From Nostoc sp. PCC 7107 (lineage in GTDB: Bacteria; Cyanobacteriota; Cyanobacteriia; Cyanobacteriales; Nostocaceae), in contig NC_019676.1 of the NCBI RefSeq assembly GCF_000316625.1, positions 5,226,501-5,290,500 of the forward strand: a DNA stretch of 64,000 nt, in the 5' to 3' direction. Positions 1 to 64,000 of this stretch are shown here, in pieces (within the stretch, counting starts at the first letter, position 1; the number at the start of each line of letters is the position of its first letter). Both the position numbers and the translations under genes were made by a program. A model generated the notes under the pieces. That model made no database searches, was not told the origin of the DNA, and was given only the letters and a program-made list of their open reading frames with translations.

Positions 1-2
1 AT

Positions 3-713
3 TCTGCTACTAAATCTATTGATTTGGCATTATTTGTATTTTCCGAACAGCAACTTGCCAATATTTTAGAACAACGTCATCAGCAAAGTGTAGGTATTCG
101 CGCTTTGATTGATGCTCAATTTTCCTATCGTTTCTATAGCGAAGCTTTGGATATGATGGGAGTTGCGTTGAGTAATAAATGCAAGTATGAAATTGATAAT
201 AAACCTTGGTCGAATCCCATTACTAGTGTTGGTGTACCTGTGTTAGCCAAAGGGGATTTATTACATCATAAGTTTGCTGTAATTGATAACCAAATAGTTA
301 TAACAGGTTCGCACAATTGGTCAGATGCAGCTAACAGTGGTAATGATGAAACATTGATAGTCATTGAAAATCCTACCATTGCGGCTCATTATGTGCGGGA
401 ATTTGACCGTCTTTATGCCAAAGCTCAAATTGGTTTACCATCAGAAATGCAGGCAAAAATTCCAGCAGAGACGAAAAAATGTCCTCAGATAGTTGCACCA
501 ACATCGAGTCAAAATCAACTCACTCAAAAAGTTAATCTCAATACAGCTACTCTGGAAGAATTAGTCATTCTTCCAGGTGTGGGTAAGAAGTTAGCACAGA
601 GGATAATTATTGCGCGTCAACAACAAAAATTTACATCCCTACAAGATTTAGAACGTATTCCCGGTGTGAGCGCAAAGATGCTAGATAAATGGCGTGATTA
701 TGTAAGCTTGTAA
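3..713 (+). CDS. Phospholipase D-like protein with C-terminal helix-hairpin-helix (5' partial)
   Basis: The reading frame is open to the left edge of the window, so the true start lies upstream; the TTG at 24 is only an internal codon. Seen: an HxK-type phosphodiesterase motif (HHKFAVIDNQ, then GSHNWSDAANSGNDE) typical of the second half of PLD-family nucleases and phosphatidyl-transferases. After a short linker comes a ComEA-like helix-hairpin-helix pair (VNLNTATLEELVILPGVG ... IPGVSAKMLDKW), a DNA-binding fold. The combination suggests a nuclease or DNA-binding PLD enzyme rather than a lipid enzyme; that is inference. The first HKD motif, if present, is outside the window. Confidence 0.75.
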   Translation, partial: SATKSIDLALFVFSEQQLANILEQRHQQSVGIRALIDAQFSYRFYSEALDMMGVALSNKCKYEIDNKPWSNPITSVGVPVLAKGDLLHHKFAVIDNQIVITGSHNWSDAANSGNDETLIVIENPTIAAHYVREFDRLYAKAQIGLPSEMQAKIPAETKKCPQIVAPTSSQNQLTQKVNLNTATLEELVILPGVGKKLAQRIIIARQQQKFTSLQDLERIPGVSAKMLDKWRDYVSL

Positions 714-1137
714 TATTTTTGCTTGACATTCTATTGATTATTTGTATTTGCTTCATTTACCAAGAAAATATAAATATTTTGCAGATAAAGAAAGCTCCGC
801 TGTAGAGTAATTGTAACAGCTACTTATTTGCTGGCAATATTTAAGTTAATTTGTGTTGGTTTATACTTTATCCGCAACTGTTAATCTCAATAATATGACA
901 GCACCAATGCTGTAGGATAGCAGCTTTCCGCTTTATTCTCGCCTTAAATTTTATGATAGAGCGTAGTTGATATATATGGCGATCGCTTGCATAATTTAGA
1001 GCGATCGCTTTTTTATGTAAAATAAATATTTCTGTTGACTTATTTATATTGATCATCTATTTCTACTGAAAGTAAGAGGAAGTTTTATTCATAAATTTTC
1101 TAGCATGTACCCAGGTCAAGGTAACTGGAGTTAATTT
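714..1137. other. Gene-free stretch of 424 bases
   Basis: AT-rich spacer between the PLD-like gene and the ChaB-like gene. Apart from the HIP1 hairpin at 979-1014 and a GGAG ribosome-binding site just before 1138 I see nothing in it. The short minus-strand open frame at 868-1056 has no recognisable content. Confidence 0.5.
979..1014 (+). terminator. Hairpin followed by T-run, built from HIP1 sites
   Basis: GCGATCGCT at 979-987 pairs with AGCGATCGC at 1000-1008 and is followed by six T. It has the shape of a Rho-independent terminator made from two HIP1 palindromes. It lies 265 bases after the PLD-like gene, so its assignment to that gene is uncertain. Confidence 0.4.
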
Positions 1138-1383
1138 ATGCCTTATAACAAAATAGAAGAATTACCCCAAGATATTCAACAAAAACTGCCTCAACACGCC
1201 CAACAAATTTTCTTTGCTGCTTTTAATGCTTCCCAAAGCGATGGTTTAAGTGAAGAAGGTGCGACTAATGTTGCTTGGAATAGTGTAAGAAACGAATACG
1301 AACAAGGCCAAAATGGTGAATGGCACAGAAAGTCTGAAGATACAGCCGTACACAATAAAGCAGTAACTTCTGGTGGGAATTAA
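1138..1383 (+). CDS. ChaB family protein
   Basis: An 81-residue soluble protein. The segment LPQHAQQIFFAAFNASQ followed by AWNSVRNEYEQ is characteristic of the ChaB domain (about 60 residues), named for a putative regulator of the E. coli cation antiporter ChaA. The biochemical role of cyanobacterial ChaB-like proteins is not established. The ATG is preceded by GGAG at suitable spacing, and a strong hairpin terminator follows at 1491, so it is probably a single-gene unit. No chaA is seen nearby. Confidence 0.8.
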   Translation: MPYNKIEELPQDIQQKLPQHAQQIFFAAFNASQSDGLSEEGATNVAWNSVRNEYEQGQNGEWHRKSEDTAVHNKAVTSGGN

Positions 1384-1490
1384 ATTATAAAAATCAGGCT
1401 GACAGCAGAATGTTTAAGTTAGCAAAACTTTCTGTTAGAGTGTGATTCATTCCAGCTTAGTTAGATCAATTAAATTGGAATTTTACTTGA

Positions 1491-1535
1491 GCAAAAGGCG
1501 GTTTGCATTAATTACAAAGCGCCTTTTGCTTTTAA
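1491..1535 (+). terminator. Rho-independent terminator after the ChaB-like gene
   Basis: GCAAAAGGCG (1491-1500) pairs with CGCCTTTTGC (1520-1529). The stem can extend inward through GTTTG/CAAAG, and a T-rich tail follows. It lies about 110 bases after the ChaB-like stop codon. Confidence 0.6.
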
Positions 1536-1632
1536 ATATTTGGAAAAAATTATCATATTTTGAGTCAATAGAGGGAAATAAATCATTACACTGAGAGGTA
1601 GATGCCCTGCTGGGATTGACCGTCCTATACAA

Positions 1633-2835
1633 ATGATGACTAAACAAACTCACAGAATTTTAATCCTTGGTGGAGGCTTTGGTGGTCTCTACACTGCGTT
1701 GCGCTTAAGCCAGTTACCTTGGGAATCTCAGCAAAAACCCGAAATTGTACTGGTAGATCAAAGCGATCGCTTTCTATTTTCCCCTTTACTCTACGAATTG
1801 CTTACAGGTGAACTGCAAACTTGGGAAATTGCCCCTCCCTTCGCCGAACTCCTCCAAGGCACAGGTGTACGCTTTTACCAAGCATTAGTATCAGGTATTG
1901 ATACCGACCAACAACGAGTACAATTACAAGATGGGCCAGAAATTGCCTACGATCGCTTAGTGCTGGCTTTAGGTGGAGAAACACCACTAGATATGGTTCC
2001 TGGTGCAACTTCCTACGCCCTCCCTTTCCGCACCATCAATGATGCTTACCGTCTGGAACAACGACTGCAAATTTTGCAAGAATCCGATGCTGATAAAATG
2101 CGGATAGCGATCGTTGGTGCTGGTTACAGTGGCGTGGAACTCGCTTGTAAATTAGCCGACAGGCTAGGCGAAAAAGGACGTTTGCGGTTAATTGAAATCA
2201 GTGATCAAATTTTACGCACCTCACCAGAGTTTAACCGTGAAACTGCCAAAAAAGCTTTAGATGCACGGGGTGTATTTATTGATTTAGAAACCAAAGTTGA
2301 ATCAATTGGTGCAGATACCATTTCCCTAGAATACAAAAATCAGATTGATACAATTCCTGTAGATTTAGTCCTTTGGACTGTAGGTACACAAGTAGTGCCT
2401 GTAGTGAGAAACTTACCTTTCAAGCAAAACCAGCGCCATCAAATCACTACCACATCTACCCTACAAGTTCTTGACCACCCAGAAATTTTTGCCTTGGGAG
2501 ATTTAGCCGACTGTCGTGATGCGGAAGATCAACAAATTCCCGCCACAGCCCAAGCAGCATTTCAACAAGCTGATTATACGGCGTGGAATATCTGGGCTTC
2601 TTTGAGCGATCGCCCATTGTTACCCTTCCGCTATCAAAAACTAGGGGAAATGATGGCACTCGGTGTAGACAATGCCACTCTGACTGGTTTAGGAGTCAAA
2701 CTCGACGGTTCTCTAGGATATGTTGCGCGTCGTTTAGCCTATTTGTATCGGATGCCAACTTTAGAACATCAACTCAAAGTTGGTTTTAATTGGCTCGTCC
2801 GTCCTATTATAGAGACAATTTCTCAGTCAATCTAA
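1633..2835 (+). CDS. NAD(P)/FAD-dependent oxidoreductase, type II NADH dehydrogenase (NDH-2) family
   Basis: 400 residues, the usual NDH-2 length. The N-terminus carries the FAD-binding dinucleotide motif ILGGGFGG (about residues 11-18). A second GxGxxG motif, IVGAGYSGVELA, at about 158-170 binds NAD(P)H. The segment IFALGDLAD near residue 285 is the C-terminal FAD contact typical of the pyridine nucleotide-disulfide oxidoreductase superfamily. No membrane helix is obvious; NDH-2 enzymes are peripheral, use a C-terminal amphipathic region and pass electrons from NAD(P)H to quinone without proton pumping. Quinone as acceptor is inferred from family. Two adjacent ATG codons (1633, 1636) are possible starts. 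Confidence 0.85.
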   Translation: MMTKQTHRILILGGGFGGLYTALRLSQLPWESQQKPEIVLVDQSDRFLFSPLLYELLTGELQTWEIAPPFAELLQGTGVRFYQALVSGIDTDQQRVQLQDGPEIAYDRLVLALGGETPLDMVPGATSYALPFRTINDAYRLEQRLQILQESDADKMRIAIVGAGYSGVELACKLADRLGEKGRLRLIEISDQILRTSPEFNRETAKKALDARGVFIDLETKVESIGADTISLEYKNQIDTIPVDLVLWTVGTQVVPVVRNLPFKQNQRHQITTTSTLQVLDHPEIFALGDLADCRDAEDQQIPATAQAAFQQADYTAWNIWASLSDRPLLPFRYQKLGEMMALGVDNATLTGLGVKLDGSLGYVARRLAYLYRMPTLEHQLKVGFNWLVRPIIETISQSI

Positions 2836-2953
2836 ATCTCATACTATTTTGGATGGGGAGTTGTTTTGAGTGTTTGGGTTCTATCAATCCATCTGTGCCT
2901 TACCTGGTTCACACTAGTATCACGTTCAAAATACATTAATTACAAACAGTTTG

Positions 2954-3604
2954 ATGGAACGACCGAAAGTTATTTTTCTGGATGCAGTCGGCACGATATT
3001 CGGCGTAAAAGGCAGTGTGGGCGAAGTATATAGTCAGATAGCCAAAGAATTTGGTGTAGAGGTTTCTGCCGCCAGATTAAATCAAGCTTTCATCCAAAGT
3101 TTTAAAGCTGCACCACCGCCGATATTCTTAGATGCCGAACCAGCAGATATACCTCAACGCGAATTTGATTGGTGGCGGATAATTGCCCTCAATACCTTTG
3201 AGGCGGCTGGCTTTCTCCAGCATTTTTCTGACTTTTCGGCTTTTTTTAGCGAACTTTACATTCACTTTGGTACGGCTGAACCTTGGTTTATCTATGCTGA
3301 TGTTTTACCTTCGCTGGTGAACTGGCGGCATTTGGGTATTGAATTAGGAATTATCTCTAACTTTGATTCTCGAATTTATTCAGTTTTACAAAGTTTAGGT
3401 ATTAGTGATTACTTCACTTCGGTGACAATTTCTACTCAAGCCCGTGCGGCTAAACCTGATACCCAAATTTTTGCCGTTGCATTAGAAAAACACGATTGTT
3501 TGCCAGAAGCTGCATGGCATATTGGTGACAGCATTATCGAAGATTATCAAGGCGCGAAAGCTGCGGGAATGCGAGGGATTTGGATAAATCGGGATAAAAA
3601 ATAG
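2954..3604 (+). CDS. HAD superfamily hydrolase
   Basis: 216 residues from the ATG at 2954 (a TTG directly before it is in frame). All HAD motifs are visible: motif I FLDAVGTIFG near the N-terminus with the nucleophilic Asp, motif II IISNFDSR, the motif III Lys in AKPDTQIF, and motif IV WHIGDSIIEDYQGAKAAG. The cap insertion between motifs I and II is helical (class C1). The substrate cannot be predicted; the protein resembles the HDHD3-type group. The xisH remnant starts one base after the stop codon. Confidence 0.85.
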   Translation: MERPKVIFLDAVGTIFGVKGSVGEVYSQIAKEFGVEVSAARLNQAFIQSFKAAPPPIFLDAEPADIPQREFDWWRIIALNTFEAAGFLQHFSDFSAFFSELYIHFGTAEPWFIYADVLPSLVNWRHLGIELGIISNFDSRIYSVLQSLGISDYFTSVTISTQARAAKPDTQIFAVALEKHDCLPEAAWHIGDSIIEDYQGAKAAGMRGIWINRDKK

Positions 3605-3605
3605 A

Positions 3606-3827
3606 ATGTCTGCTAGAGACAAATTTCATAACGCTGTCAAACAAGGCTTAGAAAAAGAAGGACGGGTAATTACTCATGAGCCATTCCCATTAATGATTGA
3701 ACATGGTGAGGAGGATAAAATTTCGATAGATTTAGGAGCAATTAACGCCCTTACGGAAAAGTCAAAAGTCAGAGAATTTTTGACTTTTGACTTGATTCTA
3801 CCCCTACACTTTTCTCTCAAGCCTTAA
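3606..3827 (+). pseudogene. Truncated xisH-like gene (fdxN element excision controlling factor family)
   Basis: The first ~50 residues (MSARDKFHNAVKQGLEKEG, then ITHEPFPLMI and IDLGAINALTEK) match the start of XisH proteins as I recall them; these are normally about 138 residues and encoded next to xisI. The similarity stops at a 13-bp inverted repeat (3759-3793) of intergenic type, and the rest of the frame is repeat-derived. No xisI follows; instead a transposon-like terminal sequence lies at 3839. Intact XisH has a nuclease-like fold, and the xisHI pair was found as a requirement for fdxN-element excision in Anabaena. This copy should be non-functional. Confidence 0.65.
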
Positions 3828-3838
3828 TTTTCGTTTTT

Positions 3839-3850
3839 TTGCGTAAGTCC
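3839..3850 (+). repeat. Solitary end of a MITE-like element (TTGCGTAAGTCC)
   Basis: The 12 bases are identical to the right end of the inverted-repeat element at 18385-18533 and nearly so to the element at 57092-57182. No matching left end is found in the preceding 250 bases. It sits between the truncated xisH and the Nudix gene. Confidence 0.45.
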
Positions 3851-3858
3851 AAAAACAA

Positions 3859-4404
3859 CTACAAAAAAGGACGTGCTAAGAAAAAGCTGGCGATTGATTT
3901 AGCATCTACTGGTTCGCCTTGTAAAATTGCGGCTTCCAGTTCCTCTGGTGTCATAAGAACCGTTTCAATGTCTTCGTCTTCGTCTTGTTTGGGTGGTGTT
4001 TCTAGCTTTTCTAAGTCTTGGGCGAGAAAAGCATAAATAATTTCATCAGAATAGCCAGGCGCAAGGAAAAATTCTCCTAGTTTGCGCCATTTTTGGGCGC
4101 TGTAGCCTGTTTCTTCCTCAATTTCCCGCTTGACTGTTGCTTGCGGATCTTCATTGCGTTCTAAAGTACCCGCGGGAAATTCTAAGATTCTGCCTTGAAC
4201 TGCGAAGCGATACTGACGCACGAGTACCAGTTTTCCTTCATTGGTCACAGGCACAGCTAAAGCCCCACCTGGGTGACGAATACATTCCCATTCGCCTTCC
4301 GATTTGTTGGGTAAACGCAAGCGATTGACTTCAAAATCAAATTTACGTCCTTTATGAAACAGACGTTGTTTTAATAACTGCGGTAATTCTCTACCTAATG
4401 GCAT
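3859..4404 (-). CDS. Nudix hydrolase, ADP-ribose pyrophosphatase type
   Basis: 181 residues. The Nudix box is complete: G-x5-E-x7-REIEEETGY in the segment starting GTLERNEDPQ, near residues 80-102, preceded by RILEFPA as in ADP-ribose pyrophosphatases. The enzyme is expected to hydrolyse a nucleoside diphosphate linked to another moiety, most likely ADP-ribose to AMP and ribose 5-phosphate; the substrate is inferred from family. folK lies just upstream on the same strand (gap about 73 bases), so co-transcription is plausible. Confidence 0.85.
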   Translation of the reverse strand: MPLGRELPQLLKQRLFHKGRKFDFEVNRLRLPNKSEGEWECIRHPGGALAVPVTNEGKLVLVRQYRFAVQGRILEFPAGTLERNEDPQATVKREIEEETGYSAQKWRKLGEFFLAPGYSDEIIYAFLAQDLEKLETPPKQDEDEDIETVLMTPEELEAAILQGEPVDAKSIASFFLARPFL

Positions 4405-4477
4405 AGTTATAGTTTTATCTTTTCAAAATCAACGAACAAACACTGTTTGTCGTTTGTGGGATCAGGATTTTGTGTGT

Positions 4478-5065
4478 TTATTGGTAGTGACTTGAATTGC
4501 TCGTCAGTAAATGTACATCAGAACAGTCTACATCTTTTACCAACTGTTTGATCGTGTATCCGGAAATTGGCTCGATCCAATCTGGGGCAATTTCGGCTAG
4601 GGGAACTAAAACAAATGCTCGCTCGCGCATCCGGGGGTGGGGGATTTGCAGGTTTGGTGTGTCGAGAATTGCTTGATCGTACAACAACAAGTCTAAATCA
4701 AGCGATCGCGGCCCCCACCTTTCTTGGCGCACTCGTCCAAATTGCTGTTCTGTGGCTAATAAGGTTTCTAGCAATACCTGTGGTGTCATGTCTACTTGCA
4801 TGATGACGCAGCCGTTAATGTAATCTGGCTGCGGTGGCCCAACTGCTTTGGTTCTATACCAACTGGATGTTGCTTCTAATTGCATTGTCGGTATAAAGCT
4901 TAACTGGGCGATCGCTGCTGCTAAAATTTTTTGAGAATCACCGAGATTACTACCAAGTGCTACAGCTATCCGCACATACCGTTTATCACTAAGAGATTCT
5001 TGCCCACTATCATGAGGATGATTGATTATATTTTGCTCCCCATTGAGACCGGATAGTTTTAACAA
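4478..5065 (-). CDS. folK: 2-amino-4-hydroxy-6-hydroxymethyldihydropteridine diphosphokinase (HPPK)
   Basis: Catalyses pyrophosphate transfer from ATP to 6-hydroxymethyl-7,8-dihydropterin in folate synthesis. Seen: the N-terminal VALGSNLGD motif, the substrate loop WYRTKAVGPPQPDYINGC, and the signature RWGPRSLDLDLLLYD followed by IPHPRM. HPPK usually has 160-180 residues. The frame from the TTG at 5065 gives 195 residues with a 30-residue N-terminal extension; a GTG at 4975 directly before the first beta strand is an alternative start, and the choice is open. It is followed by the Nudix gene on the same strand. Confidence 0.93.
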   Translation of the reverse strand: MLKLSGLNGEQNIINHPHDSGQESLSDKRYVRIAVALGSNLGDSQKILAAAIAQLSFIPTMQLEATSSWYRTKAVGPPQPDYINGCVIMQVDMTPQVLLETLLATEQQFGRVRQERWGPRSLDLDLLLYDQAILDTPNLQIPHPRMRERAFVLVPLAEIAPDWIEPISGYTIKQLVKDVDCSDVHLLTSNSSHYQ

Positions 5066-5306
5066 TTTTTCTTTGAAGAATTAAATAAAATTACCGCCTG
5101 AATCTTGACAAAATTCACGTACTAATTATGAGAATAATATTTTATGTAGCAATGAATTCAGTTAATTATTTATAGGATAATATACTAACACGAACGTAGT
5201 TAATTAACCCCTCAAAAGTCTTTTAGGCGGTTAATCTGCGATTAATTGGAGCAAGGAACTAACGTGGGGAATCTCACCTCCTGGTTCAAGCAACAACCAA
5301 CAAAGT

Positions 5307-7679
5307 TTGAGTGACTCTGACAAGGAGGAACCGCGATTGTCGCCTGGTAATCAATATAAAAATGAGGAATCCACTGCCGAGAGCTTACCCCCAACCAAGG
5401 TGGGAAAGGTGAGGCAACTATTTGGACAGATGGGTAATGTTTCATCGGGAATAGTTACCATATTTACCAGTAGGGAAAAGCCGTTTTATCGTCGTTTCTG
5501 GTTTTGGGCAATGCTAACTGTAGGTAGTGGCGTAGTTGCTGCGAAATACGTCATTACTTCAATAGATAAAACTTTGCCTGATAAATCAGAACTACAAGCT
5601 TTTGTCCGTGAGCAAACATTAACAATTAAAGCAGCTGATGGTAATATCCTCCAGCAACAAGGAGAAGCCACCAGAGAACAACTTAAAATACAACAAATCC
5701 CCGATAAATTAAAAAAAGCTTTTATTGCCTCAGAGGATCGAAGATTTACTGAACATAATGGTGTTGATCTTCAAGGTATTGCTAGAGCAGGTTTAAATAA
5801 CTTGCGATCGCGAAATGTGGTCGAAGGTGGTAGTACCATCACTCAACAATTAGCCAGAATTCTGTTCTTAAAACAGGAAAAAACCATCTGGCGCAAACTC
5901 AAAGAAGTCCGCCTTGCTCAGAAAATAGAAGCAGAATTTACAAAAGACCAAATTTTAGAGCGTTATTTAAATTTGGTGTATTTAGGCTCAGGCGCTTATG
6001 GTGTTGGCGATGCAGCTTGGGTTTATTTCAGTAAGCCAGTAGACCAACTTACCTTAGCCGAAGCAGCCACAATTGCTGGGTTAGCTCCTGCCCCAAGTTT
6101 GTATTCTCCTGAACAAAATCCCGCAGCCGCTAAACAACGGCGCAATTTAGTATTACAACGGATGCGGGAAGATAAAATTATTACCGCTGCCGAAAGTCAA
6201 GCCGCGGCTCAAGAAGCATTAATTGTCAAAAGTAGCTTGCCTAAACGGCTACAAGTTGAGTCACCCTACTTTACCAGTTACGTCCAGCAAGAATTACCCA
6301 AGTATGTTTCCGCTGATGTACTGGCCGTTGGTGGTTTAACAGTAGAAACCAGCTTAGACTCGAATTGGCAAAAAGCTGCCGAAGCCGCAGTGACAAAAGT
6401 ATTACGTAATCAAGGACGTTGGGAAAACTTTAAGCAAGCCGCCTTGGTGGCTATAGACCCCCGTAGTGGGGAAATTAAAGCAATGGTGGGAGGCAAAGAT
6501 TTTGGTAAAAACCAATTTAATCGCGTCACCCAAGCCAAACGTCAGCCCGGCTCAACTTTTAAAGGATTTGTCTACGCCACCGCGATCGCAACCGGCAAAA
6601 GCCCTTACGATACTTATTTAGATGCTCCCTTGATTGTCGATGGCTACGAACCAAAAAACTATAGCGAAAAATTCCGGGGCTTGATGAATATGCGAGATGC
6701 GCTCACTCGCTCTGTGAATATAGTTGCGTTGAAAGTATTGCTAGATGTGGGATTTGCGCCAACGATTAAACTAGCCCACGATATGGGGATTAAGTCGGAA
6801 CTAAAACCTAATTATTCTCTCGCCCTTGGCTCCAACGAAGTCAACCTTTTAGAATTAACCAGCGCCTACGGCAGTTTTGCCACTCAAGGATTACACGTAG
6901 AGCCGCATGGTATTCGTCGCATCCTTAACCGCCAAGGCCAAGTGATCTGGTCAGCCGATTTTAAATCACAGCGAGCGCTGGATGCTGATAGTGCCGCAAT
7001 TATGACTTGGATGCTGCGTAACGTTGTTGTGGAAGGGACTGGTGCAGCTGCTCAGTTAGATAATCGACCTGTAGCTGGCAAAACAGGAACCTCTGATGAA
7101 GCCAGGGATTTGTGGTTTATTGGCTACGTCCCCCAAGCAGTGGCGGGAGTTTGGTTAGGTAACGATGACAACCGCGCCACTTATGGTAGTAGCGGTAGTG
7201 CAGCCTACACTTGGCGTGAATTTATGGCAAAAGCCATAGAGGGAATGGCTGTCGAAAAATTCCCGGCAAGACCAAAGTTAGATGGTCGCAAAGGTACACT
7301 TAAAGCCCAACCAATCAAACCGAAGAAAGTCCTCAACAGTTCGAGTTCGAGTAATGATGAGGTCAATTCCAGTGATGCTGATGATAGCGGCTCATCTAGA
7401 AGAAGACGCAGACGTAGTTACCAGCAGCAAGAAAATAATACTGAGGCACCCAGAAGAAGGCGGCGCTTTCGCACTGTAGAAAATGATTCCAGTGCCTCAG
7501 CCACAGAACCATCCCGTTCTCGCCGAAAATCTAGACAAGTTGAGTCAGAATCCCCCACACCTCCAAGGTCTCGGCGGTCTTCACCTTCAACTAGTAATAG
7601 TTCGGGTTCTTCTGGTTCGGGTTCAGCATCATCACCAAATTGGCGGGATAGACTAAAACCAGGGTCATCTTCACAATAG
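5307..7679 (+). CDS. Class A penicillin-binding protein (bifunctional peptidoglycan transglycosylase/transpeptidase, PBP1A type)
   Basis: 790 residues. A cytoplasmic N-terminus is followed by one membrane helix at about 60-85. The GT51 glycosyltransferase domain contains EDRRFTEHNGVD and GGSTITQQLARI. The transpeptidase domain contains the SxxK motif in RQPGSTFKGF, SVN in TRSVNIVAL, and KTG in AGKTGTSDEA. The last ~130 residues are a Ser/Arg-rich low-complexity tail, a feature of several cyanobacterial PBPs. It polymerises and cross-links peptidoglycan on the periplasmic face. The start codon is a TTG; in-frame upstream codons are not clearly coding. The next gene begins 10 bases after the stop. 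Confidence 0.93.
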   Translation: MSDSDKEEPRLSPGNQYKNEESTAESLPPTKVGKVRQLFGQMGNVSSGIVTIFTSREKPFYRRFWFWAMLTVGSGVVAAKYVITSIDKTLPDKSELQAFVREQTLTIKAADGNILQQQGEATREQLKIQQIPDKLKKAFIASEDRRFTEHNGVDLQGIARAGLNNLRSRNVVEGGSTITQQLARILFLKQEKTIWRKLKEVRLAQKIEAEFTKDQILERYLNLVYLGSGAYGVGDAAWVYFSKPVDQLTLAEAATIAGLAPAPSLYSPEQNPAAAKQRRNLVLQRMREDKIITAAESQAAAQEALIVKSSLPKRLQVESPYFTSYVQQELPKYVSADVLAVGGLTVETSLDSNWQKAAEAAVTKVLRNQGRWENFKQAALVAIDPRSGEIKAMVGGKDFGKNQFNRVTQAKRQPGSTFKGFVYATAIATGKSPYDTYLDAPLIVDGYEPKNYSEKFRGLMNMRDALTRSVNIVALKVLLDVGFAPTIKLAHDMGIKSELKPNYSLALGSNEVNLLELTSAYGSFATQGLHVEPHGIRRILNRQGQVIWSADFKSQRALDADSAAIMTWMLRNVVVEGTGAAAQLDNRPVAGKTGTSDEARDLWFIGYVPQAVAGVWLGNDDNRATYGSSGSAAYTWREFMAKAIEGMAVEKFPARPKLDGRKGTLKAQPIKPKKVLNSSSSSNDEVNSSDADDSGSSRRRRRRSYQQQENNTEAPRRRRRFRTVENDSSASATEPSRSRRKSRQVESESPTPPRSRRSSPSTSNSSGSSGSGSASSPNWRDRLKPGSSSQ

Positions 7680-7689
7680 TTAACTTGCT

Positions 7690-8265
7690 ATGACTGGATC
7701 TGAGTTTGTCGCCACGTTAACCCAAGCTGGCAAAAATAGCGATCGCCCATCAGCTAAAATCATAGTTGATGCTCTGTTACTAGCCGAAAAAACCGCCAAA
7801 CAGCAACGCATTAGCTATAATTTCGATTCTCTTGTCGGCACCTGGCGGCTGTGCTTTGCCACTGGAACACGTAAAGTGAGACAGCGCGGCGGCATAATTT
7901 TGGGTAAAGGCTTTTATTGGACTAAACTTACGCCAACTTATCTTTCTTTTGGTGAAGCAACATCAGCCAAAGCAGAAATTAGCAATCAGGTGAAACTGGG
8001 GTCTGTGTTTTTGAAACTCACAGGCCCAGCCAAATATTTAAGTAAAAAAAACCTATTAGCCTTTGATTTTATCCACATTCAAATTAGTCTTTTTGGTCGT
8101 GTTATTTACAACCAGCCTCTAGGCGGCAATAAATCACAAACAAAAGATTTTGACAACGAACCCATAGCTAAATTGCCATTCTTTGCTTTCTTTTTAATTA
8201 CAGAAGATTTTATCGCTGCCCGTGGCCGGGGAGGTGGACTAGCATTGTGGTTTCGAGAGAAATAA
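7690..8265 (+). CDS. PAP/fibrillin-like (plastid lipid-associated) family protein
   Basis: 191 residues with no signal peptide. The segment LVGTWRLCFATGTRKVRQRGG and the C-terminal ARGRGGGLALW resemble the beginning and end of the PAP/fibrillin lipocalin-like barrel, found in plastoglobules of plants and in thylakoid-associated proteins of cyanobacteria. Family members bind hydrophobic metabolites and are linked to photoprotection. The assignment rests on these two motifs only. It starts 10 bases after the PBP gene and is probably co-transcribed with it. Confidence 0.6.
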   Translation: MTGSEFVATLTQAGKNSDRPSAKIIVDALLLAEKTAKQQRISYNFDSLVGTWRLCFATGTRKVRQRGGIILGKGFYWTKLTPTYLSFGEATSAKAEISNQVKLGSVFLKLTGPAKYLSKKNLLAFDFIHIQISLFGRVIYNQPLGGNKSQTKDFDNEPIAKLPFFAFFLITEDFIAARGRGGGLALWFREK

Positions 8266-8280
8266 TCCGGACTAAATCAA

Positions 8281-8622
8281 CTATCTATCCCAATTATTAT
8301 GACGATACTTTTTGTAACGTCCATAATTATTTCCCCGGTCACGGCGTGAATTTTCCCGCCGTCCATAACCTTGATTTCGGTTAAAATTACCACGTCGCTG
8401 ATCAGGTGACTGACGACGATTTATCCGCCCTCGACTATTTTGTTGACGATTAGTTTGATTAATTATTTGGATAATTGTATTGTTATCCCCATTAATCGCC
8501 GCTGTTTGGTTTGCTCCTTGATTACTGTTAACCTCGGCTAATGTAGGAGAAGCAACCAACCCAAAAGTTGCAACTGCTGTTAAAAGACTAAAAATAAATT
8601 TTTTCTTCCTCATTTTCACCAT
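8281..8622 (-). CDS. Small secreted Asn/Arg-rich protein of unknown function
   Basis: 113 residues. The N-terminus is a clear signal peptide (KKKFIFSLLTAVATFGLVAS ending in TLA). The mature part has the segment QTAAINGDNNTIIQIINQ and then a very Arg/Asn/Gly-rich tail. The Gly-x-x-Asn pattern flanked by Gln faintly recalls curlin repeats, but there is only one unit. The protein at 10009-10359 has the same layout and a related segment (EQNAAIVGNDSQIYQ), so the two are probably paralogous. No function is proposed. The start could be the ATG at 8622 or 8613. Confidence 0.7.
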   Translation of the reverse strand: MVKMRKKKFIFSLLTAVATFGLVASPTLAEVNSNQGANQTAAINGDNNTIIQIINQTNRQQNSRGRINRRQSPDQRRGNFNRNQGYGRRENSRRDRGNNYGRYKKYRHNNWDR

Positions 8623-8798
8623 ACCTTAAATCAACTTATTAAATAACCACCAATATCTAAAATTTGGTGGGGCTTGTACCCTTTGAATTACCAATTTGTA
8701 ATTTATTGAGCCACCAGATTTATCTTTAATTAAGCCAAAATCTCACATCCCAAATTGTTTAACGGGTTCAAGCCTGCACCTAAATAAACGGATAGATT

Positions 8799-9203
8799 TC
8801 AGCGGCGGAAATTACGAGGTCTAGTTAAAGATGGGTCATAGGCTGGGTTGTAAACATCCACTTTCACCCCAACAGGAACCTTAATAGTCGGCCCATTTAT
8901 CCCTGTACCGTTACCTCTACCACCATTAATACGCTGTCTGCTGGTGCGTTGTTGGTTTGCTCGTCCACTACCTGTATAAACTTGGGTACCAACTTGTGTA
9001 ATTGCGTTTCCTGAGCATCGACCTTGATTTTGCAGATCTACATTGTTGCTCTGTCGGGAAGGCTGTCTAGAGCCACGTACCGCTACTTGCACGGAAACAT
9101 CCGTCATTACACACTGTGCAGCTACAGGCTCAGTCACAGCAGGTGATATCGAGAGTAAGGCACTGCTCGATAACCATCCAATGAACAAAAGTTTGGATTT
9201 CAT
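8799..9203 (-). CDS. Small secreted protein of unknown function
   Basis: 134 residues. A signal peptide (about residues 1-28, ending VAAQ) is followed by a mature part with two Cys (AQCVMTD, NQGRCSG) that could form a disulfide, then a Gly/Arg/Thr-rich stretch and a distinct C-terminal segment (IKVPVGVKVDVYNPAYDP). The ATG is preceded by AGGAG. It belongs to a run of four similarly sized secreted-protein genes on the same strand. I do not recognise the family. Confidence 0.7.
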   Translation of the reverse strand: MKSKLLFIGWLSSSALLSISPAVTEPVAAQCVMTDVSVQVAVRGSRQPSRQSNNVDLQNQGRCSGNAITQVGTQVYTGSGRANQQRTSRQRINGGRGNGTGINGPTIKVPVGVKVDVYNPAYDPSLTRPRNFRR

Positions 9204-9243
9204 GCTTATCTCCTAGTCAAAATCAACATCTGGTAATTACTTA

Positions 9244-9576
9244 CTATCGACACACAGTTGTAGAAGTCGTGCTTTGAGTAACGCTTCTACCTGAGTAATT
9301 ATTTTGATGCTTAGTGTAGCTGGAAGTGTAACGACGACAGGGTGCTTGCCGATAATATCTTCGTAGGCGACGACGGGCAGAAGACTCAGATTGAGTGTAA
9401 TAACTATCTGTTGATTGATCCCTGTCTTCTTCAGAAATGATTTTGACCCCGTTATCGGAATCAACGATTGTTGTACTGTCATCAGTACGGATCTCAACTC
9501 TGGATGCACTGGCTGCACTTGGCAAAACCATGAGCGCTAAGAGAACTACTAATGGTAAAGACTTTTTCGCTATCAT
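9244..9576 (-). CDS. Small secreted protein of unknown function
   Basis: 110 residues from the ATG at 9576, chosen because GGAG lies upstream and because the start gives a clean signal peptide (AKKSLPLVVLLALMVLPSAA then SAS). A longer frame from 9603 exists. The mature part begins RVEIRTDDSTTIVDSDNGVK and ends in a Tyr/Arg/Ser/Thr-rich region with two Cys. The family is not recognised. It is the third of four small secreted proteins on this strand. Confidence 0.65.
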   Translation of the reverse strand: MIAKKSLPLVVLLALMVLPSAASASRVEIRTDDSTTIVDSDNGVKIISEEDRDQSTDSYYTQSESSARRRLRRYYRQAPCRRYTSSYTKHQNNYSGRSVTQSTTSTTVCR

Positions 9577-10008
9577 GATGAAATTTCTCCATAGATGGAG
9601 CAAACAAGCTTTTTGATGCTGAATTAATTCAAAAAGCCCAACAATTTTAAACTTGGTGTTGTGCTTGCTAAAGCCAGTCTGTTACTTGTGGCTGTAGGCA
9701 CTTCTGTTAAGACAGTGCTGATTGCTCAAAAGCTTGATTTTAATGGGTTTATTCTCAGTACTTTGCTATATTGCTGTAACAAAAGCAAAGTAACACTCAA
9801 TCATTAGCTTATAACTCCCAATCTTCAATAAGATTGGGAGTTTCAGAGACTATTTATAAAGTAAATATTAGGTCGGTTGTGTTAGCTGCATATTTGCAAT
9901 CTGAATTTTTCTGTGAGAAAAATTATCAAAGCATCTAACGCACGGTGTTTTTAGGCGGTGCTATTGGAATTTGATTTTTACTTTATAAATAATCGCTTAG
10001 TCCTCAGA
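9577..10008. other. Gene-free stretch of 432 bases with a hairpin and a recurring 15-mer
   Basis: Contains a perfect hairpin at 9813-9843 (AACTCCCAATCTT / AAGATTGGGAGTT), possibly a terminator, and at 9756-9770 a sequence (CAGTACTTTGCTATA) that recurs with one mismatch at 24303-24317 and, inverted, at 59390-59404. No gene is apparent. Confidence 0.5.
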
Positions 10009-10359
10009 CTATCTCCGACGTTGATCACGACGAATAGAGTTTCTTTGTATGTTAATTAGCCTAGAGCGTTGGCCAATTCTACCGCCATCACCTACAGCGC
10101 CAGCAGATTGACCTGTGTATTGACCATTGTCTTGATTGACACGTCCGCCAGAACGCCGACCTCTAATGCGCTGACGACTGTTTTGGATATTAATTTGATC
10201 TGCTCGTTGATAAATTTGGCTGTCATTGCCTACAATAGCAGCGTTTTGCTCGACAGTCTGAGTACTTGTTTGGTTAGTTTCAGCATGAGCAGGTAAGGAA
10301 GCCAATCCTAAAGCTGCAACGGAGAAGATGCTTACCACATAACGTTTTATCAGTATCAT
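10009..10359 (-). CDS. Small secreted Gln/Asn/Arg-rich protein, related to the one at 8281
   Basis: 116 residues. A signal peptide (RYVVSIFSVAALGLASLPA then HA) is followed by TNQTSTQTVEQNAAIVGND and then basic Gly/Arg/Gln-rich sequence with two similar halves (QINIQNSRQRIRGRR and LINIQRNSIRRDQRRR). GAGGT lies just upstream of the ATG. The layout matches the protein at 8281-8622. Its function is unknown; surface or matrix attachment is only a guess from secretion and composition. Confidence 0.7.
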   Translation of the reverse strand: MILIKRYVVSIFSVAALGLASLPAHAETNQTSTQTVEQNAAIVGNDSQIYQRADQINIQNSRQRIRGRRSGGRVNQDNGQYTGQSAGAVGDGGRIGQRSRLINIQRNSIRRDQRRR

Positions 10360-10743
10360 ACTTACCTCAATTTGTTAATTTTTGAGTGCTGTCAAAGAAA
10401 CACCTTTACGCACAAAAAATGTGCATAAATAAGCGCAAGCTCTTTAACTGATGATTTTATATCTTACACGAATAGTTTCTCTCGAATTTAGAATAATTTC
10501 GTTTTTTATATGTCTATATATTTATATGAGTGCAAAATAATGATTGGGGGAATAAATCTAGCAAGGTATAAAAATCTCTCTAGTTCTAGCCTTGAATCAT
10601 GATTCTTAAATGAAGTATAGAGAAAGACTAGAAAATAAAGTAATTACTGGTACTTTACTTAAACCTGATTTTGCTTAAAATGAGATTTTTTAGCTTTTAT
10701 CCCCCAGAATTACTGGCTAATAAAGTTTTTACAGTTGCTGAAT
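10360..10743. other. Gene-free stretch of 384 bases
   Basis: AT-rich spacer between the Crp/Fnr regulator gene and the secreted-protein gene downstream of it. It should hold the promoter of the latter, but I cannot place -35/-10 boxes with confidence. Confidence 0.4.
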
Positions 10744-11334
10744 TTAAATTTCATAATACCAAATGTCTTCTTCTCGCACGACGATGCGATGGAGAGATAG
10801 ACGGTCAATTAAACCTTCTTCCTCAAATTGCCCTAAAATTCGAGTGATGGTGACGCGAGTAGAACCAAGCATTTCTGCGAGGTCTTCGTGAGTTAACCGC
10901 ATATCTATTAAACGTCCTTGTTCAACTTGTGAACCAAATTTTTTTGATAACCATGCTAATAGTTTAATCAGCATCATATCAACTTTTTTATAACTACGAA
11001 TTACCATCAATTCTTCAGCTTGTTGGATATGTGCTATTAGCGTCTCTTGCGCTTGATACCAATCTTCTATGAGCAAGCTTTTGACTTCTACTTTGGTTAA
11101 GCACTCCATCTGATAAGGTTCTATTTTTGACAAGACTTTACCGATGATATCTCCAGGCCCCCATAATCCTAGAGCAACTGTTGTACCATCTTCTAAATAA
11201 GTAAAAGTACGTACGAAGCCTTTTTCAATTTGCCAAAGAACATTTTGCTGGTCTGGGAGGAATGAGCGTCTAGTAAAATGCGGCTTGGCGTTCTTTGTCG
11301 GTGCGTGAGACAAGCTTGAGTGTAAAGACACCAT
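10744..11334 (-). CDS. Crp/Fnr family transcriptional regulator
   Basis: 196 residues. The N-terminal half is a cyclic-nucleotide-binding-type beta roll (GFVRTFTYLEDGTTVALG, LWGPGDIIG). The C-terminal half has a Crp-type winged helix: DMRLTHEDLAEMLGSTRVTI is the helix-turn-helix, followed by RILGQFEEEGLI. No Cys cluster of the Fnr type is present, and the phosphate-binding Arg of cAMP sites is not evident, so the ligand is unknown. It is not NtcA by sequence. It lies upstream of the four secreted-protein genes on the same strand and could regulate them, which is inference from position. Confidence 0.85.
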   Translation of the reverse strand: MVSLHSSLSHAPTKNAKPHFTRRSFLPDQQNVLWQIEKGFVRTFTYLEDGTTVALGLWGPGDIIGKVLSKIEPYQMECLTKVEVKSLLIEDWYQAQETLIAHIQQAEELMVIRSYKKVDMMLIKLLAWLSKKFGSQVEQGRLIDMRLTHEDLAEMLGSTRVTITRILGQFEEEGLIDRLSLHRIVVREEDIWYYEI

Positions 11335-11528
11335 GATCTATAGTACGATTTTTCGACGTATTAACCGTAGTATACATATAGATCAAGCTAATGGTAAAAT
11401 AAAATTAGAAACACTCACCAAACCAGCACTAATCAAACTACCAATGGGTTTGACTAAATTTGTGAGTCAAGAAATCTACATAGCATAACTTGGTGAATAT
11501 TTACCCAGACTATTTTGTGAAAATTACT

Positions 11529-12302
11529 TTAATTATGCCGATGAACGAGAGTAGCACTAGCTTGATCTACGGGCATGAGTATGACTTCATTAATATTGAC
11601 ATGGGGCGATCGCGTGGTGCAGAAAAAGATTACATCAGCGATATCATCAGGAGTTAAGGGATTTACGCCTTGATACACCCGCTTGGCGCGTTCCCCATCA
11701 CCATGAAACCGCACTTCACTAAATTCTGTTTCCACCATCCCAGGATCAACGGAAGTTACACGTACGGGAGTACCCAACAAGTCTTGTTTTAAACCTTCGG
11801 AAATTGCCTTGACCGCCGCTTTGGTTGCACAGTAGACATTTCCCCCTGGGTAAGTTTGATGTCCGGCGATGGAACCAAGGTTGACGATATGACCACGACT
11901 GCGTTTTACCATCCCTGGAACAATATAACGGCTGAGGTACAGCAAACCTTTAATATTGGTATCTATCATTTCTTCCCAGTCTTGAAAGTCGCCTTCGTGC
12001 AGCTTATCTAAACCGCGACTCAAACCAGCATTGTTGATGAGAATATCTATATTCGACCAATCGGCAGGCAGATTAGTAATAGTAGATTCTACCGCAGGGC
12101 GATCGCGCACATCTAGCTGTAATAAATGAGTTGCTGTGCCAAACTCTTGATGAAGAGTATTGGCTAACTCTTGCAACCGTTCCAGTCGTCGCGCCGCTAA
12201 AATCAATCTTGCACCAGCACCAGCAAAAACCTTGGCACAAGCAGTACCAATTCCACTGCTTGCACCAGTAATTAACACAATTTTATTTTTTAGGGAAATC
12301 AT
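11529..12302 (-). CDS. SDR family oxidoreductase (NADP-dependent 3-hydroxy acid dehydrogenase type)
   Basis: 257 residues, a classical short-chain dehydrogenase. The cofactor motif TGASSGIGTACA is followed by RRLERL, favouring NADP. Other landmarks are NNAG at about residue 88, the catalytic Ser in NLGSIAG, and YCATK (Tyr and Lys). The C-terminal part (PGMVETEFSEVRFHGD) resembles the E. coli YdfG group, which oxidises L-allo-threonine and 3-hydroxypropionate. The exact substrate is not predictable from sequence. It is a single gene by spacing. Confidence 0.88.
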   Translation of the reverse strand: MISLKNKIVLITGASSGIGTACAKVFAGAGARLILAARRLERLQELANTLHQEFGTATHLLQLDVRDRPAVESTITNLPADWSNIDILINNAGLSRGLDKLHEGDFQDWEEMIDTNIKGLLYLSRYIVPGMVKRSRGHIVNLGSIAGHQTYPGGNVYCATKAAVKAISEGLKQDLLGTPVRVTSVDPGMVETEFSEVRFHGDGERAKRVYQGVNPLTPDDIADVIFFCTTRSPHVNINEVILMPVDQASATLVHRHN

Positions 12303-12375
12303 TGTTAATCAAGAGTCTATGGTCAAGAGTTTATTGTCCAATAATTCTGAACTATTGACCAAGACAAAGAATAGA

Positions 12376-12391
12376 GGATGAAATTTCATCC
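12376..12391 (-). terminator. Palindrome between two minus-strand genes
   Basis: GGATGAAATTTCATCC is a perfect 16-bp palindrome just before the stop codon side of the gene ending at 12393. Its position fits a terminator of that gene, but the T-run is weak. Confidence 0.3.
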
Positions 12392-12392
12392 T

Positions 12393-13229
12393 TTATTTCA
12401 TTACTCGCAAACGCTGAGTCACCATTGTGATCCCTTCACCCCGAACAATTACTGCCGAAATCCAGTGGCTACCAGCAGTTGCGGGTGCGCGTCCGACTTT
12501 AAATATTCCCCCCGATGTGAGTAATTGCAAATCTAAGGTTGAGGGATTGAGATATTTTTCAACTGTAACGGGTTCTTCTACCGCTGTTCCTAGGAGAAAA
12601 TCATCACCTAAAGGTTCTTTAACAATCACATCAACACTATACTGCTGTCCGACTTTCACTTGCTGGGGTAATTTGAAATCAATTTGGGGTGGTTGATTCC
12701 CAGAGGTAATCAGGGTACGTTCCCCTAAGATGTCTTGACTGATAATTTTTCCACCTGCAATTCGTTGGCGGGATGTAACTGTAGCATTCAGGGCTAAGTT
12801 ATTAGCGTTAGTCGATGGTGGGCTAGAAATGTTAGTTACTGTTTCGGCAATAATGGCATTACCTTCAGATTTCCAAGATTGCACCTTGGTTGTGTAGCGT
12901 AACTGGGGATATTGTTTCCAGAGAGTCAGCAGGGCTTTTTCTAAGTTTGTCCGATTTAACCCATCTCCATTGGTAAAATTAGGACTATAGAATTGGAGTA
13001 CCGCTTTGGCGTTGCCTTTACTAGCAGCTGTATCAATTTGCGTTAGTAAATTGTTTAGTTCTGCGGGTGGCTTTGGGGGAGTTGCAGCTTGCACATTGTG
13101 TAAACTGCTAGTTAAACTCAGTGTCAGCAGCGATAATAACAGCCAATTTTGAGTAGAAAACCTGGGTTGGCGTTTGAGGAATACAGCAATAATGTTAGTC
13201 ATTGGTAACAGTTTACTGATTTTATTCAT
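12393..13229 (-). CDS. Secreted protein with NTF2/SnoaL-like domain
   Basis: 278 residues. The N-terminus has a hydrophobic signal region (NWLLLSLLTLSLTSSLHNVQA). Residues 60-170 (LLTQIDTAASKGNAKAVLQF, LWKQYPQLRY, IAETVT, SRQRIAGGKI) resemble the alpha+beta cone fold of the nuclear transport factor 2-like family. A C-terminal beta-rich domain follows. It is probably periplasmic or thylakoid-lumenal. The role is unknown. It is divergent from murG with only about 57 bases between the starts. Confidence 0.65.
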   Translation of the reverse strand: MNKISKLLPMTNIIAVFLKRQPRFSTQNWLLLSLLTLSLTSSLHNVQAATPPKPPAELNNLLTQIDTAASKGNAKAVLQFYSPNFTNGDGLNRTNLEKALLTLWKQYPQLRYTTKVQSWKSEGNAIIAETVTNISSPPSTNANNLALNATVTSRQRIAGGKIISQDILGERTLITSGNQPPQIDFKLPQQVKVGQQYSVDVIVKEPLGDDFLLGTAVEEPVTVEKYLNPSTLDLQLLTSGGIFKVGRAPATAGSHWISAVIVRGEGITMVTQRLRVMK

Positions 13230-13286
13230 GAACGTAGGGAAATTGTTTTATCTTAATGAAGCTAGGCGCTAAACGGTAGAGGTTTG

Positions 13287-14357
13287 ATGACAAACGCACC
13301 GATAAAATTACTCATAGCTGCTAGTGGGACTGGTGGACATTTGTTTCCAGCGATCGCACTGGCAGAAAAACTGCCAGACTATGAAATTGAATGGTTGGGT
13401 GTGCCGAATCGACTAGAAACGCAACTTGTTCCCAAACAGTACCCCTTGAATACTATTCCAGTTGAAGGGTTCCAGCAAGGTTTCGGACTCGCATCTCTAA
13501 AGATTTTGGCTAAACTCATTGGTTCGATTATAGAAGTTCGACGAATTCTCAAACAGGGCAAATTTCAGGGCGTATTTACGACAGGCGGTTATATTGCGGG
13601 GCCTGCGGTGATTGCGGCGCGTTCTTTAGGTTTACCTGTAGTTTTTCACGAATCTAACGCTTTACCAGGAAAAGTGACCCGCTTTTTTGGCCCTTGGTGC
13701 AATGCAATGGCGCTGGGATTTGACGCAGCAACCAAGTATTTACCCAAAGCCAAAAATGTCTGTGTGGGTACACCAGTGCGATCGCAATTTTTAGCGGCAG
13801 AAATTCCAGCGCTAGATTTAACTATCCCCGATAATGCGCCGTTAATTGTAGTGTTTGGCGGTAGTCAAGGCGCAGTGGCTGTGAATAAATTTGTCCGTCA
13901 AGCTGCGAGTGCTTGGTTAGATACTGGTGCTTATATTGTGCATTTAACAGGCGATCGCGATCCCGATGCAGGGATTTTTAAACATCCGCAATATATAGAG
14001 TTACCCTTTTATGACAATATGGCGGCGCTGTTGCGACGTGCAACTTTAGCAATTAGTCGTTCTGGTGCTGGCAGCTTAACAGAATTAGCCGTATGTGGTA
14101 CACCCGCAATTTTGATCCCTTACCCTTTTGCAGCGGAAGATCATCAATCTTACAACGCAGATGTATTTACCAAAGCTGGCGCAGCAATTACCGATAAACA
14201 GTCAGAGTTAACAGCAGAAATATTGCAAACTCAAGTTTTACAGTTATTGCAAAATCCCGCTGAGTTAACCAAAATGGGGGAAAATGCCAAAGCGATCGCA
14301 GTTCCTGATAGTGCCGATAAATTGGCTTCTTTATTGCGAGAAGTCTTGGAAACTTAA
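13287..14357 (+). CDS. murG: UDP-N-acetylglucosamine--N-acetylmuramyl-(pentapeptide) pyrophosphoryl-undecaprenol N-acetylglucosamine transferase
   Basis: 356 residues, usual MurG length. It converts lipid I to lipid II at the inner face of the plasma membrane. Seen: the GTGGHLFPAIALAE loop at the N-terminus, a second G-loop GGSQGAVAVN at about 190, and the UDP-GlcNAc site SRSGAGSLTELAVCGTPAILIPYP followed by DHQ. The ATG at 13287 is preceded by AGAGG; an in-frame TTG directly before is less likely. A strong terminator follows at 14384. It stands alone rather than in a dcw cluster, as usual in cyanobacteria. Confidence 0.95.
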   Translation: MTNAPIKLLIAASGTGGHLFPAIALAEKLPDYEIEWLGVPNRLETQLVPKQYPLNTIPVEGFQQGFGLASLKILAKLIGSIIEVRRILKQGKFQGVFTTGGYIAGPAVIAARSLGLPVVFHESNALPGKVTRFFGPWCNAMALGFDAATKYLPKAKNVCVGTPVRSQFLAAEIPALDLTIPDNAPLIVVFGGSQGAVAVNKFVRQAASAWLDTGAYIVHLTGDRDPDAGIFKHPQYIELPFYDNMAALLRRATLAISRSGAGSLTELAVCGTPAILIPYPFAAEDHQSYNADVFTKAGAAITDKQSELTAEILQTQVLQLLQNPAELTKMGENAKAIAVPDSADKLASLLREVLET

Positions 14358-14383
14358 ACAATTCAGTCGAGAAGATTTGCTGT

Positions 14384-14410
14384 AAAGACACGAAATTTCG
14401 TGTCTTTTTT
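14384..14410 (+). terminator. Rho-independent terminator after murG
   Basis: Perfect 12-bp inverted repeat AAAGACACGAAA / TTTCGTGTCTTT followed by further T, 26 bases after the murG stop codon. Confidence 0.8.
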
Positions 14411-14467
14411 ATATATGGCTATATCTGGGAACTATAAATTAAAGCCACATACGGGAGAATAGTTCCT

Positions 14468-14941
14468 ATGTCCAGAAGCCCAATTAGTGCAACTCTCAGC
14501 CAAACAGATAGAGATGCTTTGTTACAAGCCATTGCTACCATCAAAGAACAACTACCATTTTTAATTGATTTGAGTAACGAAGAGCGCAAAGCTTTACCCA
14601 AGATGGGAGATAAAAGCCGCGCCTTTGTCAGTAAAGCATTAGAGGTAGCAACACAGAACCCAGAGTTTTTACCACGTTCTTTTGATTTGGATGAAATGCG
14701 AAAGGATGTGCAATTGTTTGAAGCTTTGTATCCTTTATTGCTGTCCTTAACTCAGTTGCAAGAATTGGTTGATGATACCTCTCTTGCTGTTGGTAGTGAA
14801 GCCTATGCAGCCGCGTTACAAGTATATAACTACGCTAAAGCCAGTGGTCAAGGCGGGGGTTTAGAGACAGTACTTGAGGAAATGGGACAAAGATTTGTCC
14901 GTAAATCGCGTAAAGTCAAGTCTCAATCAGCAACGTTGTAG
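14468..14941 (+). CDS. Conserved hypothetical protein
   Basis: 157 residues, soluble and largely helical, starting at an ATG in good context. The pattern (TDRDALLQAIATIKEQLPFL, then LSNEERKALPKMGDKSRAFV and FLPRSFDLDEMRKDVQLFEA) is one I associate with a small bacterial hypothetical family without known function. There is no signal peptide, membrane helix or catalytic motif. A tandem repeat tract follows immediately. Confidence 0.7.
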   Translation: MSRSPISATLSQTDRDALLQAIATIKEQLPFLIDLSNEERKALPKMGDKSRAFVSKALEVATQNPEFLPRSFDLDEMRKDVQLFEALYPLLLSLTQLQELVDDTSLAVGSEAYAAALQVYNYAKASGQGGGLETVLEEMGQRFVRKSRKVKSQSATL

Positions 14942-14987
14942 AAAATATCTTGACAGTTGCACTTCTGAACTCGGACGTTGGAGTAAC

Positions 14988-15113
14988 AAGCTCGGCGTTT
15001 CGAGTTCTGAAGACAAAGTTCCAAGTAAAAAGCTTGGCGTTTCGAGTTCTGAAGGTGAAGTTCCGAGTAAAAAGCTTAACGTTTCGAGTTCTGAAGACGA
15101 AGTTCCGAGTTCA
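14988..15113. repeat. Three tandem copies of a 42-bp unit
   Basis: Units begin at 14988, 15030 and 15072, each starting AAGCTYRRCGTTTCGAGTTC and differing at a few positions. A fourth, degenerate partial unit precedes them from about 14960. 42 bp equals 14 codons, so open frames run through in two phases, but neither has a convincing start or a recognisable product. There are no spacers, so this is not a CRISPR array. Confidence 0.8.
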
Positions 15114-15155
15114 AAGGTTGAAGGATGAAGTTAAGAAGGCGATCGCAGCAGTTGA

Positions 15156-15183
15156 GTAGAGACGTTATACATAACATCTCTAC
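15156..15183. terminator. Hairpin of the GTAGAGACGTT type
   Basis: GTAGAGACGTTAT / ATAACATCTCTAC forms a near-perfect stem. It lies 20 bases beyond the stop codon of the minus-strand GH116 gene and could terminate it. The sequence type also occurs as a dispersed repeat in Nostoc genomes, as I recall. Confidence 0.45.
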
Positions 15184-15202
15184 ATTGATCTTCACCAGAT
15201 GT

Positions 15203-17611
15203 CTATTTACTCATTACTAAATAAATACCCCAAATCGCCATCGCCCGGAGGTAAGTACTGGCGCGGAAAGTCCCGGTGGCGGTAATGGCTTCGGGTGTGC
15301 GGAATTGCAAGCCGTTGTTATAAACTTGCTCGACTACAGCTTGTGTCAACCGCAAAGCTTCATCCTGCATTCCCATCTGCACAAGAAACGCCGCTAATCC
15401 AAAATTGATCCCTGTCCAAACTTCTAAAGGATGGGTAGCCTTGGGGTTTTCTGGTGAACCATCGGGAAGCACACCATTCGCCGCACCAAATTCACCGTTT
15501 TGGAATTTCAAAAAGCAAGCATCATAAACAGTCTTCAGGGCAGATAAAGCGCGATCGCTCGGTACAATATCTGGTAGCTCTAGTAATCGGGCATAAAATT
15601 GCCCACATAATTGATCTGCCATCACCACAGCAGAACCACTCTCACTATCTAACCGATAATATTGCCCGTTCCACAACTTTTCCTGATAGATAGGACGAGA
15701 TTGCGCTAACCATACCTCATAGATAGACTTTTGTTTCTCTGCGCTCTCTACTACTTTATGGTTCGTTATTAAAATATCACTAATAGCGATCGCCGCCTCC
15801 AAAGCAGCCAACCACAACCCGCCACAATAAGCACTCACCCCCAGTAACCGCCAATCATCAAAAGTTTGGTCTGGTGCGCCTGAATTTTCAGGAATTCCAT
15901 CACCATCTTTGTCAAAAGTTTTCAGGTAGTCGAGAGTCTGCACAACTGCATCCCAACAATCTGCTAAAAACTCGACATCATCAGCACCAGTCAGCAAATA
16001 ATCGCGGTAAACTTGCAAAACGAAATCGCAGCTTAAATCCTTCCACAAATTACAGTCTTGATAACAGGTGTAATTCGTCTTCTCCCAAACGTGTTCATTG
16101 GGTGCGCCTAAATCGTGGGGTGTGGCACCAGCAACTTTACGGGCGGCAGTTGTCGTATCTGCACCAATGGTATAGTAGTAGCCAATAATCCGTTGATGGT
16201 CATCGCTTTGGGGAATTCCCCGTGCAAACGCCCGCATCACCGACTTTTCTAATTCGGGAAATAGTAGCAGCAAGCCAAAGGAACCATATAACCGCACATC
16301 TAAACTTTCATACCAGCGGTAATCTAAACATTCCAACACCGCAAATTGGCCGATAGGATCGATTTCTGATGCTGCACTCCAGAGAGTACCACCGCTAGTT
16401 AAGTCGTATAATTCGTTAAATAACGCCATTTTGAACCAGGCTGGCAAGTCTTCGCGGTTGAGAATTGGGGCTTGCCAACTTTGAATTTGCGATCGCCATG
16501 TTTGATAATTTCCTAAAGCAGTAGTCGCAATTTCCCAGGCTTGATTACCATCTTTACCAAAAAAATCTGTATATCTACGGTAATAATTCACCCCCGCAGC
16601 AAATTCTGTGACTGGACAATCCCAAGCCAACACAAAGGGAATTTCTAAAGTTTCCCCTGGTTGGACATTAAAGCGAACTGCGATCGCACTTCCTAGGCGT
16701 TGATTTTCTCCTACTGGATTAGTATCTAGATAATTAGGTAAAGAACCATCAGCCGCAAAGCTTTGCCATACCTCATCACCCGTACCTTCAGGATGCCATT
16801 TACTGTGGTGAAAAATTTCGACTTGGGGATGTTTTACCGTTGCAATACACCAACTCCCGTCACCTTCTTGTACAGGTGCAGTAATTCCCACCCTGCCTAA
16901 AAAACAACCAAAATATTCGGAATTTTCCACTACTTGATTGTAATTCCCCTGACTTTCACCCCAGCGCGGTTGATATTCATAAACTGGGCTACCATCATCG
17001 CGGATCTTGACTTCTGGCGACTTCAACGCATTAGTAAACCAGCCCACCATATTTTCCCAAGTCAGCATAATGCTGAGGGTAATCGGTGCATTGCTGGGGT
17101 TATGCGCCTTCCACAAAAACACCGCCACAGGATAACTCGTTTCTTGATAATTATTTGCCCAAATTGGCGAAAACTGCTCACAAGTTAGCTGTGATTGAAA
17201 CACATTTTCATATACAAACCAACTGCGCGGGTATAAAGCATGATAAGTCCCTGTGGAAGTTGACTCACTACTCGCTGGATACCATTGCCAAGCATTGAGA
17301 CTCCCATCTTCTAGTGATTGAGTAGATAAAGCGTAGGCTTGAGAAGATGTACCATAAGACTCAAACACACTGAATTGACAAGCAGGCACATTTTGGAAGA
17401 TATGCTCACCGCCATCGATGTGCCATAGGTTAAAATCCCCCCTAGAAGAACGCCCAATGCAACCTGCACCAAAACCACCCAAAGGCATACCATGCCAAGG
17501 GCCATCATCAATATTACTGGCATAGCGGACTGTATAAGGTTTGTCCCAGCCTAAGCCGATGGGACGATTCCAAGTGTATTCAGGAATTTCTGGAGAGTGT
17601 TGATTTGTCAT
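15203..17611 (-). CDS. Glycoside hydrolase family 116 (GBA2-like beta-glucosidase/glucosylceramidase)
   Basis: 802 residues, typical for GH116. The N-terminal beta-sandwich domain begins with PLGGFGAGCIGRSSRGDF, characteristic of the family. The C-terminal (alpha/alpha)6 domain contains LECLDYRWYESLDVRLYGS, which should hold the catalytic Glu nucleophile, and SGAPDQTFDDW, which should hold the Asp acid/base. Relatives cleave beta-glucosides or beta-xylosides; human GBA2 acts on glucosylceramide. No signal peptide is visible, so it is probably cytoplasmic or membrane-associated. The physiological substrate in cyanobacteria is unknown. It is flanked by non-coding DNA on both sides. Confidence 0.85.
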   Translation of the reverse strand: MTNQHSPEIPEYTWNRPIGLGWDKPYTVRYASNIDDGPWHGMPLGGFGAGCIGRSSRGDFNLWHIDGGEHIFQNVPACQFSVFESYGTSSQAYALSTQSLEDGSLNAWQWYPASSESTSTGTYHALYPRSWFVYENVFQSQLTCEQFSPIWANNYQETSYPVAVFLWKAHNPSNAPITLSIMLTWENMVGWFTNALKSPEVKIRDDGSPVYEYQPRWGESQGNYNQVVENSEYFGCFLGRVGITAPVQEGDGSWCIATVKHPQVEIFHHSKWHPEGTGDEVWQSFAADGSLPNYLDTNPVGENQRLGSAIAVRFNVQPGETLEIPFVLAWDCPVTEFAAGVNYYRRYTDFFGKDGNQAWEIATTALGNYQTWRSQIQSWQAPILNREDLPAWFKMALFNELYDLTSGGTLWSAASEIDPIGQFAVLECLDYRWYESLDVRLYGSFGLLLLFPELEKSVMRAFARGIPQSDDHQRIIGYYYTIGADTTTAARKVAGATPHDLGAPNEHVWEKTNYTCYQDCNLWKDLSCDFVLQVYRDYLLTGADDVEFLADCWDAVVQTLDYLKTFDKDGDGIPENSGAPDQTFDDWRLLGVSAYCGGLWLAALEAAIAISDILITNHKVVESAEKQKSIYEVWLAQSRPIYQEKLWNGQYYRLDSESGSAVVMADQLCGQFYARLLELPDIVPSDRALSALKTVYDACFLKFQNGEFGAANGVLPDGSPENPKATHPLEVWTGINFGLAAFLVQMGMQDEALRLTQAVVEQVYNNGLQFRTPEAITATGTFRASTYLRAMAIWGIYLVMSK

Positions 17612-17778
17612 CGCCTGATGTCACAGCGTGCAGTTACGCTAAGGAAGCTTAACGCGATGTGTCATTTTTCTCAAGTTTTTTCGCCAAAGTATAAATGACT
17701 TCCTTTAGGAAGATGAACTGTCAAGCTAGTACGTTTACATTAATCACGGATGTCTGCTTAAGCACTAGGACATTTTTC

Positions 17779-17808
17779 GGCTTAACCTGTGGTTAAGCCT
17801 TTTTTTTG
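17779..17808 (+). terminator. Hairpin with long T-run, no gene upstream
   Basis: GGCTTAACC-TGT-GGTTAAGCC followed by about nine T: a textbook Rho-independent terminator on the plus strand. The only gene upstream is divergent (GH116), so it may end a small RNA. Confidence 0.6.
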
Positions 17809-17960
17809 GGAAATTTGCTGCGATCGCTTTCATCTTAGACACTTTTTTGCAATAATCAAATCAAGATTATGCAAAAAACGCATGAGTGCGGATGCAATAA
17901 ATTCCAACAAATGCGATTCTCATTGTTGTAGGAATAGGTTGATGCTGATAGAGATAGATA

Positions 17961-17990
17961 CCCCTGGCAAAAACCGGGGGCTTTTTATTG
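17961..17990 (+). terminator. Second orphan terminator
   Basis: CCCCTGG-CAAAAA-CCGGGGG followed by CTTTTTATT. The stem is GC-rich with a short loop. It lies 150 bases beyond the previous orphan terminator, so a small RNA of up to about 150 bases could lie between them. Confidence 0.55.
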
Positions 17991-18105
17991 ACCGAAAAAT
18001 TTGAGATTTTGGATGGGGAATTTTCGGTACAAGCCCCACACCTTCAGGGCGGAATTAATCCAAAATTGATTGACAGCCTAGGAATAGTCGAGCTTTGATC
18101 TGCTA

Positions 18106-18136
18106 GATCCCCGGCTTCTTTAATAAGCCGGGGATC
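18106..18136. terminator. Strong GC-rich hairpin
   Basis: GATCCCCGGCTT / AAGCCGGGGATC, a perfect 12-bp stem with a 7-base loop. The T-run is poor on both strands, so it may be an RNA structure rather than a terminator. Confidence 0.4.
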
Positions 18137-18227
18137 TTAACAGATGTAATCATTCAGGCTAATAGGTTAAGATTTGGAATTCTTCGTTACACAAATTCCA
18201 GATTTTTGTGTATTTCAATAATTTAGT

Positions 18228-18267
18228 GTTCTTTACCAACTTTTCTCGTGTTAGGTTGGTAAAGAAC
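18228..18267. repeat. Perfect 13-bp inverted repeat with 14-base loop
   Basis: GTTCTTTACCAAC (18228-18240) and GTTGGTAAAGAAC (18255-18267) are exact inverse copies. It has no obvious link to a coding gene. Confidence 0.5.
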
Positions 18268-18384
18268 AAATGAATTGAAAGACTGCTAATGAGTCCTAAG
18301 CGCATTTTAGTTTTTAGTTGTTGGTTATTGATACAACCAAATCAGCTACAACTACTAGTCCTGTGTTGGCTGGGAGTTGATATT

Positions 18385-18533
18385 AGGACTTACGCAACGC
18401 CAATAATGTCATTGCGACTGGAACGAAGTGTAGGGAAGCAATCTCAGCGTCAGGGGAGATTACTTCCCTATCGTACCCTACGGGAAGGCTAACGCCTACG
18501 ATGACGGAGTTACGTTATTTTTGCGTAAGTCCT
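18385..18533. mobile_element. MITE-like element, 149 bp, with 13-bp terminal inverted repeats
   Basis: AGGACTTACGCAA at the left and TTGCGTAAGTCCT at the right are exact inverse copies. The interior has further palindromic sequence (GGGAAGCAATCTC against GAGATTACTTCCC) and no coding capacity. GATATT stands on both sides with one extra base on the right, a possible but imperfect target duplication. A second element with the same ends lies at 57092-57182. Confidence 0.65.
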
Positions 18534-18732
18534 GGATATTTTAAAGCGTTAATAAGCAAGCAGAGTTATCGAATTGCGCTGGAGTGAAGTAAAAGCTGGA
18601 GTGAAGTAAAAGAAAGAATAAGTAATCGCAGATAAACGCAGATGATTTTTATTTTAGCTACTTGGAAAGAGTAAAAAACAATCATTAACTATTAACTATT
18701 TGGACATTGGAACATCTTTGATTATAGAAATT

Positions 18733-20544
18733 ATGCCACAGGATTTATCACCGCTTTGGATATCACTGAAAACTTCATTATTAGCCACATTTATTACTTT
18801 TTTCGTCGGGATAGCTGCGGCTTACTGGATGCTCAGTTATCGTGGCAAAGCCAAATCTTTGATTGAGAGCATCTTTGTTGCACCGCTGATTTTACCCCCG
18901 ACTGTTGTCGGCTTTTTGTTGCTGTTATTTTTTGGCAAGAATGGGCCTGTGGGAAAACTTATGGAGCCTTTTGATTTGACGATTGTTTTTACTTGGTATG
19001 GTGCAGCGATCGCCGCGACGGTGGTTTCCTTCCCACTCATGTATAAAACTGCACTGGGAGCTTTTGCACAAATTGATCGTAATTTGCTGCGGGTGGCGAG
19101 AACTCTGGGCGCGAGTGAATCAACAATCTTTTGGCGAATTAGTTTACCTTTAGCTTTACCGGGAATTTTAGCAGCAACGACTTTGGCTTTTGCCCGTGCA
19201 TTGGGTGAATTCGGTGCAACGTTAATGCTGGCGGGGAATATTCCCGGACAAACCCAGACGATTCCAATGGCGATTTATTTTGCTGTGGAAGCAGGCGCAA
19301 TGGATGAAGCTTGGTTCTGGGCGATCGCTATTATGGTAATTTCTTTATCGGGGATTTTTGCGGTCAATTTTTGGCAAGAAACCAGAGGTAAAGGGCGACG
19401 CAAAGATGTTGGGATAAGAAGACAAGAAAGACGAGTGGCGGAATCTGCTGTTTTATCTACACCAACTTCTGAAGTCAGACTGTTTGTAGACATTGAAAAA
19501 AAATTACCCAGTTTTCATTTGCAAGTTTCCTTTAGTACCAACGAGCAACCACTAGGATTATTGGGTGGTTCCGGTGCAGGTAAAAGTATGATTCTGCGGT
19601 GCATTACGGGAATTGAAACGCCAACTAGAGGGCGAATAGTTTTGAATGGGAGAGTTTTATTTGATTCCGAGAAAGGAATTAATTTACCTAGCCGCGATCG
19701 CCACATTGGTTTTTTAGTCCAAAATTATGCGCTGTTCCCAAATATGACAGTGGCGGAAAACATCGCCTTTGGTTTACCGCAAGGATTATCTGCGTCAAGT
19801 GTGCGGGTACAAATCGAAGAACAACTCATAGCAATGCAATTATCAGGATTAGGCGATCGCTATCCCCATCAACTTTCCGGTGGTCAACAGCAACGGGTAG
19901 CATTAGCTAGAGCCTTAGCCAGTCAACCAGAAGCCTTACTTTTAGATGAACCTTTTTCCGCCCTCGATACTCATCTGCGTAGTCAATTAGAACAGCAGAT
20001 GACAGCAACTTTAGCAGATTATCAAGGTGTGGCTTTATTTGTCACCCATAACATGGATGAAGCTTACCGAGTTTGTCCAAATTTATTGGTGTTAGAACAT
20101 GGTCAAGCCATACATCACGGTTCTAAATATGATGTTTTCGAGCATCCTGCTAGTGTGAGTGTGGCTCAATTAACTGGTTGTAAGAATTTTTCTCGCGCTG
20201 TCATTCAAGGAACCCAAAAAATACAAGCACTGGATTGGGGTTGTCACCTCGATGTTGTTCAACCAATTCCTGACGAACTATCTCACGTTGGTATTCGCGC
20301 TCATCAACTGATCTTTTCCCCTGATTCAACTCAAGTTAATACCTTTCCGTGTTGGCTAGTGCGAACCAGTGAAACGCCTCATCGCATGACATTATTTTTT
20401 AAATTACATACTGCTCCCAATAATCTCCAAGACTATCATTTGCAAGCGGAGGTTTTCAAAGAGAAATGGGTGCAGATCAAAGACCAACCTTTCCCTTGGT
20501 ATGTGCGTTTAGACCCCATACGGTTGATTTTGATGGAAAGCTAG
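18733..20544 (+). CDS. modBC: Molybdate ABC transporter, fused permease and ATP-binding protein (ModB-ModC)
   Basis: 603 residues from the ATG at 18733 (a TTG at 18700 would add 11). Residues ~1-215 are the ModB permease: several membrane helices, an EAA-type loop RVARTLGASESTIFWRISLP and ALGEFGATLMLAG. Residues ~245-590 are the ModC ATPase: Walker A GGSGAGKS, signature LSGGQQQRVALARAL, Walker B ALLLDEPFSALD, and a C-terminal regulatory segment. ModB and ModC are usually separate; the fusion is known in Anabaena as modBC. Molybdate import serves nitrogenase and nitrate reductase. The periplasmic binding protein gene modA is not in the window. Confidence 0.92.
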   Translation: MPQDLSPLWISLKTSLLATFITFFVGIAAAYWMLSYRGKAKSLIESIFVAPLILPPTVVGFLLLLFFGKNGPVGKLMEPFDLTIVFTWYGAAIAATVVSFPLMYKTALGAFAQIDRNLLRVARTLGASESTIFWRISLPLALPGILAATTLAFARALGEFGATLMLAGNIPGQTQTIPMAIYFAVEAGAMDEAWFWAIAIMVISLSGIFAVNFWQETRGKGRRKDVGIRRQERRVAESAVLSTPTSEVRLFVDIEKKLPSFHLQVSFSTNEQPLGLLGGSGAGKSMILRCITGIETPTRGRIVLNGRVLFDSEKGINLPSRDRHIGFLVQNYALFPNMTVAENIAFGLPQGLSASSVRVQIEEQLIAMQLSGLGDRYPHQLSGGQQQRVALARALASQPEALLLDEPFSALDTHLRSQLEQQMTATLADYQGVALFVTHNMDEAYRVCPNLLVLEHGQAIHHGSKYDVFEHPASVSVAQLTGCKNFSRAVIQGTQKIQALDWGCHLDVVQPIPDELSHVGIRAHQLIFSPDSTQVNTFPCWLVRTSETPHRMTLFFKLHTAPNNLQDYHLQAEVFKEKWVQIKDQPFPWYVRLDPIRLILMES

Positions 20545-20585
20545 TAGAAAAAATCTGAAGTGTTAATTATAACTCGGTACTATCA

Positions 20586-22403
20586 CTAACGATATTGCTT
20601 GGCTTGGGTTTCATATAAATAGGCATAACGACTACCCAACTGGATTAGTTCATTATGAGTCCCACTTTCAACAATTGTGCCGTTTTCCATAACATAAATG
20701 CGATCGGCCATCTTAACTGTAGATAAGCGATGGCTAATTAAGATTGCTGCTTGATTTTGGATCAATTGGCGGAATTTTTCAAACACTTCATATTCCGCTT
20801 TCGGATCCATTGCACTAGTCGGTTCATCTAAAACTATCAACTGAGAATCTCTTAAAAATGCCCGCGCCAAGGCTATTTTTTGCCACTGACCAATACTTAA
20901 TTCTTCTCCTTGATCAAATAATTTACCCAAAATGGTGTCATACCCTTTGGGTAATTTAGTAATCATATCATCCGCACCAGAACGACGCGCCGCCGTCATA
21001 ATACTTTCTCGATTAGCAGGCAATTCAATATTAGCTAACCAAATATTTTCTTGGGCAGTAAAGTTGTATTTAGCGTAGTCTTGAAAAATCACGCTGATGT
21101 CACGGCGTAATTCGGCAATTTTATAGTCTCTGATATCAACACCATCAATAGTGATGCTACCAGCTGTTGGATCATACAAGCGACATAGCAATTTAATTAA
21201 AGTCGTTTTCCCCGAACCATTTTCACCAACTAATGCTACTACTTCTCCCGGTTTAATGTTTAAGTTAATATTATGTAGTGCTTGACGGGTTGTAGTGGAA
21301 TATTGAAAACTCACATCATGAAACACAATCCCTGTCTGTATTGGTCGCGGTATTGGTTTGGGATTTACCGAATCAACTAATCTGGGTTTAAGGTCAAGAA
21401 ACTCGTAGAGATTACCTAAAAATAAATTATCTTCGTAAAGCGCCGAAATGTTGGCTAATAAACTTTTAATATCATTCTGTCCTCGTTGTAGTGCTTGATA
21501 ATAAAGCACCAAATCACCCAAACGGAGAACTCCGTTGATAGCTTGATAGATAATTAAAGCATAAATAGCAAATATAAGAATTCCAGCGATCGCTTCGGCT
21601 GCAAAGTTAGCAATAAAGCGGCGGGTAAAAATTTTCAGACTTTCTTTATAGATTTGTCTGCGGATGCGGAGATACCAATTACTAAAGTAGTGACCTAAAT
21701 CAAATAAGCGAATTTCTTTCGCAAATTGGTCTGATGTCAGCATCCAAGCCAAATAAAAACCTTGACGTTGCATCGGTGTCCATTTGCGCTGCCAATCATA
21801 CATAATGCGGCTATATTTGACACGCACTAACATTGCAGGTAACGCAGCCACAAATAAAACACCCAAAATTCCCCAATGGAGTGTTAGTAACAACCCAATC
21901 ATTGCTACTAGGGAAATACTATTTTGCCCAATCTGTGCTAGACGATTGAGAATTTGCGGTGGTCGATAAGGTGCTTCTTGTTGCGCTCTTTGTAAGGTAT
22001 CGTAGTATAAAGAATTTTCGTAGTACTCTAGGTCAGCTTCAATAGATTTAGCGTTAATAATTCCCTGCATATAGTCCGTTACCCGTTGAGAATGGGCAGT
22101 GGTGACTAGTTCTGTTAAGGAGTTAGCCAGAGTAGTTAATAAAGTCACTCCACCAGCTATAACGATTAAAATTAAGACGTTACGAAATGCTAATGCCTTG
22201 TCTGCTAGGCTCACGTTAGCAGCTACGGCATCAATAATGAGTTTCGAGAGATAAATTGAGACTACTGGTAAAATACCTTGAATAGTCAGTAAGACTACAC
22301 GAGCGATCGTCCAACCAGGGCTACTTTGCCATACTAAACGCAATGCCGGCAAAAGTCGTAGAGTATTTTGCAGCTTATCTCGAATTTTTTTGCCTAGTTG
22401 CAT
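20586..22403 (-). CDS. ABC exporter, permease fused to ATPase, of the lasso-peptide cluster (lasso D)
   Basis: 605 residues, a half-transporter expected to act as a homodimer. The N-terminal ~320 residues form about six membrane helices. The nucleotide-binding domain has Walker A ALVGENGSGKTTLIKLL, signature LSIGQWQKIALARAF (LSIGQ in place of LSGGQ), Walker B LIVLDEPTSAMDPKAE and the switch His in AILISHRLST. There is no N-terminal C39 peptidase domain, consistent with leader removal by the separate B1/B2 proteins. It is the last gene of the lasso operon, 58 bases after the kinase gene. Its job is presumably export of, and immunity to, the mature peptides. Confidence 0.85.
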   Translation of the reverse strand: MQLGKKIRDKLQNTLRLLPALRLVWQSSPGWTIARVVLLTIQGILPVVSIYLSKLIIDAVAANVSLADKALAFRNVLILIVIAGGVTLLTTLANSLTELVTTAHSQRVTDYMQGIINAKSIEADLEYYENSLYYDTLQRAQQEAPYRPPQILNRLAQIGQNSISLVAMIGLLLTLHWGILGVLFVAALPAMLVRVKYSRIMYDWQRKWTPMQRQGFYLAWMLTSDQFAKEIRLFDLGHYFSNWYLRIRRQIYKESLKIFTRRFIANFAAEAIAGILIFAIYALIIYQAINGVLRLGDLVLYYQALQRGQNDIKSLLANISALYEDNLFLGNLYEFLDLKPRLVDSVNPKPIPRPIQTGIVFHDVSFQYSTTTRQALHNINLNIKPGEVVALVGENGSGKTTLIKLLCRLYDPTAGSITIDGVDIRDYKIAELRRDISVIFQDYAKYNFTAQENIWLANIELPANRESIMTAARRSGADDMITKLPKGYDTILGKLFDQGEELSIGQWQKIALARAFLRDSQLIVLDEPTSAMDPKAEYEVFEKFRQLIQNQAAILISHRLSTVKMADRIYVMENGTIVESGTHNELIQLGSRYAYLYETQAKQYR

Positions 22404-22461
22404 ATTTAAAATGGCGATCGCAGTAAAGAATGTGCAAATGTCAACTCTAATTTCTTAGACT

Positions 22462-23349
22462 TTAAATTGTAACGGCAGATAAGTTTTCCTGAACAAGTTC
22501 ATTTTCTACTAACTTCACCAACTCAGGTAGTGCCGCTAACGAATGTTGCCGTCGTAAACTATAAATCGGCACTTGTTGAACTACACTCATACATTGCCTA
22601 AAATGTTCTTTGAGAAATTCTGGTGCAGTCAAGGCTTGCATTTCTCTAGAATGTCGGACTAATTCTCCAAAGCTTTGTTTTGCTTCTAAAGGAACTATTT
22701 CTGAGTGAGTTCCCCAAGCTAAAACATAAATTTTTTGCAGAGGTACAGATTGTTGAAAGAAGCCGTCTTGCAATCGATGAACGCGCTTCACCGTTTGGGA
22801 ATTTAGTAAAGGTAAGCTTTCTGGTACATGGCCAAAAGAAGCCACCGCATCTGGCCATAGCTTAATTTGCGGAAACCCAGGAATTACTAGCGGTTGTTTT
22901 TCACCAACTTGAATTGCCAAAACATCATCTGTCAAAATACTGTAGCCATGAGCGTGAAAACATTCGGCTAACGTTGACTTGCCAAAACCTGAGTCGGCCA
23001 TAAAGGCTACAGCACGATCATTGATGACTACACTACTAGCATGAAGTACAAGCAAGCCCCTCTGTCTGAGCAATACGCAAATAATTACACCTAGCAGAAA
23101 AGTCCGAATTAATGCTTCATCAACACCAGGGTTGGGATCAATAACAATTTCTTTACCGTCTTTCACCAACACCATACCGAATTCGGCAATTGTAGCTAAG
23201 AGGTGGTTGCCACCATCACTACGCTTTTGTTGTGGTTCATTTAGCTTACCCAAGCGGATAACTACATCTGCTGGTTTATCACTGGGGATGAGTTCAGGTA
23301 AGGGAAATTCAGAGTGAATACCTAAGTTATATGCAGTGTAAACGTACAT
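22462..23349 (-). CDS. HPr kinase/phosphorylase-like protein of the lasso-peptide cluster
   Basis: 295 residues. The P-loop FMADSGFGKST lies at about 117-126, preceded by LHASSVVINDRAV and followed by LTDDVLAI, the core of the HPr serine kinase C-terminal domain. The usual HprK N-terminal domain is replaced by ~95 unrelated residues. Such kinases occur in some lasso clusters; the paeninodin kinase phosphorylates the C-terminal Ser of its precursor. Here none of the three precursors ends in Ser (they end Arg, Arg, Asn), so another residue or another role is likely. Its position between the precursor genes and the exporter ties it to the pathway. Confidence 0.8.
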   Translation of the reverse strand: MYVYTAYNLGIHSEFPLPELIPSDKPADVVIRLGKLNEPQQKRSDGGNHLLATIAEFGMVLVKDGKEIVIDPNPGVDEALIRTFLLGVIICVLLRQRGLLVLHASSVVINDRAVAFMADSGFGKSTLAECFHAHGYSILTDDVLAIQVGEKQPLVIPGFPQIKLWPDAVASFGHVPESLPLLNSQTVKRVHRLQDGFFQQSVPLQKIYVLAWGTHSEIVPLEAKQSFGELVRHSREMQALTAPEFLKEHFRQCMSVVQQVPIYSLRRQHSLAALPELVKLVENELVQENLSAVTI

Positions 23350-23508
23350 CTAAAATATTGCTGAATGACTACTGAATAACTATTTTTGTTGATGCAAAAC
23401 TCAATTTTACTAATGCTGTTATGTTGACAAAGTTTTGGCAATCTGTAATAAAGGAAGCCATCAGGAATACTATTTCCTGATGTTTCCAATCATCTGATTT
23501 AAGTTTTC

Positions 23509-23545
23509 CAGTAGTCCTAAAAAGCTCTATTTTCTAGGACTACTG
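23509..23545. repeat. Perfect 11-bp inverted repeat between lasso precursor and kinase genes
   Basis: CAGTAGTCCTA (23509-23519) and TAGGACTACTG (23535-23545) are exact inverse copies with a 15-base loop. Position after the last precursor gene suggests a partial terminator or RNA-stabilising hairpin that would set precursor mRNA above kinase and exporter mRNA; this is inference. A weaker hairpin lies just below at about 23460-23481. Confidence 0.45.
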
Positions 23546-23628
23546 AAGCTTATCTTAGCTCTGGAGTATATTTGGGTGTAATGGTAAAAGTAGTTGTTAC
23601 TATTACACTCATAACTTGTTTAGAACTA

Positions 23629-23823
23629 TTATCGGGGTACGCGGGGTACGGGATTAAGTACCCCATTAACGGAACCTTCTAGCCCTAGTACTTCGCCAGG
23701 AAACTGAGTAGGATTGTCACCGATTTGGAAAGTATCCGTTTCTCCTGGTCTACCAAACGCATGTGTAACGTTTTGAACACTACCGTAGTTTGTTAATTTG
23801 GGAGCTTCGTAAGCTTTTTTCAT
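23629..23823 (-). CDS. Lasso peptide precursor 1
   Basis: 64 residues from the ATG at 23823, chosen for the AGGAG eight bases upstream and because the sibling genes begin identically (MKKAYEAP). The leader has the lasso pattern YxxPxLxxxGxxxxxT (Tyr5, Pro8, Leu10, Gly14, Thr20). With Thr at position -2 the core starts at Ala22: AFGRPGETDTFQIG, placing Asp at core position 9 and Glu at 7. The remaining core (NPTQFPGEVLGLEG ... ending VPR) brings the core to 43 residues, about twice the usual size. Recognition by B1, cleavage by B2 and Ala1-Asp9 ring closure by C are inferred from family. Confidence 0.85.
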   Translation of the reverse strand: MKKAYEAPKLTNYGSVQNVTHAFGRPGETDTFQIGDNPTQFPGEVLGLEGSVNGVLNPVPRVPR

Positions 23824-23895
23824 TGTTTGAGTCTCCTGTGGGTTTTGTTTATTTTTTACTAAACTAGATATTGGCTTTGAGACATTCACCAATTC

Positions 23896-23978
23896 AGTCT
23901 AGGTAGGAGCAGGCTGAAGCTGCACTGCCCCTAGTCCGACTTATGGTTTTAATGGGGATATAATTCAGCCCAAGAGCA
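23896..23978. repeat. Lasso intergenic repeat, copy 3 (most diverged)
   Basis: About 83 bases upstream of precursor 1 (in transcription direction). Starts AGTCTAGGTAGGAGCAGGCT on the plus strand and includes CTAGTCCGACTTATGG. It matches the copies at 24347 and 24725; its far half has drifted. On the minus strand CTAG..GGGCAG can pair with CTGCTC..CTAG as a hairpin. Confidence 0.8.
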
Positions 23979-23990
23979 AGTGTTAAGTAT

Positions 23991-24191
23991 TCATCTTCCT
24001 CGATTGCTACCTACGGGAATGATTATTCCATTAGCAGCAGAACCACTCAGCCCTAGAATTTCGCCAGGAAACTGAGTAGGATTATTCCCGACTTGGAAAG
24101 TATCCGCCGAACCATCATCACCAAAAGCATTAGTAACATCTTGAACACGACCGTAGTTTGTTATTTGAGGAGCTTCATAAGCTTTTTTCAT
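23991..24191 (-). CDS. Lasso peptide precursor 2
   Basis: 66 residues. The leader MKKAYEAPQITNYGRVQDVT fits the lasso pattern with Ile replacing Leu at position 10. The predicted core starts at Ala22: AFGDDGSADTFQVG, with Asp at position 9 and no acidic residue at 7 or 8. The tail (NPTQFPGEILGLSGSAANG ... NRGR) makes the core 45 residues. The upstream region differs from those of precursors 1 and 3 and the ribosome-binding site (AGAG) is weaker, so expression may be lower. The ending is basic, unlike precursor 3. Confidence 0.85.
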   Translation of the reverse strand: MKKAYEAPQITNYGRVQDVTNAFGDDGSADTFQVGNNPTQFPGEILGLSGSAANGIIIPVGSNRGR

Positions 24192-24346
24192 ATTTTCTGT
24201 CTCTTGCTTGCTTTGTTTATCTTTTGCGGGAATATCTAGCCGTAGTCATTTAGGTTAGGTCAATATTGATTACTCAAAGCCTGATAGCTAATGGATTATA
24301 CTCAGCACTTTGCTATAAATATTGGCTTGGGAACTATCCCCAATCT

Positions 24347-24426
24347 AGTCTAGGTAGGAGCAGGCTAAAAATGCACTGCCCCTAGTCAGACTTATGGTTT
24401 TTTTGGTGATGATTTAGCCAAAGAGC
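24347..24426. repeat. Lasso intergenic repeat, copy 2, carrying a cyclase gene remnant
   Basis: About 80 bases. Read on the minus strand it encodes LWLNHHQKNHKSD-stop, matching the last codons of the cyclase gene (LWLNHNQKNHKSD-stop), followed by the same hairpin-forming sequence as the other copies. It is a duplicated piece of the cyclase 3' end. Confidence 0.85.
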
Positions 24427-24472
24427 GTATGGAACAAATTACCAAAATGGTATTGTTTCACCGTTATTTGTC

Positions 24473-24652
24473 CTAGTTGGGAATGAGTACCCCATTTTGG
24501 GAACCACTGAGTCCAATAGTTGAACCAGGAACAGGAGTAGGATTACTTCCAATTAGGAAGGTATCTCTTCCACCTGCGCTACCAAAAGCATTGGTAATGT
24601 TTTGAACACTACCGTAGTTTGTGAGTTGAGGAGCTTCGTAAGCTTTTTTCAT
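24473..24652 (-). CDS. Lasso peptide precursor 3
   Basis: 59 residues from the ATG at 24652 (AGGAG seven bases upstream). The leader MKKAYEAPQLTNYGSVQNIT fits YxxPxLxxxGxxxxxT. The core starts at Ala22: AFGSAGGRDTFLIG, where Asp at position 9 is the only acidic residue in the ring region, which fixes the predicted ring size at nine. The tail (SNPTPVPGSTIGLSGSQNG ... IPN) gives a 38-residue core. Its 70-base 5' leader is nearly identical to that of precursor 1, indicating recent duplication. It is the first precursor after the cyclase gene. Confidence 0.85.
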   Translation of the reverse strand: MKKAYEAPQLTNYGSVQNITNAFGSAGGRDTFLIGSNPTPVPGSTIGLSGSQNGVLIPN

Positions 24653-24724
24653 TGTTAAGTCTCCTGTTGTTTTTGTTGATCTTTGTACTGGACTAGATAT
24701 TGGCTTTAAGATATTCACCAATTC

Positions 24725-24804
24725 AGTCTAGGTAGGAGCAGGCTAAAAACGCACTACCCCTAGTCCGACTTATGGTTTTTTTGGTTATGATTTAGCCAAA
24801 GAGA
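24725..24804. repeat. Lasso intergenic repeat, copy 1, overlapping the end of the cyclase gene
   Basis: The parental copy: it includes the last codons of the cyclase gene (stop at 24760) and about 35 bases beyond it. Copies 2 and 3 reproduce this junction ahead of the other precursor genes. Confidence 0.85.
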
Positions 24805-26793
24805 GAGTGTTAAAGCTTTCCAAACTGGAATTGTCGAATCATCATTTGCATCCTCTGTTGTAGATATAAGATTGTCGTAGTATCTGCGGAGTGTGTTTAG
24901 ATCCACAAATTCTTGAAGATTACTGCCATCGTTAGTAATTACTTGATCTACGAGCAGTCGATCAAAATGCAATAACCCACGCTGAAAGTTGGGACTCATA
25001 TCTGTTTTGCCGCCACGCCACTGCACTTCTTGGGGAAGAATACCATCTAAACCTTTCCGCATGATGAAGCGAGACCATCCTTGATTGAGTTTTTGTTCTG
25101 GTGGTAGAGAGAGGCAAAATTCAATCAAACGTTTATCCATAAAGGGATGACGTGACTCTAGAGAAAATGCCGCAGAACATAGGTCGCCTAATTCCAATAC
25201 TGTGGTGAACAAGGTGGAGTTTAAGGTACGACACTGTTCTTCTCTCACTGTTACGGCGCGACTTTGGTCTTGATCCTGAGATTGTGTTAGAGGATTTATC
25301 CCGACTGTTTTGGCGAATTGCGGGTTGATTAAAGAAGTAACTTGGGGTTGATTTTGTTTGTGACCACGGAGTGATCGCCAAATCTTCAAGATATATTGAG
25401 GAACTAAGGGTTTAATTCCGTAAGTGACGAACAATTTCCGCCGCGAAACTTGAAAATGCTGACTAATTTGCAGCGCAGTTTGCACAAAAGTTAGCATTTT
25501 TCTCTGCTTGACTAACTCCTGTAAATAGGTAATGGCATATTCGTAGAAAATTGCGGCAACTGAGGTATTAAAGTGTTGAGATATGGCCTGAGCTTCTTGG
25601 ATAAACGTCTGCCATTTTCCTTGACGTGCTAACTCGGCGAAATAAGTCACGCCGTGCGATACTGTTGTATCACCATCAAAACCATCTAAGGAAATGCGAA
25701 TACCTGCTTGTTGAGCAGCCCGATTTAATCCCCATACCAGAAAATGACTAGGCCCAATAAAGGGTTCTTCCATATATTTATAGTAGTCCTGCCATTCCGA
25801 TAAGGGGCCTGATTGATCGGCGTGGACATAATGGGGGATAAATCCACCCTGATTTAATACAGGGTTAATGTATTGGCGTTCATCACATTCAGGAACATCT
25901 GCAAAAATATTTGAGAAAGTGTGCAGTTGTGCGTTTTTTTCTTGTAATAAGATATCTCTGGCTACACAAGCAATGGAAGAGGAATCTAAGCCACCACTCA
26001 AGTGACAGCTAACAGGAAATGCACTGCGTAAACGACAACGCACTGCCTCGGTAAACACCTCTCGGAAAGCTGCTGCATATTCTGCATCTGAGTTTAGTCT
26101 TAACTCTTCACCCACTTCTAAAGACCAGTAGGCGTGAGATATTAATCCACTCGTGTAACTCACTGTCATTGTGTGAGCCGGAGGCAATCTATAGATATTT
26201 TTATAGGCAGTGATAGATTTATCTTCTGTAAATGGGTGTAAATGATTGGCGATCGCAATTTCATTTACCACTTTCGGCACTCCTGGTAAACACAAAAGCG
26301 CCTTCATCTCCGAAGCAAAGTAAAGCTTTTCTCCAGGTTGATAGTAATAATACAAGGGTTTGATGCCAAAATGATCTCTGGCACAGAACAATGTCTGCTT
26401 CCGCTGATCCCAAATTACAAATGCAAAGTCACCCAATAATTTTTTTGGGCATTGTTCACCCCATTTTTCGTAAGCCGCCAGTACTAACTGGCTATCTGTG
26501 ATTTTTTCTTGTGGGCAATTATCAATGGATAATGCAGATATTAGTTCTTCTCGGTTATCTATGCGGATATCTGCTGTAATAACTAACTCACCAGTACTAT
26601 CAACTAAAGGTAATTTCTCTAGCAGCGATTCTGGCGTACTCCACAGCATCCGATGACCCAAGCCAACTGCGCCAGAACACCAGATATCTGCACCATCAGA
26701 CCCACGATGAGCGATCGCATCTACCATTAAGGCCAGCTTTTTCTTCTCTACTGGCTGACTATCTAGATTGTAAATGCCAACTATACCACTCAT
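24760..26793 (-). CDS. Lasso macrolactam synthetase, asparagine synthetase B-like (lasso C)
   Basis: 677 residues. The N-terminal part is a class II glutamine amidotransferase domain (GIVGIYNLDSQ, AHRGSDG, FAFVIWDQR) but starts Met-Ser instead of Met-Cys, so the nucleophile for glutamine hydrolysis is missing. The C-terminal domain has the ATP-pyrophosphatase loop CHLSGGLDSSSIACVAR at about 260-276 and LDGFDGDTTVSHG. In lasso clusters this enzyme adenylates the side-chain carboxylate of Asp/Glu in the core and closes the ring onto the N-terminal amine. The gene starts three bases after B2 and precedes the three precursor genes. Confidence 0.9.
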   Translation of the reverse strand: MSGIVGIYNLDSQPVEKKKLALMVDAIAHRGSDGADIWCSGAVGLGHRMLWSTPESLLEKLPLVDSTGELVITADIRIDNREELISALSIDNCPQEKITDSQLVLAAYEKWGEQCPKKLLGDFAFVIWDQRKQTLFCARDHFGIKPLYYYYQPGEKLYFASEMKALLCLPGVPKVVNEIAIANHLHPFTEDKSITAYKNIYRLPPAHTMTVSYTSGLISHAYWSLEVGEELRLNSDAEYAAAFREVFTEAVRCRLRSAFPVSCHLSGGLDSSSIACVARDILLQEKNAQLHTFSNIFADVPECDERQYINPVLNQGGFIPHYVHADQSGPLSEWQDYYKYMEEPFIGPSHFLVWGLNRAAQQAGIRISLDGFDGDTTVSHGVTYFAELARQGKWQTFIQEAQAISQHFNTSVAAIFYEYAITYLQELVKQRKMLTFVQTALQISQHFQVSRRKLFVTYGIKPLVPQYILKIWRSLRGHKQNQPQVTSLINPQFAKTVGINPLTQSQDQDQSRAVTVREEQCRTLNSTLFTTVLELGDLCSAAFSLESRHPFMDKRLIEFCLSLPPEQKLNQGWSRFIMRKGLDGILPQEVQWRGGKTDMSPNFQRGLLHFDRLLVDQVITNDGSNLQEFVDLNTLRRYYDNLISTTEDANDDSTIPVWKALTLSLWLNHNQKNHKSD

Positions 26794-26796
26794 GAT

Positions 26797-27228
26797 TTAT
26801 ATCCCTGCAAAAGACGGCAATGGAGTAAAGCGTGAGAGATCAGGAAGATAGCCGATGACTACTTGTCCTTGAGTTTCAATCCAAGCATGAGCTTCTAAGT
26901 TTCCAGCTTCACCTTTAACCACTCCGATACGTAATTCGGGTGAATAACCATAGCGAGTCATTAACACTTGACACGTTAAAGCCCTCGCTAGACATTTAGC
27001 TCCACCCGGTGTGTAACGCGTGCTAATATTGATTGCCCAAACAATTTTGTTCAAAGAAACTGTTTCTACTCTGGGGTTTGGCTTACTGTGTTGATTTATA
27101 AGTTTTCTTAAATAATTAAATGATAGTAACCGCATTCCCAGCCGTACTAATCCTAGTAAAACGAACGTACCTAATAAAAATTGGCGATCGCTGTTGGTTA
27201 GTTGCAGTATTTTAAGCAGATACTTCAT
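26797..27228 (-). CDS. Lasso peptide leader peptidase, transglutaminase-like B2 protein
   Basis: 143 residues. A hydrophobic N-terminal segment (FLLGTFVLLGLVRLGMRLL) is followed by the transglutaminase-like protease core: Cys in GGAKCLARALTCQ, His in EAHAWIE and Asp in YLPDLSRF, matching the Cys-His-Asp triad of lasso B2 proteins. It should cleave the precursor after the Thr-containing end of the leader once B1 has bound it. It overlaps the B1 gene by 17 bases, indicating translational coupling. Confidence 0.88.
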   Translation of the reverse strand: MKYLLKILQLTNSDRQFLLGTFVLLGLVRLGMRLLSFNYLRKLINQHSKPNPRVETVSLNKIVWAINISTRYTPGGAKCLARALTCQVLMTRYGYSPELRIGVVKGEAGNLEAHAWIETQGQVVIGYLPDLSRFTPLPSFAGI

Positions 27229-27517
27229 TCTTAATTTCGATCAATCCTTTCGCTGCTAAGTCTTCTAGCAAAGCCGAAATATCAAGTTTACATACCTCTG
27301 CTGCTACTTCATATTCTGCTAAGATGGCATCTTGAATTTCTTGGATAGTCTTGGGTGACTGAATGAAATTCCATATACTAGCCCCTACTTGATTCAGTCC
27401 ATAGTAAGCACCAGATTTAATATCAAGGATAACCACTTCTCCTTGTAATTCTGAACAAATTTGTTCTCTTGAGGCTACTACACTAAGGTTTTCAGATGAA
27501 CTTAATTTTGTCAGCAT
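27212..27517 (-). CDS. PqqD-like RiPP recognition element (lasso B1)
   Basis: 101 residues. The sequence EVVILDIKSGAYYGLNQVGA then IWNFIQSPKTIQEI and LLEDLAAKGLIEI is a standard PqqD-type winged helix, which binds the leader peptide in many RiPP pathways. In split lasso systems B1 delivers the precursor to B2. It is the first gene of the operon; the upstream 600 bases contain no other lasso gene. Confidence 0.88.
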   Translation of the reverse strand: MLTKLSSSENLSVVASREQICSELQGEVVILDIKSGAYYGLNQVGASIWNFIQSPKTIQEIQDAILAEYEVAAEVCKLDISALLEDLAAKGLIEIKNEVSA

Positions 27518-28126
27518 TATTGTGGTGTATTCACTGAATTTTAATTGTTTATACTAAAGTAACTTTATATCATTATTGTGGAAATTACTGTGACGTAAAA
27601 GTTATATCTTCATCCTTTATTTTCAAACTAGCTAACTTTATAAAGCAATTGTGAAGTAATATAATATAGTCATATAGCTTTACTCTCTGTAGTTAATTCG
27701 TCTACTCAATTAGAAATGTTCAACGGCATATTAAAGTAATAAATACATCAACTACCAGTTAAGTAATTTCCATGACTAAAAAGTTTCTGATGTTTTTAAT
27801 TGCTTAGGATACAAGTATTGAGATGCAACGAAGTCACATTTTTGACTGGAAAAAAAGGCAAAAAATAACTACAAGTATGCAACGATAAAAAGTATACTTG
27901 TTTTCCTATCTATCAATGACAAAAATAATATTTCAAAATTATTTCCCTGAAGTCAATATATCTTTTGAAGGATATCTCACCTTGACTTGAGAACTATTCA
28001 TAATTTAAATTGGCTTGCTAAGAATGTAATTGACCTTTGTGGACAAAGTAATAAGCAAAAAGTTCCCGAAGCCAAAGATAAGTTCTTCAGGACACTCAGA
28101 ATAATTGCTGAAGCTCAAAACTTATA
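27518..28126. other. Gene-free stretch of 609 bases upstream of the lasso operon
   Basis: Very AT-rich. It must hold the lasso operon promoter (minus strand), but no clear boxes stand out. An imperfect hairpin CAAGTATGC / GTATACTTG lies at about 27872-27901. A plus-strand frame from 27987 crosses the tRNA gene and is not a gene. Confidence 0.5.
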
Positions 28127-28200
28127 TCGGGATGACTGGATTCGAACCAGCGGCCCCTTCGTCCCGAACGAAGTGCGCTACCAAGCTGCGCTACATCCCG
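28127..28200 (-). tRNA. tRNA-Pro (anticodon CGG)
   Basis: 74 bases on the minus strand, 5' end at 28200. The acceptor stem pairs CGGGATG with CATCCCG and leaves discriminator A at 28127. The D-arm contains AGCGCAGCTTGGTAGCGC. The anticodon stem CTTCG/CGAAG encloses loop TTCGGGA, giving anticodon CGG. The T-arm is CTGGTTCGAATCCAG. CCA is not encoded, as is common in cyanobacteria. Confidence 0.95.
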
Positions 28201-28387
28201 CTAAAAATAGCAAATACTTTCCCTATAATATCACAAATGTATTGAAAAAGCGAGTAGACAGAGAAACTAAAAAACAAGCTGATATTGAACTGTATGGGGC
28301 AGGAGAACAAAATGACCAATGACAACTATATATATAGATTGCTTGCTACGATTAGATTTGTATAACTTTTAGTGGTAAGAGTGGATT

Positions 28388-29281
28388 GTGACTGTTAACC
28401 AAAAGCCAGACTGGTTGCGAGTAAAAGCGCCTCAATGGGAGCGCGTCGGTAACGTTAAAGAAATTTTGCGGGATTTAGCACTCAATACGGTTTGTGAGGA
28501 AGCGTCCTGTCCGAATATTGGTGAGTGCTTCAATGCAGGTACTGCCACTTTTTTGATTATGGGGCCAGCTTGTACCCGTGCTTGTCCTTACTGTGATATT
28601 GATTTTGAGAAAAAGCCGAAACCTTTAGACCCTACAGAACCAGCTAGATTAGCAGAAGCAGTTCGCCGTATGAGGCTGAATCATGTCGTAATTACTTCTG
28701 TCAACCGAGATGATTTACCAGATGGCGGCGCTTCCCAGTTTGTGGAGTGCATTACAGCGGTGCGTAGTGTCTCACCTCACACCACAATTGAGGTATTAAT
28801 TCCTGACTTATGTGGTAACTGGAATGCTTTGGAGATAATTCTACAAGCTAGTCCAGAGGTACTCAACCATAATACAGAAACAGTTCCTCGCCTTTATCGT
28901 CGGGTACGTCCCCAAGGAAAGTACGATCGCACTCTTGAATTATTGCAGCGATCGCGGCAAATTGCACCTTGGGTATATACTAAATCTGGCATCATGGTGG
29001 GCTTGGGCGAAACCGATAGCGAAATCCGCCAAGTCATGCAAGACTTACGCGCCGTCGATTGTGACATTTTGACAATTGGGCAATATCTCCAGCCCAGTCA
29101 AAAACATTTGCAAGTCGATGCGTTTATTACCCCAGAACAATTTGCTGCTTGGCAAGCATTTGGTGAAGAACTAGGATTTTTACAAGTAGTGTCTTCTCCC
29201 TTAACCAGAAGTTCATATCATGCTGAACAAGTCAGGAAATTAATGCAACGTTATCCCAGACCAGTGCTGATAAATCAGTGA
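28388..29281 (+). CDS. lipA: Lipoyl synthase
   Basis: 297 residues, radical SAM enzyme that inserts two sulfurs into octanoyl groups on lipoyl domains. The auxiliary cluster ligands are Cys36, Cys41 and Cys47 ([12 protein letters not shown]). The radical SAM cluster is Cys62, Cys66 and Cys69 (CTRACPYC). The C-terminal RSSYHAEQ holds the Ser ligand of the auxiliary cluster. The start is the GTG at 28388, which fits family length. gpsA follows after 59 bases of repeat-like sequence. Confidence 0.95.
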
Positions 29282-29340
29282 ACAGTTATCAGTAAACAGT
29301 GAACACGGAGTAGACTTGATAACTGATAACTGAATAACTG

Positions 29341-30273
29341 TTGAAAGTGGTGCAAGAAATTACTATTGCAATTTTGGGTGCAGGCGCTTGGGGTACAGCT
29401 TTAGCAAATCTAGCAGCGGCCAATGGTCATAGTGTTAGACTGTGGTCGCGTCAAGGAACAAAAACACTTGAAGCCGTTATCCAAGATGCTCACATAGTGC
29501 TATCTGCTATTTCTATGAAAGGGGTAAGAATTGTAGCTTCGCAAGTACAATCTTACCTCCTTTCACCAGAGACAATTTTTGTCACAGCCACCAAAGGGTT
29601 AGATCCACAAAGCAGCGCTACGCCGACTCAAATTTGGCAAGCTGCATTTCCTCATCATGCAGTAGTTGTATTATCTGGCCCAAATTTATCAGCAGAAATT
29701 CAACAATCATTACCAGCTGCTACTGTCGTGGCCAGCAATAACATCACTGCGGCGGAAAGAGTGCAGTTAATATTTTCTGCACCGCGTTTCCGCGTTTATA
29801 CCAATCCCGATCCTCTAGGTGTGGAATTAGGAGGAACACTGAAGAATGTGATAGCGATCGCAGCTGGTGTATGTGATGGCTTACAATTGGGAACCAACGC
29901 CAAAGCAGCTTTAGTTACCCGTGGACTTACAGAGATGGTTCGCATCGGTAATTTTTTAGGTGCGAAGACGGAAACTTTTTATGGTTTGTCAGGTCTGGGA
30001 GATTTGTTAGCTACTTGCAATAGTCCTTTAAGTCGTAACTACCAAGTCGGCTATCAAATGGCTTGTGGTCAAAGCCTGACAAATATTCTGGCTAATTTGC
30101 CAGGTACAGCTGAGGGAGTCAATACTTGCCAAGTTTTGATGCAATTAGCCCAGAAACAAAATATCTATATGCCCATCACTGAACAAGTTTATCGGTTACT
30201 TCAGGGTGAAGTTACCCCTCAACAAGCACTTGATGAACTGATGCTACGCGACATCAAGCCAGAGTATCACTGA
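29341..30273 (+). CDS. gpsA: Glycerol-3-phosphate dehydrogenase [NAD(P)+]
   Basis: 310 residues. Reduces dihydroxyacetone phosphate to sn-glycerol 3-phosphate for phospholipid synthesis. Seen: the N-terminal cofactor loop ILGAGAWGTALA, VLSGPNLSAEI, the catalytic Lys in ELGGTLKNVIAIAAGVCDGL, and FYGLSGLGDLLATC. The annotated start is a TTG at 29341; GTG codons at 29347 and 29350 are alternatives. A hairpin AGTATGAAATTTCATACT about 30 bases after the stop, followed by a T-rich tract, may be the terminator. Confidence 0.94.
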   Translation: MKVVQEITIAILGAGAWGTALANLAAANGHSVRLWSRQGTKTLEAVIQDAHIVLSAISMKGVRIVASQVQSYLLSPETIFVTATKGLDPQSSATPTQIWQAAFPHHAVVVLSGPNLSAEIQQSLPAATVVASNNITAAERVQLIFSAPRFRVYTNPDPLGVELGGTLKNVIAIAAGVCDGLQLGTNAKAALVTRGLTEMVRIGNFLGAKTETFYGLSGLGDLLATCNSPLSRNYQVGYQMACGQSLTNILANLPGTAEGVNTCQVLMQLAQKQNIYMPITEQVYRLLQGEVTPQQALDELMLRDIKPEYH

Positions 30274-30824
30274 GAAAGTTAAAAGTAAAAATCCGCAAGG
30301 CAGTATGAAATTTCATACTTCATTGGCTTTTCTTTTTACCTCCACTGATTCCCAAGAAATCCTGAGACAGAAAATAGTAAATCGTCAGGAAATTAGTTTT
30401 AAAGCCATGTAGATATGACTAACCAGATGTTAAACATAACTTTACTGAAAGATGTTTATACCAGTTAGCAAAGTAACATTTATCACTTATTAAGTTGAAA
30501 TACTGACTAGGTAGCTCAGAAATTAAAGCCTATCTGTAGATTTGAATAGCTATTGGTTCAATCAAATGTTCAGCTGCTGAAGGATTTCGGCATTTAATGT
30601 TGGAAACACTAGTGCAGTTTTTGAAAAAAAATTGTATTGGAATCCTCTACCGTGTTATTTCATCTTGAATCACGGGAACAATAGCAACAGTTGATTTTGA
30701 TTAGCTGACCCTTCGGGTTCTATTTCTAGAACCCATTCGGGGAACGCAGTCGCCTAGATTGGGGAAACCCTTCTACAGCGCTGACTCACCGTAATCTATT
30801 GTTACCTGGAGCCATTGAGACGAT
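30274..30824. other. Gene-free stretch of 551 bases including the sigC leader
   Basis: Contains the possible gpsA terminator (about 30303-30345) and then a long region upstream of sigC. Close to sigC there is a stem GGGTTCT / AGAACCC at 30715-30734. The length and structure suggest a long 5' untranslated region for sigC. Confidence 0.5.
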
Positions 30825-32075
30825 ATGCCAGCAACATCTTTTTACCCGGATGCCGCCTACAATTCCCAAAAGTCCCGCCAGGTTTTAGACCCAGATATCA
30901 CTGTTGACGACGGGGATTTGTCGGTCGAAGATCTCCAAGATTTGGAGATCGTTTCTGTTGACCCTGCTAGTTTTGGCGCAAATAATAACCGCCGCAGCAC
31001 AGACCTGGTACGTCTATACCTCCAGGAAATTGGACGAGTCCGGTTGTTGGGGCGTGATGAAGAAGTTTCAGAAGCTCAAAAAGTTCAGCGTTACCTACGG
31101 ATGCGGACAGTACTTGCTAATGCCGCCAAGCAAGGTGATGCCGTAGTTTCGCCCTATCTACGATTAATTGAAGTTCAAGAACGTTTAGCATCTGAACTCG
31201 GCCACCGTCCATCTTTAGAAAGATGGGCTGCTACTGCTGGCGTACAGTTGTCTGATCTCAAGCCAACTTTGTCAGAAGGCAAACGCCGTTGGGCTGAAAT
31301 TGCCAAGATTACAGTAGAAGAATTGGAGCAAATTCAGTCTCAAGGACTGCAATCTAAAGAACACATGATCAAGGCGAACCTGCGTCTTGTGGTTTCTGTT
31401 GCGAAGAAATACCAAAATCGTGGTTTGGAATTATTGGATTTAGTTCAAGAAGGGACTCTTGGTTTAGAAAGAGCCGTAGAAAAATTTGATCCAACTAAAG
31501 GCTATCGCTTTAGTACTTATGCTTACTGGTGGATTCGCCAAGGGATTACAAGAGCGATCGCTACTTCTAGTCGCACTATTCGCCTCCCGGTTCATATTAC
31601 AGAAAAATTAAACAAAATTAAAAAAGCGCAACGTAAAATTGCTCAAGAAAAAGGTCGGACTCCTACCTTAGAAGACTTGGCAATTGAATTAGAAATGACC
31701 CCATCTCAAGTCAGAGAAGTGTTACTCCGAGTTCCTCGTTCTGTTTCTTTAGAAACCAAAGTGGGTAAAGACAAAGATACAGAGTTAGGAGAATTGCTGG
31801 AAACCGATAGCGTGACTCCAGAAGAAATGTTAATGCGAGAATCTTTACAAAGAGACTTGCAAAATTTATTAGCTGATTTAACTACCCGCGAACGAGATGT
31901 AATTTTGATGCGGTTTGGTTTAGCTGATGGTCATCCTTATTCTTTAGCCGAAATTGGCCGCGCCCTTGATTTATCACGGGAACGGGTACGCCAAATTGAA
32001 TCGAAAGCTTTGCAAAAACTCCGCCAACCCAAGCGCCGTAACTTGATCCGTGACTATTTAGAGTCTCTGAGTTAG
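30825..32075 (+). CDS. sigC: RNA polymerase group 2 sigma factor (SigC type)
   Basis: 416 residues. Seen: region 1.2 (DLVRLYLQEIGRVRLL), region 2 (KANLRLVVSVAKKYQ, LDLVQEGTLGLERAVEKFD, FSTYAYWWIRQGITRAI), region 3 and region 4 (LTTRERDVILMRFGL, SLAEIGRALDLSRERVRQIE). It lacks the long acidic region of SigA, fitting the non-essential group 2. I assign SigC from the N-terminus (MPATSFYPDAAYN), the length and the neighbouring furA, an order I recall from Anabaena PCC 7120. SigC in Synechocystis is linked to heat and stationary-phase responses and carbon/nitrogen balance. Confidence 0.85.
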   Translation: MPATSFYPDAAYNSQKSRQVLDPDITVDDGDLSVEDLQDLEIVSVDPASFGANNNRRSTDLVRLYLQEIGRVRLLGRDEEVSEAQKVQRYLRMRTVLANAAKQGDAVVSPYLRLIEVQERLASELGHRPSLERWAATAGVQLSDLKPTLSEGKRRWAEIAKITVEELEQIQSQGLQSKEHMIKANLRLVVSVAKKYQNRGLELLDLVQEGTLGLERAVEKFDPTKGYRFSTYAYWWIRQGITRAIATSSRTIRLPVHITEKLNKIKKAQRKIAQEKGRTPTLEDLAIELEMTPSQVREVLLRVPRSVSLETKVGKDKDTELGELLETDSVTPEEMLMRESLQRDLQNLLADLTTRERDVILMRFGLADGHPYSLAEIGRALDLSRERVRQIESKALQKLRQPKRRNLIRDYLESLS

Positions 32076-32426
32076 TTAATAGTCAATCAGTTAATAGTCA
32101 AGGGTCAATGGTAAATAGCAAACAAAATTCTAACTATAGATTGTTGACTTTGGACTTATTTTTCTGAAGAAAATTGCTTTGTTCTCTCCGGCTAGAATTT
32201 TTCTCAAGCTTATAAATAATCTTTTGCAGCTAGAGAAACTGACATTTTATTTCCCTACTTCTCAAGGTATTTTGAGGATGGCGATCGCTAATCTAAAATT
32301 GCCTTAAGAGTTTGGTTCACAATGTTTGAGCATTTAATAAATATTGTCAATAAGCTTTAGTTGTTGCAAATTGCTCACAACATTTGTTATATTCTCAACT
32401 AATAGGCTTTGTTGAGAAAAATTAGT
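32076..32426. other. Gene-free stretch of 351 bases, furA promoter region
   Basis: AT-rich spacer between sigC and furA. The last 100 bases (GCTCACAACATTTGTTATAT area) should hold the furA promoter and FurA iron boxes, but I cannot identify a box with confidence. Confidence 0.4.
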
Positions 32427-32882
32427 ATGACAGTCTACACAACTACTTCACTCAAAGCAGAATTAAATGAAAGAGGCTGGCGTTTAACGCCCCAGCGCGA
32501 AGTAATTCTACACATTTTTCAAGAACTTCCGCAAGGTGAACACCTCAGTGCGGAGGATCTGTATCATCGCTTGGAAACCGATGGTGAAGGCATCAGCCTC
32601 TCAACTATCTATCGGACTTTGAAGCTGATGGCACGGATGGGAATTTTACGGGAATTAGAACTAGGGGAAGGCCACAAACATTACGAAATTAACCAGCCTT
32701 ACCCCCATCATCACCATCATTTAATCTGTGTGCGGTGCAACAGCACCATTGAGTTTAAAAACGATTCAATTTTAAAAATTGGTGCAAAAACTGCTCAAAA
32801 AGAAGGATTTCATCTGCTCGACTGTCAAATGACAATTCATGCAGTATGCCCCAAATGCCAACGGGCATTAATGCCGCTGTAG
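32427..32882 (+). CDS. furA: Ferric uptake regulator FurA
   Basis: 151 residues from the ATG at 32427, the length of Anabaena FurA; a TTG at 32409 would add six residues. The winged helix includes LTPQREVILHIF and SLSTIYRTLKLM. Metal-binding and redox elements are the run PYPHHHHHLICVRC and the second CxxC motif CPKC. FurA represses iron-uptake genes under iron sufficiency, binds haem and is essential in Anabaena. The convergent gene at 33053-34237 matches the neighbour whose transcript extends as an antisense RNA over furA in Anabaena. Confidence 0.95.
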   Translation: MTVYTTTSLKAELNERGWRLTPQREVILHIFQELPQGEHLSAEDLYHRLETDGEGISLSTIYRTLKLMARMGILRELELGEGHKHYEINQPYPHHHHHLICVRCNSTIEFKNDSILKIGAKTAQKEGFHLLDCQMTIHAVCPKCQRALMPL

Positions 32883-32908
32883 CACTGGGGCAGGATAACC
32901 AAGGAATT

Positions 32909-32937
32909 TTGGATTTTAAATTTTGGATTTTGGATTG
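32909..32937 (+). repeat. Short heptamer repeat (TTTTGGA type)
   Basis: Imperfect repetition of ATTTTGG units just after furA. Such heptamer repeats are frequent in intergenic DNA of Nostocales. It lies in the convergent gap between furA and the peptidoglycan-binding gene. Confidence 0.5.
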
Positions 32938-33052
32938 ATTAATTAGCCAATCTAAGACTCAATGGGTGATAGACCAAAAAAATCTAAAATTGGCAGAGTT
33001 ATCGGAGGGAAGCAACGGATTGGTGATTCACATTGATAAATATAAGCGGATG

Positions 33053-34237
33053 TTAAAAGCGTCCGCTTCTAATATCACTGAGACTGACACCGTAAAATTC
33101 CTGAGCTTGCTTAATTGCTTTTTTTGTATCATCGGCCATGACACCGTTGAGCTTACCTTTATAAAAGCCCTTGTCTCGCAGTCGTCGTTGAATTTCTAAA
33201 ACACTAAAGTCACTCTTCGGCGCATTGTTCACCTTGCTATATAGCCTAGCTCTGGTGGTGGGGCCAGCAATTCCACTGGCGGCCAAGTAATTATCGGCTT
33301 GGAAGCGACGTACCGCATCTGAGGTATAAGAACCAAAGTAACCATTTGGTTCCCCCTGTAAATATCCAGCTTTAATTAATTGTTCTTGCACAACTCTGAC
33401 AGCTTCACCGCGATCGCCCATACGAAGATTATCTCGATCAGCTGCTCGTTTTGGCGGAGTATCTTCACCATAACCTACACCTCTTCCTGGCAGTTTGCTG
33501 AGAGTTGCCGGGCCAACAATCCCATCAACGTCTAACTTATAAGCATCTTGGAAACGCTTCACAGATTCTTCTGTAATTGGGCCAAAGATCCCTGTAGAAT
33601 TCCCGTAGTAATAACCTGCTACCCGTAAGCGTTCTTGCAAAATCCTGACTTCTTCCCCTTCATCACCTTTCATGAGGTATTGAGAACTGCTGCGCTTGGT
33701 AGCTTGGGTTGCAGTTGTTCTGGTTGATGTACTAGTAGCCGCAACTCTAGTTGTTTTGGCGGGTGTACTAGCAGTCGCCACTGTAGTTGTTTGAGATGTC
33801 CGCACAACTGTTGGTTTTTTTGCTTGGCTACTTGCTGATGATTTACGCCAGTTATCTAATTTTTGCAGGGTGCTGGCTCCCATCACCCCATCAATTGGTA
33901 AACCCGCCGCTTTTTGGAAGCGTCTAACAGCTTCTTCGGTGGGAAAGTCATAAACTTGGGTGATTTGTGCTTGATAAAAGCCTGCTTGTTGCAGCTTTTG
34001 TTGCAGATTTCTGACAGAAGGCCCTTGATCTCCTCTTTCTAGAGCCAAGACACTATTGACACTACTGAGAATAGACAAGGTAAGCGCCAGAGGTAACATA
34101 TACTTCCAAGCTTTACCAGAAAGTTTCCTCCAGTCTGGTGCTGAGGCTTTGTCTAACAAATCACTCAGCAACACCAAGTCACTGGATTCACAGTCTTCAT
34201 AGGCAAATGCTAGGTGCAAATATGCAAGATTGTCCAT
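33053..34237 (-). CDS. Secreted protein with four peptidoglycan-binding domains
   Basis: 394 residues. A ~45-residue N-terminal tail precedes a signal/anchor helix (MLPLALTLSILSSVNSVLA, about 47-66). Four PG_binding_1 repeats follow, each ending like VDGIVGPATLSKL: about 70-125, 190-245, 275-330 and 345-390. A Thr/Ala/Ser-rich linker separates the first and second. It should bind the cell wall in the periplasm. It is convergent to furA with 170 bases between stop codons, the arrangement of alr1690 and furA in Anabaena PCC 7120. It starts 17 bases downstream of cobN on the same strand, so both could share a transcript. Confidence 0.88.
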   Translation of the reverse strand: MDNLAYLHLAFAYEDCESSDLVLLSDLLDKASAPDWRKLSGKAWKYMLPLALTLSILSSVNSVLALERGDQGPSVRNLQQKLQQAGFYQAQITQVYDFPTEEAVRRFQKAAGLPIDGVMGASTLQKLDNWRKSSASSQAKKPTVVRTSQTTTVATASTPAKTTRVAATSTSTRTTATQATKRSSSQYLMKGDEGEEVRILQERLRVAGYYYGNSTGIFGPITEESVKRFQDAYKLDVDGIVGPATLSKLPGRGVGYGEDTPPKRAADRDNLRMGDRGEAVRVVQEQLIKAGYLQGEPNGYFGSYTSDAVRRFQADNYLAASGIAGPTTRARLYSKVNNAPKSDFSVLEIQRRLRDKGFYKGKLNGVMADDTKKAIKQAQEFYGVSLSDIRSGRF

Positions 34238-34254
34238 AGTTCATTCCTACACCA

Positions 34255-37200
34255 TTAATATTTATCTGGGATGTATTTTTCTTCGATGGCTGCTTCGGCT
34301 TGATGTACTAAATTTCTTAAATTTTCTAGTGTCAGTATATCCACATCTTCCCATAAACCGCGCTTGTGTGCTTCAAGTAATCGTTCAGCAATATCACGCA
34401 ACGCATGAGGATTATTGTACTGAATAAATGCTGAAATGGTTGTATCAAATAAATAAGACTCTGCTATACCTTGATACATATAGTCTTCTACGCATTTAGT
34501 TGTGGCATCGTAGGCAAATAAAAAATCAACGGTTGCTGACATTTCAAAGGCACCTTTATAACCGTGGCGCATAACTCCGGCAATCCACTTAGGATTAACC
34601 ACGCGAGAACGATACACCCGCGCAATTTCTTCTTTGAGTTGACGAATGCGGGGATTAGCCGGAATTGAATTATCACCAAAATAAATTTGCGGATTTTTAC
34701 CTTGGAGAGAACGGGCGGCGACTGTTAAACCACCTTGAAACTGATAATAATCATCAGAATCCAGCAAGTCGTGTTCGCGGTTATCTTGGTTGTGCAGGAC
34801 AATTTGCATTTGCTGTAAACGCTGCTCAAATGCTTCTGGTGCAGCAATTCCGGTGAGTTTGCCCTTTTCTTGGGTAGAAGTAGTGCTGGTGTAGGCATAA
34901 CAACTCCAATTGATATAAGCGCGGGCTAAATCTTGATCATCAGTCCAATTTTGCGATTCAATTAAACCTTGAATTCCTGCACCGTAAGCACCTGGCTGGG
35001 AGCCAAAAATGCGATATTGCGATCGCACTGTTGCCTCTTGTTCGCTTAAACCTTGTGTTACCCAATACTTTGTATCTTGCTGAACTTGCACCGCCAAGGG
35101 ATTTTCTTCTGGCGATTCATCCAAGGCGGCGATCGCTATGACTGCTTGTTCAAATAAATCAATTAAGTTGGGGAAAGCATCGCGGAAAAATCCAGAAATT
35201 CTTAAGGTGACATCCACACGGGGACGACCCAAAATCGATAACGGTAAAATTTCAAAATCGACGACTCGTCGCGCTGCACCATCCCACACAGGGCGCACAC
35301 CCAACAATGCCAAAGCTTCGGCGATGTCATCACCACCAGTCCGCATGGTTGCCGTACCCCACAAAGATAATCCTAGTGTTTTGGGATACTCACCATGTTC
35401 TTGGGTGTAAGATTCAATTAAGTTCTCGGCTGCCTTTCTACCGACATCCCAAGCTGTTTCCGTGGGTAAGGCACGGATATCTACTGAGTAAAAGTTTTTG
35501 CCTGTGGGCAGAACTTCTGGCCTCCCACGTGTGGGTGCGCCGGAAGCGCCACTGGGGACGTATCCGCCATCAAGTCCGTGGAGTAAGTTGGTGATTTCGG
35601 CGGGGGTTTGTTGGAGGGCGGGGAGGAGTTTTGAGTTAATCCAGTTTAGGGTAGTGGAGAGAGGTGAGGGGGGAAGTGTGGGGAGTTGTTCTACTAGTTC
35701 GGCGGCTTGTTCTTCTAGGAGTTCGACGACATCGCCGATGGTGCGACAGGATTTTATTTGCACGCAGAGGCGCGGAGGCGCGGAGTGAGAGTTTGGGAGA
35801 GTAAATAAGGCACTAAATTCGTCGGTGAGGGGGTCGATGTCTAATCCCCAGGTTTGGGCTAGGGCGCGGGTGATGCCTATAGAATGGCGGTTGGGGATGC
35901 GGGCGATCGCAACTATTAAGTCACGTAGTTGTCTACCTTGGGGACATTGCCCAAATATATGCAAGCCGTCGCGGATTTGGGCTTCTTTGAGTTCGCATAG
36001 ATAGCCATCTAATGAGTTTAAGATTGATAATTCAAAGTTAAAGATGGCTTCTTTGTTTTCTAGTCCTAAATCTAGGTGCAGGTTTTCTTTGATGACGAGT
36101 TCACGGATGCGATCGCGGATGGCTGGTAATCTGGAAGGATCTAAACTTTCAGCTTCGTAAAATTCATCAATTAAGTTTTCTAATTGTTGCAAAGCCCCAT
36201 ACAGTTCTGCACGGGTCATTGGAGGTGTGAGGTGGTCGATAATCACGGCTTGGGCGCGGCGTTTGGCTTGGGAACCTTCCCCCGGATCGTTGACGATAAA
36301 GGGGTATAAATGGGGCATGGCACCAAAAGCAACTTCGGGGTAACAATCGCTGGATAAAGCCAAGCTTTTCCCTGGTAGCCATTCTAGGTTCCCATGTTTG
36401 CCGACGTGGACAATAGCATCAGCCGCAAAGCATTCTCTGACCCAGTAATAAAAAGCTAAATAAGCATGGGTTGGTTCTAAATCAGGGGCGTGATAATTCA
36501 AGCTAGGGTCAAGGTCATAACCCCGCGCTGGCTGGATACCGATGAAAATATTGCCGAGTTGAATTCCGGGAATGGGGAATGCTGCTTGACTCCCGACTCC
36601 CCAACGTTGATTAATACCTTGCTTGATTGTTTCTGGTAATGAGGCAAAATATTCCTGATATGCTTCACTAGAAAGACTCTGATGTATTGGACGCAACTCT
36701 CTAGCTTCTGGGTCATTGGTGACACCATCTGTCAGGCGTTGAATTAATTCGTGACTATCGGTTGGTAAGTTATCTAGTTCATAACCAGCAATTTGTAAGG
36801 CTTTGAGGATTTCTACACAACTGGCTGGTGTATCTAACCCGACACCGTTGGCGAGGCGACCGTCTCGGTTGGGATAATTCGCCAAAATTAGGGCAATACG
36901 GCGTGCTTGGGGTGGTTTAGTTCTGAGGCGTACCCAATTAGCAGCGAGTTGGGCGACAAATTCAATGCGATCGCTCACTGGTTCATAAACGACTACATCT
37001 GTCTCAAGGTCAGAATTGCGGGTTTGCAAAGCTTTGAAGGACACCGCACGGCTGATAATTCTGCCATCTACCTCTGGTAAAGCGACATTCATGGCGATAT
37101 CACGAGGAGATAACCCTTGAGACAGCGACTCCCACTGTTCAACGGAACCACCACTCAATATTACTTGTAACACTGGCACATCTAAGTTTTGCCACAGTTC

Positions 37201-38028
37201 TGTTTCTGGTGCTTCTGTATCTAAACGCGCTAGGGAAAAACTGGTGGTATTTAACAGGATGGCGATTTGTTCTGCATCTTTGGGTTGGAAAAATTCTTTT
37301 AATTCATCTTGGACACTGGGGTCACGTAATGAAGAAACAAAAATTGGGATTGGTTGCAAGTTTTTTTGAACTAAGGCTGTGCATAAAGCATCGATCACCT
37401 TAGTATTTCCCGATAAATAGTGAGCGCGGTAGAACAAAATGCCTACTTTCGAGATTTGGGAATTTTCCTCCTCCTTGTCTCCCCATTCATACAACCCAAC
37501 ACGGGGGACAATTTGTGGTGGTAGGGAATTAAAGGATGTCTCTAAGCAAGTATCGGCAATAAATTTCAACGCATTAACAAAATTATTAACACCACCTTCG
37601 CTGAAGTATTGCCAGACTTGGTTCACAATATCTACAGAAACAGTAGATTGTGAGACTAATTCCGGGTCAAGCGCGTCATCTCCTGGCATTACAATTAAGG
37701 TGGTACCGTTACGTTGTACAATTTCCTGCACCACTTCTAAACCATAAGCCCAGTATGCACGTCCGCCTAAAAGACGTAAAACAATTACCTCAGCAAGTTC
37801 TAAAATTTGCTCGCTATATGTATCAATACTGATTTGTTGTTGTAACTGCAATAAGTTAGCCACTCTCAATGCAGGAAAATTTGTTGGTAATTTGGTAACT
37901 GCTGCTGCCAAAGTTTGAATATCAGTATCCGCAGCCGTAATAAACACAAACGGCGCTGGAGTTTGTTCTACAAAAATTAAACCTTCTGACTGATTCCATC
38001 CGACTGATTTGGCATTTATCCGGTGCAT
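34255..38028 (-). CDS. cobN: Cobaltochelatase subunit CobN
   Basis: 1257 residues, the size of CobN and of the related magnesium chelatase H subunit. Landmarks are ARRIALILANYPNRDGRLAN, HVGKHGNLEWLPGKSLALS (metal-chelatase signature), VNDPGEGSQAKRRAQAVIIDH and, near the C-terminus, MRHGYKGAFEMSATVDFLF. It inserts cobalt into hydrogenobyrinate a,c-diamide or a related corrin in cobalamin synthesis, with ATPase partner subunits that cyanobacteria may share with Mg-chelatase. CobN is preferred over ChlH by the N-terminal region; this is my judgement without alignment. No cobalamin riboswitch was recognised in the 136 bases upstream. Confidence 0.9.
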   Translation of the reverse strand: MHRINAKSVGWNQSEGLIFVEQTPAPFVFITAADTDIQTLAAAVTKLPTNFPALRVANLLQLQQQISIDTYSEQILELAEVIVLRLLGGRAYWAYGLEVVQEIVQRNGTTLIVMPGDDALDPELVSQSTVSVDIVNQVWQYFSEGGVNNFVNALKFIADTCLETSFNSLPPQIVPRVGLYEWGDKEEENSQISKVGILFYRAHYLSGNTKVIDALCTALVQKNLQPIPIFVSSLRDPSVQDELKEFFQPKDAEQIAILLNTTSFSLARLDTEAPETELWQNLDVPVLQVILSGGSVEQWESLSQGLSPRDIAMNVALPEVDGRIISRAVSFKALQTRNSDLETDVVVYEPVSDRIEFVAQLAANWVRLRTKPPQARRIALILANYPNRDGRLANGVGLDTPASCVEILKALQIAGYELDNLPTDSHELIQRLTDGVTNDPEARELRPIHQSLSSEAYQEYFASLPETIKQGINQRWGVGSQAAFPIPGIQLGNIFIGIQPARGYDLDPSLNYHAPDLEPTHAYLAFYYWVRECFAADAIVHVGKHGNLEWLPGKSLALSSDCYPEVAFGAMPHLYPFIVNDPGEGSQAKRRAQAVIIDHLTPPMTRAELYGALQQLENLIDEFYEAESLDPSRLPAIRDRIRELVIKENLHLDLGLENKEAIFNFELSILNSLDGYLCELKEAQIRDGLHIFGQCPQGRQLRDLIVAIARIPNRHSIGITRALAQTWGLDIDPLTDEFSALFTLPNSHSAPPRLCVQIKSCRTIGDVVELLEEQAAELVEQLPTLPPSPLSTTLNWINSKLLPALQQTPAEITNLLHGLDGGYVPSGASGAPTRGRPEVLPTGKNFYSVDIRALPTETAWDVGRKAAENLIESYTQEHGEYPKTLGLSLWGTATMRTGGDDIAEALALLGVRPVWDGAARRVVDFEILPLSILGRPRVDVTLRISGFFRDAFPNLIDLFEQAVIAIAALDESPEENPLAVQVQQDTKYWVTQGLSEQEATVRSQYRIFGSQPGAYGAGIQGLIESQNWTDDQDLARAYINWSCYAYTSTTSTQEKGKLTGIAAPEAFEQRLQQMQIVLHNQDNREHDLLDSDDYYQFQGGLTVAARSLQGKNPQIYFGDNSIPANPRIRQLKEEIARVYRSRVVNPKWIAGVMRHGYKGAFEMSATVDFLFAYDATTKCVEDYMYQGIAESYLFDTTISAFIQYNNPHALRDIAERLLEAHKRGLWEDVDILTLENLRNLVHQAEAAIEEKYIPDKY

Positions 38029-38164
38029 AATCCCGCCTTACCGTCTTAAACTGTTGGTTATAACCCGATTCAAAAACTTTTCAACCTAGCACAGCCAGCT
38101 GCTAAAAGAAAGGTAATCTCTCTCATACACTGGCTCTTTATCCCCTCTCACCCGACCTTTGAAA

Positions 38165-40177
38165 ATGCTTAGTTCACCTGATTTGAGCTTTTCTCAAAAT
38201 TTGCCTTTAGTTGTATTTAATCAGCTTGGGGAATTGTTACAGCAAATGGCTCAATCTGTGGAAAATTCGGTGCTAGTGCTGACAGAAGCTGTGCTGGCAA
38301 GAATTGTCATATCTGAAGAATGGCAAGGTCAAAGATTTACATTAGTGGTTTCTGAGCAGTTTAGTGCGCTGTTGTTAGGAACTTTGGAGCAAGGAAATCA
38401 TCGGGAAGCAGGGGAAGAATTTATAACTCCTCACTCAGCAACGCCACTTGCTACTCTGCGAGAAGCCGCGCAGAGCGCGTCTACAAGTCGGGAAACCCGC
38501 CCAACGCAGTGGCTCCTCAGCACCAGATTGACATTTAATTCAGAGGCGATCGCCTCCTTTGTTCACAAATTGAAGGGTTTGTTTGCAATTGATTCTGATA
38601 CTCATCAACATCTGGAATACTACAGTCAAATTCTGTGTCCTAATGATGCTACGCTCCAAACTCAATTTACGCTGTTGTTATTAGAATATCTGCTTCCACA
38701 AAAGAATGCGGCAGTTACTGAAGCTCTGAGTACAAATCAGGGTGAACGTTTTTGTCAAGCAATCGAAATTGCTTTGCAAAAACAAATCTCCCAAGAGCGA
38801 CTGTTGAATCAAGTTACAACTCAGATCCGCAAAAGTTTAGATTTGCCAGTCATTATGGCAACAGCGATCGCCCAAGTACGTGATTTTTTGAAATTAGACA
38901 GGTTAGTAATATATAAATTTGAGGGGTCAAGGGTCAATACCCAAAACTTAACGCTCAATCAGCAAAATCATTCTCAACCTCCTATACAAGACTGGTACAA
39001 GTATGGGGGTTGTATAGTTTATGAAGCAAAGGCGACGGATGCTATTTCTTCGGTGTTACATTACTCAGAAACAAATTGCTTTACACGCAATTCTGCTTGT
39101 TGGGATAAGTATCGCCAAGGTTTTACCTTAGTGGTTGAGGATGTGGAAAAAACTTATGCCTTAGAAGAGTGTTTGTTAAATTTTCTCCGCGCTAACCATG
39201 TCCGAGCCAAGTTGGTAGCACCAATCATATTTGAGGAAAAACTCTGGGGGTTGTTAATTGCTCATCAGTGTGATTCACCCCGTCAGTGGAATGAAAATGA
39301 ACAAAATTTATTGACTTCCATTGCAGAACAATTAGCAATCGCCATTCATCAATCGGAGTTAATGCGATCGCTCACTCAAGAAAAACAAACTCTCGAACAA
39401 CGGGTGCTAGAACGCACAATGGCTTTACGAGATGCTTTATTAGCAGCTGAGGCCGCTAGTCGTTTACGCAATGAATTTCTCGCCACCATTAGCCATGAAT
39501 TGCTTACGCCGTTAACTTATGTTATCGGGATGTCTTCTACATTGTTGCGCTGGCCTATCGGTGAGTTGAGCCAACGACAGCGAGATTATCTGCAAACTAT
39601 CCACGACAGTGGCGAACATTTATTAGAAATGATTAATGACATCCTTGATTTATCACAAATTGAGGCTGGCAAAACAGCTTTAAATATTAATGAATTTTCT
39701 TTGGCACAGATGGCAGAAAATGCTATTGCAGTCTTAAGAGATAAGGCCACTAACGAACAAGTTAATCTTATACTTGATTTACAAATTGATCCAAGGCGCG
39801 ATCGCTTTAGTGCTGATGCTGAACGCTTAGCACAAATTCTCTGGAACTTGTTAACTAATGCCATTAAATTTACACCTGAAGGTGGCAGTGTGAATTTGAG
39901 AATTTGGGTAGAAGATCATACTGCTGTTTTTCAAGTTGAAGATACAGGAATTGGTATTGCAGAAGAGCAATTACCATTGATGTTTGAGAAATTTCAGCAG
40001 CTTGATACACCCTATCGTCGCCGTTATGAAGGTACTGGACTTGGTTTAGCTTTAACTAAACAACTTGTAGAACTACATCGTGGTCGAATTGAAGTAGAAT
40101 CCACAGTGGGTATCGGCTCTATTTTTACTGTTTGGATACCTACTCAGTCAGCAAAAGTGCTAAGTGCCGAGTCCTAA
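38165..40177 (+). CDS. GAF-domain sensor histidine kinase
   Basis: 670 residues from the ATG at 38165. Residues ~1-190 form an N-terminal sensory region of unclear family. A phytochrome-type GAF domain follows (about 215-400; FLKLDRLVIYKFE, VAPIIFEEKLWGLLIAHQ), without an obvious bilin-binding Cys. Then come a coiled coil, HisKA with the phospho-acceptor His in FLATISHELLTPLT, and HATPase with DTGIGIAEEQLP and GTGLGLALTKQLV. The H-box has Leu where most kinases have Arg (HELRTP). No receiver domain or response regulator is adjacent. Two stretches of intergenic-repeat type are inserted in frame, around residues 98-120 and 257-270. Confidence 0.85.
   Translation: MLSSPDLSFSQNLPLVVFNQLGELLQQMAQSVENSVLVLTEAVLARIVISEEWQGQRFTLVVSEQFSALLLGTLEQGNHREAGEEFITPHSATPLATLREAAQSASTSRETRPTQWLLSTRLTFNSEAIASFVHKLKGLFAIDSDTHQHLEYYSQILCPNDATLQTQFTLLLLEYLLPQKNAAVTEALSTNQGERFCQAIEIALQKQISQERLLNQVTTQIRKSLDLPVIMATAIAQVRDFLKLDRLVIYKFEGSRVNTQNLTLNQQNHSQPPIQDWYKYGGCIVYEAKATDAISSVLHYSETNCFTRNSACWDKYRQGFTLVVEDVEKTYALEECLLNFLRANHVRAKLVAPIIFEEKLWGLLIAHQCDSPRQWNENEQNLLTSIAEQLAIAIHQSELMRSLTQEKQTLEQRVLERTMALRDALLAAEAASRLRNEFLATISHELLTPLTYVIGMSSTLLRWPIGELSQRQRDYLQTIHDSGEHLLEMINDILDLSQIEAGKTALNINEFSLAQMAENAIAVLRDKATNEQVNLILDLQIDPRRDRFSADAERLAQILWNLLTNAIKFTPEGGSVNLRIWVEDHTAVFQVEDTGIGIAEEQLPLMFEKFQQLDTPYRRRYEGTGLGLALTKQLVELHRGRIEVESTVGIGSIFTVWIPTQSAKVLSAES
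38447..38522 (+). repeat. Dispersed intergenic-type repeat inserted in frame in the kinase gene
   Basis: The stretch with GAGAAGCCGCGCAGAGCGCG and AACGCAGTGGCTCCTCAG has the composition of palindromic repeats usually found between genes in Nostocales. It adds about 25 residues without breaking the frame and lies before the LSTRLTFNSEA segment. Confidence 0.5.
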
Positions 40178-40191
40178 TTTATTAGTGCTGC

Positions 40192-40236
40192 AAAGCCCTG
40201 CGGGCATGGCTGCGCTTAGAACGGTAGCGAGGCTTT
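40192..40236. repeat. Repeat with GCCCTGCGGGCATGGCTGCG core, copy 1
   Basis: Begins AAAGCC and ends GGCTTT (inverse), with a 26-base core that recurs almost exactly at 59407-59435. It sits in the gap between the kinase gene and nanE. Confidence 0.65.
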
Positions 40237-40295
40237 CAACCCGTGCTGAGACACGAGGGTTCAAAGATAGAAAGAACAAGTATTGACTATTACCA

Positions 40296-40988
40296 ATGAC
40301 AAATGAAAACTCAATTACAACCCTAAAACAAGGACTAATTGTATCTTGCCAAGCGCCTGTTGATTCACCTCTGCATGAACCGAAAATTATCGCTGCAATG
40401 GCACAGGCTGCTGTTAATAATGGGGCTGTTGGTGTCCGCATCGATACACCAATTCATATCAATGCTGTCAGAGAGGGCGTGAAAGTTCCGATTATTGGTT
40501 TATGGAAGCAAATAATCCCTAAGTATGATGTATATATTACACCTCAGTTTGATCATGCTGCTGCTGTTGCTCAAGCTGGAGCCGATATAATTGCGATCGA
40601 TGCGACGACAAGGCATCGTCCTGGTGGTGAGACATTAGTAGAGATAATTACCCGCATTCATCAGGAATTAGGCAAACCAGTTATTGCTGATGTGGATACA
40701 ATCGATGCAGCAAAAGCCGCTGCCGCCGCTGGTGCAGATATTGTGGCAACAACTCTTTATGGGTATACTCCCAAAACTAATAATGATTCTCCGCCTTGTT
40801 GGGAACTGCTGACGCAAATGCTAGAGGAGTTAAAAATTCCGGTAATTTGTGAAGGAGGTATTTCTTCACCACAAATGGCACGTCATGCTTTAAATTTAGG
40901 TGCTTATGCTGTTGTAGTCGGAACTGCAATAACTGGTATTGATTTGCAAGTGAAGAATTATCAACGAGTTATGCAGAACGGCGGATAA
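40296..40988 (+). CDS. nanE: N-acetylmannosamine-6-phosphate 2-epimerase
   Basis: 230 residues, a TIM barrel of the NanE family. Seen: GLIVSCQAPVDSPLHEP at the N-terminus, GAVGVRIDTPIHI, the catalytic Lys region PIIGLWKQ, AIDATTRHRPGGETL, and ICEGGISSPQMARHALNLGA then VVGTAITG at the phosphate site. It interconverts ManNAc-6-P and GlcNAc-6-P in amino-sugar catabolism. No other nan genes are adjacent, so in this organism it may serve cell-wall amino-sugar salvage. The ATG at 40296 is in good context. Confidence 0.92.
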   Translation: MTNENSITTLKQGLIVSCQAPVDSPLHEPKIIAAMAQAAVNNGAVGVRIDTPIHINAVREGVKVPIIGLWKQIIPKYDVYITPQFDHAAAVAQAGADIIAIDATTRHRPGGETLVEIITRIHQELGKPVIADVDTIDAAKAAAAAGADIVATTLYGYTPKTNNDSPPCWELLTQMLEELKIPVICEGGISSPQMARHALNLGAYAVVVGTAITGIDLQVKNYQRVMQNGG

Positions 40989-41350
40989 TATTGAATCCTA
41001 TTTCACGGAATTCCTGATACAAATTCCCTTTGTCTGCTCTTACGGCTCTAGAGCAGGTTTATTTCCCAAAATTAAGCTGATTTGATTTTTGATTGTCTGC
41101 TAATTGTCACATCTCGTTTAATTAGTGACAGTTTTTATCAAATACTTCTCAGCTTAATTGGTATTTATTTTCTAAAAGTATATTGTTCTTAACAGAAGCC
41201 ATATCTTGCAAAAGCTGAATTTTCCCAAAAATAACAATTAAAAAGAGTCCTCTAGCTGTAAAAAGGCACCTCGGTCAGAATTTTTGGCTTGATATTTGTA
41301 AAAGGTCATTATAAGATTACAGAGTTTAGTGATAATAGGTGGCAATAACT
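40989..41350. other. Gene-free stretch of 362 bases
   Basis: A weak hairpin CTGCTC / GAGCAG at 41034-41056 may terminate nanE. The rest is AT-rich and should carry the promoter of the TonB-like gene; no box is assigned. Confidence 0.45.
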
Positions 41351-42790
41351 ATGAGCTTTTCCAGCATTGCTGTTGAGCAACGTTCTAAAGAAGCTCAGGC
41401 TCTGAGGTTTTTTCTAGGTTACAGTTTGGTGGGTTCTCTAGCGTTGCATATTGCCCTACTAGGATCTGGTATAGGCAACTTTTTGGCAAGAGTACCTGTA
41501 GATGAAGATAATAAACCCATTGAAATAGCGATCGTTGATACTCCGGCTCCAGAAATAGAAAAAGCTCCGATAGAAGAAAAACAGGAACCGCCTGATCAAG
41601 TTGTGTCTCGGACTGAAACTCAGATTCCCGAAAAGTCACCTGTTATTCCTCAACAACAGTCAATAGCGATCGCTCCAGTCCAGAAATTTGTTGAAAAGCC
41701 TCAAACTCAGCCTGTTAAACAGCAACCCAGACAAACTGTCCAATCAGGTAAACCTTCTACTACTGTCAGAACTAACCAGACATCTCCAGGCAATGGTGGT
41801 GGTTCTGGTACTACATCTGAATCAACCAGCACTAATAACGGTGGCAGTTCAGGATCGAGTGGCGGCACAGGAATTTTAACTGGGAGTGGTAATGGTGTAG
41901 GTGTTGGTAGTGGCATTGGTACAGGTAATGGCATTGGTAATGGTACAGGCAGTGGCAGTGGCAGTGGCAGTAGTACAGGTACTGGAATTGGTAACGGCAG
42001 TGGTACAGGTACTGGCACTGGTACTGGTAATGCTAATCCAGTACCAGTAGCTCCAAGGCAACCAAAAATTGCAGCACCAGCCAATCGTAGTAGCGGTAAT
42101 GGTCGTGCCGCCTGCCGTCAGTGCGATAATAAATATCCGGAACAAGCTAGACAAAGAGGCATTGAAGGTAATGTGGGTGTGGCAGTTGATACAGATGCTA
42201 ATGGTAATGTCACTAATGTCAAATTAACCCGTTCAAGTGGCAACCGAGAGCTAGATGAAGCACATCTCAGACAAGCCCGTGAATGGAAATTGAAGCCGAG
42301 TGAGGCTGGTAGACAAGGAGTATCAATTGAAACTAATTATGCTATCCGAGGCTCACGACGATATCGAGAAGCTCAAGAACGCAAGCGGCAAAGACAAGCC
42401 AGAGAAGTGGAACAAAGAAATCAACCAACCGCAACAGCTAATCAAAGTGCAACTAGTGAAACTCCTAGACGCAGACGGCGTTTAACATCTGGAACGATTG
42501 TTGATGTTCCCCCAGAAGCAAGACAAAGAAGAGAATCTACCTCTACGTCAGCCAATACTCCCCTGCGTCGTCAGTTGCGTCAACGGACAAACAGCAATAC
42601 GTCACAGCCAAGTCCAAGTCAAGCAACCACATCCAGTGGTGAAAATAATGCTCCTAGAGTCCGTCGTCGCCGTCGTCCAGATTCTGCGGCAAATTCTGAT
42701 AGTAGTAGTAAGTTGCGGAATGCTTTACGCCGTTCTCGACCACAATCTGAGTCTGCGCCTGCTGCGGCTCCCTCAGAGCCGAAGAATTAA
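41351..42790 (+). CDS. TonB-like energy transducer with Gly-rich linker
   Basis: 479 residues from the ATG at 41351; a GTG at 41339 would add four. One N-terminal membrane helix (FFLGYSLVGSLALHIALLGS) is followed by an acidic/Pro-rich stretch, a Gly/Ser/Thr/Asn low-complexity linker at about 150-235, and a TonB C-terminal domain at about 250-340 (YPEQARQRGIEGNVGVAVDT, EAHLRQAREWKLKPSEAG). It would couple the proton gradient to TonB-dependent outer-membrane receptors. Unusually, a ~130-residue Arg/Gln/Ser-rich tail follows the TonB domain. No exbB/exbD or receptor is adjacent. Convergent with the type IV secretion-like operon. Confidence 0.8.
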   Translation: MSFSSIAVEQRSKEAQALRFFLGYSLVGSLALHIALLGSGIGNFLARVPVDEDNKPIEIAIVDTPAPEIEKAPIEEKQEPPDQVVSRTETQIPEKSPVIPQQQSIAIAPVQKFVEKPQTQPVKQQPRQTVQSGKPSTTVRTNQTSPGNGGGSGTTSESTSTNNGGSSGSSGGTGILTGSGNGVGVGSGIGTGNGIGNGTGSGSGSGSSTGTGIGNGSGTGTGTGTGNANPVPVAPRQPKIAAPANRSSGNGRAACRQCDNKYPEQARQRGIEGNVGVAVDTDANGNVTNVKLTRSSGNRELDEAHLRQAREWKLKPSEAGRQGVSIETNYAIRGSRRYREAQERKRQRQAREVEQRNQPTATANQSATSETPRRRRRLTSGTIVDVPPEARQRRESTSTSANTPLRRQLRQRTNSNTSQPSPSQATTSSGENNAPRVRRRRRPDSAANSDSSSKLRNALRRSRPQSESAPAAAPSEPKN

Positions 42791-42827
42791 TGAATAATCT
42801 TGTGTTTTAGTTATAGATTTTGATCAG

Positions 42828-42857
42828 GGTAAGAGCTTGAATCCTTGCGCTCTTACC
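42828..42857. terminator. Hairpin between convergent TonB-like and secretion genes
   Basis: GGTAAGAGC pairs with GCTCTTACC, with a 12-base loop. It lies 38 bases after the TonB-like stop and 27 bases beyond the stop of the convergent operon, so it can serve both directions. Confidence 0.55.
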
Positions 42858-42883
42858 TTTGCATTGTTCGGTTTTTACAGTTT

Positions 42884-43438
42884 TTACTGAGGATGTTTAA
42901 GACAAGGAGATTTCCCATCTGTGGAAGATTCATCACCATAAATTGCTAAGGTATGATATCCAGGATCAGAATCTGTATAAAGTACTCGAAAAGTATATAG
43001 CTTACTTTTACCTTGCCCTTCTGTAATCACTGTTAAAAGTGTTTTATCTGTGTTTGGCAGTCCGGGAATTTTTAGTTTAGGAATGCGCCGCATTTGAATG
43101 ACATTTGCAGCAGAGTTTTTACAATCTCCAGAATTGAAATTCTGATTCTGTCCAAATTGGGTACAGACTGGCCCATCAAAATCTATGGTTACTTGTGATG
43201 GGTCATTTAACCAAACTTTTTTAATTGTTTCGCCAGCTGGTAGAAAGCTTAAATTTGTACCTTGCACATAAGAAACTGTAATAGTTGGGACTACACCACT
43301 TAAACCTTGTGCTTGACAGGAAAGCATAGAACGCAACACTACATTCTGGGCTATGGCACGACCAGCCAATAAAATAATTCCAGATGAAACAATTAAGGAG
43401 GCCAGAGAGAAGAAATTAGGGGAATTGGCATTTTTCAT
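42884..43438 (-). CDS. Secreted protein at the end of the T4SS-like operon, possibly VirB9/TraK-like
   Basis: 184 residues. A signal peptide (about 1-30, ending GRAIAQ) is followed by a beta-rich domain: VVPTITVSYVQGTNLSFLPA, KKVWLNDPSQVTIDFDG, VIQMRRIPKLKIPGLP, LLTVITEGQGKSKLYTFRVLY. Periplasmic location, the alternating beta pattern and the operon position after a VirB10-like gene suggest the N-terminal domain of VirB9/TraK proteins, but it lacks an evident C-terminal VirB9 domain. Four Cys could form disulfides. The assignment is tentative. Confidence 0.45.
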   Translation of the reverse strand: MKNANSPNFFSLASLIVSSGIILLAGRAIAQNVVLRSMLSCQAQGLSGVVPTITVSYVQGTNLSFLPAGETIKKVWLNDPSQVTIDFDGPVCTQFGQNQNFNSGDCKNSAANVIQMRRIPKLKIPGLPNTDKTLLTVITEGQGKSKLYTFRVLYTDSDPGYHTLAIYGDESSTDGKSPCLKHPQ

Positions 43439-43472
43439 GACTGCGATCGCTAAACTAAGTCAAGATTACAAA

Positions 43473-45050
43473 TTAAAACTGTAACTGTTGATTAACATAC
43501 ACTTCAACTTCTTTCCCCGCAGCTATAAACCACACGTTAGTTTGTTGGGTTAATTGGGCAATTGCTTGTTGATTGCGTTGAGAAATCTGGGGAACTACAG
43601 AGTTAAAACCACCTTCTAAAACCCCAGCTAAGATGTTAGTCCTAGGATTAGTATTGCTAATAATCGTACCTGTAGCAGTTGTTGTGACAACTTGAGCTTC
43701 GGTACGGTTAAATAACTCTGCGGCTTTACCAATACCACCCAATACAAATAACCCTAAATCCATACTGGCAATAGCCCCACCGGCATTAGGAAATTTATTT
43801 GCTATTAAGGGTCTACCCTTGACACCGCGAATAATAATGGCATTTCTAGGCAAGGTTGTTTCTGTGATCACACCATCTTTTTGCGAGACAATTTTTGTGA
43901 CATTTAATTGTAATAAGCCTTGATCAGAAAGAGATTTAATTTCAGCTAATAACTCAGTTTTTGCTGGAATCGCAACTTCACCATCTATAGACTTTAACGG
44001 TTGTTTTAATTGAATAACAAATACGTTTTTATCTTCGTCGTCTTTGTCGTTACCTCTTGTTCTGGTGGTTTCCCCAAAAATAGCTGTAGCTACCACAGCC
44101 CTGGTACTAGTACCCACAGCTACGGTTTTCGGGCCTTGGGTTTGTCCTGGGCTGAGTCCAGGATTTGTCTGAGGTTGTGGTTGAGTTTGGGGTTGTGTGA
44201 TCTCTGGTGAGGTCACAGTATCGTTGTTGTTGGCTGGGGGAACTTGACTGATATTCACCCCAGAGGTTCCAGTTGTTGAAACCTGACCATAGCTGCCTAG
44301 TTTAGCTAACTTTGACCATTCTTGCAGCGGATCTGGTGGAGCAGGTGGAGTGTTAACTACTGGTTGTGGTGGTGGTGAAAATTGTGGTTCTGTGCGACTT
44401 TCGGGGATAGCTGATACAACAGCAGGTCTTTCTATAGCTGGATTAATTGGACGAGGAATATACACTACCTGGGCTGGTGTTTGCACTGCTGGGCGGACAT
44501 TTCTAACTGTGGTTGTGCGGTTAGGTCTGGGATCTACTGACGAAACTAATCTGACTGGATTTCTGAGATTTTGTTGAGAAGCTGCAACTTCATCTGCTTG
44601 TTCTGCGAGTGCTAATTTTGTTTTTAAATCTTCAATTTCTTGTTGTAAATCTTGCTGGCGAGGAGCCGTGGTGGTTGTGGATGGAGTGGGAACAGAAACA
44701 ACATTACTGTTTGACTTTTGACTGCTACCACTCATGAGTTGAGATAAAAAACCGCCAGCTAACAGAACTACTACTAAGGTGGCGGAGCCGACTAAAGTTA
44801 ATTTGGCAAAAGGATTTGCAGATAGAGGTTGGGTGGTTTTAACTTCTTCAGGTTCAGAAGTCAAAGCCTCTGGAATGTCAGATTCTTCTGTGGCTTCGAC
44901 ATTCACAGTTTTTGATTCGTCTTCAAAACCTACTAATCTGGCTATTTTTGATTCCCAATCTGCCGATTCTGTTTGTTTTTGTGAATCAGAGTGAGGGCGA
45001 TTTACAAGACTTTGAGAAGAGAGTTCTGAAGAAATGGAATAAGAAGTCAT
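43473..45050 (-). CDS. VirB10/TrbI/TraB-like type IV secretion channel protein
   Basis: 525 residues. Architecture: cytoplasmic N-terminus of ~85 residues, one membrane helix (LTLVGSATLVVVLLAGGFLS), a coiled coil (LQQEIEDLKTKLALAEQADE), a long Pro/Gln/Thr-rich periplasmic linker, then a C-terminal beta domain starting VAVGTSTRAVVATAIFGE and ending VWFIAAGKEVEVYVNQQL. This is the layout of VirB10, which bridges inner and outer membranes in type IV secretion systems. A hydrophobic stretch (GAIASMDLGLFVLGGIGKAA) could be the outer-membrane antenna helix. It lies 24 bases after the second VirB8-like gene. Confidence 0.7.
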   Translation of the reverse strand: MTSYSISSELSSQSLVNRPHSDSQKQTESADWESKIARLVGFEDESKTVNVEATEESDIPEALTSEPEEVKTTQPLSANPFAKLTLVGSATLVVVLLAGGFLSQLMSGSSQKSNSNVVSVPTPSTTTTAPRQQDLQQEIEDLKTKLALAEQADEVAASQQNLRNPVRLVSSVDPRPNRTTTVRNVRPAVQTPAQVVYIPRPINPAIERPAVVSAIPESRTEPQFSPPPQPVVNTPPAPPDPLQEWSKLAKLGSYGQVSTTGTSGVNISQVPPANNNDTVTSPEITQPQTQPQPQTNPGLSPGQTQGPKTVAVGTSTRAVVATAIFGETTRTRGNDKDDEDKNVFVIQLKQPLKSIDGEVAIPAKTELLAEIKSLSDQGLLQLNVTKIVSQKDGVITETTLPRNAIIIRGVKGRPLIANKFPNAGGAIASMDLGLFVLGGIGKAAELFNRTEAQVVTTTATGTIISNTNPRTNILAGVLEGGFNSVVPQISQRNQQAIAQLTQQTNVWFIAAGKEVEVYVNQQLQF

Positions 45051-45074
45051 GGTATATAGCTTTGGTGATAATGT

Positions 45075-45755
45075 TTAAGAACAATTTTTGTCTTTTATGT
45101 CACATATATTGTAAATTTCTAATCTCGCTTCGCCAAGGCGGTAAGCAGCTAAGTGCCAAGATAGAGGTTTGTCGGGTAATGATGTTCCTGCTTCATCGAC
45201 AACTCGGACTAAAATTTGTTTATTAAAAGGATTTGATTGTCCTAATTTGTCATAATTAGTAAAACTTAATTGATGAGCATACATATCTAATTTCCAAGCT
45301 CCGTCTGTGATTTTTGTAGGCTGGGAAATACTATCAATCACTAATACATATTCACTTCCTTTATTAATCGTTTGAAATTGTGAGCCTGATTTTAAATTTG
45401 TCAGTTCTAAAAGTAATTTTTGTTTAATGTTATTAGATATCATCTGAGAACTAATATCCCAAGCTGTTTGCGGTGGTTGTTGTTCTGACCAAGTGAGCAT
45501 AAGGCTGATGGTCTCCCCGACAAAGCGCCGAATTGTTTCTGGATATCTTTCTATGCTTGGTTTAGGATCTACTGTGATGGCTTGACCATCTATGAGTTGC
45601 ACTAAACTTTGTGGTGTTAATTGTTGTTTCAGCGCTTGTAACATCGACCCATGAAACATTAATAGCAGTAAGGAAAATACATTTAAGCCGAATGTGACAA
45701 CGGCAAATAAAGGTAAAATATTGCTCTTTTTATTTTCTGTTTTGAGTATTTGCAT
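45075..45755 (-). CDS. VirB8/TraE-like membrane protein, copy 2
   Basis: 226 residues. A short cytoplasmic tail, one membrane helix (ILPLFAVVTFGLNVFSLLLL), then a periplasmic domain. The segment LVQLIDGQAITVDPKPSIER then YPETIRRFVGETISLMLTW corresponds to the equivalent segment of the upstream gene (FVQMIDGKSPTATDDLERDT, ISRFVSKTMTSMFNW), so the two are tandem paralogues. The topology and NTF2-like size match VirB8/TraE assembly factors. Sequence similarity to characterised VirB8 is not obvious by eye. Confidence 0.55.
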   Translation of the reverse strand: MQILKTENKKSNILPLFAVVTFGLNVFSLLLLMFHGSMLQALKQQLTPQSLVQLIDGQAITVDPKPSIERYPETIRRFVGETISLMLTWSEQQPPQTAWDISSQMISNNIKQKLLLELTNLKSGSQFQTINKGSEYVLVIDSISQPTKITDGAWKLDMYAHQLSFTNYDKLGQSNPFNKQILVRVVDEAGTSLPDKPLSWHLAAYRLGEARLEIYNICDIKDKNCS

Positions 45756-45775
45756 AAATACTATTTATATAAAAG

Positions 45776-46603
45776 TTACCTAAGAAAACTACTGATTGGT
45801 TTATTATTGAGACATTGATTGGTTTTATCTTCTGGGTTATTGTATTCATCTATTAAACATAAATTACGAATTTCATAAATTTCTAATTTGTCTGTCCGCG
45901 TGCTATATATGGCTTTTTGTAGGTCTGTACTATTTTCATTAAGAGGATAGGGAAAATAATCAACTGCACGAACTAATAAATCTTTATTAAATGCTGTGAC
46001 TCTTCGACGATTATCAGAACGTTTGGTTTGCACTAAGTCAGCTACCATCCCCACGCGCCATTTACCAGGAGCGATTTTTTGAGGCGGATAGAGGCGTTTG
46101 ATGACTAATTGGGCTGTGATGCTTTGGCTGGCGTTGTTAGCAAAAACTTCTGGAGGTGTTAGTTCGGCGATCGCACTTAATAAACCTTGACGAAAATCTT
46201 CAGAAATGGCAAAACTAGCCATCCATGTGCTAGTAGTGACGTTTCTATTACCACCTTTGACAGTCCGCACCTGTATTCCCAGGTCTGGTTTAGGTTTAGC
46301 GACTTCTTCAATAGTTTGGGGGGGTAAGTTTCCCGACCAGTTAAACATGCTGGTCATGGTTTTACTGACAAATCGGCTAATCGTTTCCGTGTCTCTTTCT
46401 AAGTCATCAGTTGCGGTAGGTGACTTACCATCAATCATCTGCACAAAATTAGGTGGCTTTCTCAGACTCAGTTGGCGGATATTTAAGCCTTGAATAATAA
46501 ATAAAGTTAACACTAATATTTGCAAACTGAAAGTAGCGATCGCAAAAATTGTCAATACACTTCCTGTTTGTTTTTGCTGTCTTTTTTTGAGTAAATTGAC
46601 CAT
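45776..46603 (-). CDS. VirB8/TraE-like membrane protein, copy 1
   Basis: 275 residues, the longer of two adjacent paralogues. One membrane helix near the N-terminus (VLTIFAIATFSLQILVLTLF) is followed by a ~230-residue periplasmic domain. The C-terminus holds two Cys (NLCLIDEY, TNQCLNN). In type IV systems VirB8-like proteins dimerise and contact VirB10 and VirB6. It lies between the VirB6-like gene (40-base gap) and the second copy (20-base gap). Confidence 0.55.
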   Translation of the reverse strand: MVNLLKKRQQKQTGSVLTIFAIATFSLQILVLTLFIIQGLNIRQLSLRKPPNFVQMIDGKSPTATDDLERDTETISRFVSKTMTSMFNWSGNLPPQTIEEVAKPKPDLGIQVRTVKGGNRNVTTSTWMASFAISEDFRQGLLSAIAELTPPEVFANNASQSITAQLVIKRLYPPQKIAPGKWRVGMVADLVQTKRSDNRRRVTAFNKDLLVRAVDYFPYPLNENSTDLQKAIYSTRTDKLEIYEIRNLCLIDEYNNPEDKTNQCLNNKPISSFLR

Positions 46604-46643
46604 ACGATCACCTGCTAAGAATTCAGAAGTCAGGAGTCAGAAT

Positions 46644-47687
46644 TTAGATTCGATTCCTCACCAAGGTTTCAGTATTACTAATAGCGCTAAAAACTGCAAA
46701 CCCTCCAGCCGCAGCTAAGAACAACGATAACAAAGGTGCTAAAATTCCTAAAAATATAATAAACCACATTAAATCAGGGCTGGCATTGATATCTTGTCCT
46801 GGCCCATTAATAATTACTCCTGCTGTCAATGCTGCAACAATATTAAACGAAATCTTAGCAATTCCCGCAGCTAAAAACCCTGTCATCCAGGCAAAAATCG
46901 GCTTTCCCGCCCCAGGTAATAATGAAGCGCCTACGGCTATAGGTCCTAAAGCAGCTATTAACAACATCGTAGCTTCTAGTAAATTTTGAAAGGCGTATTG
47001 TAGTGAAATTAAAAAGTTTTTAATAGTTGTTTGTCCCGTATTTCCTAATAGTGCATTAAATGCAGCATCAGTGACAATTCCCGTACTAAATTTAATTTGA
47101 TTAACTTGATTTTCTAGCCTATCTATCCAAGTTCTATTACCATATCGATTTCTATATTCTTGCCAGAGGTCATCAATTTGCTCAGTGGCTTTGTTTAAAC
47201 ATTCAGTTTGTTGTTGACCAGTAAGCGCTTGACAAGGGCGTAGTAAAGAACCTGCAACTTCTTCCGCTACACTCATATTGATAGCTTGTTGATAGGTTTG
47301 TTCTGTATCTGCTGTGGTAACTACTTGCTGATTTACAACATTGATAAAATTTCTCACCCCTAAAGTTAGGTTAGAAAGCGCGCTTCCACCGCCAGGGTTA
47401 CTTAACAAAACTACGACCACAAAAGGCCAAATCAAGCCAGATATGGGGCGAGAATATTCGCTGTAAATCACATCCTTTAGCCATTGCACCATAAAAAATA
47501 ACAGCGTACCAACAGCAAAGAATACACCTAAATTAGTGATAGCTCCATATAAGTTATTACTGGTGTTATTTTGTAATAAATCTACCCATTGTTTGTCCCA
47601 ACTTTCAGCGATACTTCTAGCTGTTGTTGCCCCATTTTCCAGGGTATCAGTAATGCCTGGAAAAGCTTGTAAAAAATAAAGCTGCAT
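46644..47687 (-). CDS. VirB6/TrbL-like polytopic membrane protein
   Basis: 347 residues with about five or six membrane helices: GVFFAVGTLLFFMVQWL, GLIWPFVVVVLLSNPG, LLIAALGPIAVGASLLPG, KISFNIVAALTAGVIING, and FIIFLGILAPLLSLFLAAAG. The first ~30 residues and a ~100-residue loop between helices 2 and 3 (with two Cys) are probably periplasmic. The layout matches VirB6/TrbL inner-membrane channel components. The position between VirB5-like and VirB8-like genes agrees with canonical order. Confidence 0.6.
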   Translation of the reverse strand: MQLYFLQAFPGITDTLENGATTARSIAESWDKQWVDLLQNNTSNNLYGAITNLGVFFAVGTLLFFMVQWLKDVIYSEYSRPISGLIWPFVVVVLLSNPGGGSALSNLTLGVRNFINVVNQQVVTTADTEQTYQQAINMSVAEEVAGSLLRPCQALTGQQQTECLNKATEQIDDLWQEYRNRYGNRTWIDRLENQVNQIKFSTGIVTDAAFNALLGNTGQTTIKNFLISLQYAFQNLLEATMLLIAALGPIAVGASLLPGAGKPIFAWMTGFLAAGIAKISFNIVAALTAGVIINGPGQDINASPDLMWFIIFLGILAPLLSLFLAAAGGFAVFSAISNTETLVRNRI

Positions 47688-47716
47688 TTTAATTTACATT
47701 TTTTTATGATTAATGA

Positions 47717-48493
47717 TCATGGTTCACGCCCAAATAAATCTATTTGAGCAGTAGTCCGTAAAAGTCTGGCGGCTTCGGCGGCTGAATCAACTCTGCGAGC
47801 GCGGTTTGTTTCTTCAACTTGCTGAGAAATATTCGCTAAATTTAAATTTGAGTATTGTACTGACTGATTTGTTTGGATAGTTTGAGCCAAATTTTCGGCG
47901 ACAATTTTTGATTGTTCTTGGAGGATTTTAACGGTTGTATCTTGTTGGATGGTCGATTGACATAAACTTTGATTTGCAACATTTGTAGCACCTGCTGAAC
48001 CGGTTATTTTACATACCTGATCTTTCAAATCATCCAGAAAACTATCAGCATCTTCAATAGTCTGAGCAATGCTTTCGATACTTCTTTCGGTATCTTCTAA
48101 TTTGGTTTTGAGGCGTACTTGTCCCTCTCTACCCAAAACCCCAACTACAGCCCCACGCGTGACTATCCGATTCACTTCATTACTCACTCCTGCGCCATTG
48201 ACTGCGGAATTATTTTCATATCTTCCTGAGATGGAGTTAATAATAATATCGTTGCGAACTTGTCTCCCGGCGGAAACTGGATCAGGTAGATTTAGTTCTC
48301 CACTGTAATTACTCAGCGCACCTTGAGTTCTAATATCTAGTGGTCTAAAAGTTTCATTAACATTGCTTCTGAGATAGTTTTGTAAATCGACAGAATAATA
48401 TTGAAAATCAGTCCAGACTCTCCCTAGTTGTGCCATTGCTGGCAGAATTAATAAGCTAGAAAAGACTAATGTGAATATAGTTGTTTTCCGCAT
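47717..48493 (-). CDS. VirB5/TrbJ-like periplasmic coiled-coil protein
   Basis: 258 residues. A signal peptide (KTTIFTLVFSSLLILPAMAQ) is followed by a mostly helical protein with long coiled-coil stretches (TEDTERSIESIAQ-type region at about 130-160 and TVKILQEQSKIVAENLAQTI). Two Cys (QVCKITG, QSLCQST) lie close together. VirB5 and TrbJ are helical minor pilus components; here the call is based on size, secretion, helicity and operon position between VirB4- and VirB6-like genes. Confidence 0.5.
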   Translation of the reverse strand: MRKTTIFTLVFSSLLILPAMAQLGRVWTDFQYYSVDLQNYLRSNVNETFRPLDIRTQGALSNYSGELNLPDPVSAGRQVRNDIIINSISGRYENNSAVNGAGVSNEVNRIVTRGAVVGVLGREGQVRLKTKLEDTERSIESIAQTIEDADSFLDDLKDQVCKITGSAGATNVANQSLCQSTIQQDTTVKILQEQSKIVAENLAQTIQTNQSVQYSNLNLANISQQVEETNRARRVDSAAEAARLLRTTAQIDLFGREP

Positions 48494-48526
48494 AATTTTT
48501 ACCTGAAATTGTGTGAGGAATTGAAT

Positions 48527-51274
48527 TTATCCACTCCGCAAAGAAGCTAATAACTGACGAGCAAAAATAGAAATTGCCTCATATTTATCACTATGTTGTT
48601 GCATTACTTTTCTCCGGGCAGTTTGCTCATTGGGGTTGTTAGCAACTACTGCTAATTGTTCGTAACCTGGATAGTAGCGGCAAAATGTATAAATGCCGTT
48701 ATCATCTAATAACCATTGGCTGTAAACTCCTTCTTTGCGTGGGAAAAAGCTTTCGGAGGCATTACGGGCAATAATATCGCGGGGATATTTCAAAATACTG
48801 ACGAAGCTATCAACTGCAACTGGTTGGATACGACCGATTAATCTGGTTGACAAGTTTTGCAGAATTTTTGATGCGGCTTTGGATTTAGCGATGGTATCGG
48901 GGTCTTGGGCTGATAAGATGACACGAATCCCCGCTTTGGCTCCGTTGGCACAAATTCTGCCTACTAAGTCGGCAATTTGGTCAAATTCAAACAAAATTGG
49001 CGCTTCATCAATAAAGAAAATAGAAGCTGGACTGCTTAAGGCGCGGCGCAAGGCGGCAGAATATGCACTTAAGGAGAGGACGGCTGCATCTTCGTTATCT
49101 GCTAGGTTGCGGAGGGCAAAAACCAGCAGTTGAGCATCGGTGGGAAAACTGGATGGTGAAGAAATCGCTTGTCCTACACGACTAGATAGCCAAAACCGCA
49201 AGCGGAGTTGAATTTGACTCAGTGCATCTTCAACTCGGCCACTGACAGAATCGAGACGCAAATGTTCTGGGGAGCAAAAATAGAGAAAATCGTTTAAAGT
49301 TGGGGTTTTTTGCCATTCTGGGCTACCAAATCCGCCGTTGATGGCGAGGCGATATCGTTCTTGAATACCTTCATCAGCAAAGAAGGCTCCCAATGCGAGG
49401 TTGAGGAGGGAACGCACGGTTTGAGAGAGGAGTTGATTTTCGGTAGATGAGCCTAAGACCATTGTCATTAAGGCTGATTCGAGAAAGGCGACATAATCTA
49501 GGAGGCGATCGCGTTGTTCTTCGGGAGAGAGCGATCGCAAATCTGGTTGTTCAAATAAGTTATTCGATTGTTTAGAAATATCAAAGTATGCCCCATTTCC
49601 TTCCATAAACTCGGTGTAGTCGGTAAATGTAGATGACCCATCTGGTTTAGGGAAATCTAAGGCGACAACGGGAATATTATGGGCTAAAGCTTGGGTTAAA
49701 ATTCCTGATACCAACACAGATTTCCCTGCACGGGTAGTCGCAAACAGCGCTAAGTTTTTGTGTTGGTTAAACATATCTAAATGTATGGGTGTGCCGCCTT
49801 CTTCTGCTACTAATTCAAAGCCATATTTATCTCCGGCTTTGGTCATCACTAAAGGCATTAATCCTGGCACTTCACTGGTTAAATACAACTGTCGGCGGTT
49901 AAAGGGTTTAACTAACAATCCTTCCCACACTATCGGTAAAGATTGTAGCCAAACTTTCCAAGCATATTCTGTCTCTCGAATTACCTGGGCTGGACGTTGA
50001 AAACAGTTTTCAATATATCTGATGGCTTCATCTAATTTTGCCTGGGTGGGGCGATGCACAAAAATGGCAATTCCGGCATGAATCGGTACGGCTCCTTCAT
50101 ACAATTGTTCTTGAGCTGCGATCGATTTTTTTAACTTTAATTGGGCATTGACATCAATTGTTTTACTCTTTTCTTGTGCTGTAAGTGCTGACACATTTGA
50201 CTGTTTCAGTACTCTTTGCAAAGTTGTTTTAACAATGGCAGGATTGGCGGCTGTTAACTGGCAAAAAATCTCTGTATCAACTACAGTTTCTCTCGCTAGG
50301 AGTTCCCATAAGTACCGTAGTTGCGAAAATTTATTTGGCCAACCACCTGGTTTTTCCAGAAAAGCCATCGCGCCGATGTAATGGTTGTTGATGTTTACCC
50401 AGCGGCGATCGGCACAAGGTACACTAGATTCCATTAGCAAGGTTGTACTGTGGATATTCTCAATTAGCAGTTTGCTACTAGCTAAGTCAGAATTAACTTG
50501 TTCGTGTAATCCAGTGTCATCTAATGTGAGTAATTGAGGAATTTCTATGGGTGGTGTATCGTTAAATCTTAACCAGACTTCTTCCCAAAGTTCCTCTGCA
50601 TTTAAAGGTTTAATATCTAAACCCATTTTGTTAGATAATATTTGTTCCCAACGGCAAAAGCCTTGTTTATAAGCGTCGGTAATAACAGTTTCAATACGTT
50701 GATTTTCTATTTCTTCGAGTTCACCTTTAAATTTTAGCCACCAAGATTCTGCTCTAGCCAATAGTTTTTCAATCCAATCATCGGCGTTGCTAGAATTTGG
50801 TTCTACAGTATAAGTTACATATATCCGCAGAAATTTTGGCTTACGAATACCAGAAGCAGTCAGTTCTCTAATTCTGGCTCGTTCTGCCATAACTAAATAT
50901 TTAATATCATTTGATGGAGAGCGTTTGATTAAATCTGCTAGTTCTTGTTGTCGGTGTTTATCTGAACTAAAAGACCCTATATGTAAGGTCATTCTTTCGC
51001 CTTCGGGGATATCTTTTAGTCCAGATTCAATATTATTAAAAATAGTATTTATTTGTTCAGATCTTAAAGTGGTATGGATGCCTTTACATTCAAAGCCAAA
51101 GACAAAGCAAAATCTATCTCTTTGAGTTCCTTTCGCCAAAATATAAGCGCCAAGATCACGTCCATCTACTCCAATGCGTAGCATTGTTGCTAGGTGTAAA
51201 GCATCTTCAAATGGCGTTAATCTACTTTCGTTTCCTGGGGTACCGATGCTTTTTTTTCCGATTTTTTGCTTCAT
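48527..51274 (-). CDS. VirB4/TraC-like ATPase of a type IV secretion system
   Basis: 915 residues from the ATG at 51274; an upstream in-frame start at 51307 is less likely. The N-terminal ~480 residues form the VirB4/TraC N-domain. The ATPase domain has Walker A ALFATTRAGKSVLVSG at about 508-522 and Walker B SIFFIDEAPILFEF at about 750, followed by a GIRVILSAQDPDT segment typical of VirB4/TraC/HerA-type ATPases. VirB4 powers pilus assembly and substrate transfer and is the hallmark gene of type IV secretion. Its start overlaps the end of the VirB3-like gene by 53 bases. Confidence 0.85.
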   Translation of the reverse strand: MKQKIGKKSIGTPGNESRLTPFEDALHLATMLRIGVDGRDLGAYILAKGTQRDRFCFVFGFECKGIHTTLRSEQINTIFNNIESGLKDIPEGERMTLHIGSFSSDKHRQQELADLIKRSPSNDIKYLVMAERARIRELTASGIRKPKFLRIYVTYTVEPNSSNADDWIEKLLARAESWWLKFKGELEEIENQRIETVITDAYKQGFCRWEQILSNKMGLDIKPLNAEELWEEVWLRFNDTPPIEIPQLLTLDDTGLHEQVNSDLASSKLLIENIHSTTLLMESSVPCADRRWVNINNHYIGAMAFLEKPGGWPNKFSQLRYLWELLARETVVDTEIFCQLTAANPAIVKTTLQRVLKQSNVSALTAQEKSKTIDVNAQLKLKKSIAAQEQLYEGAVPIHAGIAIFVHRPTQAKLDEAIRYIENCFQRPAQVIRETEYAWKVWLQSLPIVWEGLLVKPFNRRQLYLTSEVPGLMPLVMTKAGDKYGFELVAEEGGTPIHLDMFNQHKNLALFATTRAGKSVLVSGILTQALAHNIPVVALDFPKPDGSSTFTDYTEFMEGNGAYFDISKQSNNLFEQPDLRSLSPEEQRDRLLDYVAFLESALMTMVLGSSTENQLLSQTVRSLLNLALGAFFADEGIQERYRLAINGGFGSPEWQKTPTLNDFLYFCSPEHLRLDSVSGRVEDALSQIQLRLRFWLSSRVGQAISSPSSFPTDAQLLVFALRNLADNEDAAVLSLSAYSAALRRALSSPASIFFIDEAPILFEFDQIADLVGRICANGAKAGIRVILSAQDPDTIAKSKAASKILQNLSTRLIGRIQPVAVDSFVSILKYPRDIIARNASESFFPRKEGVYSQWLLDDNGIYTFCRYYPGYEQLAVVANNPNEQTARRKVMQQHSDKYEAISIFARQLLASLRSG

Positions 51275-51599
51275 GATTAATTTCCAGCAAGCTTTGATAA
51301 CGAGCAAAGCCTCTAGTCCAAGTGGGAACTCCGATAAATTTACTTAAAAAACGCCAACTCCTACCACCAGATAATATCCACCAAGTTGCTATTCCCCAAC
51401 CTGCTATTAAGAATGTCCACAACCATTTTTGAAATTCATCGGCGAATAAGCCGCCAAAAACGCCATTGACAATAAAGTATGCAGTTAGGGCAATTACTAA
51501 CCAAGGAAAAATTTGATCGGCAGGAATTGGCCCTAATGACGGTTGTGCGCCTAAAATTTGATTGACTGGACGAAAATCTTGCTCCCGTTCTTCAGACAT
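51222..51599 (-). CDS. VirB3/TrbD-like small membrane protein
   Basis: 125 residues with two membrane helices (IFPWLVIALTAYFIVNGVFG and WLWTFLIAGWGIATWWILSG) and a very basic C-terminal tail (NRKKKHRYPRKRK). Size, topology and position directly before the VirB4 gene fit VirB3/TrbD. A VIALTAY-type first helix and a tail of ~50 residues are longer than in many VirB3 proteins. It overlaps the VirB4 gene by 53 bases, suggesting coupled translation. Confidence 0.5.
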   Translation of the reverse strand: MSEEREQDFRPVNQILGAQPSLGPIPADQIFPWLVIALTAYFIVNGVFGGLFADEFQKWLWTFLIAGWGIATWWILSGGRSWRFLSKFIGVPTWTRGFARYQSLLEINHEAKNRKKKHRYPRKRK

Positions 51600-51607
51600 A
51601 GAATTAA

Positions 51608-52219
51608 TTAATTACCAATTACGAAGCCTGTCATGACATCGGCAATTGTGACAGCTAAAACAACTAATAAGGGGGTTCTGGCAATACTTTGCCAATCTTC
51701 GTCTTTTCGCACTGCGTTAATTACCCCAATCAACGAAACTGCAATATAAAGCAAGTAAATGCCTCGCAAGACGTTAAATATTAAACTAACTGCTGTTTCT
51801 GTCCCAGCACTATTAGTAGTTGAGCCTTGTACTAAATTAGTTTTGAAAAACTTTTCGGCTTTCCCAAAAAATTGTGCTTGTGCTGGGGCGGCGAAGTAAT
51901 CTAACCAAAATAAACTTAAAATCACGACTGGTGCCAATATTTGTAGGGCTATGCGCCAGTGTTGCGGTAAATTGACTTGTTGTCCAATTTGTTGTATCGA
52001 TATAACAATTAAACTGCCAATTAATAAACAAAAAAGTAGGATTGGGCTTTTTAAGCTGATAATGCTCAAAAATACGGTGCAAGCCAGTAAAAATGGCACT
52101 GATTCCAGGAAGGTAATGCGCCAAAATTCTAAGGTAGCCTGAATATTAGGTAATTTTTTCACAGCGCTATTATTTACAAGTTTGCGAATGTTGTCTGCTC
52201 GATCACCCTGTCTAGACAT
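51608..52219 (-). CDS. Membrane protein with VirB2-pilin-like C-terminal half, first gene of the operon
   Basis: 203 residues. The N-terminal ~125 residues have two or three membrane helices (FLLACTVFLSIIS, ILLFCLLIGSLIVIS, ILAPVVILSLFWLDYF) ending in an AXA-like cleavage site (APAQAQ). The remaining ~85 residues resemble a VirB2/TrbC pro-pilin: two helices (ETAVSLIFNVLRGIYLLYIA and PLLVVLAVTIADVMTGFVIG) joined by a charged loop. If cleaved after PAQA, the product would be a pilin-sized two-helix peptide. The order before VirB3 and VirB4 supports this. Confidence in the pilin role is moderate. Confidence 0.5.
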   Translation of the reverse strand: MSRQGDRADNIRKLVNNSAVKKLPNIQATLEFWRITFLESVPFLLACTVFLSIISLKSPILLFCLLIGSLIVISIQQIGQQVNLPQHWRIALQILAPVVILSLFWLDYFAAPAQAQFFGKAEKFFKTNLVQGSTTNSAGTETAVSLIFNVLRGIYLLYIAVSLIGVINAVRKDEDWQSIARTPLLVVLAVTIADVMTGFVIGN

Positions 52220-53281
52220 TTGTAAATTTCCTGAGTTATTTATTAAATAAGTTTAGTTGTTGCTTACTGAAAACCATGTTAATTTATCACAAATAATGGT
52301 TCATATAATAGAAATTATGCACTAACAGTATGATATATATTCATGTTCTTATTAATTATTAAGAACAAGTTAACCAACTCTTAATATCGGGTAAAATACC
52401 AAACTTTTTATACTCTTCTCAATATTTTGTTTTTCCCGACAATTATTTTCTCTAATTTGAACAAATTCACAATTAATTGCTTCAATCACAACTTTTATCT
52501 CCTCCAAAAGTTACTAATCATAAAATTTGTAGCATTAAATGTGCTTTTTCTGCATTGATAAATGCTAGACAGTTAAAAAATTTGTGATTAATACTTTATT
52601 CATTGCACCTGTATAACTCCAGATGTGTACTGAAATAGAAAGCTAGTGTAATTGTGCAACAGTTGTCAATGAGGATGGTAGATGCTGTTTGCTGAAATCA
52701 TGGCTAATTTTTACACAGCGATCGCCTCGGCTTGGCTTCCTGATGGCAGATAACCACTGTTGAGTTAATCTGTTATTATGCTTAGATATGAGGCTCAACT
52801 TTAGAACTTTTTCATCAACGAGCGATCGCCTATGATACTGATTGTAATTATCAGTAAGAGAGCTTTGCTCTACGTGATTACCCGCAATTTTATTGAGGTT
52901 GATGTGGAGCATTGGCACGTTTTTGTTAAAGAACTCTAATTTGTCAGTAATTTTGTCAAGTCTAGCACAATCGGGACTTTATTTTTTACACAAAAAGAAT
53001 AAACGATTTGCTTTTTTATTGAACTAACCCGCCAATTAGCAACATTCGGCAACTTAAGCCTACACTGATGCCTAGCACAGTTGTAATCAGGAAATTTACG
53101 GTGAATTGCTAACATAGAATTTTGATTTCATCCAGTAAACTACTGAATTAATTGCAATGTTTCCGCAAATAACAGCAGCTTCAGTTCGGTAATTATGAAA
53201 ATTATCAAAAAATTTAGATGCGAGTTTTCTTTGTGTCAGAGATAACTCATAATATCTTCACATTCTAGCTGATAATTCTCG
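52220..53281. other. Gene-free stretch of 1.06 kb upstream of the T4SS-like operon
   Basis: AT-rich with a few HIP1 sites. It separates the secretion operon (minus) from the nucleotidyltransferase gene (plus) and should hold both promoters. A 91-codon minus-strand frame at 52643-52918 lacks recognisable content and is not accepted. No oriT-like inverted repeat or attachment site was identified. Confidence 0.5.
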
Positions 53282-53827
53282 ATGAATCCGAATACTCATT
53301 TACAGATAATTTTAACTGACACACCTATTGGGACTGTATTACCTGCGATCGCTCAAACTAACCTCCCTAACTGGTGGTTAGCTGGGGGTGCAGTCCGTAA
53401 CAGCGTTTGGCGGGCATTATTTGGCGAAGACTGTGCTTTAGTCATTAATGACTTTGATATTGCCTTTTTTGATGAAACTGGTAGTCGTTCCCAGGAACTA
53501 TCTGCACAAATCAGCCTCACAGAAAAATTTCCCAACTATAAGTTTGATGTCAAAAATCAAGCCAGTTTTGCTTGGTGGCGTTCTGGCAAGCGTCCTTATA
53601 CTAGTACAGAAGATGGTGTCCAAGATTGGTTACACACCGCAACGGCTGTCGGTGTCAGGTTAAATTCTCAAGGAGAATGGGAATTTTTTACACCTTACGG
53701 ATTAGATGATTTGTTTGCTGGCATTATTCGACCAACACCCGCACATATTTATAACCCAGATGCTCATAACAAAGCATCAACATTTCTCGCCAAGTGTCCC
53801 CATCTGAAATTGGCAGAAGCGGGATAA
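53282..53827 (+). CDS. Nucleotidyltransferase family protein (NTP_transf_6-like)
   Basis: 181 residues. WWLAGGAVRNSVWRALFGED followed by INDFDIAFFDE gives the G-G ... DxD-type pattern of a nucleotidyltransferase, with later motifs FAWWRSGKRPYTSTEDGV and TATAVGVRL typical of the uncharacterised family pfam06042. The substrate is unknown. It stands alone, with 1.06 kb of non-coding DNA upstream and 175 bases downstream before the GntR gene (opposite strand). Confidence 0.8.
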   Translation: MNPNTHLQIILTDTPIGTVLPAIAQTNLPNWWLAGGAVRNSVWRALFGEDCALVINDFDIAFFDETGSRSQELSAQISLTEKFPNYKFDVKNQASFAWWRSGKRPYTSTEDGVQDWLHTATAVGVRLNSQGEWEFFTPYGLDDLFAGIIRPTPAHIYNPDAHNKASTFLAKCPHLKLAEAG

Positions 53828-54002
53828 TATCAACCGTAGAGTGAGTAATTTTGTATTGTGGCGAATTATCAAGAGAAATTACTGAGAACTAGACTTGCTA
53901 TTTCTAGTTTTGGTAATTAGCTAAATAAGTAATTAATTTTGATTATTTTTTACGGCATCATTGCGGGAATATTGCATGACTTTTTAAGTAGCACTATCAC
54001 TT

Positions 54003-54674
54003 TCAAGATTTTTGCTGCAAGTAACTAACTAACTGTTCCCCTGCGGTATCGATGTGGCGTTTTAGTAACCGCACAGCAGTTTTTGCATCTCGCTGTTTGC
54101 ACGCATCTAAAAGTTGATAGTGTTCTTTTTGAGAATGTTCTTGATAATCCATTTGTGCCATCTGCACACGCACATAGCGATCGCAATTTATATGTAAGTT
54201 TTTTACTATTGCCAATAGTCGCGGACGTTCTGCGCTGGCGTAAAGTGTAGCGTGAAATTCCCAATTAAGTTGCGCTAACAAACCTGCATCGGTGGTTTGA
54301 TCGGTTGTTTCGAGAATTATTGCGGCTTTTTCTAAATCTGCTGTGCTTAATTTTGGTATGGCTAACTGTATGGCTTTCACTTCTAAAGCACTGCGAATCT
54401 CACAAATTTCTTGCGCTTCATTGGCTGTGAGTACCGATACCATCGCCCCACGATTTAAATGCAGTGTTACTAAACCTTCTGCTTCTAATTGACGTAAGGC
54501 TTCCCGCACAGGAATGCGACTCACACCAAATTGTGTAGCAATTTCATCTTGTCTAAGAGATTGTCCTTCTTGAAAAATACCGCGCAGAATTGCTTCCCGC
54601 AAGGCATCGGCAATTAAATCGGGGGTGCTGCGTTGTTGTTTCAGCATATTAGCTGCTAAATCATTTAGGTTCAT
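54003..54674 (-). CDS. GntR family transcriptional regulator (FadR subfamily, FCD domain)
   Basis: 223 residues from the ATG at 54674; the longer frame from 54713 runs through the operator and is rejected. N-terminal winged helix: PDLIADALREAILRGIFQEG, LRQDEIATQFGVSRIPVREA, LRQLEAEGLV. The C-terminal FCD ligand domain includes LEVKAIQLAIPKL, NWEFHATLYASAERPRL and DACKQRDAKTAVRLLKRHID with the metal-ligand Asp/His pattern. It is divergent from leuA, with twin palindromes between them, so it probably regulates leuA and itself. The ligand may be an organic acid from the leucine pathway, which is inference. Confidence 0.9.
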   Translation of the reverse strand: MNLNDLAANMLKQQRSTPDLIADALREAILRGIFQEGQSLRQDEIATQFGVSRIPVREALRQLEAEGLVTLHLNRGAMVSVLTANEAQEICEIRSALEVKAIQLAIPKLSTADLEKAAIILETTDQTTDAGLLAQLNWEFHATLYASAERPRLLAIVKNLHINCDRYVRVQMAQMDYQEHSQKEHYQLLDACKQRDAKTAVRLLKRHIDTAGEQLVSYLQQKS

Positions 54675-54675
54675 A

Positions 54676-54720
54676 TTGAATATTGTATACAATTCTAAAA
54701 AGATTGTATACAATATTCAA
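54676..54720. promoter_or_regulatory. Twin-palindrome operator between gntR and leuA
   Basis: TTGAATATTGTATACAAT (54676-54693) and its exact inverse ATTGTATACAATATTCAA (54703-54720) are separated by nine bases. Each arm contains the full palindrome ATTGTATACAAT (54682-54693 and 54703-54714), with centres 21 bp apart, two helical turns. TTGTATACAA fits the type of site bound by FadR-subfamily GntR proteins. It overlaps the gntR start region and lies 39 bases before the leuA ATG. Confidence 0.8.
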
Positions 54721-54758
54721 AGTTACAAATAATTCCCTTAAGCAAACGGGAGACAGTT

Positions 54759-56363
54759 ATGAGCATTGCATCTCAAGCAACAGACCGAGTTATCATCTTC
54801 GATACCACCTTGCGGGATGGCGAACAATCCCCAGGTGCAACCCTAAATGCAGAAGAGAAATTAGCGATCGCTCATCAACTGGCACTCCTGGGTGTAGATG
54901 TCATTGAAGCGGGTTTTGCCGTCTCTAGTCCGGGAGATTTTCAAGCCGTCAAAACCATCGCTGAACAAGTCGGAACACCAGACGGGCCAATTATTTGCAG
55001 TTTAGCCAGAGCCACCCGCAAAGATATTCAAGCCGCCGCCGAAGCCTTACAACCTGCTGCCCATCCGCGCATTCACACCATGATTTCCACATCTGATATT
55101 CATCTGCAATATCAGTTGAAAAAGTCCCGTAGTGAAGTGTTGGCGATCGCCCAAGAAATGGTCGCTTATGCCAAATCCTTTGTCGATGATGTTGAATTCT
55201 CGCCAATGGATGCTAGTCGCACAGAACCAGAGTTTTTATATCAGGTATTAGAAACTGCGATCGCCGCAGGTGCCACGACAATTAATATTCCTGATACCGT
55301 CGGTTACTGCACACCCAAAGAAATGGGAATTCTCATTCAGGGAATTCGGAAAAATGTGCCGAATATTGACAGCGTAATTCTTTCCATTCACACTCAAAAT
55401 GATTTGGGTTTAGCCACCGCCAACGCCTTAGCGGCAATTGAAAATGGCGTGCGGCAAGTAGAATGCACAATTAACGGCATTGGTGAACGTGCCGGAAATG
55501 CCGCATTAGAAGAAATTGTTATGGCCTTGCAAGTGCGGAAACATTACTTCAATCCTTACTTTGGACGTGCTGTAGATTCCGATGCACCCCTCACCAACAT
55601 CAAAACCCAGGAGATTTACAAAACTTCTGCCTTAGTTTCCCAATTAACTGGAATGTTGATTCAGCCGAATAAGGCGATCGTTGGTGCAAATGCTTTCGCC
55701 CATGAATCAGGCATTCATCAAGATGGCATTATCAAGCATCGCCAAACCTACGAAATTATGGAAGCAGCATCCATTGGGTTGCCAGAAAATCGCATAGTTT
55801 TAGGCAAACACTCTGGACGAAATGCTTTCCGTACAAGATTGAAAGAATTGGGATTTGAACTGAGTGAAGCCGACTTGAACAAAGCCTTTAACCGCTTTAA
55901 AGAAGTTGCAGACAAGAAAAAAGAGATATCTGATTGGGATTTAGAAGCGATCGTCCGTGATGAAACCCAAAATCAAGTAGAAAGTGGCTTTCAACTCGAA
56001 CACGTTCAAGTAATTTGTGGTGACTGTACTTGTCCAACCGCAACCATTACAGTTGTCACTCCCGATGGCAAAATCCTCACAGATGCCAGCGTCGGCACAG
56101 GGCCAGTAGATGCAGTTTATCAGGCGATAAACCGCTTAGTACAGATTCCCAATCAATTAATAGAGTTCTCTGTGCAGTCTGTTACAGGGGGAATTGATGC
56201 GTTGGGAACAGTCACAATCCGCTTGAGATATCAAGATCGCATATTTTCTGGACAAGCATCCGACACTGATATTGTCGTAGCCGCAGCTTATGCCCATCTC
56301 AACACGGTAAACCGCCTTTACCGTTACTTGCAAACACAAAAAATCCCAGCGCAGATGAGCTAA
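54759..56363 (+). CDS. leuA: 2-isopropylmalate synthase
   Basis: 534 residues. Condenses acetyl-CoA with 2-oxoisovalerate, the first committed step of leucine synthesis. Seen: [17 protein letters not shown] at the N-terminus (catalytic Arg-Asp), the metal-binding [17 protein letters not shown] with HxN-type ligands, [14 protein letters not shown], and a C-terminal regulatory domain from about 400 ([31 protein letters not shown]) that mediates leucine feedback. GGGAG precedes the ATG. A GntR gene is divergent, and a strong terminator follows at 56367. Confidence 0.95.
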
Positions 56364-56366
56364 TAA

Positions 56367-56393
56367 AAAAGGGATGAGTGAATCATCCCTTTT
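56367..56393 (+). terminator. Rho-independent terminator after leuA
   Basis: AAAAGGGATGA pairs exactly with TCATCCCTTTT around a 5-base loop, beginning three bases after the leuA stop. The A/T flanks make it bidirectional. Confidence 0.85.
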
Positions 56394-56424
56394 CTCAAAC
56401 CAACTTTATCTACACCCATAAAAA

Positions 56425-56799
56425 TTAGAACACTCGGAAAATAAACGGATAACGGAACGGTTCATCAGGATTGTTAAAACAGTGCAGCAGTGCCACAATT
56501 GTCAGCCCCCAGTGCAATAAAAAGCCAAAGGCCACAAGAGGAAAGAACAAAATCCCTCCAATACCAAAAGTGAGCCAAGATAAAACTGCAATTGGTAATC
56601 CAATTATGGTTGCCCAAAACCAAACATTGAAGTGGAAATTAATTGATTCTTTAGCGCTACTTTTAACAACAGGGTCATCCGAAATAATATTAATGATAAT
56701 AGGTACACCAATTGAAAACAACGTTGTACTAAAGAAAATTGCCCCATGACACAGAGATGATAACAGTTTGCGCTTATCAGAATCAAATGAAGTTTGCAT
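56425..56799 (-). CDS. DUF4870-like small membrane protein
   Basis: 124 residues with about four membrane-embedded segments. The pattern LLSSLCHGAIFFSTTLFSIG, AKESINFHFNVWFWATIIG, and a C-terminal LLHCFNNPDEPFRYPFIFRV is typical of the DUF4870 (Tic20-like) family of small membrane proteins with no assigned function. It is convergent with leuA. A GGAG-like site lies before the start. Confidence 0.78.
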   Translation of the reverse strand: MQTSFDSDKRKLLSSLCHGAIFFSTTLFSIGVPIIINIISDDPVVKSSAKESINFHFNVWFWATIIGLPIAVLSWLTFGIGGILFFPLVAFGFLLHWGLTIVALLHCFNNPDEPFRYPFIFRVF

Positions 56800-57451
56800 C
56801 CTGGTGGCTCCTCAATTTACTTGTTATATTTTATTGTAATGGGTAGTTTTTCAGCCTTGTATGGTAGTTTACCGTACTTCGTAAATTCTCGACTATTTTT
56901 TAACCATTGATTAACTTCTCCAACTACTCATCAGAGATGAATGATAGTGTTTACCGTACCTACGCTTTTTCAGCAATCAGGTTTGAATTCTGAAATATTT
57001 TTCAGGTAGGCTTTTTTCAGCAAACTCTCAATCAAACCAATATTTACTAATTAATACCCACTTACACATATATTGTTTTCCCTAAATTAATAGGACTTAC
57101 GCAAAAAACCTCTCAAACTCTCATTCCTCTGTGTCCTCTGCGTCTCTGTGGTTCGTTATTCCGTAACTTGTGCGTAAGTCCTAATTAAATATAAGTACTA
57201 TTTTAAAAGTAAGTAGCCGTCATGAACTGCGTACAGCAGAACGCATGAAAAAGGGATAATAAAAGGAGCATGGTGTTCTACAGAGTTCGTTCGTTCTTGG
57301 TGCGTAAAAGCCTGTTAAGTAGCCAGAACCAGATACCCGCAAGAACCGGTAACTGTTGCGCCTGTTAAAGAGGAAAGCACGTAAGTCAGATTATGACTCA
57401 TGGGTATCAACAGGACACTGTGCCTTGTCGCCAAGATCAGGTGAGGTAGTT
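56800..57451. other. Gene-free stretch of 652 bases with a MITE-like element
   Basis: Contains the 91-bp inverted-repeat element at 57092-57182 and, beyond it, the probable left flank of a decayed IS110 copy. No gene apart from these remains is seen. Confidence 0.5.
57092..57182. mobile_element. MITE-like element, 91 bp
   Basis: AGGACTTACGCAA at the left and (T)TGCGTAAGTCCT at the right are inverse copies of at least 12 bp. A TA dinucleotide lies at each outer junction (TAGGACT and AGTCCTA), as expected if the element is moved by an IS630/Tc1-type transposase with TA target duplication. The interior has no coding capacity and differs from that of the 149-bp element at 18385. Confidence 0.65.
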
Positions 57452-58028
57452 ATGGAAATAGTATATTCCCGTTGTGCAGGTCTGGATGTCCATAAAAAGA
57501 CAGTAGTGGCTTGTGCAATCACACCCAAATCGAGTGGTGGTTGTCACAAAGAAATTCAAACATTTGGAACAATGACCAGCGAGCGATTTACTACATTTGT
57601 CAGATTGGTTGATGGCAAGGGAATGTACTCACGTAGCGATGGAAAGCACGGGAGAGTATTGGCGGCCAGTATTTAATATCTTGGAACGACTTTCCTCAAA
57701 GATTCGCAAAGGTAATAACAATCTCAGGGTTGGACTTGTGCAAGCGGCTCATGCCGCCACCAGAACCAAAGGTTATCTTGCGGCTCAGTATCGTCGTATT
57801 GCCGCCAGACGCGGTAAGAAAAGAGCGATAATCGCTGTTGCACATTCGATTTTAAAAATCGCCTACTACTTAATTTTGCGTCAGGAGACTTATCAAGATT
57901 TAGGAGGTGATTATTTCGATAAACAAAAGCCAGAGGCGACAAAAAAACGTTTAGTTAAACGTTTGCAAAAACTAGGATATGAAGTTTCACTGACTCAGCT
58001 AGAAACTGCGTCGCCAACGCTTGCCTGA
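57452..58028 (+). pseudogene. Decayed IS110 family transposase
   Basis: The start MEIVYSRCAGLDVHKKTVVA is the DEDD-domain beginning of IS110 transposases. Around 57600 the frame shifts, and the protein continues in another phase with ARECTHVAMESTGEYWRPVF. After about 57685 the sequence jumps to the C-terminal transposase_20 end (AAHAATRTKGYLAAQYRRIA, ARRGKKRAIIAVAHSILK). Intact IS110 transposases have 320-420 residues, so roughly half is deleted. It has both a frameshift and an internal deletion and cannot be active. Confidence 0.85.
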
Positions 58029-58298
58029 TTGAAATAACCTGTCTTTACTTGAGTTCGGATTGTTAAACACAGTCTGTACAGTCATTTTTTCTGCTTAATT
58101 TCAGCGCAAAGTATTTTCAAGTCAGAACTGTGCAAATAAACCGAACTATGTAACGAAAAGTAAAGTTATCTAAAACTCTCTTCCCTTCTGCCTTCTGCCT
58201 TGTCATAACGACAATTTTTAACATCGACCTACTTACCCATAGCTTGGTATTGAATCTGATTTAGACTGATGAATGTTAAATAAATAATTAACTCATCA

Positions 58299-59222
58299 AT
58301 GCCACAGGGAGAAATATTACTCAACCCTGGCACTTTATGGACAAGTGTCAAAGAATGTACTGAATATGCTTTAAAATGCGGTGCATTGCTGTCTATCCCT
58401 ACAAAGTTTGAATTTGTTGAGCAAGACGGCGTTAACTTTTTAGTCCGGATTTTATCTAACCTTGTTCGCAAAGATGCAGCGAAGAAACAGCAAGACAAAC
58501 AAACTTTTGATGGTAAGGAATTCAACCCTTTCCTTCCCTACGAAAAGGATTTATTTGTGGCGGATATTTCCCATACTCATGTCTGTATCTTGAATAAATT
58601 CAATGTTGTTGACTATCACTTACTAATCATCACCCGTGCATTTGAAGAACAAGAAAGCCTACTTACACCAGAAGATTTTGCTGCTTTATTAGCATGTTTA
58701 GCCAACTTTGATGGTTTAGCTTTTTACAACAGTGGTAAAACCGCAGGCGCTAGTCAGCGGCACAAGCACTTACAAATAGTACCTTTACCACTGGTTACTT
58801 CAGGAGTGCAGACACCTATTGAACCACTACTAACATCAGCAGAATTTGAAGATGGTGTAGGAAGCATAACGCAATTACCTTTTGTCAACGCTTTTGCAAA
58901 TTTAGATCCCAATTGGGTTCAATCTCCGTTAACTTATGCTGAGTCTATCTTGAAGGTATATCAAAATTTATTAAGTGCTGTTGGGATAGAAGCAGTTGAT
59001 AGTCATCAACCATATGGTGCTTACAATCTGCTTGTAACTAGAAAATGGATGTTCATCGTACCGCGATCGCAAGAACATTTCCACTCCATTTCTGTCAACT
59101 CGTTAGGATTTGCTGGTGCTTTACTGGTGCGGAATGAGCAAGAAATGCAACTTATCAAAAACACAGGCCCAATGACCATCCTGAAAGAAGTTTCTGTAAA
59201 AGGGTCAATAGTCAGTCAATAA
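58299..59222 (+). CDS. ATP adenylyltransferase / Ap4A phosphorylase family protein
   Basis: 307 residues. The HIT-superfamily active site is GASQRHKHLQIVPLPL (His-x-His-x-Gln type) at about 150-165, preceded by NVVDYHLLIITRAFEEQE. A C-terminal domain (DSHQPYGAYNLLVTRKWMFI) matches the Ap4A phosphorylase layout. These enzymes split diadenosine tetraphosphate with phosphate into ADP and ATP, or act in the reverse sense. It stands alone between the IS110 remnant and psbA. Confidence 0.85.
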   Translation: MPQGEILLNPGTLWTSVKECTEYALKCGALLSIPTKFEFVEQDGVNFLVRILSNLVRKDAAKKQQDKQTFDGKEFNPFLPYEKDLFVADISHTHVCILNKFNVVDYHLLIITRAFEEQESLLTPEDFAALLACLANFDGLAFYNSGKTAGASQRHKHLQIVPLPLVTSGVQTPIEPLLTSAEFEDGVGSITQLPFVNAFANLDPNWVQSPLTYAESILKVYQNLLSAVGIEAVDSHQPYGAYNLLVTRKWMFIVPRSQEHFHSISVNSLGFAGALLVRNEQEMQLIKNTGPMTILKEVSVKGSIVSQ

Positions 59223-59389
59223 TCATTGATGGCTTCTTGCTTCCCTCTGCTCACCAAATCTGTCGCCCACTCTCCCCTTTCACAACCGCAGAGATTATCA
59301 GATGTTCTAGATGCAAAGCTTCTGATACATGATCACAGTCTGTTGTCTAAGCTTCGCTCGTAATGACAAGTTTTTAGTCGGACTTGATA

Positions 59390-59435
59390 TATAGCAAAGT
59401 GCTGTCAAGCCCTGCGGGCATGGCTGCGCTTAGAG
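59390..59435. repeat. Composite repeat: TATAGCAAAGTGCTG joined to GCCCTGCGGGCATGGCTGCG
   Basis: The first 15 bases match, inverted, 24303-24317 exactly and 9756-9770 with one mismatch. The following part is a second copy of the repeat at 40192-40236. Both are dispersed intergenic repeats. Confidence 0.6.
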
Positions 59436-59482
59436 CAGTAACTGGGCGTTTAGCTGCTGAGTATAAAACCAGTAACTCTAAT

Positions 59483-59513
59483 AAAAAACGCCCTCCAATG
59501 GAGGGCGTTTTTT
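59483..59513. terminator. Terminator after psbA
   Basis: AAAAAACGCCCTCC / GGAGGGCGTTTTTT, a perfect stem with a three-base loop, 26 bases beyond the psbA stop on the minus strand. Confidence 0.85.
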
Positions 59514-59538
59514 ATCACTTTTCTACTCAGACTAAAGA

Positions 59539-60707
<1,169 letters not shown>

Positions 60708-60842
60708 GGGGTTTCAGAAACTATTTTCTCATTGAGCCTGGAAAAAGCTCTGATACGTAGTCTATGTAAAGGGTTCGTGAGACAGAGCAAATTATTTTTC
60801 TGAAGTTTTGATTGTTTACAATTCTACAAAGCCTTTTATCTT

Positions 60843-61805
60843 ATGGCAGTTTTCCATTCTTCCGCCGTTACCTATAGCCCTGCCTATACAATCGTTCCAA
60901 CCTACGAGTGCTTTAATCGTTGCACCTATTGCAACTTTCGCACTGATCCTGGTCAAAGTACCTGGCTGACGTTACCAGCAGCAGAAGATATTTTAAAACG
61001 ACTACAAAATGAGAAAGTCTGTGAAATTCTTATCCTCAGTGGTGAAGTACACCCCAATTCGCCACAGCGTCCGGGGTGGTTTCAGCGGATTTATGATTTG
61101 TGTAAATTAGCCTTGGCGATGGGTTTTTTACCCCACACAAATGCAGGGCCGCTGAGTTTTGCAGAAATGCAAAAGTTAAAAAATGTAAATGTGTCAATGG
61201 GTTTGATGTTGGAGCAGTTAACGCCAGCATTATTAAAGACAGTCCACCAACACGCACCCAGTAAAGTCCCAGAATTGAGGCTGCATCAATTACAATGGGC
61301 GGGAGAGTTACAAATTCCCTTTACTACGGGGTTACTTTTGGGAATTGGCGAAACTGCGGATGATTGCTGGATAACCTTAGAAGCCATATCTAAGATTCAT
61401 CAACGCTACCATCACATTCAAGAAGTGATTTTGCAACCTCACAGTCCAGGAAATCAGCAAACCTTTGGCGCACGAGGTTTTGACCCCCATCAGTTACCAG
61501 CAGTGATTACCAAAGCCCGTCAAATTTTACCGCCAGAAATTACAATTCAAATTCCGCCAAATTTAGTTAAAGATGAGCAATGGTTACTTGCTTGTATTGA
61601 AGCAGGTGCGAGAGATTTAGGGGGAATAGGGCCAAAAGACGAAGTAAATCCCGATTATCCTCACATTCAGGCACAAGAATTGAGAGAAGTTTTACAACCT
61701 GTGGGGTGGGAATTAATGCCACGTTTACCTGTGTATCCGCAATTTGATAGTTGGCTGTCGGGAGAATTGCAAAAAGCCGTGAGTCATTGGCGAAATAGAA
61801 CCTGA
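60843..61805 (+). CDS. cofG: 7,8-didemethyl-8-hydroxy-5-deazariboflavin (FO) synthase subunit CofG
   Basis: 320 residues, a radical SAM enzyme. The cluster ligands are Cys23, Cys27 and Cys30 (ECFNRCTYCNFRTDPG). Further landmarks are ILILSGEVHPN, FLPHTNAGPLS, VNVSMGLMLEQL, PFTTGLLLGIGET and DLGGIGPKDEVNPDYP, all typical of CofG. With CofH it makes FO, the deazaflavin chromophore; in cyanobacteria FO serves as the antenna of CPD photolyase. CofH is not in the window. It is divergent from psbA, with 221 bases between start codons. Confidence 0.93.
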   Translation: MAVFHSSAVTYSPAYTIVPTYECFNRCTYCNFRTDPGQSTWLTLPAAEDILKRLQNEKVCEILILSGEVHPNSPQRPGWFQRIYDLCKLALAMGFLPHTNAGPLSFAEMQKLKNVNVSMGLMLEQLTPALLKTVHQHAPSKVPELRLHQLQWAGELQIPFTTGLLLGIGETADDCWITLEAISKIHQRYHHIQEVILQPHSPGNQQTFGARGFDPHQLPAVITKARQILPPEITIQIPPNLVKDEQWLLACIEAGARDLGGIGPKDEVNPDYPHIQAQELREVLQPVGWELMPRLPVYPQFDSWLSGELQKAVSHWRNRT

Positions 61806-61936
61806 AAGCTGACTGCATATCGCACCCCCCAAAAAACAGAGCGTGCAACTTTAGCACTGTTGTAAAATAGACAATAGAAGGATTCGGGGGGCCAGTTAAC
61901 TGGTCATAAACGCCTATAGAAACTATCTTCGGAAAT

Positions 61937-63652
61937 TTGCAAGGTTTAAAGTCCAGCCAGCTGAAACAACTACAGCGGCTGTACCACCAGCGTATACCAG
62001 GCGATCGCATCACAACGCCTGAATTTTCCCAGCGTCTGGCTGCCATTAGCACAGAAATCAATCAACCAGTGTGTGCCTATCTCAACCGTCGCGGACAAGT
62101 GATTCGTGTTGGGGTAGGCACACCGCGTCAGACACAAATCCCACCGCTAGAACTGCCCCGTTATGGTGCAGAACGTCTCAGCGGTATACGTTGTATTGCC
62201 ACCCATCTCAAATCAGAACCACCAAATGAGGTGGCGCTGACAGCTATGGCAATGCAACGCTTAGACGCGTTGGTTATGTTGAATATTACTGGCACAGGAT
62301 TTACCCGACGTGGTGGTGGCGCTACAGGTTATGTCAAAGAAGCTTATTTAGCTCATTTAGTATCTGATACTAAACAACTAGTAGCAGCCCAAAACTCAGC
62401 ACTCGGTACACAAAACTCAGCAATTTACTCTAGCATTTCCCCTCCGATGAGCTTGGATATGCTGGCAGAACAGGACTTCATTGACTTAGTGGAAGGGCTA
62501 GAAGAAGAATTCCGCCGAGAATTTGTCGCCCAGGAAGTAGATGCTGATCATGACCGCGTGCTAATTGTGGCAGTGATGACAGATCAATTGACTCCACAAC
62601 AATTCCACGACACCATAGCGGAATTAGGGCGATTGGTAGATACTGCTGGCGGTGATGTACTCCACACAGTACAACAAAAGCGATCGCGCATTCATCCCCA
62701 GACAGTCATTGGTGAAGGTAAGGTGCAAGAAGTCGCCTTAACTGCCCAAACCCTAGGATGTAATCTTGTTGTCTTTGACCGTGACCTGTCACCATCCCAA
62801 GTCCGCAACTTAGAAGCGCAAATTGGTGTCCGGGTAGTTGACCGCACAGAAGTCATTCTAGATATCTTTGCCCAACGCGCCCAGTCCCGTGCAGGTAAAT
62901 TGCAAGTAGAACTGGCACAGCTAGGATATATGCTGCCGCGACTGACTGGTAGAGGTCGGGCAATGTCACGTTTGGGTGGCGGTATCGGTACTCGTGGCCC
63001 TGGTGAAACCAAACTAGAAACAGAACGCCGGGCTATTCAGCGGCGGATTTCTCGACTGCAACAAGAAGTCGACCAGTTGCAAGCCCATCGTTCGCGGTTA
63101 CGGCAACGACGGCAACATCAAGAAGTTCCTTCAGTGGCTTTGGTTGGTTATACCAACGCTGGTAAATCGACCTCACTCAATGCCCTGACTAACGCTGAAG
63201 TCTACACTGCTGACCAGCTATTTGCTACTCTTGACCCGACTACACGTCGCTTGGTCATTCCCCACGCTGACACTAATGAACCCCAAGAAATTCTGATTAC
63301 AGATACTGTGGGGTTTATTCACGAATTACCCGCATCTTTAATGGATGCTTTCCGTGCAACCTTGGAAGAAGTCACAGAAGCTGATGCTTTATTGCATTTA
63401 GTGGATTTGTCTCATCCTGCTTGGTTAAGTCACATTCGCTCAGTGCGAGAAATTCTCGCCGCCATGCCTGTGACTCCTGGCCCAGCATTGGTGGCCTTTA
63501 ACAAAATTGATCAAGTAGATAGTGAAACGTTAGCCATAGCACGGGAAGAATTTCCTTTAGCTGTGTTCATTTCGGCCAGTGAACGTTTAGGCTTAGAAAC
63601 CTTGCGTTTACGTCTTAGCCAGTTGATTGCATACGCTGTTGAACCTAAGTAA
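61937..63652 (+). CDS. hflX: GTPase HflX
   Basis: 571 residues from a TTG. The N-terminal ~190 residues are an extension typical of cyanobacterial HflX, then the HflX domain (RIHPQTVIGEGKVQE, RVVDRTEVILDIFAQRA, LPRLTGRGRAMSRLGGGIGT) and the G domain: G1 VGYTNAGKST at about 402, G3 DTVGFIHELP, G4 NKID. HflX binds the 50S subunit and splits stalled or hibernating ribosomes. In-frame codons before the TTG (ETIFGN after an ATA at 61916) look coding, so the true start may be non-standard. Residues ~150-170 derive from a heptamer repeat. Confidence 0.93.
   Translation: MQGLKSSQLKQLQRLYHQRIPGDRITTPEFSQRLAAISTEINQPVCAYLNRRGQVIRVGVGTPRQTQIPPLELPRYGAERLSGIRCIATHLKSEPPNEVALTAMAMQRLDALVMLNITGTGFTRRGGGATGYVKEAYLAHLVSDTKQLVAAQNSALGTQNSAIYSSISPPMSLDMLAEQDFIDLVEGLEEEFRREFVAQEVDADHDRVLIVAVMTDQLTPQQFHDTIAELGRLVDTAGGDVLHTVQQKRSRIHPQTVIGEGKVQEVALTAQTLGCNLVVFDRDLSPSQVRNLEAQIGVRVVDRTEVILDIFAQRAQSRAGKLQVELAQLGYMLPRLTGRGRAMSRLGGGIGTRGPGETKLETERRAIQRRISRLQQEVDQLQAHRSRLRQRRQHQEVPSVALVGYTNAGKSTSLNALTNAEVYTADQLFATLDPTTRRLVIPHADTNEPQEILITDTVGFIHELPASLMDAFRATLEEVTEADALLHLVDLSHPAWLSHIRSVREILAAMPVTPGPALVAFNKIDQVDSETLAIAREEFPLAVFISASERLGLETLRLRLSQLIAYAVEPK
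62388..62427 (+). repeat. Short tandem repeat (AAAACTCAGCA type) inside hflX
   Basis: Two imperfect copies of an intergenic-type repeat (CAAAACTCAGCACTC and CAAAACTCAGCAATT) lie in frame and encode AAQNSALGTQNSAI between the HflX N-terminal extension and the next domain. Confidence 0.55.
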
Positions 63653-64000
63653 ATACCGAAAATAAATTTTGAATATTTGATGCACAATGCCGTAGTTCTT
63701 ATAATTACGGCTTTCATTGTTTTATCTTGAATTACTGTGGTATTTCCTGAATGACAGGATGATCGAAAATATGCTAGAACCAATAGCTATCAGTATAAAA
63801 AGTACAAAGTAAAGAATCCAGATATCCCCAGCTTTTTCAGCATTTTCGACAGTCTGCTAATTTTTACAAAGTTGTACTAGATATTTTTATTGTTCTGTGA
63901 TTAAGAAAGTAAGTCGAGTTTTTGCCCAGATTTGAGGAAACCTAACATGACTTTTCTACTTTAATTTTTGCCCACTTTCGGGCGATCGCTATTCTAACCA
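63653..64000. other. Gene-free stretch of 348 bases to the window edge
   Basis: A hairpin GCCGTA / TACGGC at 63689-63711 followed by a T-rich tract probably terminates hflX. Beyond it nothing is recognised; a HIP1 site lies near the edge. Confidence 0.5.

Follow-up and report, generated by a model that had tools for sequence, protein, structure and literature searches.

The locus and its gene order

The window considered here is a 64,000-nt stretch of the Nostoc sp. PCC 7107 genome (GCF_000316625.1, NC_019676.1, positions 5,226,501-5,290,500), and it harbors, at 20586-27517 on the minus strand, a cluster of eight genes accompanied by three RNA hairpins (Table 1). An initial annotation had reported eight minus-strand genes in the order B1, B2, C, three precursors, kinase and ABC exporter, with a 17-base overlap of B1 and B2 and a 3-base gap between B2 and C; all of them are indeed found in that order, with the overlap and the gap (26794-26796) as described. 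It had also claimed a complete lasso-peptide cluster with three precursors, and this stands, B2, C and the precursors passing curated models and B1 being recognized by Pfam only. By every sequence test used, the locus is confirmed as a lasso-peptide cluster, and the presence of the defining split-B lasso parts is likewise supported. The 6.33 Mb, one-contig genome contains only one cyclase over the cut-off, and its three precursor matches at E <= 0.001 all fall in the cluster. The complete order B1-B2-C-K-ABC is found in 16 of 23 cyanobacterial loci. The precursors are numbered here from A1, the nearest to the cyclase, to A2 and A3, which reverses the numbering of the initial annotation; the RNA hairpins, the missing C-terminal Ser for the kinase and the core length were absent from that account.

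Table 1. Genes and RNA elements of the cluster, in window positions
Feature	Description	Position	Strand	Evidence
B1	leader-binding (RRE) protein, PqqD-like, 101 aa	27212..27517	-	PF05402, E 1.3e-20
B2	leader peptidase, transglutaminase-like, 143 aa	26797..27228	-	NF033537, PF13471
C	lasso cyclase, asparagine-synthetase-like, 677 aa	24760..26793	-	NF033535
Hairpin copy 1	type I	24718..24777	-	R1, 83.8 bits
A1	precursor, 59 aa, predicted core 38 aa	24473..24652	-	NF033528, 47.5 bits
Hairpin copy 2	type I	24340..24399	-	R1, 83.6 bits
A2	precursor, 66 aa, predicted core 45 aa	23991..24191	-	NF033528, 35.8 bits
Hairpin copy 3	type I	23889..23948	-	R1, 84.7 bits
A3	precursor, 64 aa, predicted core 43 aa	23629..23823	-	NF033528, 43.0 bits
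K	HprK-like peptide kinase, 295 aa	22462..23349	-	predicted fold and active-site residues
D	ABC exporter, 605 aa	20586..22403	-	PF00005, E 3.7e-35; MsbA-like in NCBIfam

Enzymes, precursors and predicted cores

Against the lasso-specific model NF033536, B1 scores 78.8 bits, 1.2 bits short of the cut-off of 80. B2 reaches 112.8 bits with NF033537 (cut-off 33) and an E-value of 3e-23 with Transglut_core3, and its Cys79 and His114 are conserved in all 28 of the B2 proteins aligned, while C scores 1060.6 bits with NF033535 for a cut-off of 525. No peptidase domain was found among the Pfam matches of D.

The initial annotation had proposed a search of the precursors against known lasso families, and all three match NF033528 (lasso_cyano precursor) above its curated cut-off of 33 bits. 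For two of them, the mechanical open reading frames start farther upstream, at the TTG codons at 24721 and 23892; the ATG starts at 24652 and 23823 were chosen because they are preceded by a good ribosome-binding site and agree with the alignment with relatives. The leaders display the YxxPxL motif and Thr(-2) at the canonical spacing (Y-17, P-14, L-12, G-8, T-2), and the three cores begin with Ala and carry an Asp, the predicted ring acid, at position 9. Of 111 relatives, 102 have this Asp9, against a mean of 10.1 and a maximum of 19 after shuffling, and the nine precursors devoid of it count against our main model. The pN/pS of the A1-A3 cores (0.39-0.66) was counted in favor of the lasso model. 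Gly occupies core residue 1 in only 5 of the 111 precursors. A bulky residue 1 was considered as a novelty and dropped, since one lasso paper reportedly describes Leu1 and Trp1, and since the cores of the window start with Ala.

The predicted cores of 38, 45 and 43 residues would, if they remain uncut, exceed the longest lasso peptides listed in a 2026 review, which have 30 and 33 residues. After loss of one water, the calculated monoisotopic masses of the full cores are 3636.854 (A1), 4455.184 (A2) and 4515.293 Da (A3), to which a phosphate would add 79.966 Da.

The kinase and its candidate target

The structure model of K (pLDDT 90.1) has PDB matches to PEPCK and HprK/P and, as modelled, K is a protein of the HprK/PEPCK fold with the H-K-D-D active-site residues (H103, K124, D141 and D142). 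The C-terminal residues of A1, A2 and A3 are Asn, Arg and Arg, none of them being Ser, and a C-terminal Ser occurs in 14 of 111 relatives. An internal G-S motif lies in the tail of all three cores and contains Ser30, which is a candidate target of K, the kinase activity itself being only predicted. The tail motif is found in 82 of 111 precursors (shuffled mean 16.3), and every one of the 111 has a kinase gene within 6.5 kb on the same strand. The kinase phylogeny, labelled according to a strict definition of the motif, splits largely between kinases accompanying C-terminal-Ser precursors and those accompanying internal-motif precursors. Some observations nevertheless go against the main model: A2 of the window has G-S-A-A-N, which is beyond the strict motif, one of its orthologues, L052_10552, carries a Cys at the Ser30 site, and the first Walker A residue of K is Ala118, a position occupied by Ala in 7 of 36 aligned kinases and by Gly in 29. 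The counterpart of Ala118 in BsfK, Gly163, is reported to have mattered for activity (PMC10368454).

RNA hairpins at the cyclase-precursor junction

One type I hairpin lies ahead of each precursor gene, and the last bases of C fall within copy 1, with the C stop codon in its 5' arm. A covariance model run on 217 genomes gave 28 strong matches, each of them next to a lasso precursor; a match is missing for one of the three precursors of locus L049 and for one of the two of L184, which counts against the main model. No Rfam 15 family (4227 covariance models) matched type I at the gathering thresholds, and relaxing E up to 5 returned four microRNA chance matches, none of them on a hairpin. At the level of the letters, the conservation and the specificity of the element can be taken as established. 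A switch-like pairing of the 3' arm with the downstream sequence had a probability of at least 0.5 in 10 of the 28 elements and of at most 0.07 in 12; this alternative pairing being predicted in part of the elements only, we make no claim of a switch.

Other loci carry, at the same junction, a type II hairpin that covaries through compensatory base changes. It had no match in Rfam 15 (five loci, E up to 1), and its model had none in 185 genomes of the order, a draw that included none of the 36 known carriers and therefore carries little weight. Locus L203 contains an orphan type II element with no precursor behind it.

A proposed mechanism and its alternatives

We propose that the locus is a cyanobacterial-type lasso operon, making up to three lasso peptides, in which Ser30 is phosphorylated and the hairpin sets precursor expression, a model to which, as a whole, we give a probability of roughly 0.6. 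Gene content, gene order, leader, Asp9, kinase fold and active-site residues are established by the comparisons above; threading, the ring partners, the phosphosite, the function of the hairpin and the retention of the long tail on the product are what we infer. B1 would bind the leader and hand the precursor to B2, which would cut behind the residue that follows Thr(-2). C would then activate Asp9 and couple it to Ala1, the freshly exposed N-terminus, so that a ring of nine residues encircles the tail. K would most likely phosphorylate Ser30 in the conserved tail motif ahead of threading, and D would export the product. The hairpin before each precursor in the transcript would descend from the cyclase-precursor junction and have been copied along with each precursor, and it would most likely set precursor expression relative to the enzymes, through processing, stabilization or attenuation of the shared transcript.

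The fate of the tail is where this model can be read differently. The conserved part after the Ser30 motif could be a follower removed by cleavage. What remains would be a lasso of more ordinary length that ends at or near Ser30, and the kinase, as in paeninodin, would in effect modify the future C-terminal Ser. The reported lasso kinases do mostly target a C-terminal Ser (PMC9266682), and the stretch past the motif differs widely in length and sequence among subfamilies; however, no peptidase for such a cut was found in the cluster, the kinases of the same report use the uncut precursor, in which Ser30 is not terminal, and the end of the tail is conserved among A1 orthologues, while the six A2 orthologues share RGR as their last residues. 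We regard the follower as unlikely. It is far less probable still that the product is a lactam-bridged branched peptide that is not threaded: threading cannot be read from sequence, and few examples with tails this long are known (PMC13352647), but C is far above the lasso cyclase cut-off and the locus lacks none of the components of a lasso cluster.

The hairpin, for its part, could be no working RNA but a repeat at the DNA level, for instance an operator or something left over from the duplication of the precursors. The three copies arose with a tandem duplication that took in the end of C, and type I lacks significant covariation. Yet the hairpin is retained in loci with a single precursor (L040, L041, L045, L182 and L185), conservation in copies 2 and 3 exceeds that of their flanks, the element serves as the cyclase end in any of the three frames, depending on the species, while its letters remain constant, and covariation is seen in the type II hairpin of this junction. 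A repeat without RNA function seems rather improbable to us, and a hairpin acting in the transcript remains our preferred reading.

Relation to known systems

The cluster itself belongs to a known kind that is already catalogued, since NCBIfam models exist for the cyclase and the precursor and since 63 of 217 genomes of the family of the window carry an NF033528 precursor over the cut-off. The initial annotation had left open whether a relative had been described; relatives are in fact described, as NCBIfam families and as clusters that genome papers list (PMC9332814, PMC8073705, PMC11392904 and PMC9967302). C and all three precursors exceed the curated cut-offs of NF033535 and NF033528, but these models cover proteins only, and the substrate type of the kinase and the RNA hairpins lie outside them. 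Rfam 15 families are likewise conserved structured RNAs in a fixed gene context, and none matches type I or type II.

Clusters of the paeninodin type (PadeK, ThcoK, SyanK, PsmK) share with this one the split B, the cyclase, the exporter, the HprK-like kinase with H-K-D-D and the predicted nine-residue ring, whereas the Nostoc precursors lack the C-terminal Ser and have much longer cores. The gene order differs as well, being reported for Firmicutes as C A K B1 B2 D and for a proteobacterial cluster as A B1 B2 C K D (PMC5067487), against B1 B2 C A K D in Nostoc. BsfK of Bradymonas sediminis is another lasso kinase whose reported target is not a C-terminal Ser; this target is a ring residue, Ser3, in a precursor with Ile(-2) (PMC10368454), while the Nostoc cluster has Thr(-2) and its candidate Ser in the tail. 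Cyanocohniella sp. LLY also has a Nostocales lasso cluster, for which a figure legend had earlier predicted a 36-residue cleaved peptide, and the passages on this cluster mention neither kinase nor hairpin (PMC9332814); in its precursor (L057) the last residue is Ser, and the kinase of this cluster sits in the other branch group of the kinase phylogeny.

Significance for cyanobacterial lasso peptides

Lasso peptides in cyanobacteria were called "underexplored" in 2023 (PMC9967302), and our literature listings brought up no characterized cyanobacterial example. That cyanobacterial lasso operons combine an undescribed cis-acting RNA family, the longest lassos known and internal phosphorylation of a tail Ser by a distinct kinase lineage is a joint claim that we make tentatively, and one or another part of it may well fail. 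If true, it would reveal an RNA family anchored at the 3' end of C and duplicated together with the precursors. The hairpin provides a specific marker for cyanobacterial lasso loci, and it raises the testable question of how the enzyme-to-substrate ratio is set from one transcript. The split among the kinases offers a direct test of internal versus C-terminal phosphorylation, and the core length a test of the longest tail that a lasso cyclase can thread.

Content and distribution of the cluster

The eight minus-strand genes of the cluster are present in the arrangement first described, and the 17-base overlap of B1 and B2 and the 3-base gap between B2 and C were both borne out. The initial annotation had assigned them to lasso biosynthesis on account of B1 (PqqD-like), B2 (transglutaminase-like) and C (asparagine-synthetase-like), and this holds for the leader peptidase B2, the cyclase C and, by Pfam, B1: B2 and C score over the cut-offs of curated lasso models, and B1 over that of Pfam PqqD, though it falls 1.2 bits short of its lasso-specific model. 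When checked against known lasso families, all three precursors (A1 to A3) are over the curated lasso model, and the genome (6.33 Mb, one contig) contains neither further precursor matches at E <= 0.001 nor a second cyclase over the cut-off. The predicted products are lasso peptides resembling class II, three at most.

Features of the window
Feature	Position	Strand	Remark
Lasso cluster	20586-27517	minus	eight genes
Precursor A1	24473-24652	minus
Precursor A2	23991-24191	minus
Precursor A3	23629-23823	minus
Type I hairpin, copy 1	24718-24777		~60 nt, 5' of A1
Type I hairpin, copy 2	24340-24399		~60 nt, 5' of A2
Type I hairpin, copy 3	23889-23948		~60 nt, 5' of A3
tRNA gene	28127-28200	minus	directly upstream of cluster; Rfam RF00005, 64.7 bits

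Lasso clusters of cyanobacteria are already in print (PMC9332814, PMC8073705, PMC11392904, PMC9967302, PMC8600333), with Tietz 2017 as the source cited for them in these papers, so the window cluster is of a known kind. Its closest named relative is that of Nostoc sp. LEGE 06077 (cyclase identity 92%). Across the 23 cyanobacterial loci compared (L038-L059 and L065), B1, B2, C, the HprK-like kinase (K) and the ABC exporter were all found, in the same order as in the window, in 16; the same test missed at least one of them in seven (L045, L050, L055-L059), in part because contigs end. In a sample of 386 genomes from the phylum, 16 have a cyclase and 9 a precursor above the respective cut-off; in the window's family, 63 of 217 genomes have such a precursor. 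One locus has an additional gene placed between those for the kinase and the exporter (L044:12512-13768), a weak B1 match (27 bits) that is possibly another tailoring protein; L043 and L045 likewise have weak B1 matches near the exporter.

Precursor peptides

Precursors were searched in 84 sources, namely the window, the 23 loci and 60 further stretches; each was included on account of a cyclase or precursor match, and some genomes are present twice. The leader pattern gave 134 rows, reduced to 111 unique precursors from 67 sources once window rows outside 23000-25000 were removed; window A1, identical to one precursor of locus L038, is counted once. The leader is fixed by the search pattern itself, but the core is not, and an Asp, the proposed ring acid, is the ninth core residue of 102 of the 111 precursors, where shuffling gives a mean of 10.1 and a maximum of 19; among 56 representatives sharing less than 50% core identity, 48 have it. 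One precursor (L049:10395) has its Asp at position 10 and no hairpin, while its two siblings have both Asp9 and hairpin.

The cores range from 24 to 58 residues (median 43) and exceed 33 in 99 of the 111 precursors. The reported records belong to achromonodin-1 for loop size (30 residues) and to pandonodin for tail length (33 residues) (PMC13352647), and a 36-residue cyanobacterial core was predicted earlier (PMC9332814). Many relatives outside the window's subfamily (L193, L194, L208, L210, L219) carry a pair of Cys behind G-S-x-D in the tail; by analogy with pandonodin (class IV lasso), these could be joined in a disulfide.

Orthologues of A1, A2 and A3 were found in 5, 6 and 6 species, with pooled point values of pN/pS of 0.39, 0.57 and 0.66 for the core and 0.31, 0.39 and 0.19 for the leader; from these values, all three look maintained.

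The kinase and its candidate target

No Pfam family matches K, and its scores against HprK-related models are weak (35.4 bits for a cut-off of 200). An AlphaFold2 model of K built from 36 sequences (mean pLDDT 90.1) has as best structural match the PEP carboxykinase 1oen (E 7.9e-8); HPr kinase 3tqf_B is matched at E 9.9e-7 (TM 0.67 by target, 0.36 by query), and the best 50 matches listed are all PEP carboxykinases or HPr kinase. His103, Lys124 and Asp142 are invariant in the 36 aligned kinases, and Asp141 is present in 34. The first Walker A residue, at which the usual P-loop pattern permits Ala, is Ala in the window kinase and in 7 of the 36, and Gly in 29. The matching Gly of BsfK, a kinase which targets Ser3, is important for activity (PMC10368454).

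Reported lasso kinases target either a C-terminal Ser (PMC9266682, PMC8498205) or, in BsfK, Ser3. A C-terminal Ser is found in just 14 of the 111 precursors. The tail motif [GDN]-S-x-[DN] is present in 82, against a mean of 16.3 and a maximum of 28 after shuffling. A C-terminal Ser ends 10 of the 29 precursors without the motif versus 4 of the 82 with it (Fisher p 0.0002), and 4 of 12 versus 3 of 44 among the 56 representatives (p 0.03), both comparisons being inflated by the relatedness of the precursors. Of the 111 precursors, 109 were linked to one of 73 kinases placed on a tree. One supported group (10 kinases, support 100/96) has, under strict labelling, C-terminal Ser in 7, the motif in none and neither in 3; the other 63 comprise 55 with the motif, 3 with both, 1 with C-terminal Ser and 4 with neither. 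Motif labels cluster on this tree, with 8 changes against an average of 16.4 after shuffling and no shuffle out of 500 as low; near-copies aid the clustering, the root is a midpoint and the deepest fork is weak. We hypothesize that the motif Ser, core residue 30 in all three window precursors, would be the phosphosite. Window A2 reads G-S-A-A-N, outside the strict motif, and in one of its orthologues (L052:10552) the residue is Cys (G-C-P-D), so that the proposed site has an exception in nature.

Predicted RNA hairpins in front of the precursor genes

Each window precursor is preceded by one type I hairpin. The genome has the hairpin pattern at these three sites and nowhere else, and a search of Rfam gave no match to it. 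The folding z-score averages -3.6 over 28 copies (range -1.5 to -5.2). Its covariance model (R1), built from 17 copies picked by hand, gave 29 matches in 16 of the 217 family genomes: 28 of them, in 15 genomes, reach at least 61 bits and are at most 215 bases away from a precursor match; the remaining one (30 bits) has none within that distance. The 386 phylum genomes gave six strong matches in three of them and one weak match elsewhere (27 bits). Among the 84 sources, 80 were scanned (L178, L179, L180 and L183, which repeat L039, L040, L038 and L052, were omitted), which yielded 30 strong matches, plus four weak ones that are images on the reverse strand.

Copy 1 overlaps the end of the cyclase gene, and over 15 loci the last base of the cyclase stop codon falls on element position 8 (seven), 18 (three, including the window), 34 (two) or 55 (three), so that the cyclase end is read in all three frames while the hairpin letters stay nearly constant. 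Copies 2 and 3 are situated outside any cyclase gene, and over six species their invariant positions amount to 88% (versus 70 and 37% in the 60 bases up- and downstream) and 83% (versus 60 and 67%). Together, these sequence patterns speak for selection on the type I hairpin as nucleic acid. Covariation was not seen in type I, the element being too conserved for it (26 of 60 columns invariant); two pairs carry double changes, a number no higher than in shuffles.

In 32 of 84 further upstream regions an 11-mer recurs that is part of a second hairpin, type II, at the same junction. Its pattern gave 45 copies, 24 of which (four at cyclase ends) were chosen by eye for clean ends, a selection in favour of the outer stem, though not of the inner. 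In these 24, paired cells (91.7%, shuffled 84.4), both-side changes (31 cells, shuffled 12.2) and covariation score (0.380, shuffled 0.235, slid at most 0.155) were not reached in any of 500 shuffles; two cruder measures were (pairs with double changes in 118/500, further pair types in 95/500). An alignment of 92 matches (84 distinct) concurs, but was fitted to the model. The type II model (R2) matches at 65 sites in 36 of 208 family genomes; each site is no more than 475 bases from a precursor match, 63 of them no more than 300, and the 11 genomes of the window's genus have none. The cyclase stop codon falls at model position 57 in 18 of 20 copies taken as first copies; the other two are not at a cyclase end. 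In one stretch a type II hairpin (L203:3912-3977, 63.4 bits) has no precursor ORF behind it and looks like a decayed duplicate; L204 (3672-3737) holds a similar orphan.

No hairpin element of either kind was among the papers listed in literature searches for one. CC(A/G)TAAGTC at the ancestral stop codon is common to both types, which may thus be kin. Copies of the cyclase 3' end sit 5' of A2 and A3, which indicates that precursor and hairpin duplicate as one unit including the end of C. The hairpin probably tunes precursor expression.
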